From the NCBI RefSeq assembly GCF_027941915.1, contig NZ_CP116009.1, positions 1,860,001 through 1,924,000 of the forward strand: a DNA stretch of 64,000 nucleotides, written 5' to 3'. Positions 1 through 64,000 of the stretch are shown piece by piece; position 1 is the first letter of the stretch, and every line of letters begins with the position of its first letter. The notes beneath the pieces are model-generated. The model saw only the letters and a list, made by a program, of their open reading frames with translations. It did no database searches and was not told the DNA's origin. Both the position numbers and the translations under genes were made by a program. This DNA comes from Ramlibacter tataouinensis. Its GTDB lineage: Bacteria > Pseudomonadota > Gammaproteobacteria > Burkholderiales > Burkholderiaceae_C.

Positions 1-1
1 G

Positions 2-433
2 CTGCACCTGTCGGCCGGCGAGCAGGTCGACAAGCGCCTGAAGCAGATGCGCGAGCGGGCCGAGCGGTTCTATGGCCACCTGGGCGAGCGCCAGCTGGCG
101 GCCCTGCGCCAGCAGCTCGAGCGCTCTGCGTTCAGCCCAGCCCTGTTCCATGCCGAGCGCCAACGCCGCCAGCAGGACACGCTCGCGGTGCTGCGCCGGC
201 TGACCGCGCAGCCGCCCGAGCAGGCACGGACCGCGGTGCACGGGCTGCTGGAGCGCTTCGGCGCCTCGCCCGATCCGGCCTGGCGCGCCTGGCAGCAAGT
301 CGCAGCGCAGGAAACCTGCCGCCAGGTCGCGGCCTTGCACAACGCCACCACGCCCGAGCAGCGCGAGCACGCCGCGCGCCGCCTGCGCAGCTGGCAGCAC
401 GACCTGGCCGAGCTGGCGGCAGACCGCCCATGA
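2..433 (+). CDS. DUF6279-like lipoprotein, C-terminal part
   Basis: The reading frame is open from the first complete codon and its start lies before the window, so only about 143 C-terminal residues are visible. They are Arg/Gln/Ala-rich, predicted all-helical, with repeated hydrophobic spacing and no catalytic motif. The pattern resembles DUF6279 lipoproteins of Burkholderiales, whose function is unknown; the lipobox would be off the left edge. Its stop overlaps the ATG of the MFS transporter by four bases (ATGA), so the two are probably translationally coupled. Confidence 0.6.
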   Translation: MHLSAGEQVDKRLKQMRERAERFYGHLGERQLAALRQQLERSAFSPALFHAERQRRQQDTLAVLRRLTAQPPEQARTAVHGLLERFGASPDPAWRAWQQVAAQETCRQVAALHNATTPEQREHAARRLRSWQHDLAELAADRP

Positions 434-1572
434 GTGCGGCCGCGGGCAGCGGCCGCATGGCGGTGGTGTGGCGCTTCGCCGCGGCCACCTCGCTGATCAT
501 GCTGGCCTTCGCGATGACGGCGCCGGTGCTGGCCGTCAGCCTGCAGCAGGCCGGAGCCAGTCCGGCCGAAGTCGGGCTGTTCGCCATGGTCCCGTTCGCG
601 ATGGTGGGGCTGCTGATCCCGCTGGTGCCGCGGGTGATTGCCCGCTGGGGGGTGGTGCGCACCTACCGGGCCGGTTGCGCGCTGGACCTGGTCGGCGCCG
701 CGCTGTATGCGCTCACCGACCACTGGCTGCCGTGGACGCTGGGCTCGGTGTTCATCGGCATCGGGGCGGCCGCGCTGTGGAACGCCACCGAGGCGCTGCT
801 GGCGCGCGAAGCGCCGCCGCAGCAGCGCGGGCGGGTGATGGGGCTGTACCAGACGCTGCTGGGCGCCTCGCTGGCGATCGGGCCTTTCCTGCCGGGTTTG
901 CTGGGATGGGGGGCGCGTCCGGTGCTGTGGGCCGGCGCCGTGCTGGTGGCGCTGTGCGGCCTGATCGCCGCAGCGATCCCGGCGCACGCGACCAGCGAGC
1001 CGCCGCCCGGCCAGGCGGGCACCTGGGAAGCCATCCGCCGGGTGCCGCTGCTGGTGCTGATCGCCTTCAGCGGCGGGGTGTTCGAGGCCGGCCTGGGCTC
1101 GATCAGTGCCGCCCATGCCTCGGCGATGGGACTGAGCCTGAGCGCCGCCGCGACCGTGGCCGGCGCCATCGGCATGGGCAGCTTCGCCTGCCAGTACCCG
1201 GCGGGGCTGGCCGCCGATCGGTTCGCGCTGCGCAGCGTGTTCACCGTGGCCGCGCTGCTGCTGCTGGCCTCCAGCGTTGCGCTGGCCTTCACGCCGCAGT
1301 GGCCCTGGCTGCTGTGGGGCGTGGGCGCGCTGTGGGGCGCGGTCGGGGGTGCGCTCTACACGCTGACCATGGTGGAGGTCGCCCATGTGTTCGCAGGGCG
1401 CGCCACGGCGGGCGGCGCGGCCGCGATGATCACCGGCTACACCGCCGGCGGCACGGCCGGCCCGGTGGCCGCCGGCGCCGCGCTGCAGTGGGGCGGCATC
1501 GGCGGCATGGCCGCCGCACTGGGCCTGCTTGCCGCCGCCACGGTGGTGGCGGCGCGCAGCGTGCGGGATTGA
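430..1572 (+). CDS. MFS transporter
   Basis: A 380-residue, very hydrophobic protein with about twelve predicted membrane helices, matching the major facilitator superfamily in length and layout. The cytoplasmic loop after helix 2 has the basic PRVIARWG stretch, where MFS proteins carry motif A. A second half-repeat starts near residue 200 after a hydrophilic loop. It belongs to the single-polypeptide secondary transporters of the inner membrane; the substrate cannot be read from sequence. The start is fixed by the ATGA overlap with the upstream lipoprotein gene. No drug-efflux signature is obvious. Confidence 0.85.
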   Translation: MSAAAGSGRMAVVWRFAAATSLIMLAFAMTAPVLAVSLQQAGASPAEVGLFAMVPFAMVGLLIPLVPRVIARWGVVRTYRAGCALDLVGAALYALTDHWLPWTLGSVFIGIGAAALWNATEALLAREAPPQQRGRVMGLYQTLLGASLAIGPFLPGLLGWGARPVLWAGAVLVALCGLIAAAIPAHATSEPPPGQAGTWEAIRRVPLLVLIAFSGGVFEAGLGSISAAHASAMGLSLSAAATVAGAIGMGSFACQYPAGLAADRFALRSVFTVAALLLLASSVALAFTPQWPWLLWGVGALWGAVGGALYTLTMVEVAHVFAGRATAGGAAAMITGYTAGGTAGPVAAGAALQWGGIGGMAAALGLLAAATVVAARSVRD

Positions 1573-1583
1573 ACGCGCGCCAT

Positions 1584-1610
1584 CCGGCGCCCGCCTTGGC
1601 GGGGCGCCGG
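1584..1610. terminator. GC-rich hairpin between convergent genes
   Basis: CCGGCGCC at 1584-1591 pairs perfectly with GGCGCCGG at 1603-1610 around a short loop that can pair further. It lies just after the MFS stop and before the stop of the convergent glutamine-rich gene. There is no U-run, so efficient intrinsic termination is not certain. Confidence 0.5.
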
Positions 1611-1639
1611 CGGAGGAAACAGCGCAAGGCGCCTGGCGG

Positions 1640-2083
1640 TCAGTGCTCGCCCTTGGAGTGCGAGCGGCCCTCGCGCTCGGCTTCCTTCATCTCGCGCGCT
1701 TCGCGTTCCGAGCCCGGCTGGGCCGCCTGGGCGTCGGCCTTGACGTCGTGCGACTGCAGGTACTGCTCGGTGCGCCGGTTGTACTCGCGCGTGCCTTCGT
1801 AGCTGCCCTCGCCCATCTGCTGCTGCGGCTTGCCGGCCGATTGCTGCTGCTGGGAGCCCGATCGCTGCTGCGGGGCCTGCTGGCCAGCGTGGCGCTGGGA
1901 GGAACGCTGGGACTGGCCCTGCTGCGGCTGCTGCTTTTGCTGGGGCTGCTGCTGCCCGTGTTGCTGCTGCTCTTGCTGTCCTTGCTGCTGCTGGCGCTGC
2001 TGCGAGCTTCGCTGCTGCTGGTCCTGCTGGCGTTGCGGTTGCTGCTGTTGCTGCTGCTGGGACGACTTCTTGCCTTGGTTCAT
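1640..2083 (-). CDS. glutamine-rich low-complexity protein, hypothetical
   Basis: A 147-residue hydrophilic protein. Roughly half of the first 87 residues are Gln, in runs of up to seven, mixed with Ser, Arg, Pro and Gly; this is an intrinsically disordered region. The last about 60 residues are normal complexity: a YEGTREYNRRTEQYLQSHDV segment followed by charged EAREMKEAEREGRSHSKG. No signal peptide or membrane helix is present. Start choice: AAGGAG lies seven bases before the ATG at 2083 but only one base before the ATG at 2089, so the inner start is preferred. Function unknown. Confidence 0.7.
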   Translation of the reverse strand: MNQGKKSSQQQQQQQPQRQQDQQQRSSQQRQQQQGQQEQQQHGQQQPQQKQQPQQGQSQRSSQRHAGQQAPQQRSGSQQQQSAGKPQQQMGEGSYEGTREYNRRTEQYLQSHDVKADAQAAQPGSEREAREMKEAEREGRSHSKGEH

Positions 2084-2173
2084 GGCCATGCTCCTTGGGG
2101 GAAAACACCACCATAGGGAACACGGCAGCGCTGCGCAGTCGGCGCACAGCGCGCGATCCGTCGGAACACGCCG

Positions 2174-2206
2174 ACAGTCGCGCAGCCCGGTCGGCCGCGC
2201 GACTGT
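2174..2206 (-). terminator. hairpin after the metallo-hydrolase gene
   Basis: ACAGTCGCGC (2174-2183) and GCGCGACTGT (2197-2206) form a perfect 10-bp stem with a 13-base loop, twelve bases past the stop of the metallo-beta-lactamase-fold gene. No T-run follows, so it may be a weak or Rho-assisted terminator or a 3'-end stabilising hairpin. Confidence 0.5.
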
Positions 2207-2217
2207 TCAGCCGGGGC

Positions 2218-3207
2218 TCACTGCTGGAGCTGGGCCCACATTTCCTTGTCGCGCTCGGCGGTCCAGATGCGCGGGTTCTTGATGCCGCGCGCCTCGTCGT
2301 AGGCGCGGCTCACGTCGAACGGCAGGCAGTGCTCGTAGATGAACACATGGCCGAACACCGGGTCCATGCTCTTGCGGGTGTGCGCCATCGCGGCCTTGAG
2401 GTCCATGTTGGCGGCGGCAGCCTCTTTCGCCGCCGCGAACAGCGTCTCGACCCAGCGCTTGGTGTAGTCCAGCGCCTTGTTGACCTGCGCGTTGCCCCTC
2501 ATCGCCTCGCCCCGGCCGGGAACCAGGGCCTCGGCCCCGAGGGCACGCAGCGCCTCCAGCGTGGCCGGCCATTCCTCCAGGTGGGCGTCGCCGGTATAGA
2601 CGCCCGCTTCGTACTCCACCAGGTCGCCGGAGAACAGCACCTTTTCCTCTTCCACCCAGGCGATGGTGTCGCCGCGGGTGTGGCCCGGGCCGGGGTGCCA
2701 GACCTGCACCTTGACGCCGCCCAGGTCCAGCGTCAGCCGGCCGGACACCTCGCCCTTGGCCGGGTCGCCGCCGCCGATCACCAGCGTCGGCCAGGTCAGG
2801 CCCGGCACCGATTCGGCGTTGCGGAACAGGCGCGGGAAGCGCTCCATCTCCGACTGCATGTCCTCCTTGCCGCGCTCGACGATCAGCTCGTAGGTGCCCT
2901 GGCTGGCGATGATCTCGGTGGCGCCCTCGGCGGCGTAGGCGCTGGCGCCCAGCACGCGCACGGCGTGGTAGTGCGTCAGCAGCACGTACTTGATCGGCTT
3001 GTCGCTGACGGTGCGGATGCGGGCGATCAGGTCGCGCGCCATGGCCGGGGTGGCGGTGGCGTCGCTGACCAGGATGAACTGGTCGCCGATGATCACGCCC
3101 GAGTTGGGGTCGCCCTCGGCCGTGTAGGCCCAGCAATGCGGCGACAGTTGCTCGAAGGTGATCTGCTTGTCGGCCAGGTCGGCCTGGCTGGCGAAGGCTT
3201 TGGACAC
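2218..3207 (-). CDS. MBL-fold metallo-hydrolase with degenerate metal motif
   Basis: A 329-residue metallo-beta-lactamase-fold protein. The fold is shown by VSDATATPAMARDLI, LLTHYH, HPGPGHTRGD and LFSGDLV in family order. The usual HxHxDH motif is HYHAVR here (residues 79-84), so the Asp and last His of the second metal site are Val and Arg; the two His of the motif and the later His in GPGHT remain. A one-metal enzyme or altered chemistry is plausible. No signal peptide. A GTG start at 3207 has AGGAG seven bases upstream, better than the ATG at 3234. It is probably monocistronic, behind the palindromic promoter at 3243-3270. Substrate unknown. Confidence 0.8.
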   Translation of the reverse strand: MSKAFASQADLADKQITFEQLSPHCWAYTAEGDPNSGVIIGDQFILVSDATATPAMARDLIARIRTVSDKPIKYVLLTHYHAVRVLGASAYAAEGATEIIASQGTYELIVERGKEDMQSEMERFPRLFRNAESVPGLTWPTLVIGGGDPAKGEVSGRLTLDLGGVKVQVWHPGPGHTRGDTIAWVEEEKVLFSGDLVEYEAGVYTGDAHLEEWPATLEALRALGAEALVPGRGEAMRGNAQVNKALDYTKRWVETLFAAAKEAAAANMDLKAAMAHTRKSMDPVFGHVFIYEHCLPFDVSRAYDEARGIKNPRIWTAERDKEMWAQLQQ

Positions 3208-3242
3208 GGTGGGGCTCCTGCGATCCGGATGCAAAGCAGGCG

Positions 3243-3270
3243 ATTCTACTTACCGTAATCCATTACGGAA
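3243..3270 (-). promoter_or_regulatory. promoter with embedded palindromic operator
   Basis: Reading leftward, TTCCGT (3270-3265) and TAGAAT (3248-3243) are 16 bp apart and resemble -35 and -10 boxes for the metallo-hydrolase gene. Between and overlapping them is CCGTAAT-CC-ATTACGG (3253-3268), a palindrome with exact 7-bp arms, a typical placement for a TetR/GntR-type repressor site. No obvious cognate regulator gene is adjacent. The role is inferred from position and symmetry. Confidence 0.5.
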
Positions 3271-3334
3271 TGTTGAACGGCCGAATGCCCTCACCGCTCC
3301 TTCGGGGCGGGCTCACCCGGCCGTCCACCGCGGC

Positions 3335-3805
3335 TCACATCGCGCAGCAGCGATCGGGCTGCGGGCGCGACCGCGCACCGCCCAGCGCCAGGCCGGCGAG
3401 CGCCGCCAGCAGGCGCCAGCCGGCCTGCCCGGCCAGCACCAGCGCGCCGTGCAGCTCGCGCCAGGACTGCGCCACCGCCTGCCGGCGCGGCACACGGACC
3501 TCCTGCACCTGCGGCGCCAGGTCCCAGCTGAAGAACGCCGGCGCACGGCGCTGGTTCGACTCCAGCACCAGCCGCTGCCCCGCGCGCACCCGCACCTGCT
3601 GGCCCGCCGCCAGCACCCGGTCGCCCAGGTCGTTGAGCGGACCGGCATGGGGCCCGTCGAAGGTCAGCCAAATGCCGCCTCCGGCCACGCGCAGCAGGCT
3701 GTCCTCGCGCGGGCGCAGCGTCACGGCGCGGCCGGCATCGAGCCGCCAGGTGCCCGGCAGGGCGGCCGTCGATTGTTGCGATTGCGTCAGCGTGAGGGTG
3801 CTCAT
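3335..3805 (-). CDS. DUF2917 family protein
   Basis: A 156-residue protein. The central part (LRVAGGGIWLTFDG, GDRVLAAGQQVRVRAGQRLVLES) has the cupin-like DUF2917 signature found in Burkholderiales, usually beside a LysR regulator; its function is not established. The C-terminus is Ala/Leu/Arg-rich and may be amphipathic. Start: the ATG at 3805 has AGGAG seven bases upstream; an in-frame upstream ATG at 3892 lacks this and overlaps the divergent LysR gene. A second DUF2917 gene follows another LysR gene near 58.4 kb. Confidence 0.75.
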   Translation of the reverse strand: MSTLTLTQSQQSTAALPGTWRLDAGRAVTLRPREDSLLRVAGGGIWLTFDGPHAGPLNDLGDRVLAAGQQVRVRAGQRLVLESNQRRAPAFFSWDLAPQVQEVRVPRRQAVAQSWRELHGALVLAGQAGWRLLAALAGLALGGARSRPQPDRCCAM

Positions 3806-3873
3806 GGCGATCTCCTGGGAGGCGTTTCGGGGTGAGTGGATGATCGGGCGCGCGCGGTTGGCAGTCCAATGAA

Positions 3874-4917
3874 ATGCAGCTAGGCTATTCATTCGCTTCC
3901 CGCATCAATCCCGAGCCCGCCGCCGCCAGCCCGTCCATGCTGCATTCCCAGACCCACCTGCGCAGCCGCCCGATCGCGGCCGGCCACCTGCGCGCCTTCG
4001 AGGCGGTGGCCCGCCACCTGAACTTCCGCGCCGCCGCCGAGGAGATGGCGCTGACGCAATCGGCGGTGAGCCGGCAGATCCAGTCGCTGGAAGACGAGGT
4101 CGGCGTGCCGCTGTTCCTGCGCCACACGCGGGCGGTCGAGCTCACCGGCGCCGGCGCCCAGCTGCTGGCGGCGGTGTCGCAGTCGCTGCCGCGCATCGAC
4201 GCCGCCGTGCGCCAGATCCGCCACAACGCCGGCCGCAAGAGCGTGTCCATCACCACCTTCGCCTCGTTCGCCTCGATGTGGCTGATCCCGCGGCTGGAGC
4301 AGTTCCAGCGTGACCACCCGGAGATCGACATCCGCATCGACGCCACCGACGCCTCGCTCGACCTGGACCTGGCCGACGTCGACCTGGCGCTGCGCTACGG
4401 GCCGGCGGACCACATGCCGCCCAAGGCGATCCGCATGTTCGGCGAGCAGCTCACGCCGGTGGCCAGCCCCTGGCTGCTCAAGGCCACGCCGCTGAAGAAG
4501 CCGGCCGACCTCGCCCAGTTCGCGTTGATCGAGGCCGGCGACGCCCTCCCCTCGCACATGGAGTGGCTGAGCTGGCAGCGCTGGCTGGCGCAGCAGCACC
4601 TGACGCGCTTCCAGCCCAAGCGCTGGCTCTACTTCAACTACGCCTACCAGATGGTGCAGGCCGCGCTCACCGGCCAGGGCGTGGTGCTGGCGCGGCTGCC
4701 GATGGTGGCCGAGAGCCTGGCCAACGGCGACCTGGTCGAGCCGCTGCCGGGACTGCGCATCGACTCGCCGCTGTCCTACTGGCTGATCGTCGGCCAGCGC
4801 AGCCACCAGCGGCCGGAGATCGGCGCCTTCTGCGAGTGGCTGCAGGCCCAGGCCAAGGCCACGCGCCAGACCATCGGCGAGGTGCCGGACCCGGACACCA
4901 TCGACAACATCGACTGA
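3874..4917 (+). CDS. LysR-family transcriptional regulator
   Basis: A protein of up to 347 residues with an N-terminal winged helix-turn-helix (AAAEEMALTQSAVSRQIQSL) and a LysR substrate-binding domain of the GcvA subgroup (ITTFASFASMWLIPRL, DVDLALRYG). It binds DNA as a multimer and responds to an unknown small molecule. It is divergent from DUF2917, the usual LysR target arrangement. The start is uncertain: ATG 3874 lacks a clear Shine-Dalgarno site, and an in-frame ATG at 3937 removes a weakly conserved leader and is a real alternative. Confidence 0.88.
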   Translation: MQLGYSFASRINPEPAAASPSMLHSQTHLRSRPIAAGHLRAFEAVARHLNFRAAAEEMALTQSAVSRQIQSLEDEVGVPLFLRHTRAVELTGAGAQLLAAVSQSLPRIDAAVRQIRHNAGRKSVSITTFASFASMWLIPRLEQFQRDHPEIDIRIDATDASLDLDLADVDLALRYGPADHMPPKAIRMFGEQLTPVASPWLLKATPLKKPADLAQFALIEAGDALPSHMEWLSWQRWLAQQHLTRFQPKRWLYFNYAYQMVQAALTGQGVVLARLPMVAESLANGDLVEPLPGLRIDSPLSYWLIVGQRSHQRPEIGAFCEWLQAQAKATRQTIGEVPDPDTIDNID

Positions 4918-4927
4918 AAGGCCCGGC

Positions 4928-6094
4928 TCAGCGCCCCTCGGTCATCGCCAGCGCTTCCTGCACGTACAGGTAGACCTCCTCCGGGATGGAGGGATGGCGC
5001 TGGCGTTCCTTGGTGCGCCACTGGCCCAGGCGCACGATCACCAGCTCGCGCGAAGGCACCACGATGGCGTACTGCCCCAGGTGCCCCTGCATGAACCAGA
5101 AGGGCGGGCTGTGCTGCGGATCCATCCACAGGCCGTGGCCGTAGTGGGCCACCTTGCCGTTGGACGTGGTCATGCGCTGCACGAAATCCGCCGGCAGCAC
5201 CGGCTGGCCGTTCCACTGGCCGCCCTGCAGCAGCAGCTGCGCCAGCCGCGCCATGTTGCGCGCCGAGGTGTGGAGGCAGCAGTAGGCCAGCTCCATGCCG
5301 CCGTCCTCGCGCGGGTGGTCCAGGCTCCAGCTCGCCTCGGCCAGCCCGAGCGGCTGCCACAGGCGCCGCGAGGCGTAAGCCGACAGCGTCGTGCCGGGCT
5401 CGCGCGCCTGGAGCGCGCGCTGCAGCGCGATGGCCAGCACCTGGGTCGAGGCGCTGCTGTACTCGTAGCCGCTGCCCGGCTCGCGCTCGAAGCCCTGGCG
5501 CAGCACCGTGCCCTGCGCGTCGCCGCCGAAGTACAGCTCGGTGGTCGGGTTGAGCGGCAGGTAGTAGTTCTCGTCCCAGGCGTGGCCCGAGGTCATGGCC
5601 GACAACTGCGCCAGCGTCGCCTGGCGACCCTGCGGATGGCCGGCGTACTCGGTGATCCAGGTGGCCAGCGGCGCGTCGAACGAGGACACGGTACCGTCGG
5701 CCACCGCGGCGCCGGCGAGCATCGTCACCAGCGTCTTGGCCATGGAAAAGACGTTGGTGCGGCTGTCCGGCCCGTATGGCGGGAAGTAGCTCTCGTGCAC
5801 CAGCGCGCCGCGCTGCGCCACCAGGAAGGCCGCGCTGCGGTGCTGGCGCAGGTAGGCGGCCGTACCGTCCGACAGCGGTAGCGCCTGCGCCGCCGGCCAG
5901 GGCTGCGGCGTGCCGCCGGCGACGCGCGCCTGGGTGAAATTGCGCGCGTCGTCGATGTGCGCGGTGTTGTAGCCCTGCAGGTAGGTGAAGCGCAGGGCGT
6001 TCCAGATGTAGCCATGGCCGCTGGCCTGCAGCGCCGCCGCGGCCAGCGCCAGCAGGACCAGCAGCCCAAGCAGGCCGCGCTTGATGTATTTCAT
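4928..6094 (-). CDS. serine hydrolase, beta-lactamase/esterase family
   Basis: A 388-residue serine hydrolase of the class C beta-lactamase/6-aminohexanoate-dimer-hydrolase type. An N-terminal hydrophobic segment (residues 7-24) is a signal anchor. The SxxK catalytic motif is SMAK (Ser117, Lys120), and YSS in GYEYSSAS supplies the Tyr motif; HYGHGLW lies where the third motif is expected. The GGAGCGGAA before the ATG is a fair ribosome site. It starts 19 bases after the 5-formyl-THF cyclo-ligase stop and probably shares its transcript. Substrate unknown; these proteins are usually esterases or peptidases rather than resistance enzymes. Confidence 0.85.
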   Translation of the reverse strand: MKYIKRGLLGLLVLLALAAAALQASGHGYIWNALRFTYLQGYNTAHIDDARNFTQARVAGGTPQPWPAAQALPLSDGTAAYLRQHRSAAFLVAQRGALVHESYFPPYGPDSRTNVFSMAKTLVTMLAGAAVADGTVSSFDAPLATWITEYAGHPQGRQATLAQLSAMTSGHAWDENYYLPLNPTTELYFGGDAQGTVLRQGFEREPGSGYEYSSASTQVLAIALQRALQAREPGTTLSAYASRRLWQPLGLAEASWSLDHPREDGGMELAYCCLHTSARNMARLAQLLLQGGQWNGQPVLPADFVQRMTTSNGKVAHYGHGLWMDPQHSPPFWFMQGHLGQYAIVVPSRELVIVRLGQWRTKERQRHPSIPEEVYLYVQEALAMTEGR

Positions 6095-6113
6095 TTCCGC
6101 TCCCCCTTGGTGT

Positions 6114-6698
6114 TCAGACTGGCCAGACCACGCCGTTGTCGTTCAGGATGGCGTCCAGCGGCACGTCGTGCGGCTCGGGCGCCAGCTCGTCGAGGTAGCC
6201 GGTGGTGAAGCCCAGGCCGACCGTGAACGGCCGCGGCTGCAGCCGGGCCAGGGTGCGGTCGTAGAAGCCGCCGCCGTAGCCCAGTCGGAACCCGCCCGGC
6301 CCATAGCCGACGCAAGGCACGAACAGCAGGGTGGGCACCACCACCTCGGTGTCCTTCGGCTTCGGAATGCCGTAGGCGTCCTCCTCCATCGGGCAGCCGG
6401 GGTGCCAGGCGTGAAATTGGAGCGTCTTGTGCAGCTTGTCCACCACAGGCAGCGCGATGCGGCGCAACTGCGGTTCGTCCAGCAATTCGCCGTCTTCCTT
6501 CCAGCGGTGCAACGCCGGCAGCGGATCGAACTCGCCCTTGATCGGCCAATAGGCGCCGATCACGGTGTCGGGGCGGCCCACCAGCCAGATGCGCATCACC
6601 TGCTGCAGCAGCGCGGAGCGCCGCAGCCGGTCCGGCAGGTTCAGCCGCTCCTCGACCAGGCGCGCCCGCAGGGCTTTTTTCTCCTCCGGCGTGCTCAT
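6114..6698 (-). CDS. fau: 5-formyltetrahydrofolate cyclo-ligase
   Basis: A 194-residue cytoplasmic enzyme converting 5-formyl-THF plus ATP to 5,10-methenyl-THF. Evidence: N-terminal basic helix (KKALRARLVEERLNL), the YWPIKGEFDP segment, and the C-terminal GYGPGGFRLGYGGGFYDRTL, the diagnostic nucleotide/folate site. Length is normal for the family. The ATG is only nine bases from the divergent slt ATG, so its promoter must lie inside slt. It joins metF and the folM/folB genes as folate-related functions in the window, but not in one operon. Confidence 0.9.
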   Translation of the reverse strand: MSTPEEKKALRARLVEERLNLPDRLRRSALLQQVMRIWLVGRPDTVIGAYWPIKGEFDPLPALHRWKEDGELLDEPQLRRIALPVVDKLHKTLQFHAWHPGCPMEEDAYGIPKPKDTEVVVPTLLFVPCVGYGPGGFRLGYGGGFYDRTLARLQPRPFTVGLGFTTGYLDELAPEPHDVPLDAILNDNGVVWPV

Positions 6699-6707
6699 AA
6701 TCCCCCG

Positions 6708-8699
6708 ATGAAGTTCCGGCCGATTCTGACATCCCTGCTGCTGGCGATGGCCGGCGCCGCCTTGGCACAAACCCCCGGCGACGACACCGTGCTGGAGATG
6801 GCGCAGGCCTGGCGCAAGGGCGACAAGGTCCGGCTCGCCCAGCTGCTGCCGCAGGTGCGCGGCCATGCGCTGGAGCCGTGGGCCGCCTACTGGGAGCTGC
6901 GCGCACGCCTGGACACCGCCACGCCGGCCGAGGTGCAGGACTTCCTCGTTCGCTACGCCGGCACCTACCAGGAAGACCGCCTGCGCAACGACTGGCTGCG
7001 GCTGCTGGGCGAGCGGCGCGACTGGGCCAGCTTCGCCGACCTGCACGCGCACTACCGGATGCAGGACGACCCGCAGGTCAAGTGCTATGCCCTGCTGGTG
7101 CAGCACCTGAGCGAAGGCCCCGCCGCGCCGGCCACCCTGGGCGACGAGGTGCGGCGCCTCTGGTTCGCCCAGCGCAACGACGATGACGCCTGCAGCCACG
7201 CGGCCAGCCGCCTGATGGGCGAGGCCGGCGGGCGCAACCGGCTGGTGCAGGCCGATGCCTGGCGCAAGGCGCGGCTGGCGATCGAGGCCAATCGCCCCCG
7301 CGCGGCGGCCGCCGCGGTGGAGATGGTCGCACCCGAGGCCTTGCCGCTGCTGGCGCAGATCGAGGCCAGCCCGACCAGGTTCCTGGCCGCCCGGGTGAGC
7401 GCCGCGTCGCGCGTGCGCAAGGAGCTGATCGGGCTGGCCCTGCTCAAGCTGGCCACCGGCGACATCGACAACGCCGCGCGCCTGCTGGAGGACAAGTGGG
7501 GGCCCCAGATCTCGCCCGAAGAGCGCAACTGGATCTGGGGCACGATCGCCAAGCAGTCGGCCCAGCGCCAGTCGCCCGATGCGCTCGGCTACTACGCGCG
7601 CGTCTCGCGCGACAGCGACCTGAGCGACGACATGCTGGCCTGGAAGGCGCGCGCCGCGCTGCGCGCCGGCAACCGCCCGCTGTGGGACAGCGTGCGGACC
7701 GCCATCGACGCCATGAGCGATGCGGCGCAGCAGGATCCGGCCTGGCAGTACTGGAAGGCGCGCGCCCTGCTGGCGTCGGGCCGCGAGGCGCAGCGCGCCC
7801 AGGCCGCCCGGATGCTGGAGGCGCTGGCTTCCCCGCGCGGCTTCTATGAGCAGCTGGCGCTGGAGGAGCTGGGACGCCCGGTGACGGTGCCCGCGCCGCC
7901 GGCGCCGCTGACACCCGAAGAGCGCGAGGCGGCGCGGCTGAATCCCGCGCTCAACCGGGCGCTGTACGCCATCCTGATCGGGCTGCGCCCCGAGGGCAAC
8001 CGCGAATGGGTCTATGCCACCGCGCTCGCCAGGCCCGGCGGCATGGGCGAGCGCGAGCTGCTGGCGGCCGCCCAGATGGCGTGCGAGCGCGAAGTCTGGG
8101 ACCGCTGCATCAACACCAGCGAGCGCACCCGCGAGGCCTTCGACGCCCAGCAGCGCTTCCCGATGCCGCACCGCGACGCGGTGGTGCGCCGCAGCCAGGC
8201 GATCGGGCTCGATCCGGCCTACGTCTATGGCCTGATCCGCCAGGAAAGCCGCTTCATCATGGACGCCCGCTCGCACGTCGGCGCCAGCGGCCTGATGCAG
8301 GTGATGCCGGCGACGGCGCGCTGGACCGCGCGCAAGATCGGGCTGAACGGGTTCCGGCCGGAGCAGCTCACCGACCGCGAGACCAACATCACCATCGGCA
8401 CCGCCTACCTGAAGCTGGCACTGGACGACCTGGACGGCTCCATGCCGCTGGCTGCCGCCGCCTACAACGCCGGCCCGCGCCGGCCGCGCGCCTGGCGCAA
8501 CGGCCCGGTCATGGAAGCCGCCGCCTGGGCCGAGGGCATCCCGTTCGGCGAGACGCGCGACTACGTCAAGAAGGTGCTGGCCAACACCACGCTGTACGCC
8601 GCCATCCTGACCGGCCAGCCGCAATCGCTGAAGGCCCGCCTGGGGCTGGTCGGCCCGCGCGACGCCGCGCTCCCCGAGCCCATGCCCGACCTCCCCTGA
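6708..8699 (+). CDS. slt: soluble lytic murein transglycosylase
   Basis: A 663-residue periplasmic enzyme cleaving the MurNAc-GlcNAc bond to give 1,6-anhydromuropeptides. Residues 1-20 are a signal peptide ending ALA-Q. Residues about 30-480 are the all-helical superhelical domain; the C-terminal SLT domain has the catalytic Glu at about residue 513 in LIRQESRF, then GASGLMQVMPATA and AAYNAGP. Length is close to E. coli Slt70. AnmK, which recycles the anhydroMurNAc product, is also in this window. The start ATG is nine bases from the divergent fau start. Confidence 0.93.
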   Translation: MKFRPILTSLLLAMAGAALAQTPGDDTVLEMAQAWRKGDKVRLAQLLPQVRGHALEPWAAYWELRARLDTATPAEVQDFLVRYAGTYQEDRLRNDWLRLLGERRDWASFADLHAHYRMQDDPQVKCYALLVQHLSEGPAAPATLGDEVRRLWFAQRNDDDACSHAASRLMGEAGGRNRLVQADAWRKARLAIEANRPRAAAAAVEMVAPEALPLLAQIEASPTRFLAARVSAASRVRKELIGLALLKLATGDIDNAARLLEDKWGPQISPEERNWIWGTIAKQSAQRQSPDALGYYARVSRDSDLSDDMLAWKARAALRAGNRPLWDSVRTAIDAMSDAAQQDPAWQYWKARALLASGREAQRAQAARMLEALASPRGFYEQLALEELGRPVTVPAPPAPLTPEEREAARLNPALNRALYAILIGLRPEGNREWVYATALARPGGMGERELLAAAQMACEREVWDRCINTSERTREAFDAQQRFPMPHRDAVVRRSQAIGLDPAYVYGLIRQESRFIMDARSHVGASGLMQVMPATARWTARKIGLNGFRPEQLTDRETNITIGTAYLKLALDDLDGSMPLAAAAYNAGPRRPRAWRNGPVMEAAAWAEGIPFGETRDYVKKVLANTTLYAAILTGQPQSLKARLGLVGPRDAALPEPMPDLP

Positions 8700-8710
8700 A
8701 AGTGATCTCC

Positions 8711-8760
8711 CACCCCCGAAGCGCCTTCGGCGCCTCCCCCTCGAGGGGGCGCCACCAGCG
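8711..8760. repeat. palindromic intergenic repeat after slt
   Basis: Two adjacent hairpins follow slt: GCGCC-TTC-GGCGC (8721-8733) and the perfect 14-mer CCCCCTCGAGGGGG (8736-8749), within a phrase (CCCCCGAAGCGCCTTCGGCGC) that recurs in Comamonadaceae intergenic DNA as I recall it. It may also stop slt transcription. It is REP-like; copy number elsewhere cannot be checked here. Confidence 0.6.
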
Positions 8761-8849
8761 GCCCGGCGAAGCCGGTTCCGCGGTCGCACTGGCATGGACC
8801 TACGCTTTCGGGGGCCACGTGGGGCCAATGACCGCCCGGGAGAGCTGAC

Positions 8850-9377
8850 GTGGACGCGTGGAACCGGGTCCTTGCCACTGTGGCGGACGAGTTCTCGGAC
8901 CTGCCGGACGTCGAGACCTTCACGCGGGTGGCGGTGCGGCTGGTGCTGGCGGCGCTGCTGGGCGCGCTGGTGGGGCTGGAGCGGGAACTGGCCGGCAAGC
9001 CGGCCGGCTTGCGCACCCACATGCTGGTGGCGCTGGGCGCGGCGCTGTTCGTGCTGATCCCGCTGCAGGGCGGCATGGACACGGACGGCATCAGCCGCGT
9101 GATCCAGGGTTTGCTGGCCGGCGTCGGCTTCTTGTGCGCCGGCGCCATCCTCAAGGGCGACACCGAGGACGAAGTGCAGGGCCTGACCACCGCCGCCAGC
9201 CTGTGGATGACCTCGGCCATCGGCATGGGCGTCGGCCTGGGCCGCGACACCACGGCCGCCCTCGCCACCGTGCTGGTGCTGGCCATCCTGCGGCTGGAAG
9301 GCCCGCTGCGGCGCTGGATCGAGGCGCGCCGCATCCGCCGGGTCGTGGTCCGGCCGGACGACGCCGCCGGCCCCTGA
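8850..9377 (+). CDS. MgtC/SapB family membrane protein
   Basis: A 175-residue inner-membrane protein with about four or five helices and the family signature GALVGLERELAGKPAGLRTHMLVALGAALF (given in part) followed by VIQGLLAGVGFLCAGAILK. The family modulates growth at low magnesium and the F-ATPase in some pathogens; most environmental members have no known role. The start is GTG at 8850, preceded by GGGAGAG. It lacks the long C-terminal ACT-like extension of Salmonella MgtC, so it is the short SapB-like form. Confidence 0.85.
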   Translation: MDAWNRVLATVADEFSDLPDVETFTRVAVRLVLAALLGALVGLERELAGKPAGLRTHMLVALGAALFVLIPLQGGMDTDGISRVIQGLLAGVGFLCAGAILKGDTEDEVQGLTTAASLWMTSAIGMGVGLGRDTTAALATVLVLAILRLEGPLRRWIEARRIRRVVVRPDDAAGP

Positions 9378-9469
9378 CCCGCCCGACCGCATCAATGGTG
9401 CGGGCTTTCGGCATCAATGCCGGCGCGGGCCGGCGCTAGCATCCGCGGCACATCGGTTCCGGAGGCCCC

Positions 9470-10153
9470 ATGCTCAAGCTCTACATCGGCAGCAAGAACT
9501 ACTCGTCCTGGTCCATGCGGCCCTGGGTGCTGATGCGCCAGGCCGGCATCCCGTTCGAGGAGGTGAAGCTGCGCTTCGACTCGTTCGCCGCCGACTCGCA
9601 GTTCAAGCGCTCGCTCGCCGAGGTCAGCCCCGCCGGCAAGGTGCCGGTGCTGGTGGACGGGAACCTGACGGTGTGGGACAGCCTGGCCATCGCCGAATAC
9701 CTGGCCGAGAAGTTCCCCGACAAGGCGCTGTGGCCGCGCGACCTGCAGGCACGCGCCCGCGCGCGCAGCGTCTGCGCCGAGATGCACTCGGGCTTCGCCG
9801 CCCTGCGCGGCCTGTGCCCGATGAACATCGAAGCCTCGCTGCCGGACGTCGGCCCGCTCGGCTACCGCGACAAGCCGGCGGTGCGCGCCGACGTCGATCG
9901 CATCGTGGCCATGTGGACCGAACTGCTGCAGCAGTCCGGCGGGCCGCTGCTGTTCGGCGACTTCAGCATCGCCGACGCGTTCTACGCACCGATCTGCATG
10001 CGCTTCCGGACCTATGGCATGCCCGTGCCGCCCGCCATCGCCGGCTACATGGATCGGCTCGGCGCCCAGCCCGGGGTGAAGGCCTGGATCGACGGCGCGC
10101 TGGCGGAGCAGGACTTCCGCGAGTTCGAGGAACCGTACCGGCTCTCGCGCTGA
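9470..10153 (+). CDS. glutathione S-transferase family protein
   Basis: A 227-residue cytoplasmic protein. Residues 1-80 are the thioredoxin-like GST domain ([15 protein letters not shown] holds the candidate catalytic Ser/Tyr; KVPVLVDG has the cis-Pro; [11 protein letters not shown] binds glutathione). Residues 90-220 are the helical domain, with [13 protein letters not shown] as the conserved N-capping box. It resembles the YfcF/maleylacetoacetate-isomerase-like branch. Substrate unknown. A probable ribosome site, GGAGGC, lies just upstream. Confidence 0.88.
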
Positions 10154-10220
10154 CGGCGCCCCCCGGCCTCGCGCGGCCCCACGACCCGGCGGGCCAACGG
10201 CCGCGTCTTACACTGGCCCC

Positions 10221-11447
10221 ATGCAGACGTACATGGTCGGTGGGGCGGTCCGCGATGCGCTGCTGGGACTGCCGGTGAACGACCACGACTGGGTGGTGGT
10301 CGGCGCCACCCCGCAGGAGATGGTGGCGGCCGGCTACCTGCCGGTCGGCCGCGATTTCCCGGTGTTCCTGCATCCCGAGACCCGCGAGGAGTACGCGCTT
10401 GCGCGCACCGAGCGCAAGACCGGCCGCGGCTACCACGGCTTCGCCTTCCATGCCGACCCCAGCGTCACGCTGGAAGACGACCTGGGCCGGCGCGACCTCA
10501 CGATCAACGCCATGGCGCGCGACGAGCAGGGGCGCCTGGTCGATCCCTACGGCGGCCGGATGGACCTGCAGGCGCGCGTGCTGCGCCATGTCACCGAAGC
10601 GTTCCGCGAAGACCCGGTGCGCATCCTGCGGGTGGCGCGCTTCGCGGCCCGCTTCAGCGACTTCGGCATCGCCCCGGAAACCCTGGAGCTGATGCGCGGC
10701 ATGGTCGCCGCCGGCGAAGCCGACGCGCTGGTGCCCGAGCGCGTCTGGCAGGAGCTGGCGCGCGGGCTGATGGAGCGCCGTCCCTCGCGGATGTTCGAGG
10801 TGCTGCGCGAGTGCGACGCGCTCGAGCGCCTGCTGCCGGAAGTCGATCGGCTGTGGGGCGTGCCGCAGCGTGCCGAATACCACCCGGAGGTCGATACCGG
10901 GGTGCACCTGTTGATGGTGCTGGACATGAGCGCGCGGCTGCAGGCCCGGTTGCCGGTGCGCTTCGCCTGCCTCACGCACGACCTGGGCAAGGGCACCACG
11001 CCGGCTTCGGTGCTGCCCCGGCACATCGGCCACGAGGAGCGCAGCGCCCGGCTGCTCAAGCAGCTGGCGCAGCGGCTGCGCGTGCCCACCGAGTGCAGCG
11101 AACTGGCCGACGTCGTCGCGCGCGAGCACGGCAACATCCACCGCAGCGGCGAATTCGGCCCGGCGGCGGTCGTGCGGCTGCTGGAGCGCTGCGACGCCTT
11201 CCGCAAGCCGCAGCGCTTCGCCGACGTGCTGCTGGCGTGCGAGTGCGATGCGCGCGGGCGGCTGGGGATGGAGGAAGACGCCTACCCGCAGCGCCCGCGC
11301 CTGTGGGGGGCGCTGCAGGCGGCCCAGGCGGTCGGCACCCGCGAGATCGCCGAGGCCGCGCAGGCACAGGGCGTCACCGGCCCGCAGGTCGGCGAGCGCA
11401 TCCACAAGGCACGGGTGCAGGCGGTGGAGGTTCATCTGTCCGCCTGA
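10221..11447 (+). CDS. cca: multifunctional CCA-adding tRNA nucleotidyltransferase
   Basis: A 408-residue class II enzyme that adds or repairs the 3' CCA of tRNA. The head has [11 protein letters not shown] and the metal-binding DHD (Asp21, Asp23), then [10 protein letters not shown] and [12 protein letters not shown]. The C-terminal HD phosphohydrolase domain is present ([11 protein letters not shown]), as in the E. coli 412-residue form with added phosphatase/phosphodiesterase activities. It stands alone, convergent with the ROK kinase. Confidence 0.93.
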
Positions 11448-11719
11448 CGGTCCGGCCCCGGTCATCCGGCCTTGCCGCGCGGCCGTCACCAAGGAGCCGA
11501 AGTGCACGGCCGCAAGCGGCCGGTCCTAGTGGTGGTGGCGCCTGTTCCTAGGACACCTGGCGCTGCAAACACCTCTTCGAACCCGCACGCTGGTTCACGC
11601 GGCGGGCGGTGACTGTCGGGGCTGATTTGTGGGGCGCCGCGAAATTTCTCCGGCCTGGGGCCGCGCGCCGCCATCCACGCCTGCGTGATGCCGGGCCGAG
11701 CCCGGAATGAAATGGAGCC
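11448..11719. other. 272-bp convergent intergenic region
   Basis: No credible gene is seen. GTCCTAG (11523-11529) and CTAGGAC (11548-11554) form a 7-bp inverted repeat that could end the cca transcript. Near the right end, ATGCCGGGCCGAGCCCGGAATGA (11682-11704, approximate) is a diverged copy of the inverted-repeat element found complete at 44373-44457. Confidence 0.5.
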
Positions 11720-12643
11720 TCAGTCCAGCAGGGCCAGCGCCGCGTAGTCGCCCACGCGCTCGCCCAGGCCGGCCGGCACCAGCTCGCAGCCGCTGGTCAG
11801 CGGCTTCAGGTGGCGGCCGACTTCGGCCTGCAGCCGCGGCAGCAGCAGTTCGCGGTTGTGGCAGAACACGCTGCCGCCGATGCTGATGCGCTGCAGGTCC
11901 AGCGCCGCCACCAGGTTGTAAAGCCCGCGCCCCATCAGCCGGCACAGCGTATCGACGGCCGCCAGCGCCGGCGCGTCGCCGTCCCGTGCGTGCTGCATCA
12001 GCGCGGCCGCCTCGAGGCCGAAGCGGCTTTTCAGGAAGGTGCCGCCGACCAGCGCCTCCAGGTCGCCGACGTTGCCGCAACCGCACAGGGCGCGGTCGTC
12101 GTCGCTGACGAACATGTGGCCCGCGTGGCCGGCGTTGCCGTGCTTGCCGCGCAGCACGCGCCCGCCCACGCACAGGCCGGTGCCGACGCCGGTGCTCCAG
12201 GTGACGTAGGCGCAGTCGTCCACGCCCTGCAGCGCGCCCCAGCGGCGCTCGGCCTCCAGCGCCGCAATGCCGTCGTTCTCCAGCCGCAGCCGGGCGAAGC
12301 GGCGCGCCAGCGGCGCCTCGAGCACGGCGGTCGTCCAGTCGTTGGGCAGTCCGCGCGCCGGCCCGGCCAGGCCGCCGCAGATGTTGGGCGCGGCGATCTC
12401 GATGCGACCGTCGACCAGCACGAACGGGCCGCAGGACGCGACGCCCGCGGCCTGCACCGCGTCCGGCGCCACGCCGGCTTCGGCGCAGGCCTCGTCGACC
12501 ATGCGCAAGACCTGGCGGGCCACCGCGTCGTTGGAGCCGGTCTTCGCGGTGGGCTCGCCGCGTTGCGCAATCAGTCCGAGGCCGCTGCCGTCGTTCAGGC
12601 TGACCGAGACCTTGGTGCCGCCGATGTCGATGCAGGCTCTCAT
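11720..12643 (-). CDS. ROK family sugar kinase
   Basis: A 307-residue ROK kinase. The ATP-binding DIGGTK is at residues 5-10, and the catalytic Asp lies in LENDGIAAL. The zinc region is GHAGHMFVSDDDRALCGCGNVGDLE: the family normally has CxCGxxGCxE, and here the third Cys is Asp, so zinc binding may be weakened. Expected activity is ATP phosphorylation of a hexose or N-acetylhexosamine; there is no adjacent sugar operon to say which. It has no N-terminal helix-turn-helix, so it is not a ROK repressor. DUF2905 lies directly upstream on the same strand. Confidence 0.85.
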   Translation of the reverse strand: MRACIDIGGTKVSVSLNDGSGLGLIAQRGEPTAKTGSNDAVARQVLRMVDEACAEAGVAPDAVQAAGVASCGPFVLVDGRIEIAAPNICGGLAGPARGLPNDWTTAVLEAPLARRFARLRLENDGIAALEAERRWGALQGVDDCAYVTWSTGVGTGLCVGGRVLRGKHGNAGHAGHMFVSDDDRALCGCGNVGDLEALVGGTFLKSRFGLEAAALMQHARDGDAPALAAVDTLCRLMGRGLYNLVAALDLQRISIGGSVFCHNRELLLPRLQAEVGRHLKPLTSGCELVPAGLGERVGDYAALALLD

Positions 12644-12647
12644 CGGC

Positions 12648-12842
12648 TCAGATCAACCGGGACAGCCCCGCCGCGATCATGCTGAGCAGGAGGGTCGACG
12701 CGAGCGGCACGTTCCACTCGCGCCCGAACAGCCTGAAGCGCAGGTCGCCGGGCAGCTTGCCGAAGCCCAGCCGCTGCAGCGCCGGCGTGAGCCAGCTGAT
12801 CAGCATCAGGGCGAGGAAGACGACGATGAACCAGCGGATCAT
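12648..12842 (-). CDS. DUF2905 small membrane protein
   Basis: A 64-residue inner-membrane protein with two helices (residues 3-20 and 46-61) separated by RLGFGKLPGDLRFRLFGREW, the DUF2905 core. Function unknown. The start ATG at 12842 gives the usual family length; a longer in-frame extension is not conserved-looking. It ends four bases before the ROK kinase start and follows the methyltransferase gene, suggesting one transcript. Confidence 0.85.
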   Translation of the reverse strand: MIRWFIVVFLALMLISWLTPALQRLGFGKLPGDLRFRLFGREWNVPLASTLLLSMIAAGLSRLI

Positions 12843-12882
12843 GAGGGCCAGTGTAGGCGCAGCTCCGGCGCTGCGGGCACGC

Positions 12883-13986
12883 TCACAGGCGGCTGGTGCG
12901 GTCGCCGCGCGCGAAGCCCAGCGCGTCCCAGAAAGCGCCGGGCGCCAGGCCGACCACCTTGAACAGCTCGCCCATCTCGTGCTCGTTGACCAGCTTCTGC
13001 ATCGCCGCGTGCTGGGCGGGACCGGCATCCGCCGCCAGCTCCAGCAGGCCGCAATTGAACAGGAAGTGCGCCTGCGAGGTGTAGCCCAGCACGGCCAGCC
13101 CCGCTTCCTGCGCCGCCAGCGCGATGCCGGTGAAATCCACGTGCGCCGTGATGTCCTTGCTGCCGACGTCGCCCAGCGGGTCGGCGTCGGCCAGGTGCCC
13201 GCGATGGCACATGAGCGTGCCCATGTGGCGCTGCGGGTGCCAGTACTCGCGCTCGGGAAAGCCGTAGTCGAGGAAGAAGGCCGCGCCCGCCTCGAGCCGG
13301 TCGGCCAGGGTGCGGATGAAGGCCTGCGCCTGCGGGTGGATCTCGGTCAGGTAGTCGTGCGCGCCCTCCACCTCGGCCGGCGGGCGCAATTCGGTCGGCC
13401 GGTCCTCGAAGCGAAAGCCCTCGCTGCCGCCGGCCACGCCCCGCTCGTGCCAGGCACCGCCGATGCGGTGCAGCAGCTTGACCGGCATCGCATCCAGCAC
13501 CTCGTTGCCGACCACCACGCCACGCAGGCGTTGCGGCAGTTCGGACACCCAGCGCACCTTGCCGGCATGGTCCTTCAGCCTCTGCTGCTGCCGCTCGCGC
13601 AGGCTGCCCGACAGGTCGACGATGGTGTAGCGCGCCAGCGCCGGACCGAGTGCCTCCAGCAGTTGCTCCGCCAGCGCGCCCGACCCCGCGCCGAACTCCC
13701 AGATTTCGTCCGTGCCGGACACCTGCAAGGCCTGGCCGACCTGCCGCGCCAGCGCGCGGCCGAACAGCGGCGTGAGTTCCGGCGCCGTCACGAAATCGCT
13801 GCCCGACGACGGCAGGGCGCCGAACTTGCGCGAGGCGTTGGCGTAGTAGCCCAGGCCGGGCGCATACAACGCCAGCGCCATGAAGCGGTCGAAGGGGAGC
13901 CAGCCGCCATCGCGCGCGATGGCCCGGGCGATCAGCGCAGCGAGTGCGCTCGTTACACTTGCCTCCTTGTCACTCATCAGTGACAT
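12883..13986 (-). CDS. COG1565 (NDUFAF7/MidA-like) SAM-dependent methyltransferase
   Basis: About 367 residues. An N-terminal helical cap (FDRFMALALYAPGLGYYA) and a class I methyltransferase core with IWEFGAGSGALAEQLL as the SAM-binding loop, GNEVLDAMPV, and FFLDYGFPEREYWHP near the end of the core; these are NDUFAF7/MidA marks. The mitochondrial homologue methylates an Arg of complex I subunit NDUFS2; the bacterial target is not established. The start is between ATG 13986 and ATG 13977, neither with a strong ribosome site. It is divergent from the pterin operon, a neighbourhood seen in other Burkholderiales. Confidence 0.85.
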   Translation of the reverse strand: MSLMSDKEASVTSALAALIARAIARDGGWLPFDRFMALALYAPGLGYYANASRKFGALPSSGSDFVTAPELTPLFGRALARQVGQALQVSGTDEIWEFGAGSGALAEQLLEALGPALARYTIVDLSGSLRERQQQRLKDHAGKVRWVSELPQRLRGVVVGNEVLDAMPVKLLHRIGGAWHERGVAGGSEGFRFEDRPTELRPPAEVEGAHDYLTEIHPQAQAFIRTLADRLEAGAAFFLDYGFPEREYWHPQRHMGTLMCHRGHLADADPLGDVGSKDITAHVDFTGIALAAQEAGLAVLGYTSQAHFLFNCGLLELAADAGPAQHAAMQKLVNEHEMGELFKVVGLAPGAFWDALGFARGDRTSRL

Positions 13987-14023
13987 TTTCGTTGGACGAT
14001 TGGCAGGAAGACCGAGGTAGGGG

Positions 14024-14773
14024 TTGGCTGCATCTGAGGAATCCGGCTTGGCTGCATCGAACGAGCTCATCCGATGGTTGCGCCTGTTGGCGCTGCCCGT
14101 GTGGGCCCGCGCGACCATTCTGCTCTTGGTGGTCATTGTCGTTCTTGGCGGCACCGCGCTTCTTTTCGGCAGCGCCCTGCGTCGCGACGCCGAGCAGGCC
14201 TCGTCGGCGATCGCGCTGCTGACCGTCTCGATGCCGGTGCTGCTGCTGGTTGTCGCCCTGGTCTTCGGACAGAACAGCGACAGTCGGCTGCGCCAGCTCA
14301 CGGCGGGGGTCCTGAGCCGGGATGTTCCACGGGCGATGCGGGAAAACCTCGGCGCCATGGGCGCGCAGGACCCGGAGGTTCGCCTGCGTGGCTGCTGCGC
14401 CGACTACACGCTGCGATTGTCCGGAACCGATCCCGCCGAGGCGCTGCGCTTCAGCCTCGAGCTGAACGTCTTCAAGGTCAACGTCTGCTTCTGGCTCGAT
14501 GGCGTTTCGCTACCGGGGAAGGCCGGCGTGGACAGCGCCGAGCTCGCCGCTTTCCGCCATGTGTTCCTGGGCGCTGTTGCAGAGGGATACCGGATGAACG
14601 AAGAGCCGGCCCACTATGCCGATTCGAACCATGGTATTGGTCTGATCTTCTTTCGGACCCTGGCCCCGGATTTCCTGTTGCACCCCGAGCAGCGCCTTTA
14701 TTTCGTTCAGGACCTGTCGTTCTTCGTGCGCGGCGTGGTCGAGGCACAGCGTCGCGCGAGGCTTGCCCGATGA
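14024..14773 (+). CDS. membrane protein of unknown function heading the pterin operon
   Basis: A 249-residue protein I do not recognise. Two strong membrane helices (about residues 25-50 and 62-84) are followed by a soluble domain of about 165 residues with GCCADYTLRLSGTDPAEALRFS and SLELNVFKVNVCFWLDG, predicted alpha/beta, which could face the cytoplasm. No enzyme motif is visible. The start is a TTG after AGGTAGGGG; another in-frame TTG is at 14048. Its stop overlaps the FolM-like start (ATGA), so it is coupled to the pterin genes. Third-position G/C bias looks weaker than in flanking genes, hinting at transfer. Confidence 0.7.
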   Translation: MAASEESGLAASNELIRWLRLLALPVWARATILLLVVIVVLGGTALLFGSALRRDAEQASSAIALLTVSMPVLLLVVALVFGQNSDSRLRQLTAGVLSRDVPRAMRENLGAMGAQDPEVRLRGCCADYTLRLSGTDPAEALRFSLELNVFKVNVCFWLDGVSLPGKAGVDSAELAAFRHVFLGAVAEGYRMNEEPAHYADSNHGIGLIFFRTLAPDFLLHPEQRLYFVQDLSFFVRGVVEAQRRARLAR

Positions 14774-15561
14774 CCCGGTGGACCATGATCACCGGTGGCT
14801 CCCGCCGCCTGGGGCGCGAGATCTGCATGGCCTTCGCACAACGGGGCTGGAACATCGTCTGCCACTACCGGGATTCGGCCGCGGAAGCGGGGGACGTGGT
14901 CGAACAGGCACGCACGCTCGGTGTGCAAGCCTTGGCCCTCCAGGGGTCGCTTGACAGCGAGGGCGATGCCGAGTCGCTGTTCCACCGGGCTTGCGCGGGC
15001 ATCGGCGAGGCGCCCTCCTGCATCGTCAACAACGCCTCGACCTTTCTTCCCGACGCCGCCACCGATTTCGTCGCGCAGTCGTTCCTGCGGCAGTTGCAGA
15101 CCAATCTCCTGGTGCCTCTGGTGCTGGGAAAGCTCCTTCATGCCAGCTGGTCGCAGGCATCTCACGCAAGCGGGGTGGCCAGCGTGGTCAACGTGCTCGA
15201 CCAGAAGGTCTACAACCTGAACCCGGACTACTACTCGTACACCCTCACCAAGCTGGCCCTGGAGCGGGCCACGATCCAGCAAGCCCAGGCCCTGGCCCCC
15301 ACGCTGCGCGTGAATTCGGTCGTTCCCGGGCTGATGTACCCGAGCGGCCCCCAGACCCTCGAGAACTTCCGGATGGCCGCCAGCGCGAACCTGCTGCGGC
15401 GCCCGGTCGAGCCGGCCCGGGTGGCGGAGGCCGTCTTCTTCATGGCTTCCAACGACGGCATCACCGGGACGAGCGTCTGCGTGGACAATGGCCAGCACCT
15501 CGTCCCCCTGCCACGCGACATCATGTTCGTCGTGGACGACCTGCTGCGAAAGAACGCATGA
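14770..15561 (+). CDS. folM: SDR-family pteridine reductase (FolM-like)
   Basis: A 263-residue short-chain dehydrogenase. TGGSRRLG (residues 8-15) binds the dinucleotide and its Arg suits NADPH; NNAS and the catalytic YxxxK in YSYTLTK are present. FolM reduces dihydromonapterin (and dihydrofolate) to the tetrahydro form. Assignment rests on the SDR fold plus direct coupling to two FolB genes; a generic SDR reductase is the alternative. It overlaps the upstream gene at ATGA and the next gene at ATGA. Confidence 0.75.
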   Translation: MTRWTMITGGSRRLGREICMAFAQRGWNIVCHYRDSAAEAGDVVEQARTLGVQALALQGSLDSEGDAESLFHRACAGIGEAPSCIVNNASTFLPDAATDFVAQSFLRQLQTNLLVPLVLGKLLHASWSQASHASGVASVVNVLDQKVYNLNPDYYSYTLTKLALERATIQQAQALAPTLRVNSVVPGLMYPSGPQTLENFRMAASANLLRRPVEPARVAEAVFFMASNDGITGTSVCVDNGQHLVPLPRDIMFVVDDLLRKNA

Positions 15562-15944
15562 ACCCCAGCGAACGGCTTCTGCACTGTCGTCGAATCTTCC
15601 TGCGCGGCCTGCAGGTCGAGGCGGTGATCGGCGTGCACGAGTTCGAGAAGGACCGGCCGCAGCGGGTACTCATCGACGTCGACCTGTACGTCTCCATGGC
15701 ATCGCCGGCCCGGGACTCGATCGAAGAGGTCGTCGACTACGACTTCGTTCGCGACCTCGTGCTGGAGCGGGTTGCGAGGGGCCCGATCGCACTCCAGGAG
15801 ACACTGTGCGATGACATCCTCCGGAGCGTGCTCGCGCATCCGGAGGTGGAAGCCGCCCGGGTCAGCACGCGCAAGCCGGACGTCTATCCGGATTGCGAGT
15901 CGGTCGGCGTGGAAGTGTTCCGGTTCAATCCGACAGCCAAATGA
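15558..15944 (+). CDS. folB: dihydroneopterin aldolase/epimerase, copy 1
   Basis: A 128-residue FolB/FolX-family protein. The active-site positions of E. coli FolB are kept: Glu in GVHEFEK, Tyr in VVDYDFVRD and Lys in STRKPDVYPD. It cleaves dihydroneopterin to hydroxymethyldihydropterin, or epimerises it if FolX-like. It differs strongly from the adjacent second copy and has weaker third-position G/C bias. Both ends overlap neighbours by four bases, so the four genes are tightly coupled. Confidence 0.85.
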   Translation: MNPSERLLHCRRIFLRGLQVEAVIGVHEFEKDRPQRVLIDVDLYVSMASPARDSIEEVVDYDFVRDLVLERVARGPIALQETLCDDILRSVLAHPEVEAARVSTRKPDVYPDCESVGVEVFRFNPTAK

Positions 15945-16312
15945 ACCCAAACGGCGGCAAGGAAGTCCTGACGCTCACCGGGCTGCGCTTCGATGCCAAC
16001 CTGGGCATCCTCGAGCACGAGAAGGCGAGTCCGCAGCCGATCCGCGTCGATGCCGAGCTGAACCTGGGCATCCAGCCGCTGCTGCCGCGCGACGACGACA
16101 TCCTGCACGTGCTGGACTACCGCAAGGTGCGCAAGATCATCATCGACGAGTGCACCGCCGAGCACGTCAACCTGCTCGAGAGCCTGATCGGCAAGCTGGC
16201 GCTGCGGCTGATGCAGCTGCCCGGCGTGCTGGGCGTGCGGGTGAAGATCGCCAAGCTGGCGATCTTCGAGGACTGCGAGGTCGCGATCCGGGTCGAGACC
16301 GGGCTCTGGTAG
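15941..16312 (+). CDS. folB: dihydroneopterin aldolase, copy 2
   Basis: A 123-residue second FolB-family protein in tandem with the first. It has LGILEHEK (Glu), VLDYRKVR (Tyr) and KIAKLAIFEDCEVAI (Lys, with Leu where Pro usually follows). Composition matches the flanking chromosome, suggesting this is the resident copy. The start at 15941 is fixed by the ATGA overlap; a longer frame begins inside copy 1. Whether one copy is an aldolase and the other an epimerase cannot be read from sequence. Confidence 0.85.
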   Translation: MNPNGGKEVLTLTGLRFDANLGILEHEKASPQPIRVDAELNLGIQPLLPRDDDILHVLDYRKVRKIIIDECTAEHVNLLESLIGKLALRLMQLPGVLGVRVKIAKLAIFEDCEVAIRVETGLW

Positions 16313-16344
16313 CCGCAGCGGCCCGGGCCGGCGCCCCGGGTGCT

Positions 16345-16743
16345 TCAGCGCGAGCGCTGCGTCGCGGGCGCCGGCGTCCCCATGACCTGCACGACGCGCA
16401 CGCGGGTGCCCGCTGCCGCCGCCTGCTGGATCGCCAGCGCGGCGCCCTGGGCCGACTGGCGCCGGGTGTCCAGCGCGAACGACATCGCCGACTGCTCGCG
16501 CGAGAAGCGCAGGCTGTCCGGATCGATGCCGCGCGTCCGGCGCGCCGCGGCCTGCAGGGCGGCCCTGTCCCAGGCGCCCGCCACCTCGCAGAACACCATC
16601 ACCCGGCCCTGGCTGGCGGCGCGCTGCAGCAACGCGTGGTCGTAGGTGGCGGCGACTTTGTCCTCGGCGCAGGTGCCGCACGGCCAGGCCGCCGGCGCCG
16701 CCAGCAGCAGCGCGGTTGCGAACGGCAGGCCGGCGCGCCGCAT
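16345..16743 (-). CDS. small periplasmic protein with CxxC, partner of the copper protein
   Basis: A 132-residue protein with a signal peptide (residues 1-20, ending AAWPC) and a CGTC motif (residues 22-25) at or near the mature N-terminus. The rest is Arg/Ala/Gln-rich with one further Cys in VFCEVAG. I do not recognise the family. Its ATG overlaps the stop of the upstream copper protein gene (ATGA), so it is probably made with it; a role in copper or heme delivery or in thiol redox is a guess from CxxC and context. Confidence 0.65.
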   Translation of the reverse strand: MRRAGLPFATALLLAAPAAWPCGTCAEDKVAATYDHALLQRAASQGRVMVFCEVAGAWDRAALQAAARRTRGIDPDSLRFSREQSAMSFALDTRRQSAQGAALAIQQAAAAGTRVRVVQVMGTPAPATQRSR

Positions 16744-18362
16744 CACTTGTGCCCCATGGCCGAGGAAGCGCCGGGCGCCGCCGCCGGTTGCGCCGGCATC
16801 GGGGTGGCCGAGCGCGTCTGCGACGGCGGCAGCGTGGCGCCGTCGGCCGCGGCCTGCGGCTGGCGCTTGCCGTCGGCCTTGACGTTGGCGTCGGCCCACT
16901 TGAAGTAGGCGATGTATTCCCTGACCTCGGCGTCGCTCAACCCCTGGTTGGGCATGGGCACCTTGTACTTGCCCATCATCTCCTTGGCGATCGGGTCGCT
17001 CTGGATCATCTGCTCGGGCGCCTTCATCCAGCGCGCCAGCCACGCTTCGTCGCGGCGCCGGGTGACGCCCAGCACATCGGGCCCCATGCGGTCGCCGCCG
17101 CCGATGGTGTGGCAGGCCAGGCACTTCTGCTCGAAAGCCAGCTTGCCGCGCTGCGCGACCGGGTCGGTCGGCGCGCCGGTGGCCGGGATGTTGTGGTGCT
17201 CGGGGTCGGTGCCCGGCGCGGTGCCGGCGTCGATGATGCCGACCGCGCCCTGTGAGGCGTTGGCGAAATGGTGATCGACCATGGCATAGCCGCCCGCCTC
17301 GGGCACGATGAACTCGACGATCGCGCCGCTGGACGAGCCGAGCAGCACGGTCTGCATGCCGCGGAACTGGTTGTCCGGGTTGCCGTCGATCCAGACCCGG
17401 TCGAAGATGGTGCCGACCACGTGGAAGCTGGAGGTGTTGGACGGCCCCACGTTCAGCACGAACAGGCGCACCTTCTCCAGCGGCTTGGCCGGCAGCGGCT
17501 TGTCGATCATGCCGTTGTAGCGGCCGTTGAACACGGTGTAGGTGGGCGCCTTGGCGCGCACCCGGTCGCCGTCCAGCACGTACAGCGGCGCGCCGTCGAC
17601 CTTGCGCTTTTCCGGATCGGGCTTGGTGTAGAACTCGCTTTGCACCACCGCGTACTCGCGGTCCACCCGGGTCGGGTAGCCGCCCCGCGGCTCCACGATC
17701 ATCATGCCGTACATGCCCGAGGCGATGTGCTCCAGCACCATCGGCGTGCCGCAGTGGTACATGAACACGCCGGGGTAGTTGGCGGTGAATTCGAACGAGA
17801 TGGTCTGGCCCGGTGCGATCGAGCGGTACTTGTCGTTGGGCGCCACCATCGCCGAGTGGAAGTCCATCGAATGCATCATCGGCGCGGTGGTCACGCGCGG
17901 GCCCGGCATGGCCTCGTCGGAGCGGTTGCTCATGACGAAGCGGATGCGGTCGCCGACCTTGGCGCGCACCACCGGGCCCGGCACCATGTCGCCGAAGGTC
18001 CAGGCGCTGTACTTCACGCCCGGTGCGATCTCGATGATCTTGTGGGTGATGTCCAGCCGGATCTCCTTGACCGGCGCCGGGTCCAGCGGCCTGAGCGCCG
18101 CCTCCATGCTGAGCGCATTCCCGGCCGCGAACGGACCGGTGTGGCGCTCGCTGGTGACCACCGCCGCCGGCGAGCCGAAGGCCATGTGCTTGTGGTCGTA
18201 CGGGTCGCCGCCGGGTCCCGGGCCGGCGGCCGTCGCGCGGCCCGGCGCCGAGGCGGCGCCGGCGCTGGAAGTCGTCGTCTGGCTGTCGCAGGCCGCCAGC
18301 GTGAAGGCCAGCAGGCCGCACAGGAGGGCTCCGGGCCAGGACTGGCTCGAATTGAAAGGCAT
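16743..18362 (-). CDS. NirK-like two-domain copper protein fused to cytochrome c
   Basis: A 539-residue exported lipoprotein (lipobox LAAC, Cys25). Residues about 95-380 form two cupredoxin domains with copper ligands in NirK order: H164-x-x-D167-x-H169, H203-C204, H212, M217 and a His in VDHHF (364/365). Residues about 400-490 are a class I cytochrome c (CLACH, C414/C417/H418). It resembles heme-fused copper nitrite reductases, but where the well-studied enzymes have the second catalytic His in GGHGD this protein has GTIFD, so nitrite reduction is uncertain; another copper oxidase role is possible. GAGGAG precedes the ATG. No nitric oxide reductase is in the window. Confidence 0.85.
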   Translation of the reverse strand: MPFNSSQSWPGALLCGLLAFTLAACDSQTTTSSAGAASAPGRATAAGPGPGGDPYDHKHMAFGSPAAVVTSERHTGPFAAGNALSMEAALRPLDPAPVKEIRLDITHKIIEIAPGVKYSAWTFGDMVPGPVVRAKVGDRIRFVMSNRSDEAMPGPRVTTAPMMHSMDFHSAMVAPNDKYRSIAPGQTISFEFTANYPGVFMYHCGTPMVLEHIASGMYGMMIVEPRGGYPTRVDREYAVVQSEFYTKPDPEKRKVDGAPLYVLDGDRVRAKAPTYTVFNGRYNGMIDKPLPAKPLEKVRLFVLNVGPSNTSSFHVVGTIFDRVWIDGNPDNQFRGMQTVLLGSSSGAIVEFIVPEAGGYAMVDHHFANASQGAVGIIDAGTAPGTDPEHHNIPATGAPTDPVAQRGKLAFEQKCLACHTIGGGDRMGPDVLGVTRRRDEAWLARWMKAPEQMIQSDPIAKEMMGKYKVPMPNQGLSDAEVREYIAYFKWADANVKADGKRQPQAAADGATLPPSQTRSATPMPAQPAAAPGASSAMGHK

Positions 18363-18384
18363 CTCGCTCTTCTCCTCGTTAGGT

Positions 18385-18430
18385 TTGACTTGAGTCACGA
18401 GATTCGCATATTGGTGTGACAAAAGCCACA
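18385..18430 (-). promoter_or_regulatory. candidate CRP/FNR-type sites before the copper protein gene
   Basis: TGTGA-N6-CCACA (18415-18430) matches the CRP-type palindrome with one mismatch; its centre is about 60 bases before the start, which would suit class II activation with a short leader. TTGAC-TTGA-GTCAC (18385-18398) resembles an FNR/Dnr half-symmetric site but lies too close to the start for activation. Both are pattern matches only. Confidence 0.35.
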
Positions 18431-18530
18431 AGTTGCGGCCCACCCGTGCAGCTTGGCAACAGCCTGCCCGTGGCATCCGGTCGCGGCCCGGATGCCGCGC
18501 GCAGTCGCCGCGAATGAGAAAATCGCCGCC

Positions 18531-19451
18531 ATGTCCGCCGTCTGGATCGAACCCGAAACCCCTCCCGGGCCCGCCCGCCTGAAGATCGAGCGCGAGGCGC
18601 ACAAGCTGGAAAAGCGCCTGTGCCGCCAGGTCGGCCAGGCCATCGCCGACTACCGCATGATCGAAGCGGGCGACCGGGTGATGGTCTGCCTGTCCGGCGG
18701 CAAGGACAGCTACGGCCTGCTGGACATCCTGCTGAAGCTGCGCGCTCGCGCGCCGGTGGCGTTCGACATCGTGGCCGTCAACCTCGACCAGAAGCAGCCC
18801 GGCTTTCCGGCGCACGTGCTGCCCGACTACCTCGAGTCGCTGGGCATCCCGTTCCACATCGAGGAGCAGGACACCTATTCCATCGTCAAGGACAAGATTC
18901 CCGAGGGCAAGACGATGTGCAGCCTGTGCTCGCGGCTGCGCCGCGGCATCCTGTACCGGGTGGCCGGCGAGCTGGGTGCCACCAAGATCGCGCTGGGGCA
19001 CCACCGCGACGACATGCTGCAGACCTTCTTCCTCAACATGTTCTTCGGCGGCAAGCTCAAGGGCATGCCGCCCAAGCTGGTGAGCGACGATGGCCGCCAC
19101 GTCGTGATCCGTCCGCTGGCCTACGTGCCGGAACACGACCTGGTGCGCTGGGCCGAGCACCGGCAGTTCCCCATCATCCCCTGCACCCTGTGCGGCAGCC
19201 AGGAGAACCTGCAGCGCAAGCAGGTCGGCGCCATGCTGCGCGAGTGGGAGAAGCGCAACCCGGGCCGGCTGGAGAACATGGCCCATGCGTTACAGAATGT
19301 CGTGCCGTCCCACCTGGGCGATGGAACGCTCTACGATTTCAAGGGTCTGAAGGCCACCGGCGTGGCGAGCGCAGACGGCGACAAGGCCTTCGACCCCGAG
19401 GACTTCGGTGCGCCGCCCGCGCTGCCCGGCCTGTCGGTGATCCAGCTCTGA
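18531..19451 (+). CDS. ttcA: tRNA 2-thiocytidine(32) synthetase
   Basis: A 306-residue cytoplasmic enzyme that thiolates C32 of several tRNAs. The PP-loop SGGKDS activates the base with ATP; two CxxC pairs (MCSLC and CTLC) with the cluster region hold the [4Fe-4S] centre. [16 protein letters not shown] is the conserved TtcA stretch. The ATG at 18531 gives normal length. It is divergent from the copper protein gene. Confidence 0.93.
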
Positions 19452-19476
19452 TCCACCGTTCGCGAGGGTCCCTGCC

Positions 19477-20178
19477 ATGAAGCGCTGGCCGCGCCCGTTG
19501 CTCCTGGCGCTGCTCGCAGCGCTGCTGCTGTCCGGCTGCGCCGCCGGCTACCGTCTGGACAACCAGGTCCAATCGTTCTCAGGCCTGCAGGGTGGCTTGC
19601 CGGCCAACCCCACCTACACCTTCGAGCGCCTGCCCTCGCAGGCCAACCAGCCGAGCCAGGCCCAGCTGGAGGCGCTGGCCGACCCCGCCCTGTTCGCCGC
19701 CGGCTTGCGCCGCGACGATGTCGCGCCGCGCTACAGCGTGCAGGTCACGGCCCGCGTGCAGCGCGTGCTTTCGCCCTGGGCCGACCCCTGGGACCCGTGG
19801 TGGGGCTGGGGCGGCTTCGGTTACGCCGGACCAGGGGCCGGCTTCGGCTGGGGCGGCCCGTACCCGCGGATGGACCAGGCCTGGTTCGAGCGCGAAGTCG
19901 GCATCCTGGTGCGCGAGCTGGCTGGCGGCCGCGTCGTCTATGAAACCCGCGCCAGCAGCGACGGTCCCTGGCTGGATCCGGAGGTCGTGCTGCCGGCCAT
20001 GTTCCAGGCGGCCTTGCAGGGCTTCCCGACGCCGCCGGTCGGGCCGCGCCGCGTCGACATCCAGATCGGCGGGCAGACCAAGGCCGTTGCCGCACCGTCC
20101 AGTGATTCGCCCGCGCCACCCAGCCGATCGGTCACCAGCCCGCCACCGGCGCCGGCCGCGCCAGCTCGCGCACGGTGA
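19477..20178 (+). CDS. DUF4136 lipoprotein
   Basis: A 233-residue outer-membrane-type lipoprotein. The lipobox is LSGC (Cys21). The DUF4136 pattern follows: TYTFERLP near residue 47, a Gly/Trp-rich linker, FEREVGILVRELAGGRVVYETRA, and ending in LPAMFQAALQGFP. A Pro/Ser/Ala-rich tail of about 40 residues looks disordered. Function unknown in the family. It starts 25 bases after ttcA and may be co-transcribed. Confidence 0.8.
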   Translation: MKRWPRPLLLALLAALLLSGCAAGYRLDNQVQSFSGLQGGLPANPTYTFERLPSQANQPSQAQLEALADPALFAAGLRRDDVAPRYSVQVTARVQRVLSPWADPWDPWWGWGGFGYAGPGAGFGWGGPYPRMDQAWFEREVGILVRELAGGRVVYETRASSDGPWLDPEVVLPAMFQAALQGFPTPPVGPRRVDIQIGGQTKAVAAPSSDSPAPPSRSVTSPPPAPAAPARAR

Positions 20179-20233
20179 CAATTGGCTACGGTTGGGGTGC
20201 GGCCGCCTCAGGGGCGTGCCTAGAATCGCGCCC

Positions 20234-20890
20234 ATGGAACCCACGCGCATCATCGCCGTGCGCCACGGCGAGACGTCCTGGAACGTGGATGCGAGGATCC
20301 AGGGCCAGACCGACGTCGGCCTGAACGACACCGGCCGCTGGCAGGCCCGCCGGCTGGGCCAGGCGCTGGCTGGCGAGCCGATCAGCGCGATCTACTCCAG
20401 CGACCTCGGCCGCGCCCAGGAGACCGCGCGCTCCATTGCCGAGACCGCCGGCGCCGCGGGCGCCGCCGTCATCCCGCACCAGGGCCTGCGCGAGCGCTGC
20501 TTCGGCATGTTCGAGGGCAAGACCTTCGACGAGATCCATCGGCAGTGGCCCGACCAGGCCCACAACTGGCGCAAGCGCATCCCCGACTGGCAGCCGCCCG
20601 AGGGCGGCGAATCGCTGCTGCAGCTGCGCGAGCGCGTCACCCGCACGCTGCACGAGCTGGCCTCGCGCCACCTCGGCGAGCTGATCGTGGTGGTCGCACA
20701 CGGCGGCGTGCTGGATGCCATCTACCGGGTGGCGACCGGCCAGGAAGTCAATGCGCCGCGCACCTGGGAACTGCCCAACGGCGCCATCAACCGCCTGCTC
20801 TGGACCCCGCAAGGCTTCACCCTGGTGGGCTGGTCCGACACGCAGCACCTCGACGACGCCCATGCTCCGGCCGACGAAACGACCGCTTAG
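20234..20890 (+). CDS. histidine phosphatase family protein
   Basis: A 218-residue phosphoglycerate-mutase-like phosphatase. The phospho-His motif is VRHGETSWN, with the second His in VVVAHGGVLDAIYR and a Glu in LRERCFGMFEGKTF. It resembles GpmB/CobC-type phosphatases; the substrate is not evident. It overlaps the next gene by 29 bases, so they are likely one transcript. Confidence 0.85.
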   Translation: MEPTRIIAVRHGETSWNVDARIQGQTDVGLNDTGRWQARRLGQALAGEPISAIYSSDLGRAQETARSIAETAGAAGAAVIPHQGLRERCFGMFEGKTFDEIHRQWPDQAHNWRKRIPDWQPPEGGESLLQLRERVTRTLHELASRHLGELIVVVAHGGVLDAIYRVATGQEVNAPRTWELPNGAINRLLWTPQGFTLVGWSDTQHLDDAHAPADETTA

Positions 20891-22055
20891 CGACACCCTC
20901 CGGCAACTGATCGGCCAGCCGGCCGACGCCATCGACACCCCGGCCCTGGTGGTCGATCTCGACGCCATGCAGCGCAACCTGAACCGCATGGCCGAGTTCG
21001 CGAAAAAGCACGACATCCGCTGGCGCCCGCACGCCAAGATGCACAAGAGCTCGGCCATCGCGCGGCTGCAGATGCACGCCGGCGCCGCCGGCATCTGCGT
21101 GCAGAAGACCGCCGAGGCCGAAGCGATGGCGGCCGGCGGGTTGAAGGACATCTTCATCAGCAACGAGGTGATCGCGCCGGCCAAGCTGGCGCGGGTGGCC
21201 AGGCTGGCCCACCGGCTGGCGGCCGAGGACGGCCAGCTGGCGATCGCGGTGGACAGCCGCGAGGGCATCAGCCGGCTGGGCCATGCCATGAACGAGGCCC
21301 GGCGCAGCAGCGGCAAGGCGGCGGTGATCGACGTGTTCGTCGAGATCGACGTCGGCTCGGGCCGATGCGGGGTGGCGCCCGGCCGCTCGGCCGTCGAGCT
21401 GGTGCACGAGATTCGGCGGCATCCGGCGCTGCGCTTCATGGGCCTGCAGGCCTACCACGGGCGCGCCCAGCATGTGCGCAGCGCGCAAGAGCGGCGCGAC
21501 ATCATCGCCCAGGCCGCGCGCGACGCCGCCTTCACCCGGAAGCTGATCCAGGACGAGGGCGTCGCGGTCAGCCTGGTCACCGGCGCCGGGACCGGCAGCA
21601 TGGTGTGCGAGGCGGCCAGCGGCGTCTATGGCGAGCTGCAGGTCGGCTCGTTCCTGTTCATGGATGCCGACTACGCGCAGAACGAGCGCGACCCGGCGCA
21701 GCCGCAGTTCGAGCACGCGCTGTTCGTCAAGACCCAGGTGATCAGCAGCGGGCTGGCGCACGCCGTGTGCGATGCCGGCCACAAGAGCCATGCGATCGAC
21801 TCCGGCCTGCCAAAGGTGCACCGGCCGGAAGGCGCCGCCGAACTGGAATACGCCAACGGCGGCGACGAGCACGGCATCCTGCGCCCGGTCGGCGGCGGCC
21901 CGGTGCCGGCGATCGGCGACATCCTGTGGCTGGTCCCCGGCCACTGCGACCCGACGGTCAACCTGCATGACCACATCCTGGGCGTCAAGGGCGGCCTGCA
22001 GCACGGCCACGTCGACCGGGTGATCCGGGTCGATGCGCGCGGCGCCCTGACCTGA
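20862..22055 (+). CDS. D-threonine aldolase-like PLP enzyme
   Basis: A 397-residue fold-III PLP enzyme. The Schiff-base Lys is in RPHAKMHKS (about residue 59). VFVEIDVGSGRCGV and TGAGTGS bind cofactor, and the divalent metal ligands of D-threonine aldolases and D-serine dehydratases are present as His and Asp in GHCDPT near residue 350. Likely reaction: cleavage of D-threonine or a related D-beta-hydroxy amino acid to glycine and aldehyde. DSD1-type D-serine dehydratase is the alternative. Starts inside the phosphatase gene. Confidence 0.85.
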   Translation: MLRPTKRPLSDTLRQLIGQPADAIDTPALVVDLDAMQRNLNRMAEFAKKHDIRWRPHAKMHKSSAIARLQMHAGAAGICVQKTAEAEAMAAGGLKDIFISNEVIAPAKLARVARLAHRLAAEDGQLAIAVDSREGISRLGHAMNEARRSSGKAAVIDVFVEIDVGSGRCGVAPGRSAVELVHEIRRHPALRFMGLQAYHGRAQHVRSAQERRDIIAQAARDAAFTRKLIQDEGVAVSLVTGAGTGSMVCEAASGVYGELQVGSFLFMDADYAQNERDPAQPQFEHALFVKTQVISSGLAHAVCDAGHKSHAIDSGLPKVHRPEGAAELEYANGGDEHGILRPVGGGPVPAIGDILWLVPGHCDPTVNLHDHILGVKGGLQHGHVDRVIRVDARGALT

Positions 22056-22113
22056 GCCGCCTCAGGGTTCCCGCCGAAGCGGCGGCGCCGGGCGCCGCTG
22101 GACAATCCGCGCC

Positions 22114-23871
22114 ATGTCTTCCAGCCAAGTCATCGTCCTGGCGACGCCGGTCTTCCTGCTGCTGATCGCGATCGAGTTCGCCTGGGGCCGGGCCCGGGGG
22201 CGCAACACCTACCGGCTCAACGACGCCATCAACAGCATCGGGCTGGGCATGCTCAGCCAGGTCACGGCGGTGTTTACCCGGCTGTTGCGGGTCGGCATCT
22301 ACACCGCGGTGTACGGCTCCGTGGCGCTCTGGCGAAACGACGAATTCTGGATGTCGTGGTACGGCTGGCTGCTGGCGCTGCTGTTCTACGACCTCTGCTA
22401 CTACTGGCTGCACCGGGCCGGCCACGAGAGCGCCGTGTTCTGGGCGGCGCACGTGGTGCACCACCAGAGCCAGGACTACAACCTGTCCACCGCGCTGCGC
22501 CAGACCTCCAGCGGCGCCCTGCTCGGCTGGATCTTCTACCTGCCGATGGCCCTGGCCGGCGTGCCGCCGCTGGTGTTCGGCGTGGTGGCCCTGATCGACC
22601 TGCTGTACCAGTTCTGGGTCCACACCGAGCACGTGCCCAAGCTGGGCTGGTTCGACCGCTGGTTCTGCTCGCCGTCCAACCACCGCGTGCACCACGCCGT
22701 GAACGACCGCTACCTCGACCGCAACTACGGCGGCATCCTGATCGTCTGGGACCGCCTGTTCGGCAGCTTCAGGGAGGAAGACGAGAAGTGCGTCTATGGC
22801 ACCCGCAGCCCGCTGAACAGCTGGGACCCGCTCTGGTCCAACGGCGAGGTGTACTGGGCGCTGGCCAGGGACAGCTGGCATGCGAGGAGCTGGGCCGACA
22901 AGCTGCGCGTCTGGATCAAGCCGCCCGGCTGGCGGCCGGCCGACGTGGCGGCGCGCTTTCCCAGGCCGGTGTTCGACATCGCCCGGGTCGAGCGCTACCA
23001 CCCGCCGATGACGCGGGCGGTGGCCGGCTTCGGCGCCGTGCAGTTCCTTGCGCTGCTGGGCGGCGTGTCGCTGTTCCTGTGGCACGCCGACCGCACGCCG
23101 CTGCCGGTCAGTGCCGTGTGGCTGGCGGTGCTGGCCGCCGTCCTGTGGTGCACCGGTGCCGTGATGCAGGGGCGCATCACCGTGCTGGCCGCCCTGATGA
23201 TCGAGTCGGGTGCGCTGGCCACCGCCACCTCGGCGGTCGGACTGGTCGAACTGCACCGCTTGTTCAAGCCGTTGGCCATGGTGCTGGCCATCGCGCTGGT
23301 CGTGCTGCGGGCGCGCAGCCAGGGAGGGCTGCGCAAGTTCGACGGGCTGCTGGTGGCCGGACTGGCGTTCTCGCTGGCAGGCGACGTGCTGCTGATGCTG
23401 CCGGGCAACTTCATCGCCGGCCTGGTGGCCTTCCTGCTGGCGCACGTGGCCTACATCGCGCTGTTCCGCCTGGGCGTGGGCTGGCTGCCGCGGCCCTGGG
23501 CGCTGGCGGCCACGCTCGGTGTCGGGGCCGCCATGTACGCCGTGTTGTGGCCCGGCCTGGGCCCGGTGCTCAAGCCCGCCGTCGCCGCCTACGTGATCGT
23601 CATCGGCCTGATGGCGGCGCAGGCGATCGGCCGCGCCGCGGCGCTGAAGGACCGGGCCTCGCTGGCGGTCGCCCTCGGCAGCGTGTTCTTCATGCTCAGC
23701 GACTCGCTGCTGGCGCTGAATCGCTTCCACCAGCCGCTGCCGATGGCGCAATTCTGGGTGCTGTCCACCTACTACCTGGCGCAGGTGCTGATCGCGCTGA
23801 ATGCGCGGCCGGCCCTGGTTGCGGGCGCCCGGGCGCCCGCTTCAGCCACCCTGCCCGCCGGCGCGGCCTGA
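22114..23871 (+). CDS. alkylglycerol monooxygenase-like / lysoplasmalogenase-like fusion
   Basis: A 585-residue multi-pass membrane protein. Residues 1-250 are a fatty-acid-hydroxylase/sterol-desaturase domain with the full His set: HRAGH (100-104), HVVHH (113-117), HTEH (170-173), HRVHH (190-194). [10 protein letters not shown] and [10 protein letters not shown] closely resemble the animal alkylglycerol monooxygenase AGMO. Residues about 385-570 are a YhhN/TMEM86 domain ([45 protein letters not shown]), the lysoplasmalogenase family. Both known activities cleave ether bonds of lipids, so a two-step ether-lipid degrading enzyme is the natural inference. The 3' end overlaps the convergent ABC gene by 30 bases. 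Confidence 0.85.
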
Positions 23872-24570
23872 GCCGCCGACGCGCTCGTCGCGCGCGATCC
23901 GCCCATCCACCAGCTCCACCCGCCGGTCGCAGCGCGCGGCCAGCCGCGGATCATGGGTCACCACGATGAACGAGGTGCCGCGCTCGGCGTGGATGCGCCG
24001 CAGCAGCGCGAACACCTCGTCGGAGGTGGCGGTGTCGAGGTTGCCGGTCGGTTCGTCTGCCAGCACCAGCGCCGGCTGCAGCACCAGCGCCCGGGCGATC
24101 GCCACCCGCTGCTGCATGCCGCCCGACAGCTGCGCCGGGCGCTTGTCCATCGCGGCGGCCAGGCCGACGGCAGCGAGCAGCTCCCGGGCCTGGGCCAGGC
24201 GCGAGCGTTCGACGCGGCCTTCGGCCATCAGCACCGGCAGCGTGACGTTCTCCAGTGCGCTGAAGGCCGGCAGCAGATGGTGGAACTGGAACACGAAGCC
24301 CAGCGTGCGGCGCCGCCGCAGCGTCAGCGCCGCATCGTCCAGGCCGCCGACCTCCTCGCCCTGCAGCCGGTAGCTGCCGGCCGTCATGCGCTCGAGCAGC
24401 CCAACGATGTTCAGCAGCGTGCTCTTGCCCGAGCCGGACGGCCCGACCAGCGCGACGAACTCGCCCGCATCGAGCCGCAGGTCGATGCCGTGCAGCACCT
24501 CGGCCTCGCTGGGCAGGCCGAGGTTGTAGCTCTTGCGCACCCCGGCCCATTGCAGCAGCGCGTCGGCCAT
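23842..24570 (-). CDS. ABC transporter ATP-binding protein (LolD/MacB type)
   Basis: A 242-residue ATPase with Walker [10 protein letters not shown], signature [15 protein letters not shown], Walker B LVLADEPT and H-loop [27 protein letters not shown] is typical of the LolD/MacB branch, which powers lipoprotein or peptide/drug export without substrate crossing a membrane channel. Third gene of a tripartite operon with adaptor and permease; it starts one base from the permease stop. Confidence 0.9.
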
Positions 24571-24571
24571 G

Positions 24572-25804
24572 TCAGATGCGGATGGCCTGCGCCGGGTCCA
24601 TCTGCGCGGCGCGGCGGGCCGGCCAGGCCGCGGCCAGCACGCCGCAGCCGATGGCGGTCAGGGCGATGCGCACGGCGGTGGCCGGCGCCAGCCCGATGTA
24701 GAACAGCGGCAGGCCGTCCGAACCACGCACGAAGCGGGTGAACAGGTAGACCATCACGAACGCCAGCGCGACCCCCAGCACCGAGCCGAGCGCCCCGACC
24801 ACCGCGCCCTGCACCAGGAACAGCCGCAGCACCTGCCCGCGGGTCGCGCCCATGGCGCGCAGGATGCCGATCTCGCGGCGCTTCTGCACCACCGACACCA
24901 CCAGCACGCTGGCGATGCCCAGCACCACCACCGCCAGCACCACGCCGCGGATCAGCGTGGTGCTGACGGTCTGCGCGTTCAGGGCCGACACCAGTTGCGC
25001 GTTGTTCTCCTGCCAGCTCTCGATCTTGTACGGGTACTGGCGCCGCAGCGCCTCGGCCACCGGCTGGGCGGCCCAGACGTCGTGCAGCGTCAGGTCCAGC
25101 CCGGTCGCGCCGCCCGGCAGGCCGAACAGGTTCTGGGCGGCGCGCAGCGGCACGATCACGGTGCGGCGGTTCAGGTCCTTGATGCCGAAGTCCACCAGCG
25201 CCGTGACCCGCATCGACTCGCCGGTGGCCACGCCGGTGCGCACCGTGAGCCGGTCGCCGACCCGGATGCCGAGGTCGGACGCCAGCTCGCGGCCGATGAT
25301 GGCTTCCTCCGGACCGAGCCGCGCATAACCGCTGACCACCTTGCTGCGCACGCCGACCACCCGGTCGTAGCGGTCCAGGTCCACCCCCATCAGCGCGATC
25401 GCCTGGGCCGCCTCGCCGCGCAGGGCCAGGCCGCTGCCGGCCACCAGCGGCGACACCGCAGCGATGGCCGGGTCGTGCTCCAGCACCGGCACCAGCGCCT
25501 GCCAGTTGGCGACCGAGCGCGGGCGCTGGGCCCGCGGCTGGGTGTCCGACAGCGTGGTGGTGCCGTCCAGCGGCGGCAGCGCCGGCGTCACCACGTCATC
25601 CGGCGCGCGCAAGGTGATGTGGGCCTGCGCACCCAGCGTCTTGGCCAGCGTATTGCTCTGCAGGCCGTTGATCAGCGCCGAGATGTAGGCCACCACGGCG
25701 ACCCCGGCGGCGACGCCGACCACGATCAGCAGGGTCTGCATGCGGCCCTCGCGCAGGAAGCGCAGCGCCACCTGCACTTCGAAACCGAGCCAGGCCAGCC
25801 GCAT
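24572..25804 (-). CDS. ABC transporter permease (MacB/FtsX type)
   Basis: A 410-residue permease. A first helix (about residues 25-48), a large periplasmic MacB_PCD domain, then three C-terminal helices in the FtsX arrangement, with [24 protein letters not shown] as the coupling helix region. The start ATG at 25804 overlaps the adaptor stop (ATGA). Together with the adaptor and ATPase it forms a MacAB-like efflux pump; no outer-membrane channel gene is adjacent. Confidence 0.9.
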
Positions 25805-27099
25805 CACCGCCCCATCAGGTTGCCCAGGGTGCTTCCGGGATCGTCGCGGCTGCTGCCGCCGGCCCCGCTGCGGCGCGGCTTCCAGTCGGAGGCCTGCGCG
25901 CGCACGCGGCTTTCGGGCTTGACGTCCGGCCCGAGCAGCACCAGCTCGCCTTCCGCCAGCCCCTGCACCACTTCGGCGGCGTCCAGCGTGCGCAGCCCCA
26001 GCTGCACGGCCCGCTCGCGGGCGCGGTCGTCCTGGACCACCAGCACGGTGGCGCTGCCGTCGGCGCCGGCCTCGCCGCGCAGCGCCGCCAGCGGCAGCAC
26101 CAGCGCCCGCTCGCGCCGGCCGGTCTCCACCTCGACCGACAGCGTCATGTCCTCGCGCAGGAACTCCGGGGCCGGCGGCACCAGGGCGAACTTCACCTCG
26201 AGTGCGCCGCGCTGCGGATCGACCGCCGGGGCCAGCGACAGCACCCGGGCGGCAAAGCGCTGCGACGGAAAGGCATCGGCCACCACCGCCGCCGGCTGGC
26301 CGACTGCGAGCTGGTCCAAAAAGCGCTCGTCCACCTGCGCCACCAGCTGCGTCGGCCCGGCCAGCGCCAGGCCCAGCAGCGCCTTGCCGGGCTGCACGAT
26401 CTGGCCCGGTTCCACCTGGCGGCTCAGCACGCGCGCGTCGGCCGGGGCGACGATGTCGGCCTGTTCGAGCCGGGCGCGGGCGGCAGCGGTGGCGGCTCGA
26501 GCGACCGCCTGTTGCGCCTGCGCCTGCGCGACGTCGGTGCCGGCATCGGCATTGGCGCGCTGCTGCGCCTGCGCCGCCTGCTGCTGGGCCTGGGCGACCG
26601 CGACCGCGCGCTGCGCATCGTCCAGCCGCGAGGCGCTGATGAAGCCGTCGTCCACCAGCTTGCGCGCCCGCGCCAGCTCGGCCCGTGCATTGCTCAGCGT
26701 GGCCTCGGCCTGCGCCAGCGCGGCGTCGGCGCTGACCCGGCCGGTGCTGCGCAGCCCCGCCAGCCGGGCCTGGGCCTGGCGCTCGTTGGCCTCGGCCTGG
26801 GCCAGGGCGGCGCGCAGCTCTTCCGATTCCAGCCGCACCAGCACCTGGCCGCTCCGGACCGCGTCGCCCTCGCGCACCAGCACCTGCGCCACCCGGCCCG
26901 TGAGGGTGGCACCCACATCGACGCGCGACAGCGTGGCGACCCGGGCCGAGAACTGCAGCGTGCGCAGCAGCGGCGCGGCCTGCACCGGCACGGCCGGAGC
27001 CGCCGGCGCGCGCAGGCGCATCCAGGCGATGCCCGCGCCGAGCAGCAGGACCCCGAGGACCGCTGCACCCACCCAACGCCGATTCGAGAGGAAGGGCAT
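25804..27099 (-). CDS. periplasmic adaptor protein of ABC efflux pump (HlyD/MacA type)
   Basis: A 431-residue adaptor. N-terminal anchor helix (residues 8-28), split lipoyl domain (GRVAQVLVREGDAVRSGQVL and IVAPADARVLSRQVEPGQIV), a long Ala/Gln-rich coiled-coil hairpin between, then beta-barrel and membrane-proximal domains. First gene of the operon, so the promoter should lie between it and ruvB. Substrate unknown. Confidence 0.88.
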   Translation of the reverse strand: MPFLSNRRWVGAAVLGVLLLGAGIAWMRLRAPAAPAVPVQAAPLLRTLQFSARVATLSRVDVGATLTGRVAQVLVREGDAVRSGQVLVRLESEELRAALAQAEANERQAQARLAGLRSTGRVSADAALAQAEATLSNARAELARARKLVDDGFISASRLDDAQRAVAVAQAQQQAAQAQQRANADAGTDVAQAQAQQAVARAATAAARARLEQADIVAPADARVLSRQVEPGQIVQPGKALLGLALAGPTQLVAQVDERFLDQLAVGQPAAVVADAFPSQRFAARVLSLAPAVDPQRGALEVKFALVPPAPEFLREDMTLSVEVETGRRERALVLPLAALRGEAGADGSATVLVVQDDRARERAVQLGLRTLDAAEVVQGLAEGELVLLGPDVKPESRVRAQASDWKPRRSGAGGSSRDDPGSTLGNLMGR

Positions 27100-27122
27100 G
27101 GGCGCTGTCGCAGCGGGTGCGT

Positions 27123-28187
<1,065 letters not shown>

Positions 28188-28194
28188 CGCGCCT

Positions 28195-28773
28195 TCACTT
28201 CGCCAGCGACTTCAGCGCCAGCTTGATGCCTTCGCTCACGCCCACGTCTTTGGGCAGAGCCTTAAGCGAAGCCTGCGCTTCCTTGTCGCTGTAGCCGAGC
28301 GCGACCAGCGCCTGCAGGATGTCGGCCTGCGCGTCGCTGGTGGCCGCGCCGCCCCCGGCCAGCCCGATGTCGGCGCCGATCTTGCCCTTGAGCTCCAGCA
28401 GCAGGCGCTCGGCGGTCTTCTTGCCGATGCCGGGCACCTTGACCAGGCGCGAGGCGTCCTGCGCCGTCACGGCCTGCGCGATGTCGGCCACGCTCATGCC
28501 GCTGAGCACCGACAGTGCGGTGCGCGGCCCGACGCCGGAGATGCGGATCAGCTGGCGGAAGGCCTCGCGCTCCGAAGCCGTCGCAAAGCCGAACAGCACC
28601 TGCGCATCCTCGCGCACCACGAAATGGATCAGCAGCGTGACCGGCTCGCCCAGGCCCGGCAGGTTGTAGAAGGTGCTCATCGGAACGTCGACCTCGTAGC
28701 CGACCCCATGGCAGTCCACCAGCACCTGCGGCGGGTTCTTGTCCGCCAGCGTTCCTTGCAGCCGCCCGATCAC
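28195..28773 (-). CDS. ruvA: Holliday junction DNA-binding protein RuvA
   Basis: A 192-residue protein: N-terminal OB fold ([20 protein letters not shown]), tandem helix-hairpin-helix motifs ([13 protein letters not shown] and [16 protein letters not shown]), a flexible linker and the C-terminal RuvB-binding domain ([21 protein letters not shown]). Its start overlaps the stop of the upstream response regulator (ATGA), tying ruvAB to a two-component system. Confidence 0.95.
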
Positions 28774-29429
28774 GGCCGCACCAGCCCGCGCCGCGCGGCC
28801 TCGAGCGCCGCCTCGGCGCGCGAGGTGACGTTCAGCTTGCGATAGACGTTCTTGATGTGCGCCGCCACCGTGTTGCGGGTCACGCCCAGTTGCTGCGCGA
28901 TCTCGGCCAGCGTGTAGCCCTTGGCCGCCCGCTGCAGCATCTCGGCTTCGCGTTCGGTCAGCCGCACCTCGTCGTCCAGCTGCTGCGCCAGCGCCGCCCT
29001 GCGGTTGGCCTCGCCGGCGAAATGCCCCAGCACGCGCCGGGCGATCGGCGGCGATAGCGGCGGCTCGCCGTGCGTGATGCGCAGCAGCTGCGCGACCAGC
29101 TGCTCGCGTGGCTGCTCCTTGAGCAGGTAGCCGAACGCGCCGGCCTGCAGGGCGGGAAACAGGTGCTCGTCGTCGTCATAGATGCTCACCACGACGGCCA
29201 GCGCCTCCGGCTGGCGATCCTGCAGCAGCCGGACCAGCTCGATGCCGCTGCCATCGGGCAGGCCCAGGTCCACCAGCGCCAGGTCGAACGGCTGCGTGGC
29301 CAGGGCCGTCACCGCCTCGCTGAAGCGGCTGGCCTGCACCAGCTGCAGCCCGGGAAAAGCCTCCTGCGCCACCTGCGCCAGCCAGGCCCGGATGTCCGGA
29401 ATGTCCTCGACGATCAGCGCGCTCTTCAT
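28770..29429 (-). CDS. NarL/FixJ-type response regulator
   Basis: A 219-residue regulator. Receiver domain with the phospho-acceptor Asp54 in [12 protein letters not shown]-terminal LuxR helix-turn-helix ([34 protein letters not shown]). The start overlaps the stop of the histidine kinase gene (ATGA). Targets are unknown; sharing a transcript with ruvAB is unusual and may reflect read-through. Confidence 0.93.
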
Positions 29430-31282
29430 ATCGCGTCGATGTTAGCGGATGGCGTCTCCAGCGGCAGCCAGGCCGCCAGCCGGGTGCCGCCGCCCGGTCC
29501 GGTGTCGAAGCGGTGCCAGCCCGCCAGCCCGCGCACGCGGCCCTCGATGCTGGCCAGGCCATGCCCGCGGCCCGCCGTCCCGGCGGGCGGCAGCTGCAGG
29601 CCGCGGCCGTTGTCGCCCACTTCCAGCAGCAAGCCGCCGTCCTGCAGGGCGATGCGCACGCGGCATTCGGTGGCGCCGCTGTGGCGGATGACGTTGCTGA
29701 TCGCCTCGCGCAGCACGCGGGTGCACTGCACCTGCACGCGCGAGGGCAGCGCCTGGCCGGCCGGCGGCTCGGCGGCCGCCCAATGCACCTGCAGCCCCGC
29801 CGCCTGGAGCCGCGCCACGCACTCGGCGCGCCAGTCGGCGAACACGTCGGCGGCGCGCGCCGGCTCCGCGGTCATGCCGCGCACGGCCAGCCGCATCTCG
29901 TCCAGTGCCTGCCGCGCCAGGCTGGCGATGCGCTCGCCATCGAGGCCGCCGCCGGCATTCGCGCTGGCCTGGGTGATGCCCAGCAGGCGCGCCCCCAGGT
30001 CGTCGTGCAGGTCGGACGCGATGCGTCGCCGCTCGCCCTGGGCGGCCTCGGCCGCGCGCAGCTGCGCGAGCTGGCGCCAGGTCTGCTCGATCTCGCGCGA
30101 CTTTTCCGCCACCCGCCGCTCCAGCTCGATGTTGGCCTGCTCCGTCGCCCGCAGTGCCCGCGCGAACTGGCGCATCAGGTGCAGGCCGATCATCGCGGCG
30201 GTGACCGGCACCATGAAGTGGGTCAGATGCAACCCGTGGAACGGCAACCAGCGGTTCTGCAGCGCGATCTCCAGCCCGACCATGGCGGCGATCGCGCCGA
30301 TCGCCACCGCCATCACCCAGAAGTCCTCCCGGCGCTCGCGCCAAGCGGTGCGGAAGAAGAAGCCGGCGAAGACCAGGAACTCGAGCGCCATGAGGTTGTA
30401 GAAGGCGGCGAACGCCGGCAGCAGGTGCGCCGGCGACGCGGCCCACAGCAGCGCCGGCACCACCGCGCACTGCACCCACAGGGCGCGCTCGACGCGCGGC
30501 CAGCGCCGCTCGACCATGCGCAGCAGGAAGATGAAGGCGCTGCAGAAGGTCGGCCCCATCAGGCTGTACAGCAGGATGTCGTCCAGTGGCGACGGACCCG
30601 GGATCGGCGCGAACAGGCGCACCTCCAGCAGCGCCCAGCCGCTGGCATAGAGGCCGAAGTACAGCAGCCGGCCGCCCTGCCGCCGCAGCAGCGACAAGCC
30701 CAGCAGCCCCAGCCCGAGCGCGCCGAGCAGGGCACTGACCAGCCGGGCGACCGTGACGGTCCAGAAGCGCTGGCGCTCGTAGCGCGCCTGCAGCAGGTCC
30801 AGGGGACCGATGCGCAACTCGGACAGGCCGGCCGCGCGCTGGCGCGAGACCACGCCCGGTGCCGCCCGGCCGGGAACGTCCAGCCGCAGCTCGGTGCGCT
30901 CGCCACGCAGCAGAGCGCGCGGCAGCACGACCAGGTGCGGCTGGTAGCACCGGTGTGCCTGCGGTTCGAGCGCCGCGTCACCGCCGACCAGCTCACCCCC
31001 CAGCCACACCTGCAGGTTGCTGCAGGCCCGCTCCACGTACAACGCCAGCGGCCCCTGGCCCGGCGGCGGCGTGATGGCCACGGCGTAGCTGGCCACGCCG
31101 GCGTAGCCCGGCACCGTCGTTTCCCAGGCGTGCGGCAAGGCCACCGGCCGGCCCGGCCCGGGATCGCCAGCGATGCGGAACACCGCTTCGCGCAGCACCT
31201 GCTCCTGTGCTGCCGCCGGCTGGACCACCCCCAGCACCAGCACCGCCGAAACGGCGACAATCCTGCGCCACCAACGCCCCAT
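29426..31282 (-). CDS. sensor histidine kinase with periplasmic domain and 7 TM helices
   Basis: A 618-residue kinase. Signal peptide (residues 1-25), a periplasmic beta-rich domain of about 140 residues with two Cys (ERACSNLQVW and HRCYQP), seven predicted helices in the 7TMR-DISM style, a coiled coil, the HisKA_3 phospho-acceptor His in ASDLHDDLGARLLG, and an HATPase domain with EAISNVIRHSGAT and VGDNGRG. It pairs with the overlapping NarL-type regulator. Its ATG is three bases from the divergent ybeZ ATG. Signal unknown, perhaps a carbohydrate-like or envelope ligand. Confidence 0.9.
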   Translation of the reverse strand: MGRWWRRIVAVSAVLVLGVVQPAAAQEQVLREAVFRIAGDPGPGRPVALPHAWETTVPGYAGVASYAVAITPPPGQGPLALYVERACSNLQVWLGGELVGGDAALEPQAHRCYQPHLVVLPRALLRGERTELRLDVPGRAAPGVVSRQRAAGLSELRIGPLDLLQARYERQRFWTVTVARLVSALLGALGLGLLGLSLLRRQGGRLLYFGLYASGWALLEVRLFAPIPGPSPLDDILLYSLMGPTFCSAFIFLLRMVERRWPRVERALWVQCAVVPALLWAASPAHLLPAFAAFYNLMALEFLVFAGFFFRTAWRERREDFWVMAVAIGAIAAMVGLEIALQNRWLPFHGLHLTHFMVPVTAAMIGLHLMRQFARALRATEQANIELERRVAEKSREIEQTWRQLAQLRAAEAAQGERRRIASDLHDDLGARLLGITQASANAGGGLDGERIASLARQALDEMRLAVRGMTAEPARAADVFADWRAECVARLQAAGLQVHWAAAEPPAGQALPSRVQVQCTRVLREAISNVIRHSGATECRVRIALQDGGLLLEVGDNGRGLQLPPAGTAGRGHGLASIEGRVRGLAGWHRFDTGPGGGTRLAAWLPLETPSANIDAI

Positions 31283-31285
31283 CCG

Positions 31286-32230
31286 ATGATTGTCCGCCAC
31301 AGCTTCGCACCGCCCAACAACACCCGTCTCGCGCACCTGTGCGGCCCCATGGACGAACACCTGCGCACCATAGAGACGGCCCTCCAGGTCAGGATCAGCC
31401 GGCGGCAGGAGCAGTTCAAGGTCGAGGGCCCGAAGGCCAAGGCCGAGCGCGCGATGGACGTGCTGCAGGCGCTGTACGAGATCGCCCAGCGCCCGATCGC
31501 GGCCGACAAGGTGCAGCTGATGGTGGCCGGCGAGCAGGCGATGGACGAGGACGAGCAAGGCGCGCAGGTGCTGCACACGCGCCGCTCCGACCTGAAGGCG
31601 CGCACGCCCAACCAGAGCGTGTACCTGGACAACATCGCCAACCACGACATCACCTTCGGCATCGGCCCGGCCGGCACCGGCAAGACCTACCTGGCGGTGG
31701 CCTGCGCGGTCGATGCGCTGGAGCGCAGCGGCGTGCAGCGCATCGTGCTCACCCGCCCGGCGGTGGAGGCCGGCGAGAAGCTCGGCTTCCTGCCGGGCGA
31801 CCTGACGCAGAAGGTCGACCCCTACCTGCGGCCCCTGTACGACGCGCTGTACGACCTGATGGGGTTCGATCGGGTGACCAAGGCGTTCGAGCGCAATGCA
31901 CTGGAGATCGCGCCGCTGGCCTTCATGCGCGGGCGCACCCTGAACAACGCCTTCGTGATCCTGGACGAGGCGCAGAACACCACGCCCGAGCAGATGAAGA
32001 TGTTCCTGACCCGGATCGGCTTCGGCAGCAAGTGCGTGGTCACCGGCGACATCAGCCAGATCGACTTGCCCAAGGGCCAGCTGTCCGGGCTGGTCGACGC
32101 CGAGCGCGTGCTCAAGCGGGTCAAGGGCATCGCCCACACCCGCTTCACCAGCGCCGACGTGGTGCGGCACCCGCTGGTGGCGCGCATCGTCGATGCGTAC
32201 GACGCGGCCAGAAAGAGCGATGCCCGCTGA
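31286..32230 (+). CDS. ybeZ: PhoH-like ATPase YbeZ
   Basis: A 314-residue protein with an N-terminal KH-like domain and a P-loop core: [18 protein letters not shown] (Walker A), [15 protein letters not shown] (Walker B) and [11 protein letters not shown]. It acts with the RNase YbeY in rRNA maturation and quality control. Here ybeY overlaps its end by 11 bases. The start ATG at 31286 faces the kinase ATG three bases away, and the N-terminus ([17 protein letters not shown]) looks conserved for the family. Confidence 0.92.
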
Positions 32231-32669
32231 TCTGTCGCTGGATCTGCAGTTCGGCGAGTTCGCAGGTGCCGCGGCGCACCGCGCGGTACTCAAGCCGGCC
32301 CGGGTCCGGCGCTGGATGGCGGCCGCGCTGCGCGGTCCCGCCGAGATCGCGGTGCGGATCGTCGGCGAGACCGAAGGCCGGGCACTGAACCGACAGTACC
32401 GCCGCAAGGACTACGCCACCAACGTGCTGACCTTCGACTACGCGCGCGAGCCGGTGGTCAGTGCCGACCTGGTGCTGTGCGCGCCGGTGGTCGCGCGCGA
32501 GGCGCGCGAGCTGGGCAAGCCGCTGGAGGCGCACTATGCGCACCTGCTGGTGCACGGCACCCTGCATGCGCAGGGCTACGACCACGAGACGAACGAGCAG
32601 GAGGCGCTGGAGATGGAGGCGCTGGAGATCCTGCTGCTCGGGTCGCTGGGGTACCCCAACCCCTATTGA
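32220..32669 (+). CDS. ybeY: endoribonuclease YbeY
   Basis: A 149-residue zinc metalloprotein with [11 protein letters not shown], the three-His site of the UPF0054 family. It functions in 16S rRNA 3' processing and 70S quality control. [14 protein letters not shown] is the conserved region before it. Coupled to ybeZ by overlap; the ybeX/lnt genes that often follow are absent here. Confidence 0.94.
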
Positions 32670-32734
32670 TCAGGGGCTGCGGCGGCGCGCCACCCGGCTT
32701 GGGGGAACGCGGGACGCTGCGCCAGCGCGCTGGC

Positions 32735-33289
32735 TCAGCCGGCGCTGGTGACCGGCGTCAGCGTGATCGTGGTGACGATGTGGCCGTTCAGGCTGAGGCT
32801 GCCGCCCGCCGTGACGCCGATCGTCACGGAGGCACCGGCGGACGCCGCCGCGCCGAGCAACAGGGCCACCGATCGGGACGTCGCCACGCCGTTGGCCACC
32901 GCACCCGCCGTGTTGACTCTGATGTTGCAGGGATTGACCGTGACCGTCTGGCCCAGTGCCAGCGGATGGCCCGGCGGGAAGGTGGAGGCCCGGACAGTGA
33001 AGATGCAGGAGCCGAAGGTCGTGGTGCCGCTGGCGGTGCTGCCATCGGCGCTGATCGCGAAGGCCGGTGTCGCCGCCGCGTCAGTGAAGACGAGGGTGGT
33101 CGCCCCGATGGTGCCGAGCGCCGGCACGCCGGCGTCAAAGACGAAAGGCTGGCTCACCACGGCCGCGGTGACCGTGGAATTGATCGCCACGGTCGTGTCC
33201 GACGCCGCCACCATGGCGCCCCCGCGCCGCTACCCGCCGCCGCAGCCTGCCAGGCTCAGCACCAAACCGGCCAACCATGGGTATTTCAA
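32735..33289 (-). pseudogene. secreted lipoprotein interrupted by an in-frame amber codon
   Basis: A TTG at 33289 with AGGAG eight bases upstream opens a lipoprotein signal peptide MKYPWLAGLVLSLAGCGGG, a classic lipobox (LAGC). The very next codon is TAG (33232-33230). The same frame then continues without stop for 165 residues of a beta-rich, Thr/Ala/Val-rich exported domain with two Cys (FGSCIF and VNPCNI). The match of signal peptide and mature domain in one frame argues for a nonsense mutation or base-call error. Internal start at ATG 33214 would give an unexported product. Function unknown. Confidence 0.7.
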
Positions 33290-33349
33290 TTTCCTGACTC
33301 CTGCGCTACGGCGTAGCCTGAAGAAACAAAAGATAGAAATTGTCAGCCG

Positions 33350-33814
33350 CTACGTCGTTGGCGTGCTCGAAGGATTGCGGATGCTCAGTGGGATTGTGAC
33401 CGGCCCGTCGTTGACCAGCTGCACCTTCATGTCGGCCGCGAACTCGCCGGTCGCGATGACCGGGTGCGCCGCACGGGCACGCTCGACGAAGTAGTCGTAC
33501 AGCCGCCGCCCCTCGTCGGGCGGCGCGGCGTTGCCGAAGCTGGGCCGGTTGCCGCCGGACAGGTCGGCCGCCAGCGTGAACTGGCTGACCACCAGCAGGC
33601 CGCCGCCGGTGTCCTGCACGCTGCGGTTCATCTTGCCGTCGGCGTCGCCGAAGATGCGCAGCTTCAGCAGCTTGGCCAGCAGCTTGTCGGCTTGGACCTC
33701 GCTGTCGCCGCGCTCGGCGCACAGCAGCAGCAACAGGCCGGCGCCGATCTCGCCGATGACGCGCCCGTCCACCACCACGCGGGCTTCGCTGACCCGCTGC
33801 ACCAGGCCGATCAA
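33350..33814 (-). CDS. dtd: D-aminoacyl-tRNA deacylase
   Basis: A 154-residue enzyme that frees D-amino acids and misacylated glycine from tRNA. The active-site motifs SQFTLAA and NDGPVT are present, as is [17 protein letters not shown]. The start is TTG at 33814 with AGGAGG seven bases before it, overlapping the upstream stop as TTGA; this fits the family N-terminus ([13 protein letters not shown]). Confidence 0.93.
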
Positions 33815-34728
33815 ATCAGGTCCTCCTGGTCGGCCGCGTGCGTTTCCACGTCGCTGGGCAGCAGCTCGATGGTGGCGCGCAGGCCCGGCACGGCGCTCAT
33901 CAGCGCCTGCTCGACCGAGGCGCGCACGGCCGCCGCGCGGCGCAGCGTCCAGTCGCCCGGCATGTGCATGTGCAGGTCGACGTAGCGCCGCTGGCCGGAG
34001 CGGCGGGTGGTGATGTGGTCGAAGCGGATCGCCGGGTGCTCGAACGACTTGAGCACCTGGTCGATCTCGGCCTGCACCTCGCTCTCGACCCGCTTGTCCA
34101 TCAGGCCCTGCGAGGAGCGCCACACCAGGTTGCCGCCTTCGCGCAGGATGTTCAGCGCCACGGCAATGGCGATCAGCGGGTCGAGCACCATCCAGCCGGT
34201 GGCGGCCACCAGCGCGATGCCGACCACCACCCCGGCCGAGGTCCAGACGTCGGTGAGCAGGTGGCGGGCATCGGCTTCCACCGCCATCGAGCGATGCCGC
34301 CGCGCCGACTGCAGCATGGCCCAGGCCAGCGCGCCGTTGAGGACCGAGGCGAGCACCGACACGACCAGCCCCAGGCCGAGCTGCTGCAAGCCCTGCGGGT
34401 GCAGCAGGCGGTCGACCGCAGCCCAGATGATCGCCGCCGCCGCCACCATGATGGCCAGGCCCTCGAAGGCCGAGGAGAAGTACTCCGCCTTGTGATGGCC
34501 GTAGGGGTGCTCGGCGTCCGGCGGCTGGCTGGCCACGTGCACCATCAGCAGGGCGAACGCCGCGCTGGCCAGGTTGACCAGCGACTCCATCGCGTCCGAC
34601 AGCAGGCCGACCGAGCCGGTCAGCCACCAGGCCAGCGTCTTGAGGCCGATGGTCAGCACGGCCACCGCGATCGACACGCGCAGCCAGGCTTGCGGCGGCA
34701 CGGCGCTGGCGCGGTCGGCGAGGGTCAT
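33811..34728 (-). CDS. cation diffusion facilitator (CDF) transporter
   Basis: A 305-residue inner-membrane exporter with six helices. Metal-site residues are in [17 protein letters not shown] (Asp) and the paired [13 protein letters not shown]; the second Asp pair is in [16 protein letters not shown]-terminal ferredoxin-like metal-sensing domain (about residues 215-300) contains [17 protein letters not shown]. Likely Zn/Fe/Mn efflux, FieF-like; specificity cannot be fixed. Overlaps dtd at TTGA. Confidence 0.9.
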
Positions 34729-34747
34729 GGACCGGGAGCTGGCGGCG

Positions 34748-35986
34748 TCAGCCCAGGGTCACCCGCGCAAACTTGCGCTTGCCCACCTGCACGACGTAGG
34801 TGCCGGCCGCGAGCTTGAGCCCCTTGTCGCTGACCACGGCCGAATCGACCCGCACGCCGCCGCCTTCGATCAGGCGGTTGGCCTCGCTGGTCGAAGGCGC
34901 CAGCCCGGCCTGCTTGAGCAGGGCGCCGATCTGCAGCGGCGCCCCCGACAGTGTCACCTCGGGAATCTCGTCCGGGATGCCGCCCTTGCTGCGGTTGACG
35001 AAATCCTGCTCGGCCGCATCGGCCGCGGCGGCATCGTGGAAGCGCGCGGCGATCTCCTTGGCCAGCAGCACCTTGGCGTCGCGCGGGTTACGCCCGCCGG
35101 CCACCTCGGCCTTCAGGCGCTCGATCTCGGCCTCGCTGCGGAAGCTCAGCAGCGTGTACCAGCGCCACATCAGCGGGTCGGAGATCGACATCACCTTGGC
35201 GAACATGGTGTTGGCGTCCTCGGTGATGCCGATGTAGTTGTTCTTGCTCTTGCTCATCTTCTCGATGCCGTCGAGGCCCTCGAGCAGGGGCATGGTCAGG
35301 ATGCACTGCGGCTCCTGCCCGTATTCCTGCTGCAGGTGGCGGCCCATCAGCAGGTTGAACTTCTGGTCGGTGCCGCCGAGCTCCAGGTCGCTCTTGAGGG
35401 CAACCGAGTCGTAGCCCTGCATCAGCGGGTACAGGAATTCGTGGATCGAGATCGAGGCGCCGGCCTTGAAGCGCTCGTGGAAGTCGTTGCGCTCCATCAT
35501 CCGCGCCACCGTGTACTTGGCGGCCAGCTGGATCATCCCGCGCGCGCCGAGCGGATCGCTCCACTCGCTGTTGTAGCGAAGCTCGGTCCTGCCCGGATCC
35601 AGGATCCTGTAGGCCTGCGCCCGGTAGGTCTCGGCATTGGCCTCGATCTGCTCGCGCGTCAGCGGCGGCCGGGTGGTGTTGCGGCCCGAGGGGTCGCCGA
35701 TCATGGACGTGAAGTCGCCGATCAGGAAGATGACGGTGTGGCCCAGGTCCTGCAGCTGGCGCATCTTGTTCAGCACCACCGTGTGGCCGACGTGGATGTC
35801 CGGCGCCGTCGGGTCAAGGCCCAACTTGATGCGAAGCGGCACGCCGGTCGCCTCCGAACGGGCCAGCTTCTGCTGCCATTCGTCGCGCGGGATCAACTCG
35901 TCGCAGCCGCGAAGCGACACCGCCATGGCTTCCTGCACACGCTCGGTCACCGGGAAGTCTCTTGTAACAAGTGGTTGATTCATCAC
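34748..35986 (-). CDS. tyrS: tyrosyl-tRNA synthetase
   Basis: A 412-residue class I synthetase. Signature [11 protein letters not shown] (HIGH) and KMSKSKNN (KMSKS) are present, along with [14 protein letters not shown]. The C-terminal S4 RNA-binding domain is intact ([15 protein letters not shown]). Length and motif spelling fit the TyrZ-like branch. It is divergent from the M23 peptidase gene. Confidence 0.96.
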
Positions 35987-36021
35987 GCTTTTTTACTGAT
36001 CCGACGGGATGTCACCGTCGC

Positions 36022-36027
36022 TATACT
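36022..36027 (+). promoter_or_regulatory. candidate -10 box for the M23 peptidase gene
   Basis: TATACT lies in GCTATACTGG between divergent tyrS and the peptidase gene, about 119 bases before the peptidase start. No good -35 hexamer is seen at 17 bp, so the call is tentative; the leader would include the hairpin at 36104-36125. Confidence 0.35.
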
Positions 36028-36103
36028 GGCGCCCGCAGAGGCGGGGTGATTCTAAAGAGATGCCCGTTCGAGGCATTCCCGCTGCCCATGACCCAGGGGC
36101 ACA

Positions 36104-36125
36104 CTGCCGGCGCAGTCGCCGGCAG
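36104..36125 (+). promoter_or_regulatory. perfect hairpin in the 5' leader of the M23 gene
   Basis: CTGCCGGCG-CAGT-CGCCGGCAG forms a perfect 9-bp stem with a four-base loop, ending 20 bases before the start codon and just ahead of the Shine-Dalgarno region. It could affect message stability or translation, or be a protein-binding palindrome. Confidence 0.45.
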
Positions 36126-36145
36126 ATTGAACAAGGACCCGAGGA

Positions 36146-37504
36146 TTGAACAAGAACGGCTGGATCTCCGCTGCAGAAGCTGCCCTGTCGGCGGCCGCGC
36201 GGATGATCGAACACCACCCGCGCAAGCTGACGGCGGTGCTGGCCGCCCTGCTTCTGGGCGGCGGCGGCGGCGCTTTCGCCGTGGCGTCCTTCGGCCCCGA
36301 CCCCTCCGCGCTGCCGGTGCGCGAGGTGCTGGAGGCGGTCGAACCGCAAGGCCTGAGCGAACAGGCCGAGGCGCTGGATGCCCACGTCTTCAACCTGTAT
36401 CGCAGCGACGCCGTGCGGGCCTCCGACACGGTCGAGTCGCTGCTCGGCCGGCTGGGCATCAGCGACCCGGCGGCCGCTGCCTACCTGCGCCAGGACGCCA
36501 CTGTCCGTACCCAGATGCTGGGCCGGCCCGGCCGCGCGGTGCGCGCCGAAGCCACCGCCAGCCACAGCCTGGCGCGCCTGACGGCGCGCTGGGTGCCCGA
36601 CGATTCCGGCAACTTCCGCCGGCTGGTGGTGGAACGCGGCGAAGACGGCCGCTTCGCCAGCCGGGTGGAGACCGCGCCGCTGTCGGCGGCCGTGCGGCTG
36701 GGCAGCGGCACCATCCGCAGCTCGCTGTACGCGGCGGTCGATGAATCGCACATCCCCGACGAAGTGGCCATGCAGGTGGCCGACATCTTCTCGGCCGAGA
36801 TCGACTTCCATCGCGGCCTGCGCAAGGGGGACCGCTTCAGCGTGGTCTACGAGGCGCTGGAAGCCGACGGCGAGCCGCTGCGCACCGGCCGGGTGCTGTC
36901 GGTCGAATTCGTCAACTCCGGCAAGACCCACCATGCCCTCTGGTTCCAGGAGCCAGGCCAGAAGGGCGGCTACTTCAGCCTGGACGGCAAGAGCCTGACC
37001 AGTTCCTACCTGGCCTCGCCGATGGAATTCTCGCGCGTGACCAGCGGCTTCGCCATGCGCTTCCATCCCATCCTGCAGAAGTGGCGCGCCCACCTCGGGG
37101 TCGACTACGGCGCGCCGACCGGCACGCCGGTGCGCACGGTGGGGGACGGCATCGTGGAATTCGCCGGCTGGCAGAACGGCTTCGGCAACGTGGTGATCGT
37201 CAAGCACAACGCGGCCGACCAGACGGTGTACGCCCACCTCAGCCGCATCCTCGTCAAGCCGCGCCAGGCCGTGGAGCAGGGTCAGCGCATCGGCGCGGTG
37301 GGCTCCACCGGCTGGGCCACCGGGCCGCATCTGCACTTCGAGTTCCGCGTCAATGGCGCGCACCAGAACCCGATCCACGTCGCCAAACGCAGCCAGGCCT
37401 ACACCCTGAGCGCCGCCGCGCGCCCGGCCTTCGACAAGCTGGCGCGCTCCATGCAGTCGCAGCTGGCGGCGGCGTCGCAGGCTCTGGTCGCCGGCGCGGA
37501 GTAA
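36146..37504 (+). CDS. M23 family metallopeptidase (MepM-like)
   Basis: A 452-residue envelope endopeptidase. A membrane anchor (about residues 27-48), an OapA/LysM-like region (DTVESLLGRLGI), a linker domain, then a LytM domain with HLGVDYGAPTG (HxxxD) and GPHLHFEFRV (HxH), the complete zinc set. It probably cuts peptide cross-links of peptidoglycan, as MepM does during growth. The start is TTG at 36146 after AAGGACCCGAGGA. It is followed by anmK, so two murein-related genes are in tandem. Confidence 0.9.
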   Translation: MNKNGWISAAEAALSAAARMIEHHPRKLTAVLAALLLGGGGGAFAVASFGPDPSALPVREVLEAVEPQGLSEQAEALDAHVFNLYRSDAVRASDTVESLLGRLGISDPAAAAYLRQDATVRTQMLGRPGRAVRAEATASHSLARLTARWVPDDSGNFRRLVVERGEDGRFASRVETAPLSAAVRLGSGTIRSSLYAAVDESHIPDEVAMQVADIFSAEIDFHRGLRKGDRFSVVYEALEADGEPLRTGRVLSVEFVNSGKTHHALWFQEPGQKGGYFSLDGKSLTSSYLASPMEFSRVTSGFAMRFHPILQKWRAHLGVDYGAPTGTPVRTVGDGIVEFAGWQNGFGNVVIVKHNAADQTVYAHLSRILVKPRQAVEQGQRIGAVGSTGWATGPHLHFEFRVNGAHQNPIHVAKRSQAYTLSAAARPAFDKLARSMQSQLAAASQALVAGAE

Positions 37505-37531
37505 ACGCCGCGCCGCGGCCGCCCCGCCGCC

Positions 37532-38641
37532 ATGCCCGAGCTCTACATCGGTCTGATGTCCGGGACCTCGCTCGACGGGGTCGACGGCGTGCTGGCCGAC
37601 TTCGAAGGCGGCGGCCTGCGCGTGCTGGCGCATGCGGGCGCGCCTTTCGACCCCCGACTGAAGGCCGAACTGCTGGCCCTCAACCGCGCCGGCCCCGACG
37701 AGATCCACCGCAGCCAGTTGGCGGCCAATGCGCTGATGCGGGTCTACGCCCAGGTGGTTCGCGAGCTGCTCGCGCGGGCCGGGCTGCAGGCTGGCGACGT
37801 GCGCGCCATCGGCGCCCACGGCCAGACCGTGCGGCACCGGCCGCAGGCCTTCGACGGCACCGGCTACACCGTGCAGCTGGCCCAGCCCGCGCTGCTGGCC
37901 GAGCTGGCCGGCATCGAGGTCGTGGCCGACTTCCGCAGCCGCGATGTCGCCGCCGGCGGCCAGGGCGCGCCGCTGGCCCCCTTCTTCCACCGGGCGCTGT
38001 TCGCGCGCGCGGGCGAGGCGGTCGGCGTGCTGAACATCGGCGGCATGTCCAACCTCACGGTGCTGCGGGCGGACGGCTCCCAGCTCGGCTTCGATTGCGG
38101 ACCCGGCAACGCGCTGATGGATGGCTGGTGCCAGCGCCACACCGGCCAGGCCTACGACGACCAAGGCGCCTGGGCCGCCGGCGCGCCGCCCGATGCCGCC
38201 CTGCTGCAGGCCCTGCTGGCCGAGCCGTTCTTCGCGATGGCGCCCCCCAAGAGCACCGGACGCGACCTGTTCGATGCGCCGTGGCTGGACCGCCTGCTGC
38301 AGCCGTTCGGTGGACTGGCGCCGCAGCAGGTGCAGGCCACCCTGGCCGAGCTCACCGCCGCGTCCTGCGCGCAGGACGTGCAGCGCCACGCGCCCGACCT
38401 GCCGCGCCTGATCGTCTGCGGCGGCGGCGCGCTCAACGCCCACTTGATGCGCCGCCTGCAGGACCTGCTGCCCGCCACCCGCGTGCTGTCGAGCGATGAC
38501 GCCGGCTTGCCGCCGCTGCAGGTGGAAGCCGCCGCCTTCGCCTGGCTGGCCCGCAAGGCCGTGCGGCGCGAACCGCTGGCCCTGGAAAGCACCACGGGCG
38601 CCCGAGGCGCCCGTGTGCTGGGAGGCATCTGGCCGGCCTGA
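37532..38641 (+). CDS. anmK: anhydro-N-acetylmuramic acid kinase
   Basis: A 369-residue enzyme that phosphorylates and opens 1,6-anhydroMurNAc from murein turnover. GLMSGTSLDGVDGV is the ATP-binding start; FDCGPGNALMD and CGGGALNAHLM complete the fold. Length is usual. It begins 27 bases after the M23 peptidase and is convergent with erpA. Confidence 0.95.
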   Translation: MPELYIGLMSGTSLDGVDGVLADFEGGGLRVLAHAGAPFDPRLKAELLALNRAGPDEIHRSQLAANALMRVYAQVVRELLARAGLQAGDVRAIGAHGQTVRHRPQAFDGTGYTVQLAQPALLAELAGIEVVADFRSRDVAAGGQGAPLAPFFHRALFARAGEAVGVLNIGGMSNLTVLRADGSQLGFDCGPGNALMDGWCQRHTGQAYDDQGAWAAGAPPDAALLQALLAEPFFAMAPPKSTGRDLFDAPWLDRLLQPFGGLAPQQVQATLAELTAASCAQDVQRHAPDLPRLIVCGGGALNAHLMRRLQDLLPATRVLSSDDAGLPPLQVEAAAFAWLARKAVRREPLALESTTGARGARVLGGIWPA

Positions 38642-38654
38642 GGCCGGCGGATGC

Positions 38655-39023
38655 TCAGGCGGAGAAACTGGAGCCGCAGCCGCAGGTGGTGCTGGCGTTC
38701 GGGTTCTTGATGACGAACTGGGCGCCCTGCAGGTCTTCCTTGTAGTCGATCTCGGCGCCGACCAGGTACTGATAGCTCATCGCATCGATCAGCAGCGAGA
38801 CGCCGTTCTTGCTCATCACGGTGTCGTCGTCGTTGGCGACTTCGTCGAAGGTGAAGCCGTACTGGAAGCCCGAGCAGCCGCCGCCCTGCACGAACACGCG
38901 CAGCTTCAGGTCGGGGTTGCCCTCCTCGGCGATCAGGTCGGCCACCTTGGCCGCGGCGCTGTCGGTGAAGATCAGCGGGGCGGGCATCTCGGTCTGGATT
39001 TCGGCAGCGGCGCTCATGGTCAT
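38655..39023 (-). CDS. erpA: iron-sulfur cluster insertion protein ErpA
   Basis: A 122-residue A-type carrier. The three cluster-binding Cys are in [11 protein letters not shown] and CGCGSSF at the C-terminus. The N-terminus carries [24 protein letters not shown] lies 14 bases before the first ATG, a little far; an inner ATG at 39017 is further still. It is downstream of bactofilin on the same strand, a common Burkholderiales order. Confidence 0.93.
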
Positions 39024-39076
39024 GTTCCGGTGGGGATCTCCTGAAATGCTACGACAGATCGCCTGAAGGTGCCTGG

Positions 39077-39472
39077 CTAGTGGTTGTTTGCCGCCAGCTT
39101 GAGCAAGGGCTTTTCCTCGCCCACCACCATCGGCTTCAACTGCCCGGAGATGACGGCGCCCTGGTGCATCTCAAGGGCCCGGTAGGACACGTCGCCTTCG
39201 ATGTGGGCCTTGGGCTGCAGTTCCAGCAGTTCGCGCGCGTGGATCGGGCCGCGCACCGTGCCGTTGATGATGACGTGGTCGGCGTGGATCTCGCCCTGCA
39301 CCACCGCCGCTTCGGAGATGACCAGCATGCTGGGCTCGTCGGTCATCGCGCGGATGTCGCCAACCACCTCGCCGTCGACCCGCAGGCCTTCGGTGAACTT
39401 CAGGTTGCCTTCGACCCGGCTGCCGTGGGCGATCAGGCTCTTGATGGGTGGCTGGGCTTTCTTGCCGAACAT
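39077..39472 (-). CDS. bactofilin (polymer-forming cytoskeletal protein)
   Basis: A 131-residue bactofilin with the right-handed beta-helix core ([24 protein letters not shown], given in part, then [25 protein letters not shown] and [26 protein letters not shown]). It polymerises on the membrane without nucleotide and scaffolds cell-wall or polar proteins. Short disordered ends flank the core, as usual. Sits between the DUF6776 gene and erpA. Confidence 0.92.
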
Positions 39473-39523
39473 CCTTGACTCCTCGACGGTCGTGCTTCTG
39501 GTCGCACTTCTGATGGTCCTGGC

Positions 39524-40234
39524 TCAAACCCCCAGCCGGATGCTCTGCACCGCCCGGGTGGCTGAACCCTCCACCACGCGGGCGGAAACGTTTTGTACCA
39601 CGGCCTGCTCAGGCAGGTCGACCATGCCTTCCAGGCGGCGGTACTGGCGGAACCGGAGGTCCTGCGCGCCGCCGGGAAGGTCCATGGACCAGGGTTTGCC
39701 GTCCAGCGTGCCAGCCATGGTGAGCTGGAGCTGGCCGCGAAATTCCGGCGCGTTCCTGACCGGCTGGATCACCAGCACCTGCCACTTGAGCTGGGCACCG
39801 CCCAGCACCTCGGCCTGCAGCGCCCGGATGGCCAGGGTGTTGCCGCTGGCCGGCATCAGCTTCTCGAAGAAGCCCAGGTCGTCGCGCAGCGCCCGGTTCT
39901 CGGCCTCCAGTTGCCGCACCTGGGCCGCCAGCCGCTCCTGCGCGGCGCGTTCGGTGGTGAGCAGGCTGCCCGAGGTGTTGAGCACGGACTGCGCCTTGGC
40001 GCGCTCCTGCCGCAGCTGGTCGACCTCGGCGCGCAGGCGGGACAGCTCTTCCTTGCTGCCGGTGTCCAGCCCGGCCAGGCTCTTGCCGAGCTCGAAGGCC
40101 CACAGGCTGATGGCCGCGCAGAAGCCCAGCACCACCGCCGCCAGCACCCAGCGCAGCGGCCAGGGCATGGCGTTGCGCACCGCCACCCGGGGGGCGCTGA
40201 TGGTGAGACGACGGCGAAGCAGTTTCCAACGCAT
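39524..40234 (-). CDS. DUF6776 family membrane-anchored coiled-coil protein
   Basis: A 236-residue protein: basic N-terminus, one membrane helix (about residues 25-50), a coiled coil (SKEELSRLRAEVDQLRQERA and on to about residue 120), and a beta-rich periplasmic domain (LKWQVLVIQPVRN, LDLPGG-like turns). It matches DUF6776 genes next to bactofilin in related bacteria; a bactofilin partner is a reasonable guess. Function not established. Confidence 0.8.
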   Translation of the reverse strand: MRWKLLRRRLTISAPRVAVRNAMPWPLRWVLAAVVLGFCAAISLWAFELGKSLAGLDTGSKEELSRLRAEVDQLRQERAKAQSVLNTSGSLLTTERAAQERLAAQVRQLEAENRALRDDLGFFEKLMPASGNTLAIRALQAEVLGGAQLKWQVLVIQPVRNAPEFRGQLQLTMAGTLDGKPWSMDLPGGAQDLRFRQYRRLEGMVDLPEQAVVQNVSARVVEGSATRAVQSIRLGV

Positions 40235-40263
40235 GAGCTAGGCGCGAAGGATGCCCTGAAACG

Positions 40264-40298
40264 ACAAAGCCGCAGCAAGCGAACTTGTGCGGCTTTGT
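40264..40298 (-). terminator. terminator of the rplM-rpsI operon
   Basis: An 11-bp stem ACAAAGCCGCA/TGCGGCTTTGT extended by CAAG/CTTG, with a TTCG tetraloop on the transcribed strand and one bulged base, begins 18 bases after the rpsI stop. It is a very stable hairpin typical of ribosomal-protein operon ends, though the following T-run is poor. Confidence 0.75.
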
Positions 40299-40315
40299 AA
40301 CGGAGGGCAGCTCGA

Positions 40316-40708
40316 TCAGCGCTTGCTGAACTGCTTGCGCCGGCGGGCGGAGTGCAGGCCGACCTTCTTGCGCTCGACTTCGCGGGCGTCACGCGTCACG
40401 AAGCCGGCTTGCGACAGCTGCGGCTTGAGGGCCGCGTCGTAGTCGATCAGCGCGCGGGTGATGCCGTGGCGCACCGCGCCGGCCTGGCCGGACTCGCCGC
40501 CGCCGTGCACGTTGACCTGGACGTCGAAGGTCTCGACGTTGCCGGTCAGCACCAGCGGCTGCTTGGCGATCATGATCGAGGTCTGGCGGCCGAAGAACTG
40601 CTCGATGTCCTTGCCGTTGACCGTGATCTTGCCGCTGCCCTTCTTGAGGAAGACACGGGCCACGCTGCTCTTGCGGCGGCCGGTGCCGTTGTTCCATTCA
40701 CCAATCAT
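40316..40708 (-). CDS. rpsI: 30S ribosomal protein S9
   Basis: A 130-residue ribosomal protein: [20 protein letters not shown] at the N-terminus and the basic C-terminal tail ending [17 protein letters not shown], which reaches the P-site tRNA. Usual size. Ten bases after rplM, the conserved bacterial pair. Confidence 0.97.
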
Positions 40709-40718
40709 CGAAGGCTCC

Positions 40719-41147
40719 TCAGATTTCCAGCGGCTTGGGTTGCTGGGCGGTGTGCGGATGCTCCGCGCCGCCGTACACCTTTAGCTTCTTGATCATGGCG
40801 TAGCCGAGCGGACCCTTGGGCAGCATGCCCTTGACGGCCTTCTCGAGCGCGCGGCCGGGGTGCTTGGCCTGCATGTCGCGGAAGTTGGTGGCGTAGATGC
40901 CGCCGGGGTGGCCCGAGTGGCGGTAGTACATCTTGTCCAGTTCCTTCGCGCCGGTGACGCGGAGCTTGCTGGCGTTGATGACGACGATGTAGTCGCCCGT
41001 GTCGACGTGAGGCGTGTAGATGGCCTTGTGCTTGCCGCGCAAACGGGCTGCTGCTTCGCTGGCAACACGCCCGAGCACCTTGTCGGTGGCGTCAATCACA
41101 AACCACTCGTGCACCACGTCAGCGGGTTTGGCGCTGAACGTTTTCAT
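40719..41147 (-). CDS. rplM: 50S ribosomal protein L13
   Basis: A 142-residue protein with the family core [35 protein letters not shown] and [12 protein letters not shown]. The start ATG at 41147 gives the standard length; longer in-frame extensions are not L13. First gene of the rplM-rpsI operon. A possible -10 box TAGAAT is at 41297-41292 on this strand with a weak TTGCCG 19 bp further up. Confidence 0.97.
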
Positions 41148-41354
41148 GTGAGCTTTCGAGAAAGTGGCTTGATGGGCCCTTTTCCACGGTCGGTGTTCCT
41201 CTGCCGGGAACCTCTTAGGTGGGTGCCGAACGCCCCTGCGGGGCCTTCGTTTCCGTCGCGGGGCCACGGTGGCGCTGCGGAAGAGCCTGAGATTCTATGC
41301 CAAATCAACCACTTACGGCAAGGCAGGACGGGTTGCGGCAGGTAGGATGCCGGG

Positions 41355-42269
41355 ATGTTCAGTTACCGACATGGCTTCCACGCGGGCAACCACGCCGACG
41401 TGTTCAAGCACCTGGTGCTGGTCGCCACCCTGCGCCACCTGCTGGCCAAGGACGCGCCGCTGTGGGTGATCGACACGCATTCGGGCGCCGGCCTGTATCG
41501 GCTGGATGGCGACTACGCCGGCACCTCGGGCGAGGCGCAGGACGGCATCCTGAAGCTTGTCGACGCAGTGGGCGCTCACAACGAGATCGACGGCAAGGCC
41601 CTGGCGCCGGCGCTGGCCGACTACCTGCAGCAGGTGCGCGACTTCAACCGGCCGGGCGACTGGCGGGTCTACCCGGGCTCGCCCTTCATCGCCCAGAAGC
41701 TGCTGCGCAGCGAGGTGCGCGACAAGCTCAAGCTGTTCGAGCTGCATCCCAGCGACAGCAAGGCGCTGGCCGGCAACGTGGCCCAGCTTAACGCCGGGCG
41801 ACAGGTCTCGGTGGCGCGCGAGGACGGCTTCGAGGCGCTCAGGGCGCTGCTGCCGCCGCCCTCGCGCCGGGCGCTGGTGCTGGTCGATCCCAGCTACGAA
41901 ATCAAGAGCGACTACGGCAAGGTGCTGGCCACCCTGCGCGACAGCCTGCAGCGCTTCGCCACCGGCTGCTACGCGGTCTGGTACCCGGTCATCCCGCGGC
42001 CGGAGGCGCACGAGCTGCCGCGCAAGCTGCGCACCCTGGCCAACCAGTTGCACAAGCCCTGGCTGCACGCGACGTTCTCGATCGGCCAGCGGGCAGCCGC
42101 CGCGGGCGAGGCGGCCGGCGCCCGGCCGGGGCTCACCGCCAGCGGCATGTTCCTGGTCAATCCGCCGCACACGCTCAAGCCGGCGCTGGAGGCCGCGCTG
42201 CCGCAGCTGCTGCAGGTGCTCGGCCGTGGACGCGGCCAAGGGCAACTGATCGAAGCCGGCGGCGCCTGA
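41355..42269 (+). CDS. rlmJ: 23S rRNA A2030 N6-methyltransferase RlmJ
   Basis: A 304-residue class I methyltransferase. MFSYRHGFHAGNHADVFKH is the hallmark N-terminus; IDTHSGAGLY binds SAM, and the catalytic DPSYE corresponds to the N6-adenine D/NPPY-type motif. The C-terminus ends GLIEAGGA-like, at a 20-bp tandem duplication that repeats the stop codon. Divergent from rplM. Confidence 0.92.
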   Translation: MFSYRHGFHAGNHADVFKHLVLVATLRHLLAKDAPLWVIDTHSGAGLYRLDGDYAGTSGEAQDGILKLVDAVGAHNEIDGKALAPALADYLQQVRDFNRPGDWRVYPGSPFIAQKLLRSEVRDKLKLFELHPSDSKALAGNVAQLNAGRQVSVAREDGFEALRALLPPPSRRALVLVDPSYEIKSDYGKVLATLRDSLQRFATGCYAVWYPVIPRPEAHELPRKLRTLANQLHKPWLHATFSIGQRAAAAGEAAGARPGLTASGMFLVNPPHTLKPALEAALPQLLQVLGRGRGQGQLIEAGGA

Positions 42270-42290
42270 GCGAAGCCGGCGGCGCCTGAG
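42251..42290 (+). repeat. perfect 20-bp tandem duplication over the rlmJ stop
   Basis: CGAAGCCGGCGGCGCCTGAG occurs at 42251-42270 and again, identical, at 42271-42290. The first copy encodes the last residues and stop of RlmJ; the second sits just past it. A recent slippage or unequal-exchange event is likely. Confidence 0.95.
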
Positions 42291-42311
42291 CCCGCAGCGC
42301 CATGCCCCGAC

Positions 42312-42758
42312 TCAGCCCGGATCGGGCTCCGCCAGCGTCAGCGCAACCCGCTTGACGCCGGGGCCGAGCAGGCCGATCACCCGCGCGGCCGCATGGCTCA
42401 GGTCGATGATGCGTCCCGGCGCAAACGGCCCCCGGTCATTGATCCGCACCGTCACTTCGCGTCCGTTGACCAGGCTGCGCACCGTCACCCGCGTGCCGAA
42501 CGGCAGGCTGGGGTGGGCGGCGGTCAGCGCGTTCATGTCGAAGCGTTCGCCGCTGGCGGTGCGCCGGCCATGGAAGCGCGGGCCGTACCAGGAGGCCACG
42601 CCGCGCTGGAACGGCTCAGCTTCGGCCGCAGGTGAAACTGCCTCCGACCCGGCTTCCGGCGCCGGCGCATCGGGCGCCGTGGCCGGCGAAATCGCGCAGC
42701 CCTGCAGCACGGCCAGCGCTGCCAGCAGCACGGCCGCCCATTGCCGCCGCGCCTTCAC
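42312..42758 (-). CDS. rlpA: RlpA-like septal ring lytic transglycosylase lipoprotein
   Basis: A 148-residue lipoprotein with lipobox LQGC, a short Pro/Ala/Glu linker and the double-psi beta-barrel RlpA domain ([22 protein letters not shown], given in part; [20 protein letters not shown]). RlpA cleaves denuded glycan at the septum. The SPOR domain of E. coli RlpA is missing, so septal targeting would need another route. The start is GTG at 42758, overlapping the metF stop as GTGA. Confidence 0.85.
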
Positions 42759-43582
42759 AGCCCCAGCCGCCGGCAGATCTCCAGCGTCGCGTTGGCCTGG
42801 TTCATGGTGTAGAAGTGCAGCCCCGGCACCCCTTCGCCGCGCAACCGGTCGCACAGCGCCGTCACCACGTCCAGCCCGAAGGCCTTGATCGAGGCGCTGT
42901 CGTCGCCGAAGCCCTGCAGCCGCAGGCGGATCCAGCGCGGGATCTCGGCGCCGCAGGCGTCGGAAAAGCGCAGCAGCTGCGTCGAGCTGGTGATCGGCAT
43001 GATCCCCGGCACGATCGGCACCTCGACGCCGCGCTTGCGCAGCTCCTCGACGTAGCGCAGGTAGGCGTCCGCGTTGAAGAAGTACTGCGTGATGCCGGCG
43101 TCGGCCCCCGCCTCCACCTTGGCGACGAAGGCGGCCAGGTCGCCCTCCGGCGTGCGGGCCTGCGGGTGCACCTCCGGGTAGGCGGCGACCTCGAGGCGGA
43201 ACTGGCGGCCGGTCTCGCCGCGGATGAAGGCGACCAGGTCGCTGGCGTAGCGGAACTCGCCGCCCAGCCCGTAACCGCTGGGCAGGTCGCCGCGCAGGGC
43301 GACGATGCGCCGGATGCCGGCCGCCGCGTAGGCCGACAGGCGCTCGCGGATGCTGTCGTGGGTCTGGCCGATGCACGACAGGTGCGGCGCCGCGGGGAAG
43401 CCCTCGGCCATGATCTCGCGCACCGACTGCAGCGTGCCCTCCTGGGTGGAGCCGCCGGCGCCGAAGGTGACCGAACAGAACTCGGGCTTCAGGGCATAGA
43501 GCTGCTGCCGCGCGGCGCGCAGCTTGGCCGCACCTTCGTCGGTCTTGGGCGGGAAGAATTCGAGGCTGATCGGAAGCGTCAT
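42755..43582 (-). CDS. metF: 5,10-methylenetetrahydrofolate reductase
   Basis: A 275-residue FAD-dependent TIM-barrel enzyme that makes 5-methyl-THF for methionine synthesis. [10 protein letters not shown] holds the catalytic Glu; [18 protein letters not shown] and [12 protein letters not shown] bind FAD and folate. It overlaps tlyA at ATGA and lies downstream of ahcY, linking it to the SAM cycle and possibly to the SAH riboswitch. Confidence 0.95.
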
Positions 43583-44337
43583 GCTGTTTCCTTCCGGGCA
43601 TGGATGAAGAACTCGCGGTTGCCGTCGCCGCCGCGGATCGGGCTGTCGAACCAGCCTTGCACGGCCAGGCCGGCGTCGGCACAGGCGGCGCGGATGCGCT
43701 GCTCGACGCCGGCGTAGAGCGCGGCATCGCGCACGATGCCGCCCTTGCCGAGCTGGCCGGGCTGCAGTTCGAACTGCGGCTTGACCAGCATCAGCAGCCG
43801 GCCGCCGGGCTCGAGCAGCGGCGCGAGGGCCGGCAGCACCAGCGTCTGCGAGATGAACGAGAGGTCGCCGACCACCAGGTCGAATGCCGGCTCGACGCCG
43901 GCGGCGCACAGCCGGGCGGCGTCCAGCTCACGGGCGTTGCACTTCTCGAGGCAGGTGACGCGCGGGTCGGCACGCAGCTGATCGTGCAACTGCCCATGGC
44001 CGACGTCGACGCCGACCACCTGCGCCGCGCCGTGCTGCAGCAGGCAGTCGGTGAAGCCGCCAGTGGACTGGCCGACGTCGAGGCAGCGCAGACCGCGCGG
44101 GTCGATGCCCGCCGACTGCAGCGCGCCTTCCAGCTTGAGGCCGCCGCGCGAGACGTAGCGCGCCTCGGCAGCGTCGGCCAGCTCGACCTCGGCCGCCTGC
44201 GGCACGTCCTCGCCGTTCTTGCCGACCGCGCGCCAGCCGCGCCCGTCGTGCCAGCGCATGCCCGAGGCGATCAGGCGCTGCGCCTGCGAGCGCGTGGCCG
44301 CAAGGCCGCGTTCGACGAGGAGCTGGTCGGCGCGCAT
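43579..44337 (-). CDS. TlyA family rRNA 2'-O-methyltransferase
   Basis: A 252-residue protein: N-terminal S4 domain ([22 protein letters not shown], given in part) and an FtsJ-like core with [16 protein letters not shown] and VGDLSFIS. TlyA methylates cytidines of 16S and 23S rRNA in mycobacteria, and the haemolysin name is historic. The product SAH is recycled by the neighbouring AhcY. Start ATG 44337; overlaps metF. Confidence 0.88.
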
Positions 44338-44372
44338 GGGGTCGGTCTCGCTGCGGGCCGGGCCACGACGAC

Positions 44373-44457
44373 TGTCATTGCGGGCTTGCCCCGCCATCCA
44401 TCTCCCCGCGCCTGCATGCGGCTGGAGGTGGATGCCGGGTCAAGCCCGGCATGACAT
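44373..44457. repeat. inverted-repeat element between tlyA and ahcY
   Basis: TGTCATTGCGGGCTTG at the left end and CAAGCCCGGCATGACA at the right are imperfect inverted copies (about 28 bp each) around a loop with its own hairpin. The wording (TGTCATGCCGGGCTTG) matches a common REP/BIME-like element of proteobacteria. It separates ahcY from tlyA and could weaken read-through or stabilise the upstream message. Confidence 0.75.
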
Positions 44458-44486
44458 GTCGGTGGCCGGGCCCGGCATGGCACCTC

Positions 44487-45923
<1,437 letters not shown>

Positions 45924-45988
45924 GGGTGCTCCAAAAGCTTGTTTCGGTTCAACCACGGGCCTGGGGGGAACTCACCGCACAGACCAGT

Positions 45989-46052
45989 GGGTGAGCGTCG
46001 TTGCATGCAGGTTCCGAGCCTTCGCACCGGGCGGTGCTGCAACGCTCCTCGG
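45989..46052 (-). ncRNA. SAH riboswitch
   Basis: On the minus strand the leader reads CCGAGGAGCGTTGC (from 46052), GGCTCGGAACC, then GCAACGACGCTCACC, the conserved core of the S-adenosylhomocysteine riboswitch: CCGAG pairs with CTCGG and GCGTTGC with GCAACG, and GAGC pairs with GCTC. It is 66 bases from the ahcY start. These switches turn expression on when SAH binds. A further GGTGAG downstream could take part in the expression platform. Confidence 0.92.
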
Positions 46053-46062
46053 ATGGGGCGCG

Positions 46063-46068
46063 ATTATA
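46063..46068 (-). promoter_or_regulatory. -10 box of the ahcY promoter
   Basis: A perfect TATAAT on the minus strand lies about ten bases before the riboswitch core, placing transcription start near 46055. The -35 region is poor (GC-rich), so an activator may help or the riboswitch gates a weak promoter. Confidence 0.7.
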
Positions 46069-46138
46069 CGGGCGGGGCCCGGCCGGGCGGCGCACGGCCG
46101 GGCTGCTGTGGGCGGGGCGGGGTGCCGCGCCCGCGAGC

Positions 46139-47119
46139 TCAGGCTTGCGCGCCCTGCACCGTCGCTGCCGGCGCAACCGCCTCGTCTTCCGGGCTGTTCG
46201 GCACCCGCTGGAACCAGGTCGCCACCAGCCCGCCGGAGATGTTGTGCCAGACGCTGAAGATCGCGCTGGGCACTGCCGCCAGCGGCGAGAAGTGCGCCGC
46301 CGCCAGCGCCGCGCCGAGGCCGGAGTTCTGCATGCCGACCTCGATCGCCAGCGTCTTGCGCTTGGCGATGCTGCGGCCGGTGAGCTTGCCCAGCCAGTAG
46401 CCCAGCAGCAGGCCCAGGCCGTTGTGCAGCACAACGACCGCGAAGATCAGTGCACCGCTGGTGGCGATCTTGGGCTGGTTGGCCGCCACCACGGCAGCGA
46501 CGATGGCCACGATCGCGACCACCGACACCAGCGGCAGCACGCCGATCGCGACCTTCACCTTCTCGCGCAGCAGCGACTGCGCCACGATGCCCAGCACGAT
46601 CGGCAGCACCACCACCTGCACGATGGACCAGAACATGGCCGTCGCGCTCACCTCCAGCCACTGGCTGGCCAGCAGGTAGATCAGGGCGGGCGTCACCACC
46701 GGGGCCAGCAGCGTCGTCACGGAGGTGATCGCCACCGACAGGGCGACGTCGCCGCGGCCGAGGAAGGTCATGACGTTGGACGCGGTGCCGCCGGGGCAGC
46801 AGCCGACCAGGATCACGCCGATCGCGATCTCCGGCGGCAGTTGCAGCGCCTGGCACAGCAGCCACGCCAGGCCCGGCATGATGATGAACTGGCCGAGCAC
46901 GCCGATCAGCACGTCGACCGGGCGACGGAAGACCTCGCGGAAGTCGTCCTTGGACAGGGTCAGGCCCATGCCGAACATGATGATCCCCAGCAGCGGGACG
47001 ATCCAGGCGGCGATCCAGCGGAACTGCGCGGGCGCGAAGAAGGCGAGCACTGCGAACAGCAGCACCCAGACGGCAAACGTCTTGCCGACGAACTGGCTCA
47101 GGCGAACGAGGGCCTGCAT
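46139..47119 (-). CDS. bile acid:sodium symporter family transporter
   Basis: A 326-residue inner-membrane protein with about nine or ten helices. [23 protein letters not shown] and [12 protein letters not shown] are the crossing-helix motifs that bind sodium in the BASS/ASBT fold. It is PanS/YfeH-like; substrates in bacteria are small organic anions such as pantoate or pyruvate, and cannot be fixed here. Start ATG 47119 with AAGGAA upstream. Confidence 0.88.
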
Positions 47120-47413
47120 GGGCGGGATTCCTTGCGAAGTGGCGAAACGGCGATGGAGCCGGCGCCCCGCGCGGGCCGGGGTGCGGTCACGGCAGGTGGA
47201 CGTCGGGCGGGCGCGCGGCGCGAGCCGCGGCCCTAAGCCGCCGGGTAGGCAGCCGACCCCGCCGTGTGGACGACGCGCCAAGGCAGGTGCGGCCTGGTGG
47301 GCCTGACCTAGGGTTTACCCTGATTCTAGAAAGAAGGCCATTTCCGGCGCCCTGGGGCGGTTATTCCTGGGCGCCCGATGCCCGGCGCCGGCCGTGAACC
47401 GCTACAAACGGGC
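47120..47413. other. 294-bp divergent intergenic region with AGGGTTTACCCT
   Basis: No gene is seen. AGGGT-TT-ACCCT at 47310-47321 is a perfect palindrome and is followed by an AT-rich patch (GATTCTAGAAAG) in otherwise GC-rich DNA, so it is a candidate operator or promoter element for the ligase gene (about 90 bases downstream) or the divergent symporter gene. Confidence 0.45.
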
Positions 47414-48493
47414 ATGGCTTCCGCAAGTTTCCCCTCTCCGCCCATCGAGCCCATGCTGGCCAAGGTGGCCGACGCGCTGCCGGCCGAGCCCGGTTTCCTG
47501 TTCGAACCCAAGTGGGACGGCTTCCGGGCGCTGGTGTTCCGCGACCCGGAGGGCGTCCACATCCAGAGCCGCGACCTCAAGCCGCTGAACCGCTACTTCC
47601 CCGAGCTGGAGAAGGTGCTGGCCGAGCAGTTGCCGCGCGGCTGCATCGTGGATGGCGAGATCGTGGTGGCTGGCCCGAACGGGCTGGACTTCGACGCCCT
47701 GCAGCAGCGCATCCATCCGGCGGCCTCGCGCATCGCCAGGCTGGCCAAGGAGACGCCGGCCGGCTTCGTCGCCTTCGACCTGCTCGCCGCCGGCGGCCGG
47801 TCGATCATGGATTTGCCGCAGCAGGAGCGGCGCACCCGGCTGGAGCGCCTGCTCGGCTCGGCCCGGCCACCGCTGTACCTGACGCCGGTGACCAGCGACC
47901 GCGAGCAGGCCCAGGACTGGCTGCAGCGGTTCGAGGGCGCGGGCCTGGACGGCGTGATCGCCAAGCCGGCGAACGCGCCCTACCAGCCGGCCAAGCGCGC
48001 GATGTTCAAGATCAAGCACGCGCGCACCGCCGACTGCGTGGTGGCGGGCTTCCGCTGGTACAAGGACAGCACCGACGTCATCGGCTCGCTGCTGCTGGGC
48101 CTGTACAACCAGGCCGGCGTGCTGCAGCACGTGGGCGTGACCTCGTCGTTCACCAGGGACGTGCGGCGCCAGCTGGCGCAGGAGCTGGCGCCCTTGCGCG
48201 ACAACGCGATGGAGAACCACCCCTGGCGCGACTGGGCGCAGGCCAGCGCGGGCGACGCCGACCGCATGCCGGGGGCGAAGTCGCGCTGGAGCGGCGGCAA
48301 GGACCTGGGCTGGGAGCCGCTGCGGCCCGAGCGGGTGTGCGAGGTCAAGTACGACCACCTGCAGGGCGACCGCTTCCGCCACGCCACCACCTTCCTGCGC
48401 TGGCGGCCCGACAAGGCGCCGCAGGACTGCCGCTACGACCAGCTGGAGACCGCGACGCCGTTCGAGCTGCAGCAGGTGCTCACAGCGCGTTGA
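47414..48493 (+). CDS. ATP-dependent DNA ligase (LigC-like)
   Basis: A 359-residue ligase with the adenylation motif EPKWDGFRAL (Lys33), IVDGEIVV, EGAGLDGVIAKP and FKIKHARTADCVV, then a C-terminal OB fold (SLLLGLYNQAGVLQHVG). No nuclease or polymerase domain is attached, so it is the LigC/LigB-like stand-alone form used in accessory repair, not the NAD-dependent LigA. A LigD-type polymerase gene lies 5 kb away. Start at ATG 47414 fits the family; an upstream ATG at 47378 is possible. It overlaps the convergent hydrolase gene by 14 bases. Confidence 0.9.
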   Translation: MASASFPSPPIEPMLAKVADALPAEPGFLFEPKWDGFRALVFRDPEGVHIQSRDLKPLNRYFPELEKVLAEQLPRGCIVDGEIVVAGPNGLDFDALQQRIHPAASRIARLAKETPAGFVAFDLLAAGGRSIMDLPQQERRTRLERLLGSARPPLYLTPVTSDREQAQDWLQRFEGAGLDGVIAKPANAPYQPAKRAMFKIKHARTADCVVAGFRWYKDSTDVIGSLLLGLYNQAGVLQHVGVTSSFTRDVRRQLAQELAPLRDNAMENHPWRDWAQASAGDADRMPGAKSRWSGGKDLGWEPLRPERVCEVKYDHLQGDRFRHATTFLRWRPDKAPQDCRYDQLETATPFELQQVLTAR

Positions 48494-49340
48494 CCGGGAT
48501 CTTCAGGTAGGCGACGCCGTTGGCTTCGGGCGGCGGCAGCTCGCCGGCGCGGATGTTGACCTGCACCGCCGGCAGGATCAGCGTCGGCATCTCCAGCGTC
48601 GCGTCGCGCCGGGTCCGCATGTCCACGAAGGCGTCCTCGCCGACGCCGTCATGCACGTGGATGTTGCCCTTGCGCTGTTCGGCGACGGTGGTCTCCCAGG
48701 CGGGCTCGCGGCCCTGCGGCGGGTAGTCGTGGCACATGAACAGGCGCGTGGACGGCGGCAGTTCCAACAGGCGACGGATCGACGCGTACAGCTTGCGGGC
48801 ATCGCCCCCCGGGAAGTCGCAGCGCGCGGTGCCCACGTCCGGCATGAACAGGGTGTCGCCCACGAACACCGCGTCGCCGAAGCGATAGGCGATGTCGGCC
48901 GGCGTATGGCCGGGCACGTGCAGGACCTCGCCGACCAGCCGGCCCACGCGGATCTCGTCGCCGTCGGCCAGCAGGCGGTCGAACTGCGAGCCGTCCTGCC
49001 GGAACTCCGGCCCCAGGTGGTAGATGGCCTTGAACACGCCCTGCACGGCGGTGATGTGCTCGCCGATGGCCGTCTTGCCGCCCAGTTCCGCCTTCAGGTA
49101 GGGCGCCGCCGTCAGGTGGTCGGCATGGGCGTGGGTCTCCAGGATCCATTCGACCCGCAGGTTGTGCGCCTGCACGAACTCGATCAGGCGGTCGGCCGAT
49201 GCGGTGCCGGTGCGGCCTGACCTGGGGTCGTAATCCAGCACCGGGTCGATGATGGCGCAGGCCGAGCCCGGACCGTCGTGGATGACGTAGCTCACGGTCC
49301 ACGTCGCTGCGTCGAAGACGGCGTGCACTTGGGGGTTCAT
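48480..49340 (-). CDS. blh: MBL-fold persulfide dioxygenase-like hydrolase (Blh)
   Basis: A 286-residue metallo-beta-lactamase-fold enzyme with ETHAHADHLTAAPYLK (H70, H72, D74, H75), VPGHTPADI and FVGDTLFMPD: a full metal set. This is the ETHE1/Blh branch that oxidises glutathione persulfide to sulfite. It is divergent from the bigR-like gene and shares its operator, as in the BigR loci of Xylella and Agrobacterium. Start ATG 49340 with AAGGAG. Lacks the rhodanese/phosphatase-like extra domain of longer Blh proteins. Confidence 0.9.
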   Translation of the reverse strand: MNPQVHAVFDAATWTVSYVIHDGPGSACAIIDPVLDYDPRSGRTGTASADRLIEFVQAHNLRVEWILETHAHADHLTAAPYLKAELGGKTAIGEHITAVQGVFKAIYHLGPEFRQDGSQFDRLLADGDEIRVGRLVGEVLHVPGHTPADIAYRFGDAVFVGDTLFMPDVGTARCDFPGGDARKLYASIRRLLELPPSTRLFMCHDYPPQGREPAWETTVAEQRKGNIHVHDGVGEDAFVDMRTRRDATLEMPTLILPAVQVNIRAGELPPPEANGVAYLKIPVNAL

Positions 49341-49367
49341 GGGACAGCTCCTTCGTTTGGCTTGTCG

Positions 49368-49406
49368 ATATTCTATTGACAAATATCTTGTCCCTCAATA
49401 GACTAT
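49368..49406. promoter_or_regulatory. BigR-type operator with two embedded divergent promoters
   Basis: Half-sites ATATTCTATTGA and TCAATAGACTAT are inverted copies with one mismatch around 15 bp. Rightward: TTGACA (49376-49381), 17 bp, TAGACT (49399-49404). Leftward: TTGAGG (49398-49393), 17 bp, TAGAAT (49375-49370). Each half-site covers the -35 of one promoter and the -10 of the other, so one bound repressor would shut both. This AT-rich patch stands out from its surroundings. Confidence 0.85.
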
Positions 49407-49434
49407 CTGCCAAGCAAACGTTGAAGAGCCACCC

Positions 49435-49758
49435 ATGACCCCCGACACGACCGTTCCCCTGTCCGAGATGCAGGCGGCCTCGCACAAGGCCTGCGTCCTG
49501 ATGAAGGTGCTGGCCAACCCCGACCGGCTGCTGATCCTGTGCCACCTGTCGCAAGGCGAGGCACGGGTCGGCGAACTGGAACAGGCGCTGGGCATCGTCC
49601 AGCCCACCTTGTCGCAGCAGCTGACCGTGCTGCGGGCCGAAGAGCTGGTCACCACCCGGCGCGAGGGCAAGAACATCTACTACTCGCTGGCCAGCCCGCA
49701 GGCGCTGGCGGTGATCCAGACCCTTTACCAGCAGTTCTGCCAAGGCGCGCAGGAGTAA
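49435..49758 (+). CDS. bigR: ArsR-family persulfide-sensing repressor (BigR/SqrR-like)
   Basis: A 107-residue winged-helix repressor. DNA-recognition segment LGIVQPTLSQQLTVLRAEELV and beta-wing TTRREGKNIYYSL. Cys36 (in LLILCHL) and Cys102 (in QQFCQG) are 66 residues apart, the same spacing as the redox-active Cys pairs of BigR (42/108) and SqrR (41/107), which form a disulfide or tetrasulfide on persulfide exposure and release DNA. A third Cys20 is probably not part of the switch. First gene of the rightward operon. Confidence 0.92.
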   Translation: MTPDTTVPLSEMQAASHKACVLMKVLANPDRLLILCHLSQGEARVGELEQALGIVQPTLSQQLTVLRAEELVTTRREGKNIYYSLASPQALAVIQTLYQQFCQGAQE

Positions 49759-49762
49759 GCCC

Positions 49763-50197
49763 ATGACCATCGACTGGACCCATTTCACCCCTTGGGCCTC
49801 GCTCGCCGGCGGCGTGCTGCTCGGCGTCGCGGCTGCCGTCTTCATCCTGGCCAATGGCCGGGTGCTGGGCATCAGCGGCATCCTGGGCGGGCTGCTGTCG
49901 CCCAAGCCGGGCGACGCCGGCTGGCGCATCGCCTTCCTGCTCGGCATGGCGGCGGCACCCGTGACCTTCGGGCTGCTGGCGCCGGCCGGTTTTCTGCCGG
50001 CGCCGCGCATCGAGGCCGGCCTGGGGGCGGTGATCGCGGCCGGCCTGCTGGTCGGCTTCGGCACCCGCTACGGCTCCGGCTGCACCAGCGGCCATGGCGT
50101 ATGCGGGCTGTCGCGCCTGTCGCCGCGCTCGCTGGTTGCCACCGCGGCCTTCATGGGCGCGGGCTTCCTGACCGTCTATCTGCTGCGCCACGCCTGA
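49763..50197 (+). CDS. YeeE/YedE family membrane protein, N-half
   Basis: A 144-residue inner-membrane protein with four helices. [20 protein letters not shown] is the DUF395 signature with two Cys that, in YeeE, relay thiosulfate. It starts four bases after bigR and is followed by its complementary half; together they equal one full-length YeeE. Expected role: transport of a sulfur species such as thiosulfate or sulfite. Confidence 0.9.
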
Positions 50198-50211
50198 AAG
50201 GACCCCGCACC

Positions 50212-50652
50212 ATGAGCCGTGCCATCGAATTCCTCGTCGGCCTGCTGTTCGGCTGGGGCCTGCTGCTGTCGGGCATGACCGATCCCGGCAAGGTCCAGGG
50301 CTTTCTCGACGTGGCGGGCGCCTGGGACCCCTCGCTCGCCTTCGTGATGGGCGGCGCCATTGCCGTCGGCTTCTTCGCCTTCGCGCTGGCGCGCAAGCGC
50401 ACCCGCACCTTACTGGGCGGCGCGCTGCAGCTGCCGACAGCGCGCGACATCGACAAGCCGCTGGTCGTCGGCTCCCTGATCTTCGGCGCCGGCTGGGGCC
50501 TGGCGGGCTTCTGCCCGGGACCGGGGCTGGTGGCGATGGCCGCCGGCAACGGCAAGGCGCTGGTGTTCGTCGCCGCCATGGTCGTGGGCATGCTCGGCTT
50601 CGAGCTGCTGGACCGCTTCAGCCGTCGCGGGCCGCGGCCCGCCGCCTCCTGA
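50212..50652 (+). CDS. YeeE/YedE family membrane protein, C-half
   Basis: A 146-residue inner-membrane protein with four helices: GLLFGWGLLLSGMTDPGKVQGFLD near the start and GAGWGLAGFCPGPGLV with the conserved Cys. This is the DUF6691/YeeE second-half type, paired with the preceding gene as in BigR loci. AAGGA lies nine bases before the ATG. Confidence 0.9.
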   Translation: MSRAIEFLVGLLFGWGLLLSGMTDPGKVQGFLDVAGAWDPSLAFVMGGAIAVGFFAFALARKRTRTLLGGALQLPTARDIDKPLVVGSLIFGAGWGLAGFCPGPGLVAMAAGNGKALVFVAAMVVGMLGFELLDRFSRRGPRPAAS

Positions 50653-50665
50653 AGCAAGCGACGCC

Positions 50666-52444
50666 ATGAGTGCCGCCGCCGGCCGCCGCGCAGCTTGGCT
50701 GCTGCGTCCGGCCTGGTCGCGCGGCTACGGCCGCGACACCCTGCTGCGCGATGGCGTGGCGGCGGTGATCGTCACGCTGATGCTGATCCCGCAAAGCCTG
50801 GCCTATGCCGCGCTGGCGGGGCTGCCACTCGAGGCCGGGCTGTACGCCAGCATCGCGCCGCTGCTGCTCTATGCCCTGTTCGGCAGCAGCGGCGTGCTGG
50901 CGGTGGGGCCGGTGGCCGTGGTGTCGCTGATGACGGCCGCCGCGATCGGCGAGCACGCCGCGGCCGGCGTGCCGGCTTGGACCGCCGCGCTCACGCTGGC
51001 CTTCCTGTCCGGCGGCATGCTGTTCCTGATGGGACTGCTGCGGCTGGGCTTCGTCGCCAACTTCCTCAGCCGCCCGGTGATCGCCGGTTTCATCACGGCC
51101 TCCGCGCTGCTGATCGCGGCCAGCCAGCTGGCCGTGGTGCTCGGCGTGCCGGCCAAGGGGCCCAACTTCTTCGTCACGATCGCCGCCCTGCTTGCGCGGC
51201 TGCGCGAGGTGCACGGGCTGACCGCCGCCGTCGGCCTGGGGGCCATCGCCTTCCTGTGGTGGGTGCGGCGCGGCCTCCAGCCGCTGCTGCTGCGCCTGGG
51301 CGTGGGCGCGCGGGCGGCCGACCTGGCCGCCAAGGCCGGCCCGGTCGCCGGCGTCGTGCTCACCGGCCTGCTCACCTGGGCGTTCGGGTTGGACCAGCAG
51401 GGGCTCAAGGTGGTCGGCACCGTGCCGCAGGGCCTGCCGCCGCTGACGGCGCCGGCCTGGGACCTGTCGCTCTGGCAGCGGCTGGCCGTGCCGGCGCTGC
51501 TGATCGGGGTGGTGGGCTTCGTCGAGTCGGTCTCGGTCGGCCAGACGCTGGCGGCGCGCCGACGCGAGCGCATCGACCCCGACCGCGAGCTGCTCGGCCT
51601 GGGTGCCGGCAACGTCGCCGCGGCGTTCACGGGGGGCTTTCCCGTCACCGGGGGCTTCGCCCGCTCGGTGGTGAACTTCGATGCCGGCGCGCAAACCCCG
51701 GCCGCGGGCATCTTCACCGCCGGCGGCATCCTGCTGGCGGCGCTGCTGCTGACGCCGGCGCTGTACCACGTGCCACAGGCCACGCTGGCGGCCACCATCA
51801 TCGTCGCCGTGCTGTCGCTGGTGGACCTGGACAGCCTGCGCCGCACCTGGGCCTATTCCAAGGGCGACTTCCTGTGCGTGCTGGCCACGCTGGCGGTGAC
51901 GCTGGGCTGGGGCGTCGAGAGCGGCCTGATCACCGGGGTGTTGCTCTCGCTCGCGCTGTACCTGCTGCGCAGCAGCCGGCCGCACATCGCCGAGGTCGGG
52001 CTGGTCCCCGGCACCGAGCACTTCCGCAACGTGCTGCGCCACCGCGTGCGGGTCTCGCCCCGGGTGCTCAGCCTGCGGGTGGACGAGAGCCTGTACTTCG
52101 CCAATGCCCGTGCGCTGGAAGACCGGATCAACGACGCCGTCGCCGCCCGCCCCCAGCTCAGGCACGTGGTGCTGCAGTGCTCGGCGGTCAACGCCATCGA
52201 TGCCAGCGCGCTCGAGAGCCTGGAAGCCATCGACCACCGGCTCGCCGACGCCGGCGTGCGACTGCACCTGAGCGAGGTGAAAGGCCCGGTGATGGACCGG
52301 CTGCAGCCGACCGCCTTCCTGCGCCGCCTGCGCGGCCAGGTGTTCCTGACGCACTACCAGGCGATCGAAACGCTGGCGCCCGAGGTGCTGCAGGACGACC
52401 GCGCGAACCCGGCTGCCACAGCCGCGCCCGCCGCCCGCGCCTGA
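50666..52444 (+). CDS. SulP family anion transporter with STAS domain
   Basis: A 592-residue transporter: about 14 membrane segments with the SulP signature IPQSLAYAALAGLPLEAGLYAS (first part), FTGGFPVTGGFARSVVN and a C-terminal cytoplasmic STAS domain (from about residue 455; ALEDRINDAV, VVLQCSAVNAIDASALESL). At the end of the BigR operon it probably exports sulfite or sulfate formed by Blh. Thirteen bases after the YeeE half. Confidence 0.92.
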   Translation: MSAAAGRRAAWLLRPAWSRGYGRDTLLRDGVAAVIVTLMLIPQSLAYAALAGLPLEAGLYASIAPLLLYALFGSSGVLAVGPVAVVSLMTAAAIGEHAAAGVPAWTAALTLAFLSGGMLFLMGLLRLGFVANFLSRPVIAGFITASALLIAASQLAVVLGVPAKGPNFFVTIAALLARLREVHGLTAAVGLGAIAFLWWVRRGLQPLLLRLGVGARAADLAAKAGPVAGVVLTGLLTWAFGLDQQGLKVVGTVPQGLPPLTAPAWDLSLWQRLAVPALLIGVVGFVESVSVGQTLAARRRERIDPDRELLGLGAGNVAAAFTGGFPVTGGFARSVVNFDAGAQTPAAGIFTAGGILLAALLLTPALYHVPQATLAATIIVAVLSLVDLDSLRRTWAYSKGDFLCVLATLAVTLGWGVESGLITGVLLSLALYLLRSSRPHIAEVGLVPGTEHFRNVLRHRVRVSPRVLSLRVDESLYFANARALEDRINDAVAARPQLRHVVLQCSAVNAIDASALESLEAIDHRLADAGVRLHLSEVKGPVMDRLQPTAFLRRLRGQVFLTHYQAIETLAPEVLQDDRANPAATAAPAARA

Positions 52445-52457
52445 GCCCGGCGGCCGG

Positions 52458-53498
52458 CTAACGGTCCTTGGCGAGCGGCTGCGCTGCACGGCCCGCCTTG
52501 CGCGCCGACGGCGGCGCCCGCGGCGGCTCGCCGGCCTGCTTGCGGTAGTGCGGCGGCCAGGGGGCGTCGCCCTGCCCCTCGCGCTCCTGCTGCGACGACA
52601 GCTCCAGCAGCGATTCGAGCGAGCCGGCCGCATCGTCGATGCCGGCGTGCGGGTCGCCGATCTTCGCCAGCCGGCCCGGCACCGTGCGCAGCGTGAAGTC
52701 GGCCGGGTCGCACCGCTGCAGTTCGTCCCAATCGACCGGGGTGGACACGCGCGCGTCCGGGCGCGGACGCACCGAGTAGGCCGAGGCCACCGTGCGGTCC
52801 TTGGCGTTCTGGTTGTAGTCGACGAACACGCCGTGGCGCTGCTCCTTCCACCACTGGGCGGTCGCCAACCCGGGCGCGCGCCGCTCGACCTCGCGCGCCA
52901 GCGCCAGCGCGGCGCGCCGCACCTGGTCGAACGACCAGCGCCGCTCGATGCGCACCAGCACGTGGATGCCGCGCGAGCCGGAGGTCTTGGGCCAGCCCGC
53001 CAGGCCGTGCTCGTGCAGCACCTCGCGCGCCAGCGCCGCCACCTGCCGGATCTGCGGCCACTCGACGCCGGGCACCGGGTCCAGGTCGACCCGCAGTTCG
53101 TCCGGGTGCTCCAGGTCGTCGGCGCGCACCGGGTGCGGGTGCAGCTCGATGCAGCCGAGGTTGGCCATCCAGGCCAGGGTGGCGGCGTGGCGCGGCACCA
53201 CCTCGTCGGCCGTGCGGCCGGACGGGAAGCGGATGGTGCTGACCTCCACCCAGTCCGGACGGCTGGCCGGGGCCCGCTTCTGGAAGAAGGACTCGCCCTC
53301 GATGCCATCCGGGAAGCGCTTGAGGACGCACGGCCGCCCGCCGGCGCCGCGCAGGGCGCCTTCGGCCACCGCCACGTAGTAGCGCACGAGGTCCAGCTTG
53401 CCGATGCCCGCCTGCGGGAACAGCAGCTTGCCCGGATTGCTGATCGTGACTTCGTGCTCGCCGACGGCGAGCACCGTGCCGCTGGACGCCGCAGCCAT
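52458..53498 (-). CDS. LigD-type DNA polymerase/primase, stand-alone (Prim-PolC-like)
   Basis: A 346-residue protein homologous to the polymerase domain of LigD: ISNPGKLLFPQ, CVLKRFPDGIEGESFFQKRAP (in part), the catalytic LRVDLDPVPG (DxD), KTSGSRGIHV and DYNQNAKDRTVASAYSVRP. The C-terminal 60 residues are basic and disordered. No ligase or nuclease domain is attached. In mycobacteria such a stand-alone Prim-PolC works with LigC in gap repair. Start ATG 53498; it is convergent with the SulP gene and divergent from prfC. No Ku gene is in the window. Confidence 0.88.
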   Translation of the reverse strand: MAAASSGTVLAVGEHEVTISNPGKLLFPQAGIGKLDLVRYYVAVAEGALRGAGGRPCVLKRFPDGIEGESFFQKRAPASRPDWVEVSTIRFPSGRTADEVVPRHAATLAWMANLGCIELHPHPVRADDLEHPDELRVDLDPVPGVEWPQIRQVAALAREVLHEHGLAGWPKTSGSRGIHVLVRIERRWSFDQVRRAALALAREVERRAPGLATAQWWKEQRHGVFVDYNQNAKDRTVASAYSVRPRPDARVSTPVDWDELQRCDPADFTLRTVPGRLAKIGDPHAGIDDAAGSLESLLELSSQQEREGQGDAPWPPHYRKQAGEPPRAPPSARKAGRAAQPLAKDR

Positions 53499-53592
53499 CC
53501 AGCCACCGTACACCCATCGGCGACAATACGGGCCCCGCCGAAACGCTTTGCAGCTCATCGGCCGAGCGCTTCTTCCGAAAGCCCTTTCCCCC

Positions 53593-55224
53593 GTGTCCGC
53601 TTCGCCCTTTGCCGCCGAGACCCGGCGCCGCCGCACCTTCGCCATCATTTCTCACCCCGACGCGGGCAAGACCACGCTGACGGAAAAGCTGCTGCTGTTC
53701 TCCGGCGCGATCCAGATCGCCGGCGCGGTGAAGGGGCGCAAGGCCTCGCGGCACGCCACCAGCGACTGGATGGAGATCGAGAAGCAGCGCGGCATCTCGG
53801 TGGCCAGCTCGGTGATGCAGATGGTCTACCGCGACCACGTGATCAACCTGCTGGACACGCCCGGCCACAAGGACTTCTCGGAGGACACCTACCGGGTGCT
53901 GACGGCGGTCGACTCGGCGCTGATGGTGATCGACGCGGCCAACGGCGTGGAGGCGCAGACGCGCCGCCTGATCGAGGTCTGCCGCCAGCGCAACACGCCC
54001 ATCATCACCTTCGTCAACAAGCTGGACCGCGAGGTGCGCGAGCCGCTGGACATCCTGGACGAGGTCGAGCGCGAGCTGGGCATGCCCTGCGTGCCCATGA
54101 CCTGGCCGGTCGGCAAGGGCAAGAGCTTCGGCGGCATCATGAACCTGCGCACCGACGCGATGACGGTGTTCGAGTCCGGCAGCGAGCGCCGGCCGCAGGA
54201 CTTCGAGACGATTCCCCTGGCCGACGAGGACACGCTGCGCGCGCGCTTCGGCGCCGAATACGAGGCCGCCGCCGAGAGCATGGAACTGGCCGCCGGCGCC
54301 TCGCCGGAATGGAACCACCAGGACTTCCTGGACGCCAAGCAGACCCCGGTGTTCTTCGGCTCCGGCGTCAACAACTTCGGCGTGATGGAGGTGCTGGACG
54401 CGCTGGTGGACCTGGCGCCGCCGCCGCAGCCGCGCAAGAGCTCGCTGGTGGTCAACCGGCAGGCGGTCGAGAAGATTGTGCGGCCGGAGGAGCCGAACTT
54501 CGCCGGCGTGGTGTTCAAGGTGCAGGCCAACATGGACGCCAACCACCGCGACCGCATCGCCTTCGTGCGCATGGCCTCCGGCAAGTACACCCCGGGCATG
54601 AAGCTCAAGGTGCAGCGCACCGGCAAGGAGCTGCGCCCGACCTCGGTCGTGACCTTCCTGTCGCAGCGGCGCGAGGCGGTGGACGAGGCCTTCGCCGGCG
54701 ACATCATCGGCTTCACCACGCACGGCGGGGTGCAGCTGGGCGACACCATCACCGACGGCGCCGCGCTGCAGTTCACCGGCCTGCCCTTCTTCGCGCCCGA
54801 GATGTTCATGACGGTGCTGCTGAAGAACCCGCTGCGCACCAAGCAGCTGCAGCAGGGGCTGGCCCAGCTGGGCGAGGAAGGCGCGATCCAGGTGTTCCGG
54901 CCGCAGATGGGCGGCGCCATGCTGCTGGGGGCGGTCGGCCAGCTGCAGTTCGAGGTGGTGCAGCACCGCCTGAAGACCGAGTACGACGCCGACATCCGGC
55001 TGGAAGGCTGCCCCTACACCGGCGCGCGCTGGATCACCGCCGACACGCCGCAGGAGCTGCGCCAGTTCACCGACGCCTATCCGCAACGGATGGCCCTGGA
55101 CGCCGCCAACGCCCTGGCATTTCTTTGCACTTCGCCGTACGACGTGCGGCTGGCGCAGGAACGATTTCCCAAAATCCACTTCCATCCGTTGCGCGAACAC
55201 GCCGGCCTCGAACTTCAGCACTGA
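53593..55224 (+). CDS. prfC: peptide chain release factor 3
   Basis: A 543-residue translational GTPase that removes RF1/RF2 from the ribosome. G1 is SHPDAGKTTLTEK, G3 DTPGHKDFSEDTYR, G4 NKLD; EKQRGISVASSVMQM is the RF3 switch region. The C-terminal domain ends normally (AQERFPKIHFHPLREH). The GTG start at 53593 matches the family N-terminus; extensions upstream are not conserved. Confidence 0.96.
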   Translation: MSASPFAAETRRRRTFAIISHPDAGKTTLTEKLLLFSGAIQIAGAVKGRKASRHATSDWMEIEKQRGISVASSVMQMVYRDHVINLLDTPGHKDFSEDTYRVLTAVDSALMVIDAANGVEAQTRRLIEVCRQRNTPIITFVNKLDREVREPLDILDEVERELGMPCVPMTWPVGKGKSFGGIMNLRTDAMTVFESGSERRPQDFETIPLADEDTLRARFGAEYEAAAESMELAAGASPEWNHQDFLDAKQTPVFFGSGVNNFGVMEVLDALVDLAPPPQPRKSSLVVNRQAVEKIVRPEEPNFAGVVFKVQANMDANHRDRIAFVRMASGKYTPGMKLKVQRTGKELRPTSVVTFLSQRREAVDEAFAGDIIGFTTHGGVQLGDTITDGAALQFTGLPFFAPEMFMTVLLKNPLRTKQLQQGLAQLGEEGAIQVFRPQMGGAMLLGAVGQLQFEVVQHRLKTEYDADIRLEGCPYTGARWITADTPQELRQFTDAYPQRMALDAANALAFLCTSPYDVRLAQERFPKIHFHPLREHAGLELQH

Positions 55225-55274
55225 TCCACGGCTGAGCCGCGCGAATAATCGCACTCCCACTGTGGAGTTGCGCC

Positions 55275-56525
55275 TTGTTCCGCCTTGCCCCGCTGCGCCG
55301 CGCAGCCGCCGTTGCCGCGGCCTTCTCCATTGCTTTCCTGCTGGCCGCCTGCGGCGGCGGAGGCGGCAGCGGCCCTGACCTGGCTGCCGGCGCGCTGTCG
55401 TCGCGCGGGCTGTTTCCCGAATCGTCCTCGCTGGCCGGCATGTGCTCGCTGGCCGACCAGCAGCGCTGGCTGCGCGCCTACATGGACGAGAAGTACCTGT
55501 GGAACGACGAGGTGCCCGAGGTGCGGCCCGCCGACTACGGCACGATGCCGGCCTACTTCGACGCCCTGCTGGTGCGCACGTCCGACGCCGACGGGCTGGC
55601 GCGCGACCGCTTCAGCACCAGCATGAGCAGCCGCGCGGCCGACGTGATGCAGGGCGTCGCCAGCGCCAGCGCGGCGGTGGCCGACTACGGCTCGAGCCGG
55701 CCGGTGCCGCTGGTGCGGACGATCCTGAGCACCGGCAGCCGCAAGGTCGGCTACATCCTCTTCAACGAGCACTCGAAGGGCGCGCAGGACGCGCTGATCG
55801 GCGCCTTCGGCAGCCTGCGCGACGCCGGCGTGCAGGACCTGGTGCTGGACCTGCGCTACAACGGCGGCGGCTTCCTGTACATCGCCCAGGCCGCAGCCGC
55901 CATGGTGGCCGGGCCGTCGATCGAGGGCCAGGTGTTCGAGAGCGTGCGCTACAACAGCCATCGCTCGGCCGAGAACGCCGCCGGCACCTTCATCTTCAGC
56001 ACCCGGGTGCTGACCGGCGAGACCACCTATGGCCGCGGCCACCCGCTGCCGCAGTTGAAGCTGCCGCGCCTGTACGTGCTGACCTCGCAGCTGACCTGCT
56101 CGGCCAGCGAGTCCATCGTCAACAGCCTGCGCGGCATCGGGGTGCAGGTGGTCCTGATCGGCGACCGCACCTGCGGCAAGCCCTATGGCTTTCACCGCAA
56201 GGACAACTGCGGCCAGGCCTACTTCCCGATCGAGTTCCAGGTCTACAACGCGCAGGGCTACGGCGACTACACGGCCGGCTTCCCGGTGCAGTGCCGGGTG
56301 CAGGAGAACCCGCGCACCGCGCTGGGCGCGGTCGACGAGCCGCTGCTGGCGGCGGCGCTGACCCACATCGACACCGGCCGCTGCCCGGTTGCAGGCCGGC
56401 AGCTGCTCGCCAGCCCGATGCTGCAACAATCGCCGGACCCGTCGCCCCTGGACCGGCCCGAGGCGCCCCCTGCCGACTCGCCGATGTACCAGCCGGGCTG
56501 GAACGGGCGCGTGCTGCAGCCTTGA
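55275..56525 (+). CDS. S41 family peptidase lipoprotein
   Basis: A 416-residue lipoprotein (lipobox LAAC, followed by a Gly-rich linker). LDLRYNGGGF, the catalytic Ser in LTCSASESIVNSL and Lys in GDRTCGKPYGF form the Ser-Lys site of C-terminal processing peptidases. No PDZ domain is visible, so substrate capture must differ from CtpA. Six or more Cys suggest disulfides. The start is TTG at 55275 with GGAG upstream. The Pro-rich tail looks disordered. Confidence 0.85.
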   Translation: MFRLAPLRRAAAVAAAFSIAFLLAACGGGGGSGPDLAAGALSSRGLFPESSSLAGMCSLADQQRWLRAYMDEKYLWNDEVPEVRPADYGTMPAYFDALLVRTSDADGLARDRFSTSMSSRAADVMQGVASASAAVADYGSSRPVPLVRTILSTGSRKVGYILFNEHSKGAQDALIGAFGSLRDAGVQDLVLDLRYNGGGFLYIAQAAAAMVAGPSIEGQVFESVRYNSHRSAENAAGTFIFSTRVLTGETTYGRGHPLPQLKLPRLYVLTSQLTCSASESIVNSLRGIGVQVVLIGDRTCGKPYGFHRKDNCGQAYFPIEFQVYNAQGYGDYTAGFPVQCRVQENPRTALGAVDEPLLAAALTHIDTGRCPVAGRQLLASPMLQQSPDPSPLDRPEAPPADSPMYQPGWNGRVLQP

Positions 56526-57322
56526 CCCACTCGATACCTCCCCTCGCCCACTGGCCCCAGGACGCCCGCCGCGGCGTCCTCGGCGTCTTCACCGACATCG
56601 ACGACACCCTCACCACCGAGGGTGCGATCACCCCCGATGCGCTGGATGCGCTCGGCGCGCTGCGCGCCGCCGGCCTGCACGTGATCCCCATCACCGGCCG
56701 GCCGGTGGGCTGGAGCGAACCGTTCGCGCTGGCCTGGCCGGTCGATGCCATCGTGGCGGAGAACGGCGCCGTGGCGCTGGTGCGCGACGCCGGCGGACGC
56801 CTGCGCAAGCTGTACCAGCAACCGGCCGACGAGCGCGCGCGCAACTACGCCCGCATGCAGCAGGTGCTGGCGCGCATCGAGCGCGAAGTGCCGGGCGCTC
56901 GCCGCGCCGAAGACAGCCCCGGCCGCGAAACCGACATCGCGATCGACCACAGCGAATTCACGCAGCTGCCGCCCGAGCGCATCGACCAGGTGGTGGCGCT
57001 GATGCGGGCCGAAGGCATGACCGCCACGGTCAGCTCCATCCACGTCAACGGCTGGTACGGCGACCACTCCAAGCTGGAAGGCGCGCGCTGGATCGTGCGC
57101 GAGCTGCTCGGCACCGAGCTGGACGTGCAGCTCGATCGCTGGGTGTACGTCGGCGACTCCACCAACGACGTGCTGATGTTCGAGCACTTCCCGCACAGCG
57201 CAGGCGTCGCCAACATCCGCCGCTTCCTCGACCAGCTCACGCACCGGCCGGCCTACGTGACCGAAGGCGAGCGCGGGGCCGGCTTCGCCGAAGTGGCGCG
57301 GGCGCTGCTGGCAGCGCGGTAG
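56522..57322 (+). CDS. HAD-IIB hydrolase (sugar-phosphatase-like)
   Basis: A 266-residue HAD phosphatase with motif I TDIDDTLTTEG, motif II ITGRPVGW, a C2 cap in the middle, and motifs III/IV VYVGDSTNDVLMFEHF. It resembles mannosyl-3-phosphoglycerate and trehalose/sucrose-phosphate phosphatases; substrate unknown. The start is TTG at 56522, overlapping the S41 stop (TTGA), the only start that keeps motif I with a leader. Confidence 0.85.
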   Translation: MTHSIPPLAHWPQDARRGVLGVFTDIDDTLTTEGAITPDALDALGALRAAGLHVIPITGRPVGWSEPFALAWPVDAIVAENGAVALVRDAGGRLRKLYQQPADERARNYARMQQVLARIEREVPGARRAEDSPGRETDIAIDHSEFTQLPPERIDQVVALMRAEGMTATVSSIHVNGWYGDHSKLEGARWIVRELLGTELDVQLDRWVYVGDSTNDVLMFEHFPHSAGVANIRRFLDQLTHRPAYVTEGERGAGFAEVARALLAAR

Positions 57323-57394
57323 GCGCCCGCCAGGCCCGGCGTACACGCCCGGGCGGGGGCCGGGATAATGCCCCTGATCCCATGAGCTGCCGGC

Positions 57395-58312
57395 ATGTCA
57401 CTCCCACTTGTCCGCCTGCCCCCGCTTGACCTCGTCCGGGGCTTCGTCGCGGTCGGGCGCCGCATGAGCATCACGGCGGCGGCCGACGACCTGTGCGTGA
57501 CGCAATCGGCCATCAGCAAGCAGGTCCGGGCGCTGGAAGATGCGCTGGGCGTCAAGCTGCTGCACCGCGGCTACCGCCAGGTCTCCTTCACCGAGGCGGG
57601 CGAACGCTTGTTCCGCAGCGCCGATGCGGCGCTGCAGCAGATGCAGGATGCGGTGGCCAGCCTGGCCGCGGACGGCCGGCGGCCGGTGACGATCACGGCC
57701 AGCATCGGCGTCTCGGCGCTCTGGCTGCTGCCCCGGCTGGGGGAATTCCAGCGCCGCCATCCGGCCGTCGACGTGCGCGTGGCGGCCAACAACCAGGTGC
57801 TGAACCTGGCGGCAGAGCAGATCGACCTGGCGATCCGCTACTGCGCCGAGAGCCAGGCACCGCCGGGCGCGGTCAAGCTGTTCGGCGAAACCATCGCCCC
57901 GGTGGCCAGCCCGGTGCTGCGGCTGCGCTCGCTGGCCAGCCCGCGCACGCTCGCTCGGCAGGTGCTGCTGGAGTACGAGGACCGGCGGCCCTGGCTGCAA
58001 TGGGACGACTGGCTGGCAGCGCGCCGATGGAGCCGGACGCAGGCGCGCGGCATCCTCCGCTTCAACCAGTACGACCAGGTGATCCACGCCGCCGTGAACG
58101 GCCAGGGCATCGCGCTGGGCCGCCTGGAGCTGCTGGCGCCGATGCTGCAGGACCAGCGGCTGCGGGTGCTGGATGCGACGCACCCGCGCGCCCCGAGCGC
58201 CTTCTCCTACTGGCTGGTGCAGGCCAGCCCCGCCCCGCGCCGGGAGGTGGCGGACGTCGCCGGCTGGATCCTCGAGGAAGCGCGGCAGCTGCCCGATCCG
58301 GCCATCAGGTGA
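57395..58312 (+). CDS. LysR-family transcriptional regulator (GcvA-like)
   Basis: A 305-residue LysR protein: winged helix (SITAAADDLCVTQSAISKQVRAL) and substrate domain (ITASIGVSALWLLPRLGEFQ, AEQIDLAIRYC). It is a paralogue of the LysR protein near 4 kb in architecture. It lies upstream of a DUF2917 gene in tandem rather than divergently. A perfect inverted repeat begins at its stop codon. Confidence 0.9.
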   Translation: MSLPLVRLPPLDLVRGFVAVGRRMSITAAADDLCVTQSAISKQVRALEDALGVKLLHRGYRQVSFTEAGERLFRSADAALQQMQDAVASLAADGRRPVTITASIGVSALWLLPRLGEFQRRHPAVDVRVAANNQVLNLAAEQIDLAIRYCAESQAPPGAVKLFGETIAPVASPVLRLRSLASPRTLARQVLLEYEDRRPWLQWDDWLAARRWSRTQARGILRFNQYDQVIHAAVNGQGIALGRLELLAPMLQDQRLRVLDATHPRAPSAFSYWLVQASPAPRREVADVAGWILEEARQLPDPAIR

Positions 58313-58330
58313 CATGCCTGCCAGGCATGT
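58312..58330. promoter_or_regulatory. perfect inverted repeat between LysR and DUF2917 genes
   Basis: ACATGCCT-GCC-AGGCATGT, 8-bp perfect arms, begins on the last base of the LysR stop and is 88 bases before the DUF2917 start. It may be an operator for the regulator or a short hairpin ending its transcript; there is no T-run. Confidence 0.5.
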
Positions 58331-58417
58331 GAGTCCGGCGCGCATTTCGCGTGACGGCCGGTGCCGGCGTTCGAACAATGAGTCTTCAGGCGCAGGTCGC
58401 GCCGAAGCGAGAAGACC

Positions 58418-58795
58418 ATGACGACGCTGACCGAGTTTTCCACCTGCCGTCCCGCCCGCCCTCGGCACTCGCGGCGCGCGGCGCTGCTGCCGCAACCCTC
58501 CTGCTACCAGCTTCAACTGCAGGAGATCGGCCCGCAGGCCACCCCGCGGCGGCGGCGCCGGGCCGGCGATCTGCCCGAAACGATCGAGCTGAGCCGCAGC
58601 GGACCGCGCGCCGCCTCGTTGCGAGCGCTGTCCCCGTTGCGGCTCACCTGCACGGCTGGCGTGATCTGGCTCACCTGCGAGGGCGATCCGCACGACTACG
58701 TGCTCCAGCCGGGCGACGACCATACGGCGCAGCCGGGCGACCGCCTTGCGCTGCTCGGCATGCCGATGGGCGCGGTCGTGGTGAACTGTGCCTGA
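58418..58795 (+). CDS. DUF2917 family protein
   Basis: A 125-residue protein with the DUF2917 core LRLTCTAGVIWLTCEGDPHDYVLQPGD (in part) and an Arg-rich N-terminal region. Related in fold to the gene at 3335-3805 and likewise next to a LysR gene. It has three or more Cys not seen in the other copy. Function unknown. Confidence 0.75.
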   Translation: MTTLTEFSTCRPARPRHSRRAALLPQPSCYQLQLQEIGPQATPRRRRRAGDLPETIELSRSGPRAASLRALSPLRLTCTAGVIWLTCEGDPHDYVLQPGDDHTAQPGDRLALLGMPMGAVVVNCA

Positions 58796-58850
58796 AGCCG
58801 TCGGTGCGATGTCGGCCCGCGGCACCACGGGCCAGGCCATGGCCGGCCCT

Positions 58851-59246
58851 TCAGCCGGCCGGCGCACGGGCGTAACTGACGGTCAGGATCTCCCAGATGT
58901 GACCGCGCGGTTCGTCCCAGTACACCAGCCGCCCACCGCCGTGGCTGCCGACCCGCCGGTCCGCCGGGCCGTCGGGTCGACTGCGCCAGGCGATGCCGGC
59001 GGCCTGCAGCCGACCCAGGATCTGATCGAAACGCTCGGGCGGCACCTGGAACGCGAAGTGGCCGACCGGGAACGGCTCCTGCATCTCGTCGAAATCGAGC
59101 GTCAGCGTGTCGCTGACGTAGACCGCGGAGAACGGCCCCGGCCCGCCGTTCGCCGACCAGGGGACACCCAGCAGCTCGGCGATCTTCCGGGCCGAAGCAA
59201 TGCGGTCTTGCGAGTGGACGACGACGTGGTCGAGGTGGATGGTCAT
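58851..59246 (-). CDS. VOC family (glyoxalase-like) protein
   Basis: A 131-residue protein with two beta-alpha-beta-beta-beta modules: IHLDHVVVHSQDRIASARKI and GHFAFQVPPERFDQIL, then VYWDEPRGHIWEILT. Candidate metal ligands are His6, a His in VGHFAF and Glu in WEIL. Substrate unknown; members include glyoxalases, dioxygenases and antibiotic-binding proteins. Confidence 0.82.
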   Translation of the reverse strand: MTIHLDHVVVHSQDRIASARKIAELLGVPWSANGGPGPFSAVYVSDTLTLDFDEMQEPFPVGHFAFQVPPERFDQILGRLQAAGIAWRSRPDGPADRRVGSHGGGRLVYWDEPRGHIWEILTVSYARAPAG

Positions 59247-59364
59247 GGTCGGGCCTCCTGCGTGCGCAGGAACAGCCTACGACAGTCCCGCACGTCCTGC
59301 AGACAGGCCGGCGGATCGGCATCACCCAGCACTCGTGTGGAGGAATCCACGCACCTGGAGGCTG

Positions 59365-60044
59365 TCACTCGATCGACATATCCGCCAGATGGAAGCCCTT
59401 CTTCCTGCTCCAGCTGATCGTGTTGCCATCATTGCCCTCTCCGGTGTTCCGGCAGGGCAGGAAGACGCACCAGTCGATGCGGCGTTGGCGCTTGACCAGC
59501 ACGCTGAAATTGCCCGCCTTCGGGTCGGGGCTCGATCCGCGGAAGCTGGCCAGCTCGGCCCACTCTCCGTTCGGCCGGCGTGCAGCCACCAGGACAAAGC
59601 TGCCGATCTTCCCCGAAGCGTCCTCGTACACACCCACCGCGACCTTGTCCGGGCTTCCGTCCCGATCGACATCGGCATCGAAGGCGAAGCTCCGGCAGCG
59701 CCGCTGGACAACAGGCGGTCGACCGACGCGCTGGCCCCCTCGAAGGCTGCAAAGTGTTCCTTCCTGAGGAGAGCGGCCCGTACCCAGGAGGGATCGAGTT
59801 GGCTGGCGTCGATACCCAGCACCCGGTCGGAACGGGGCCAGATCTGCAATCGCGCGAACCAGTCCGCGCCTTGCGGCTGGCCCTTGTCGCACACCAGCAC
59901 CTCCGGGGTGGTGACAAGCCCACCGGCAGGACATGACGGGGCTGCCGCCCAGGACGTGGGCGCAAGGGCCCACAGGAGCAGCCCCACGCACGCGAGTTTC
60001 CGCGCGGCATGCGGCCTCTGAAGCTCGTCTGCAGATGCCTTCAT
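59365..60044 (-). pseudogene. secreted protein broken by a frameshift
   Basis: The N-terminal part (start 60044) has a signal peptide (LLLWALAPTSWAAAP) and about 115 residues ending near VDRLLSSGAA. Coding then continues in another frame as CRSFAFDADVDRDGSPDKVAVGVYED and on to a stop at 59365, with a VCIP-like FG-GAP/calcium-loop look (DADVDRDGSPD). The switch lies around 59694-59710. Either frame alone turns into Arg/Ser noise past this point. One lost base (or a sequencing error) explains it. Function unknown. Confidence 0.7.
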
Positions 60045-60060
60045 GGGACAGCCGACGCGC

Positions 60061-60312
60061 CTACTGCGGTCGCGAGGGCTGCCGAGGGGCGGCCGCCTGC
60101 TTGTCCTTACGCCACCGGTAGATACCGAAGAGGCACCAGGCGGTCACGAAGAACGGCACCGACAACCCGAGCGCGTGCACGACGTCGTAACCCGGGTCCG
60201 GGCGGAACGCCGCGTTGAGCAGCGGGAGCGCGGCGCCCGTCGTCAAACCGAGTCCGAGGGCATGCTGCACGACGACGTAGCGCAGCCAGGTGATCGACTT
60301 CTTGTTCTTCAT
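60061..60312 (-). CDS. small two-helix membrane protein, hypothetical
   Basis: An 83-residue protein with two predicted helices (about residues 15-33 and 46-66), a Lys-rich start and basic tail. I do not recognise it; 2TM-domain proteins of this shape are common. It ends 16 bases before the broken secreted gene and starts 62 bases from the broken hemerythrin gene on the same strand. Confidence 0.65.
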   Translation of the reverse strand: MKNKKSITWLRYVVVQHALGLGLTTGAALPLLNAAFRPDPGYDVVHALGLSVPFFVTAWCLFGIYRWRKDKQAAAPRQPSRPQ

Positions 60313-60374
60313 CTTGGCTCTTGGGTTAGCAAGTCATTGGCCTTGCTGGCGCACGAGGAGGTCAGTCGCTTGCG

Positions 60375-61026
60375 TCACCTGATGTGAAACTCGTCCCATT
60401 CGAGATCGGTCCACCACTCGGCTTCGAGTCCGTTGCACGTCTCGCCGTGGGCTCGGCACATGAAACAACCATCGCCGCGCGTGAGCGCACTGTCCTCGAC
60501 CGACGGGTAACGGACCAGCAGGGCCGCGGCGCCCTCACGTGCGGCCGCCTCCGTCTCGTTCATCGGCCGATCCGGCAACTCGTGAAGGCCGCACCGGCGA
60601 AGCCGCTCCGCACCCTCCGGGAACAGGACGGAGTTCTCCGCGTCGATATGACGCCAGAGCGCGTGCGAGTAGCGGATCGCCAGGGACCGGAGCCGGACCC
60701 GATCGTCGCCGGACGGCGGGCCCTGTTCGAGGAACGGCGCCATCATCGCGCAACCACGCCTCCATCTCGGCGTGCTCCTGAAGGACGGCGTGCACGGGTC
60801 CGCCGTCGCCCGGCAGTTCCGCATCCTTCATGAGCGCAGCGAGGAACACCCGCTCCTCGCGCTCATGGTGGAAATGGCCGGCGAACTCGGTGAAGAAGGC
60901 GGCGAACCGCCTGCCGTCGTCCAGAGCCGCCGTTCCGGCGGCGAGCCCATCGACGTACGTGCGAAAAGATCCGAGCACCCGATCGATCAGCACGTGTTCG
61001 TCCTGGAACGTGTCGATCATCTTCAT
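60375..61026 (-). pseudogene. hemerythrin-domain protein broken by a frameshift
   Basis: Start ATG 61026. The first frame gives DEH, HFHHEREERV and HAVLQEHAEMEAWLR, the first metal ligands of a hemerythrin four-helix bundle. Near 60740 coding moves to another frame: MMAPFLEQGPPSGDD, then HALWRHIDAENSVLFP, the last HxxxxD-type ligands, and a Cys-containing tail to the stop at 60375. Both halves are needed for a di-iron site. Such proteins bind oxygen or NO or act in iron repair. A single-base change or sequencing error would restore it. Confidence 0.75.
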
Positions 61027-61219
61027 CGTCGATTCGCCCTGGTCGTGCCGCCTTGCGCTTAAACCGAGACAGAGTCGCTCGACTGACTCGAAACTCTTCT
61101 CATCGACCACTCTCTTCGTCAAGGAGTCAACGGAAGCGGGCAAGCTCCACGTCCGAGTCGAATGACCTGTTAGGGCTGCAACCCTGCAGTTGCCGGCAGC
61201 TTTTCCTCGACCATCGCGG
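61027..61219. other. 193-bp intergenic region in the lower-GC patch
   Basis: No gene or clear terminator is seen. GGGCTGCAACCCTGCAG contains short inverted repeats near 61172. Composition is lower in G+C than the flanking chromosome. Confidence 0.4.
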
Positions 61220-62062
61220 TCATGCCATCTCGTCCAATTCTCGAAGGGTTGTGCCGTCTTTCCTTCGCCAAGCTGTCAGGCCATTGGCGTTCCCGCCCTT
61301 GATGGTCGCCGCTGCAGAAGACGGGCTAGAGAACTCGGCATCCTTCACAAACCTCAGCAGGCCGTTCTCGATGACGAGAGTCCCCTCGTCAAGCAACTGC
61401 TGTCGAAGGTTCTTGACCCACTGATGCGCCGATGGTCGCTCTTCGGCTACCGCTGTGGAGCCCTTATAGACCACAAATCCGTTCGGGCTGCGCTTGCCTT
61501 GAGCCTCCGCATTCTTAACGGTGCAGAACAGGAGGTCTGGAGCCGACATTGATGTCGCCTGCTGCACGACTGGCGTCAGGATGTCGGACCCGAGTACCGG
61601 CAAGAGCTGCCGGATTCTCCCCAGGAACACCTCCATATCCTCTCGATCAGACTCCGGCAGCTTGGAGCCCCCGGCTTGGTTCTGATCGAGAGCGTAGCGC
61701 CCGACCGATGTCGCCTCCGATAGAAGCCGGCTCTCTAGATGGCGCACGTGAGCCTTTGTTAGGTTCTCGTCCTTGCTCACGAACGCGATAGCCCCAATCC
61801 AGAACTCTTTGGATTTGTGCTGCTTCAGGCGCTCACGAAGAACTTCCGCCTCGCCGATATACGCTCGCGGCGCATTAGTTTCTGGATCAGTTCCAAGCAG
61901 GATGTAGATGCCAGGCTTATCGAGTTCCTCCCGCGACAGGAGCTCGTCAAGTTCGGTACGAGGAGCAGCAATGGCCTTGCCACTCCAGTTCGAGATTTCC
62001 GCGGTCCGCAGACTTTTTGCGTCCCCATGCGGAAGAAACAGCTTAATAGTTGCAGAAGTCAT
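61220..62062 (-). CDS. GIY-YIG nuclease-like protein with DUF4357 domain
   Basis: A 280-residue protein. N-terminal GIY-YIG domain: GIY (51-53), YIG (68-70), Arg in LRERLKQH and candidate catalytic Glu110 in HVRHLESRLL. C-terminal DUF4357 domain: GFVVYKGSTAV, LVIENGLLRFVKDAEFSSPSSAA and NGLTAWRRKDGTTLRELD. The pair is common in mobile or accessory DNA; a role in restriction, repair or defence is suspected but not shown. Codon use has clearly lower third-position G/C than the rest of the window, so recent acquisition is likely. Confidence 0.85.
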   Translation of the reverse strand: MTSATIKLFLPHGDAKSLRTAEISNWSGKAIAAPRTELDELLSREELDKPGIYILLGTDPETNAPRAYIGEAEVLRERLKQHKSKEFWIGAIAFVSKDENLTKAHVRHLESRLLSEATSVGRYALDQNQAGGSKLPESDREDMEVFLGRIRQLLPVLGSDILTPVVQQATSMSAPDLLFCTVKNAEAQGKRSPNGFVVYKGSTAVAEERPSAHQWVKNLRQQLLDEGTLVIENGLLRFVKDAEFSSPSSAAATIKGGNANGLTAWRRKDGTTLRELDEMA

Positions 62063-62144
62063 GTTCGATGTGTGCGGTTGCTCTTGCAGCCTAACGCCTG
62101 CGGCGGTCTTCGTGTGCCGCCAGCCACATCAAAGGCTCGAACCC

Positions 62145-62220
62145 GCACGCCGGTCCCCCGCGGCGTGCAATAGCTAGGAAGCGCTGGCGCGTTGCGCTGG
62201 ATCCCCCGCCTTCGCGGGGG
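62145..62220. repeat. palindromic repeats beside the accessory patch
   Basis: GCACGCCG (62145-62152) pairs with CGGCGTGC (62161-62168), and CCCCCGC-CTTC-GCGGGGG (62203-62220) is a perfect 7-bp-stem hairpin followed by GTGACGAGCA. The second matches the GGATCCCCGCCTTCGCGGGG-type repeat common in beta- and gammaproteobacteria. It may end the transcript of the binding-protein gene. Confidence 0.6.
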
Positions 62221-62267
62221 GTGACGAGCATTGGCGGGGCAACCACCACGATGCGCGCGAGCGCAGC

Positions 62268-63239
62268 TCAATTCGCCTTCACCAGCCCCAGCTTCTCCAC
62301 CAGCGCCTTCTCCGTCGCGAAGGTGTCCTGCGCGAACTTGGTGTAGCCGGCCGGGCTCATGTACATGGGCACCATGTCGTAGCGGGCCAGCGCCTGCACG
62401 TAGCTGGGTTCTTCCATCGCCTTCTTGAAGGCGTCGTGCAACTTGGCCACCACTTCCGGCGGCGTGCCGCGCGGCGCGCCGATGCCGAAGGGCGAGTTCT
62501 GGACGATGTCCAGGCCCAGCTCCTTGAGCGTCGGCGCATCGGGGAATTTCTCCAGCCGCTTCTCGCCCCAGGTGTTGAGCACGCGCAGCTTGCCGGCCTG
62601 CACCAGCGGCGCGAAGCCGGTGGAATCGGCGGCGGCCATGATGTGGCCGCCGGTGATGGCCTGGGCCAGGTCGGCGCTGCCCTTGTAGGGGATGTGGTTC
62701 AGCTGCACGCCCAGCTTCTGCGCGATCAGCTCGGTCGTCAGGTGCGGGCTGGTCAGCGTGCCGGTCGATCCGTAGCTCAACTTGCCCGGGTTCGCCTTGG
62801 CGTAGGCCACGAAGTCGGCCCAGTTCTTGATGGGGCTGTCGGCCGGCACCACGATGCCGAACGCATAGCCGGTGACGTTGAGGACGTAGGCGATGTCCTT
62901 GACCGGGTCCCAGTTGATCTTGGTGGTGTACGGCAGCCGGAACACGCCCAGCGGGATCTGCGCCAGCGTGTAGCCGTCGGCCGGCGAGGTCTGCAGCTGC
63001 TGGGCCGGCAGCGTGCCGCCGGCGCCCGGCTTGTTCTCCACCACCACCGGCTGGCCCAGCACCTTGCCGGCGTTGTCGGCCAGCTGGCGCATGGTGATGT
63101 CGGTGGGGCCGCCGGCCGGGAAGGCGATCACCAGTCGAATCGGTTTGTTCGGGAAGGCGCCCGCGCCCTGGGCGAAGGCGGGCACGGCGGGCAGGGCCGC
63201 GGCAGCGGCGGCAAGCTGGATCAGGTGGCGGCGGCGCAT
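62268..63239 (-). CDS. Bug-family (TctC-like) solute-binding protein
   Basis: A 323-residue periplasmic binding protein. Signal peptide (RRRHLIQLAAAAAALPAVPAFA, in part) then FPNKPIRLVIAFPAGGPTDI, VVENKPGAGG and HIPYKGSADLAQAITGGHI: the diagnostic Bug motifs. These bind carboxylates or amides for tripartite tricarboxylate transporters or sensing; Burkholderiales carry many orphans. No TctA/TctB genes are adjacent, so it is an orphan here. Confidence 0.93.
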   Translation of the reverse strand: MRRRHLIQLAAAAAALPAVPAFAQGAGAFPNKPIRLVIAFPAGGPTDITMRQLADNAGKVLGQPVVVENKPGAGGTLPAQQLQTSPADGYTLAQIPLGVFRLPYTTKINWDPVKDIAYVLNVTGYAFGIVVPADSPIKNWADFVAYAKANPGKLSYGSTGTLTSPHLTTELIAQKLGVQLNHIPYKGSADLAQAITGGHIMAAADSTGFAPLVQAGKLRVLNTWGEKRLEKFPDAPTLKELGLDIVQNSPFGIGAPRGTPPEVVAKLHDAFKKAMEEPSYVQALARYDMVPMYMSPAGYTKFAQDTFATEKALVEKLGLVKAN

Positions 63240-63347
63240 CGGAATCAGGCTCCTGTGGTGAATGGCGGTGCCGGCATTGGAGGGGCACCGCGGCCGCGCC
63301 TCAACCGGGGAAACACCCGCCGGGTGTCGCGCAGGTGAAAGGGGGTC

Positions 63348-64000
63348 TCAACCGGCCGCCCGGCCCGCCAGCCAGCGCTCCAGCACCCCGAGCTCGGCGT
63401 CGCTGGGCCGCCCCCGCCCGGTGACCACCGCATGGACATGGCCGCCGAAGGTACGCGTCTGCGGCTGCAGCGGATCGCCCCAGCCGATCAGCAGGTCGCC
63501 GACCGGCCCGGCGCCCGGCGCGGCATTCCCGGTAGCCGCGACCGCGCCATCCACCCGCAACTGCTGCCCACCGGGCCCTCCGACCAGCGCCAGCACGTGG
63601 GTCGCGCCCACCGCGGGCGCCGGTGCCGACAGCGTCAGCGTGCCGCCCCCGCCGCCGCTCCAGCTCGCCTGTGGCTGGCCGTTGGCCAGCGCCAGCTCCA
63701 CGCTGCCCCCGGGCAGCCCCACCACGCCGGCCCGGAACACCACGCCGCCGGCGCCGGCCAGCGGCAGGCCGATCGCGGCCAGCACGAAGTGGTCGTCCTG
63801 CAGGTTCCAGGGCGCCTGGTTGCTCGGGTTGGGATAGGTCGGCCCGGGGATCGCCTTGCGGCACCACAGGCCGGTGGCGCCGGCGCCGGTCAGGTCGGCG
63901 TGCGGGTGGCCGGTGCGGCGCAGCACCGGCGGCTGCCGCGGCCCCGAGTTGGCGCTGTCCTGGTTCATCCAGTTGAGCATTTCCATCGGGTTGCCGACGC
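63348..64000 (-). CDS. protein with lectin-like beta-sandwich C-terminus, partial
   Basis: The frame is open to the right edge, so only about 217 C-terminal residues are seen. VFRAGVVGLPGGSVELALANGQ, THVLALVGGPGGQQLRVDGAVAATG and QTRTFGGHVHAVVTGRGRPSDAELGVLERWLAG follow the strand pattern of LamG/concanavalin-like domains. It is preceded by a Trp/Asn/Pro-rich stretch. I do not recognise the full protein. It lies upstream of the Bug protein on the same strand. Confidence 0.6.
   Translation of the reverse strand, partial: VGNPMEMLNWMNQDSANSGPRQPPVLRRTGHPHADLTGAGATGLWCRKAIPGPTYPNPSNQAPWNLQDDHFVLAAIGLPLAGAGGVVFRAGVVGLPGGSVELALANGQPQASWSGGGGGTLTLSAPAPAVGATHVLALVGGPGGQQLRVDGAVAATGNAAPGAGPVGDLLIGWGDPLQPQTRTFGGHVHAVVTGRGRPSDAELGVLERWLAGRAAG

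Follow-up and report, generated by a model that had tools for sequence, protein, structure and literature searches.

An AGMO-like oxygenase fused to a YhhN/TMEM86 domain in Ramlibacter tataouinensis and its relatives, a predicted enzyme of ether lysolipids

We analysed 64,000 nucleotides of Ramlibacter tataouinensis DNA (contig NZ_CP116009.1, positions 1,860,001 to 1,924,000; hereafter, the window, to which coordinates refer unless a locus is named). A single open reading frame of 585 amino acids plus stop, started by ATG and free of internal stop codons, occupies 22114-23871 (+). Pfam places an FA_hydroxylase domain at residues 85-218 (22366-22767 (+); PF04116, E = 8.3 × 10−30, 104.4 bits against a curated cut-off of 31) and a YhhN/lysoplasmalogenase domain at residues 381-562 (23254-23799 (+); PF07947, E = 1.5 × 10−48, 165.4 bits against a cut-off of 25.6), the latter covering model positions 2-180 of 182. 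This confirms that 22114-23871 joins a di-iron oxygenase like alkylglycerol monooxygenase (AGMO) to a complete YhhN/TMEM86 domain. An initial annotation, made from the letters of the window, had claimed such a single-chain fusion; both halves score far above their curated cut-offs, the C-terminal one does match YhhN, and the protein stretches that the annotation quoted are present in the translation. Upstream lie genes for a histidine phosphatase family protein (20234-20887 (+)) and a D-serine dehydratase/aldolase-like protein with Ala_racemase_N and D-ser_dehydrat domains (20886-22052 (+)), the latter with no evident link to lipids. Downstream, a convergent gene for a LolD-like ABC ATPase (23842-24570 (−)) shares its last 30 bases with the 3′ end of the fusion gene. 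Searched against its own genome, a single contig of 4.47 Mb, the fusion protein has no second match (E up to 0.001).

To compare the protein with the animal enzymes, we used the residue numbers printed in the available parts of the relevant papers rather than aligned animal sequences. For human AGMO, the residues whose change to alanine abolishes activity are given in PMC3617469 and PMC7911779; according to the same partial texts, changing Glu137 raises the Km for tetrahydrobiopterin 18-fold, and this residue, important for tetrahydrobiopterin, is described as missing in other FA hydroxylases (PMC3617469). At an offset of −32, the window protein matches 7 of 7 printed residues (H132, H136, E137, H145, H148, H149 and Q162), and at an offset of −31 it matches 9 of 9 (H201, H221, H224, H225, D233, N235, Y236, W243 and D244), compared with only 3 of 7 and 3 of 9 at the next-best offsets. 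All 16 printed AGMO residues are thus matched, including 9 of 9 histidines, in agreement with the complete histidine pattern that the initial annotation had seen in the first 250 residues. They lie in the first histidine clusters (H100..H104-E105 and H113..H116-H117, 22411-22464 (+)), at H170 (22621-22623 (+), the equivalent of the ninth conserved histidine, AGMO H201), and in the stretch H190..H193-H194, D202, N204, Y205, W212 and D213 (22681-22752 (+)); E105 is the equivalent of the pterin-linked Glu137. For TMEM86A, eight residues were mutated and all except one glycine affected activity, as far as the available text of PMC11994398 reports. All eight (K43, G81, D82, H104, G182, S189, D190 and Y213) are matched, at offsets of 342 and then 340, by K385, G423, D424, H444, G522, S529, D530 and Y553, which bears out the YhhN/TMEM86 motifs noted earlier in the last ~190 residues. 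All 24 positions are invariant across 61 aligned fusions, namely the window protein and 60 of 80 fusion loci kept for analysis; three loci (L085, L093 and L095) were omitted because their matched stretch passes a stop codon near its end, and 17 more to keep the alignment small.

The position of Glu137 separates these proteins, albeit not exclusively, from shorter members of the FA_hydroxylase family. It is Glu in 105 of 106 fusion rows (some genes being counted twice, as two collections cover the same genomes) and in 35 of 43 AGMO-sized proteins, compared with 8 of 26 shorter relatives of ~300 amino acids, in which Arg is commonest (16 of 26). The positions of Q162, D233, N235, Y236, W243 and D244 are also common to the 300-aa relatives, each in 20-26 of 26 rows. 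The AGMO residues other than Glu are therefore largely shared with the short relatives and mark a competent di-iron hydroxylase rather than AGMO itself; what points to AGMO is the Glu, the protein length and the C-terminal block described below. One fusion (L019) and eight AGMO-sized proteins (L104, L110, L111, L117, L123, L147, L150 and L158) have R, Q, M or T in place of the pterin Glu, and such AGMO-type proteins may use another electron donor or cofactor. Between the window gene and each of 12 other fusions, dN/dS was below 1 in every pair and in all three segments compared, with values of ~0.11-0.36 for residues 1-290, 0.27-0.61 for residues 291-376 and 0.26-0.57 for residues 377-562 (dS being high in some pairs), which shows that both halves are under purifying selection.

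Between the two Pfam domains lies a block of three model helices (residues 301-374, 23014-23235 (+)), for which BLAST finds a counterpart in the C-terminal region of several stand-alone AGMO-like proteins. By sequence comparison, this block is assigned to the AGMO-like half and is not a mere linker, a point that the initial annotation had missed. The stand-alone proteins, measured from the residue aligned with position 1 of the window protein, come in two lengths: a short form (359-376 aa) that stops about where the YhhN part of the fusion starts, and a long form (406-440 aa) with an extra hydrophobic stretch. Animal AGMO has four C-terminal helices according to the available part of PMC7911779. 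AGMP_C, the Pfam model of the AGMO C-terminal domain, matched above its cut-off at the AGMO-like gene in 4 of 30 genomes (G306, G539, G519 and G043) and below it in eight more, the matched genes all being of the long form; at that loose limit, 3 of 14 control genomes also gave sub-cut-off matches. Against the window protein AGMP_C gave no match at E up to 10, against its genome none at E up to 1, and none at the AGMO-like gene of those searched genomes that carry a fusion, a de-fused copy or the short form. The window block, however, matches the corresponding block of G539 (L132), which passes AGMP_C, with E = 4 × 10−8 over 64 residues (BLAST), so that homology to AGMP_C is likely even though the model itself does not match. 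All 11 stand-alone rows of the clade beside the fusions have the short form, ten with 371-376 aa and one with 359, and the junction therefore falls at the natural end of these nearest relatives.

YhhN proteins have eight helices, as described in the available text of PMC9052158. The AlphaFold model of the fusion has seven helices in residues 378-563, plus a helix at 357-374 that also aligns with the AGMO-like part; judging from the model, this helix probably serves both halves and takes the place of the first YhhN helix. Seven YhhN-only genes of the fusion type (49-62% identity) start at query residues 274, 297, 305, 339, 358, 359 and 364, and an eighth, in G005 of the window's genus, at residue 369; they look like remnants of the fusion, and their start positions are no more than suggestive with regard to the junction and the shared helix. 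The mean number of Lys plus Arg per loop in 61 fusions is 13.3 for residues 214-300, followed by 0.4, 1.0, 0.0 (residues 373-379), 2.2, 0.05 and 2.9 up to residue 462, and by 0.95, 1.4 and 1.0 in the later loops, a pattern consistent with an oxygenase part in the cytoplasm and a junction at the outer face, and less clear towards the C-terminus. The model has a mean pLDDT of 80.3 and a pTM of 0.81, with most of the YhhN part over 90. The ten-residue blocks around the metal ligands reach a pLDDT of 49-74, too low for the model to inform on the di-iron site or on how far apart the active sites lie. A search of solved structures by sequence gave no match at E up to 1, and Foldseek against the PDB gave 67 matches at E up to 10, none of them at 0.001.

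We then surveyed relatives of the fusion, as the initial annotation had proposed, and found it to be common rather than singular. Of 298 relatives in titled genome records, we kept 80; all 80 span both halves, at 67-83% identity, and the genera and groups that carry them include Ramlibacter, Caenimonas, Polaromonas, Hydrogenophaga, Hylemonella, Curvibacter, Variovorax, Acidovorax and Burkholderiales bins. A full-length fusion is present in 21 of 37 genomes of the window's genus. Of 150 genomes sampled in the window's family, 27 carry the fusion; one of these is split (G1078), and in the others the match starts at residue 1-4 and reaches at least residue 560. A further 32 carry a stand-alone AGMO-like gene only, defined as a match that starts by residue 7, ends at 330-383 and scores at least 253 bits. 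Six of the counted fusion matches cross one TGA; in G330 and G687 the frame is open through the YhhN domain. Outside the family, there was no fusion among the matches listed for 300 genomes of the order, 398 of the phylum and 370 of the class, the last extending down to E of about 3 × 10−14. Among relatives on plasmids (56 records), none covers at least 80% of the query. Around the 80 loci, whose flanks are short, the neighbours that recur are the aldolase-like gene (50 loci), the phosphatase (49), TtcA (40) and LolD (26), and none of them occurs in the two Variovorax loci listed; this recurrence favours vertical descent in part of the family.

In a tree of 28 of the 106 fusion rows, 43 AGMO-sized rows and 26 short rows (a quick, non-bootstrapped method; branches among the short rows are very long), all 28 sampled fusions fall in one group with an SH-aLRT of 86. 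Nested inside this group are the stand-alone oxygenases of G013 and G026, both of the window's genus, neither genome having a YhhN match, and YhhN was probably lost twice from the fusion. The converse remnant, a fusion-type YhhN without the oxygenase, was seen in G1170, G1066, G1133, G1106, G1058, G1153, G1166 and G005, the last (L161) retaining the YhhN part, and G022 has fragments in several frames. A partial undoing of the fusion is thus apparent in several genera, and these losses and remnants imply that the two halves are not inseparable.

Where AGMO-like and YhhN genes are separate, they are occasionally neighbours. In G306, an ATG of the YhhN frame and the stop of the AGMO-like gene overlap as ATGA. 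In G049, an LplT-type transporter joined to an acyltransferase is followed by an AraC-type regulator, YhhN and the AGMO-like gene, the last two 1 base apart; this run of four genes on one strand (L191, G049:C2:64000-82000, 5150-10078) looks like a compact ether-lysolipid operon, and its LplT-acyltransferase gene fits lysophospholipid handling. In G648 and G632, which represent two genera of a single family, YhhN and an AraC gene form a pair on one strand and the AGMO-like gene points towards them from the opposite strand, the AraC gene lying in between (domains checked in G648). The linkage thus occurs in three bacterial families in three different arrangements. Separate genes lie within 3 kb of each other in 4 of 47 genomes, compared with 0.07 expected (Poisson P = 9 × 10−7, or 5 × 10−5 if the synteny-sharing G648 and G632 are counted once); the 47 genomes comprise 22 from the YhhN check, 21 from the family sample and 4 among the matches listed in the class sample, and the expectation ignores that a few carry two copies of one gene. 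In the remaining 43 of 47, the two genes are not neighbours. Within the family, 22 of the 32 genomes that carry a stand-alone AGMO-like gene also have YhhN, vs. 12 of 91 that lack such a gene (p = 9 × 10−9, Fisher's test, uncorrected for kinship). The tie is looser outside the family: of 41 genomes that carry the stand-alone gene there, 20 gave no YhhN match, among them all 11 members of the short-form clade nearest the fusions. The fusion, the operon and the co-occurrence within the family together make a shared pathway likely, albeit not an obligatory partnership. The pterin Glu is replaced (T, R and R) in three of the four genomes with neighbouring genes, which counts against the AGMO reading. 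As a separate observation, one group of AraC-type regulators adjoins the AGMO-like gene, or lies one gene from it, in 5 of 26 loci from 25 genomes (L189, L190, L191, L200 and L202, from three bacterial families), and is QhpR/GliR-like in the two that were searched.

By analogy with the two characterised enzymes, we hold with moderate confidence that both halves release fatty aldehyde from ether lysolipids, one chain covering the alkyl and alkenyl classes. The protein would be an integral-membrane enzyme of two domains, removing the sn-1 ether chain of lyso-ether lipids. Its N-terminal half (residues 1 to about 374) would be an AGMO-type di-iron oxygenase that uses O2 and a reduced pterin, probably tetrahydromonapterin, and hydroxylates the ether-linked carbon of alkylglycerols or lyso-alkyl phospholipids, giving a hemiacetal that would decay into a fatty aldehyde. 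The C-terminal half (residues ~357-563) would be a lysoplasmalogenase that hydrolyses the vinyl-ether bond of lysoplasmalogens, likewise to a fatty aldehyde, and the protein would act on whichever ether lysolipid arrives. In the available parts of the papers, AGMO is described as converting alkyl ethers to the aldehyde through a hemiacetal (PMC7911779) and lysoplasmalogenase as converting alkenyl ethers to fatty aldehyde (PMC11994398). The initial annotation had suggested that one bacterial polypeptide may handle both kinds of ether lipid. The anatomy of the protein and the functional link seen in gene neighbourhood and family co-occurrence now speak for that suggestion, and dual handling is the interpretation that we find most likely; the activities of the two halves, their cofactor and substrates and the role of the protein in the cell are what we infer from these data. 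For the role, the simplest guess would be detoxification of, or carbon supply from, the ether lipids of other organisms. The earlier suggestion of host lipids or endogenous plasmalogens found no support; the record titles that name a source refer to leaf, root, groundwater, reactor and similar samples rather than to hosts. We know of no activity for any close relative of the fusion.

An alternative that we regard as unlikely, yet worth weighing, is that the substrate of the oxygenase half is some other membrane lipid or a secondary metabolite, for instance of the ornithine-lipid, hopanoid or pigment type, which it would hydroxylate, and that YhhN was joined to it for membrane remodelling and not for ether cleavage. 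The sole NCBIfam match of the protein is to the ornithine lipid hydroxylase OlsE, at a score (55.7 bits) far under the equivalog cut-off of 475. The bacterial AGMO-like enzyme PRUB680 has a non-lipid substrate, according to the available descriptions, and 10 of 20 plasmid relatives among the matches listed are named sterol desaturase (family), the others bearing no name. The absence of YhhN from 20 of 41 AGMO-like genomes outside the family also agrees with this alternative. Against it, the group stands apart from the 300-aa hydroxylases by its Glu and by the AGMO C-terminal domain seen in the long stand-alone form, and the linkage to YhhN, and once to an LplT-acyltransferase gene, points to lysophospholipids.

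The two halves might instead act in sequence on one molecule, the oxygenase turning an alkyl ether into a vinyl ether (as PEDS1 does) or a hemiacetal that YhhN would then hydrolyse or collapse, with the substrate channelled between them. Both known reactions end in an aldehyde, that of AGMO via a hemiacetal (PMC7911779 and PMC11994398, as far as their available text goes), and the fusion and the ATGA-overlapping pair put the products side by side; human AGMO, however, is active when expressed alone in hamster cells (PMC3617469, available part), and two genomes of the window's genus retain the oxygenase only. We consider sequential action very improbable. A more elaborate proposal, in which the hemiacetal is handed within one protein to a YhhN site that collapses it and that also takes vinyl-ether lysolipids, would make the fusion a single-chain dealkylase with a tetrahydromonapterin-dependent AGMO, a shared helix and a shared pocket, and a mark of a bacterial catabolic pathway for ether lysolipids comprising AGMO, YhhN, LplT/acyltransferase and an AraC-type regulator, of which the papers searched gave no description; we regard this combination as quite improbable. 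That the fusion is neutral or driven by expression, and merely joined unrelated membrane enzymes that happened to be adjacent, would agree with the 43 of 47 genomes in which the separate genes lie apart and with the partial undoing of the fusion in several lineages. It is hard to reconcile with neighbourhood in three families and three layouts, with co-occurrence in the family and with the conservation of both active sites, and we give it very little credence. Our preferred reading remains the release of aldehyde from both ether classes by the two halves of one chain.

The fusion can be set beside several known systems, here again by what the available parts of the papers describe. With animal AGMO/TMEM195 (EC 1.14.16.5) it shares the FA_hydroxylase domain and, at equivalent positions, nine histidines, the pterin Glu and six further residues that are essential there; its helix block starts at residue 301, 88 positions past the last essential Asp, compared with 90 in human AGMO (TM6 from residue 334). 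Unlike animal AGMO, which has four helices after the catalytic part, the fusion has three, followed by a second enzyme domain; it is bacterial, probably uses another tetrahydropterin and has no AGMP_C match, and its AGMO activity is a prediction. Like YhhN/TMEM86 lysoplasmalogenases (EC 3.3.2.2), it has a near-full-length YhhN domain with all eight proposed residues, whereas this part is not a separate protein and its first helix is apparently supplied by the AGMO-like half. PRUB680 of Pseudoalteromonas rubra, an AGMO-like enzyme that cyclises prodigiosin (PMC7911779 and PMC6667630), is likewise bacterial and AGMO-like and performs another reaction, the likeness resting on description. Bacterial AGMO-like enzymes (through PRUB680) and bacterial lysoplasmalogenases, such as those of Legionella and Mycobacterium, are thus already known, and in bacteria that lack plasmalogens the enzyme has been interpreted as protection from host lysolipids (PMC9471318, on lysoplasmalogenase). 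We found no description of an AGMO-YhhN fusion or gene pair in the open-access papers searched. If our reading is correct, a bacterial AGMO-type family tied to lysoplasmalogenase would be a tractable source of both enzymes, the questions of AGMO cofactor and substrate would become testable in E. coli, and aerobic bacteria would appear to degrade ether lysolipids.

Several further features of the window and of related loci were noted. The pterin cofactor of the bacterial AGMO-like half is presumably tetrahydromonapterin. At 14770-16309, 5.8-7.3 kb upstream of the fusion gene, a FolM/pteridine-reductase-like SDR is followed by two FolB-type (dihydroneopterin aldolase) genes, each start overlapping the previous stop. 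These genes match Pfam FolB twice and fall short of the NCBIfam cut-offs for folB, pteridine reductase and dihydromonapterin reductase, and FolM was matched in 2 of 80 fusion loci, a count of little weight with flanks of about 4 kb at most; we do not take these genes as evidence of a cofactor supply. A search for CarF/PEDS1 (PF10520), as a sign of plasmalogen synthesis, matched 0 of 60 genomes, the control likewise matching nowhere, so that this zero carries no information. Genes of a putative ALDH-like cluster, named by eye from the sequence, lie near the AGMO-like gene in 3 of 26 loci: directly downstream on the same strand in L204 (4924-6471), and with other genes between in L196 (3436-4899) and L197 (2806-4308), which are from one genus. 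The ALDH neighbour was dropped as evidence. Elsewhere in the window, 16746-18380 (−) encodes a multicopper oxidase with a C-terminal cytochrome c domain, which presumably resembles nitrite reductase.
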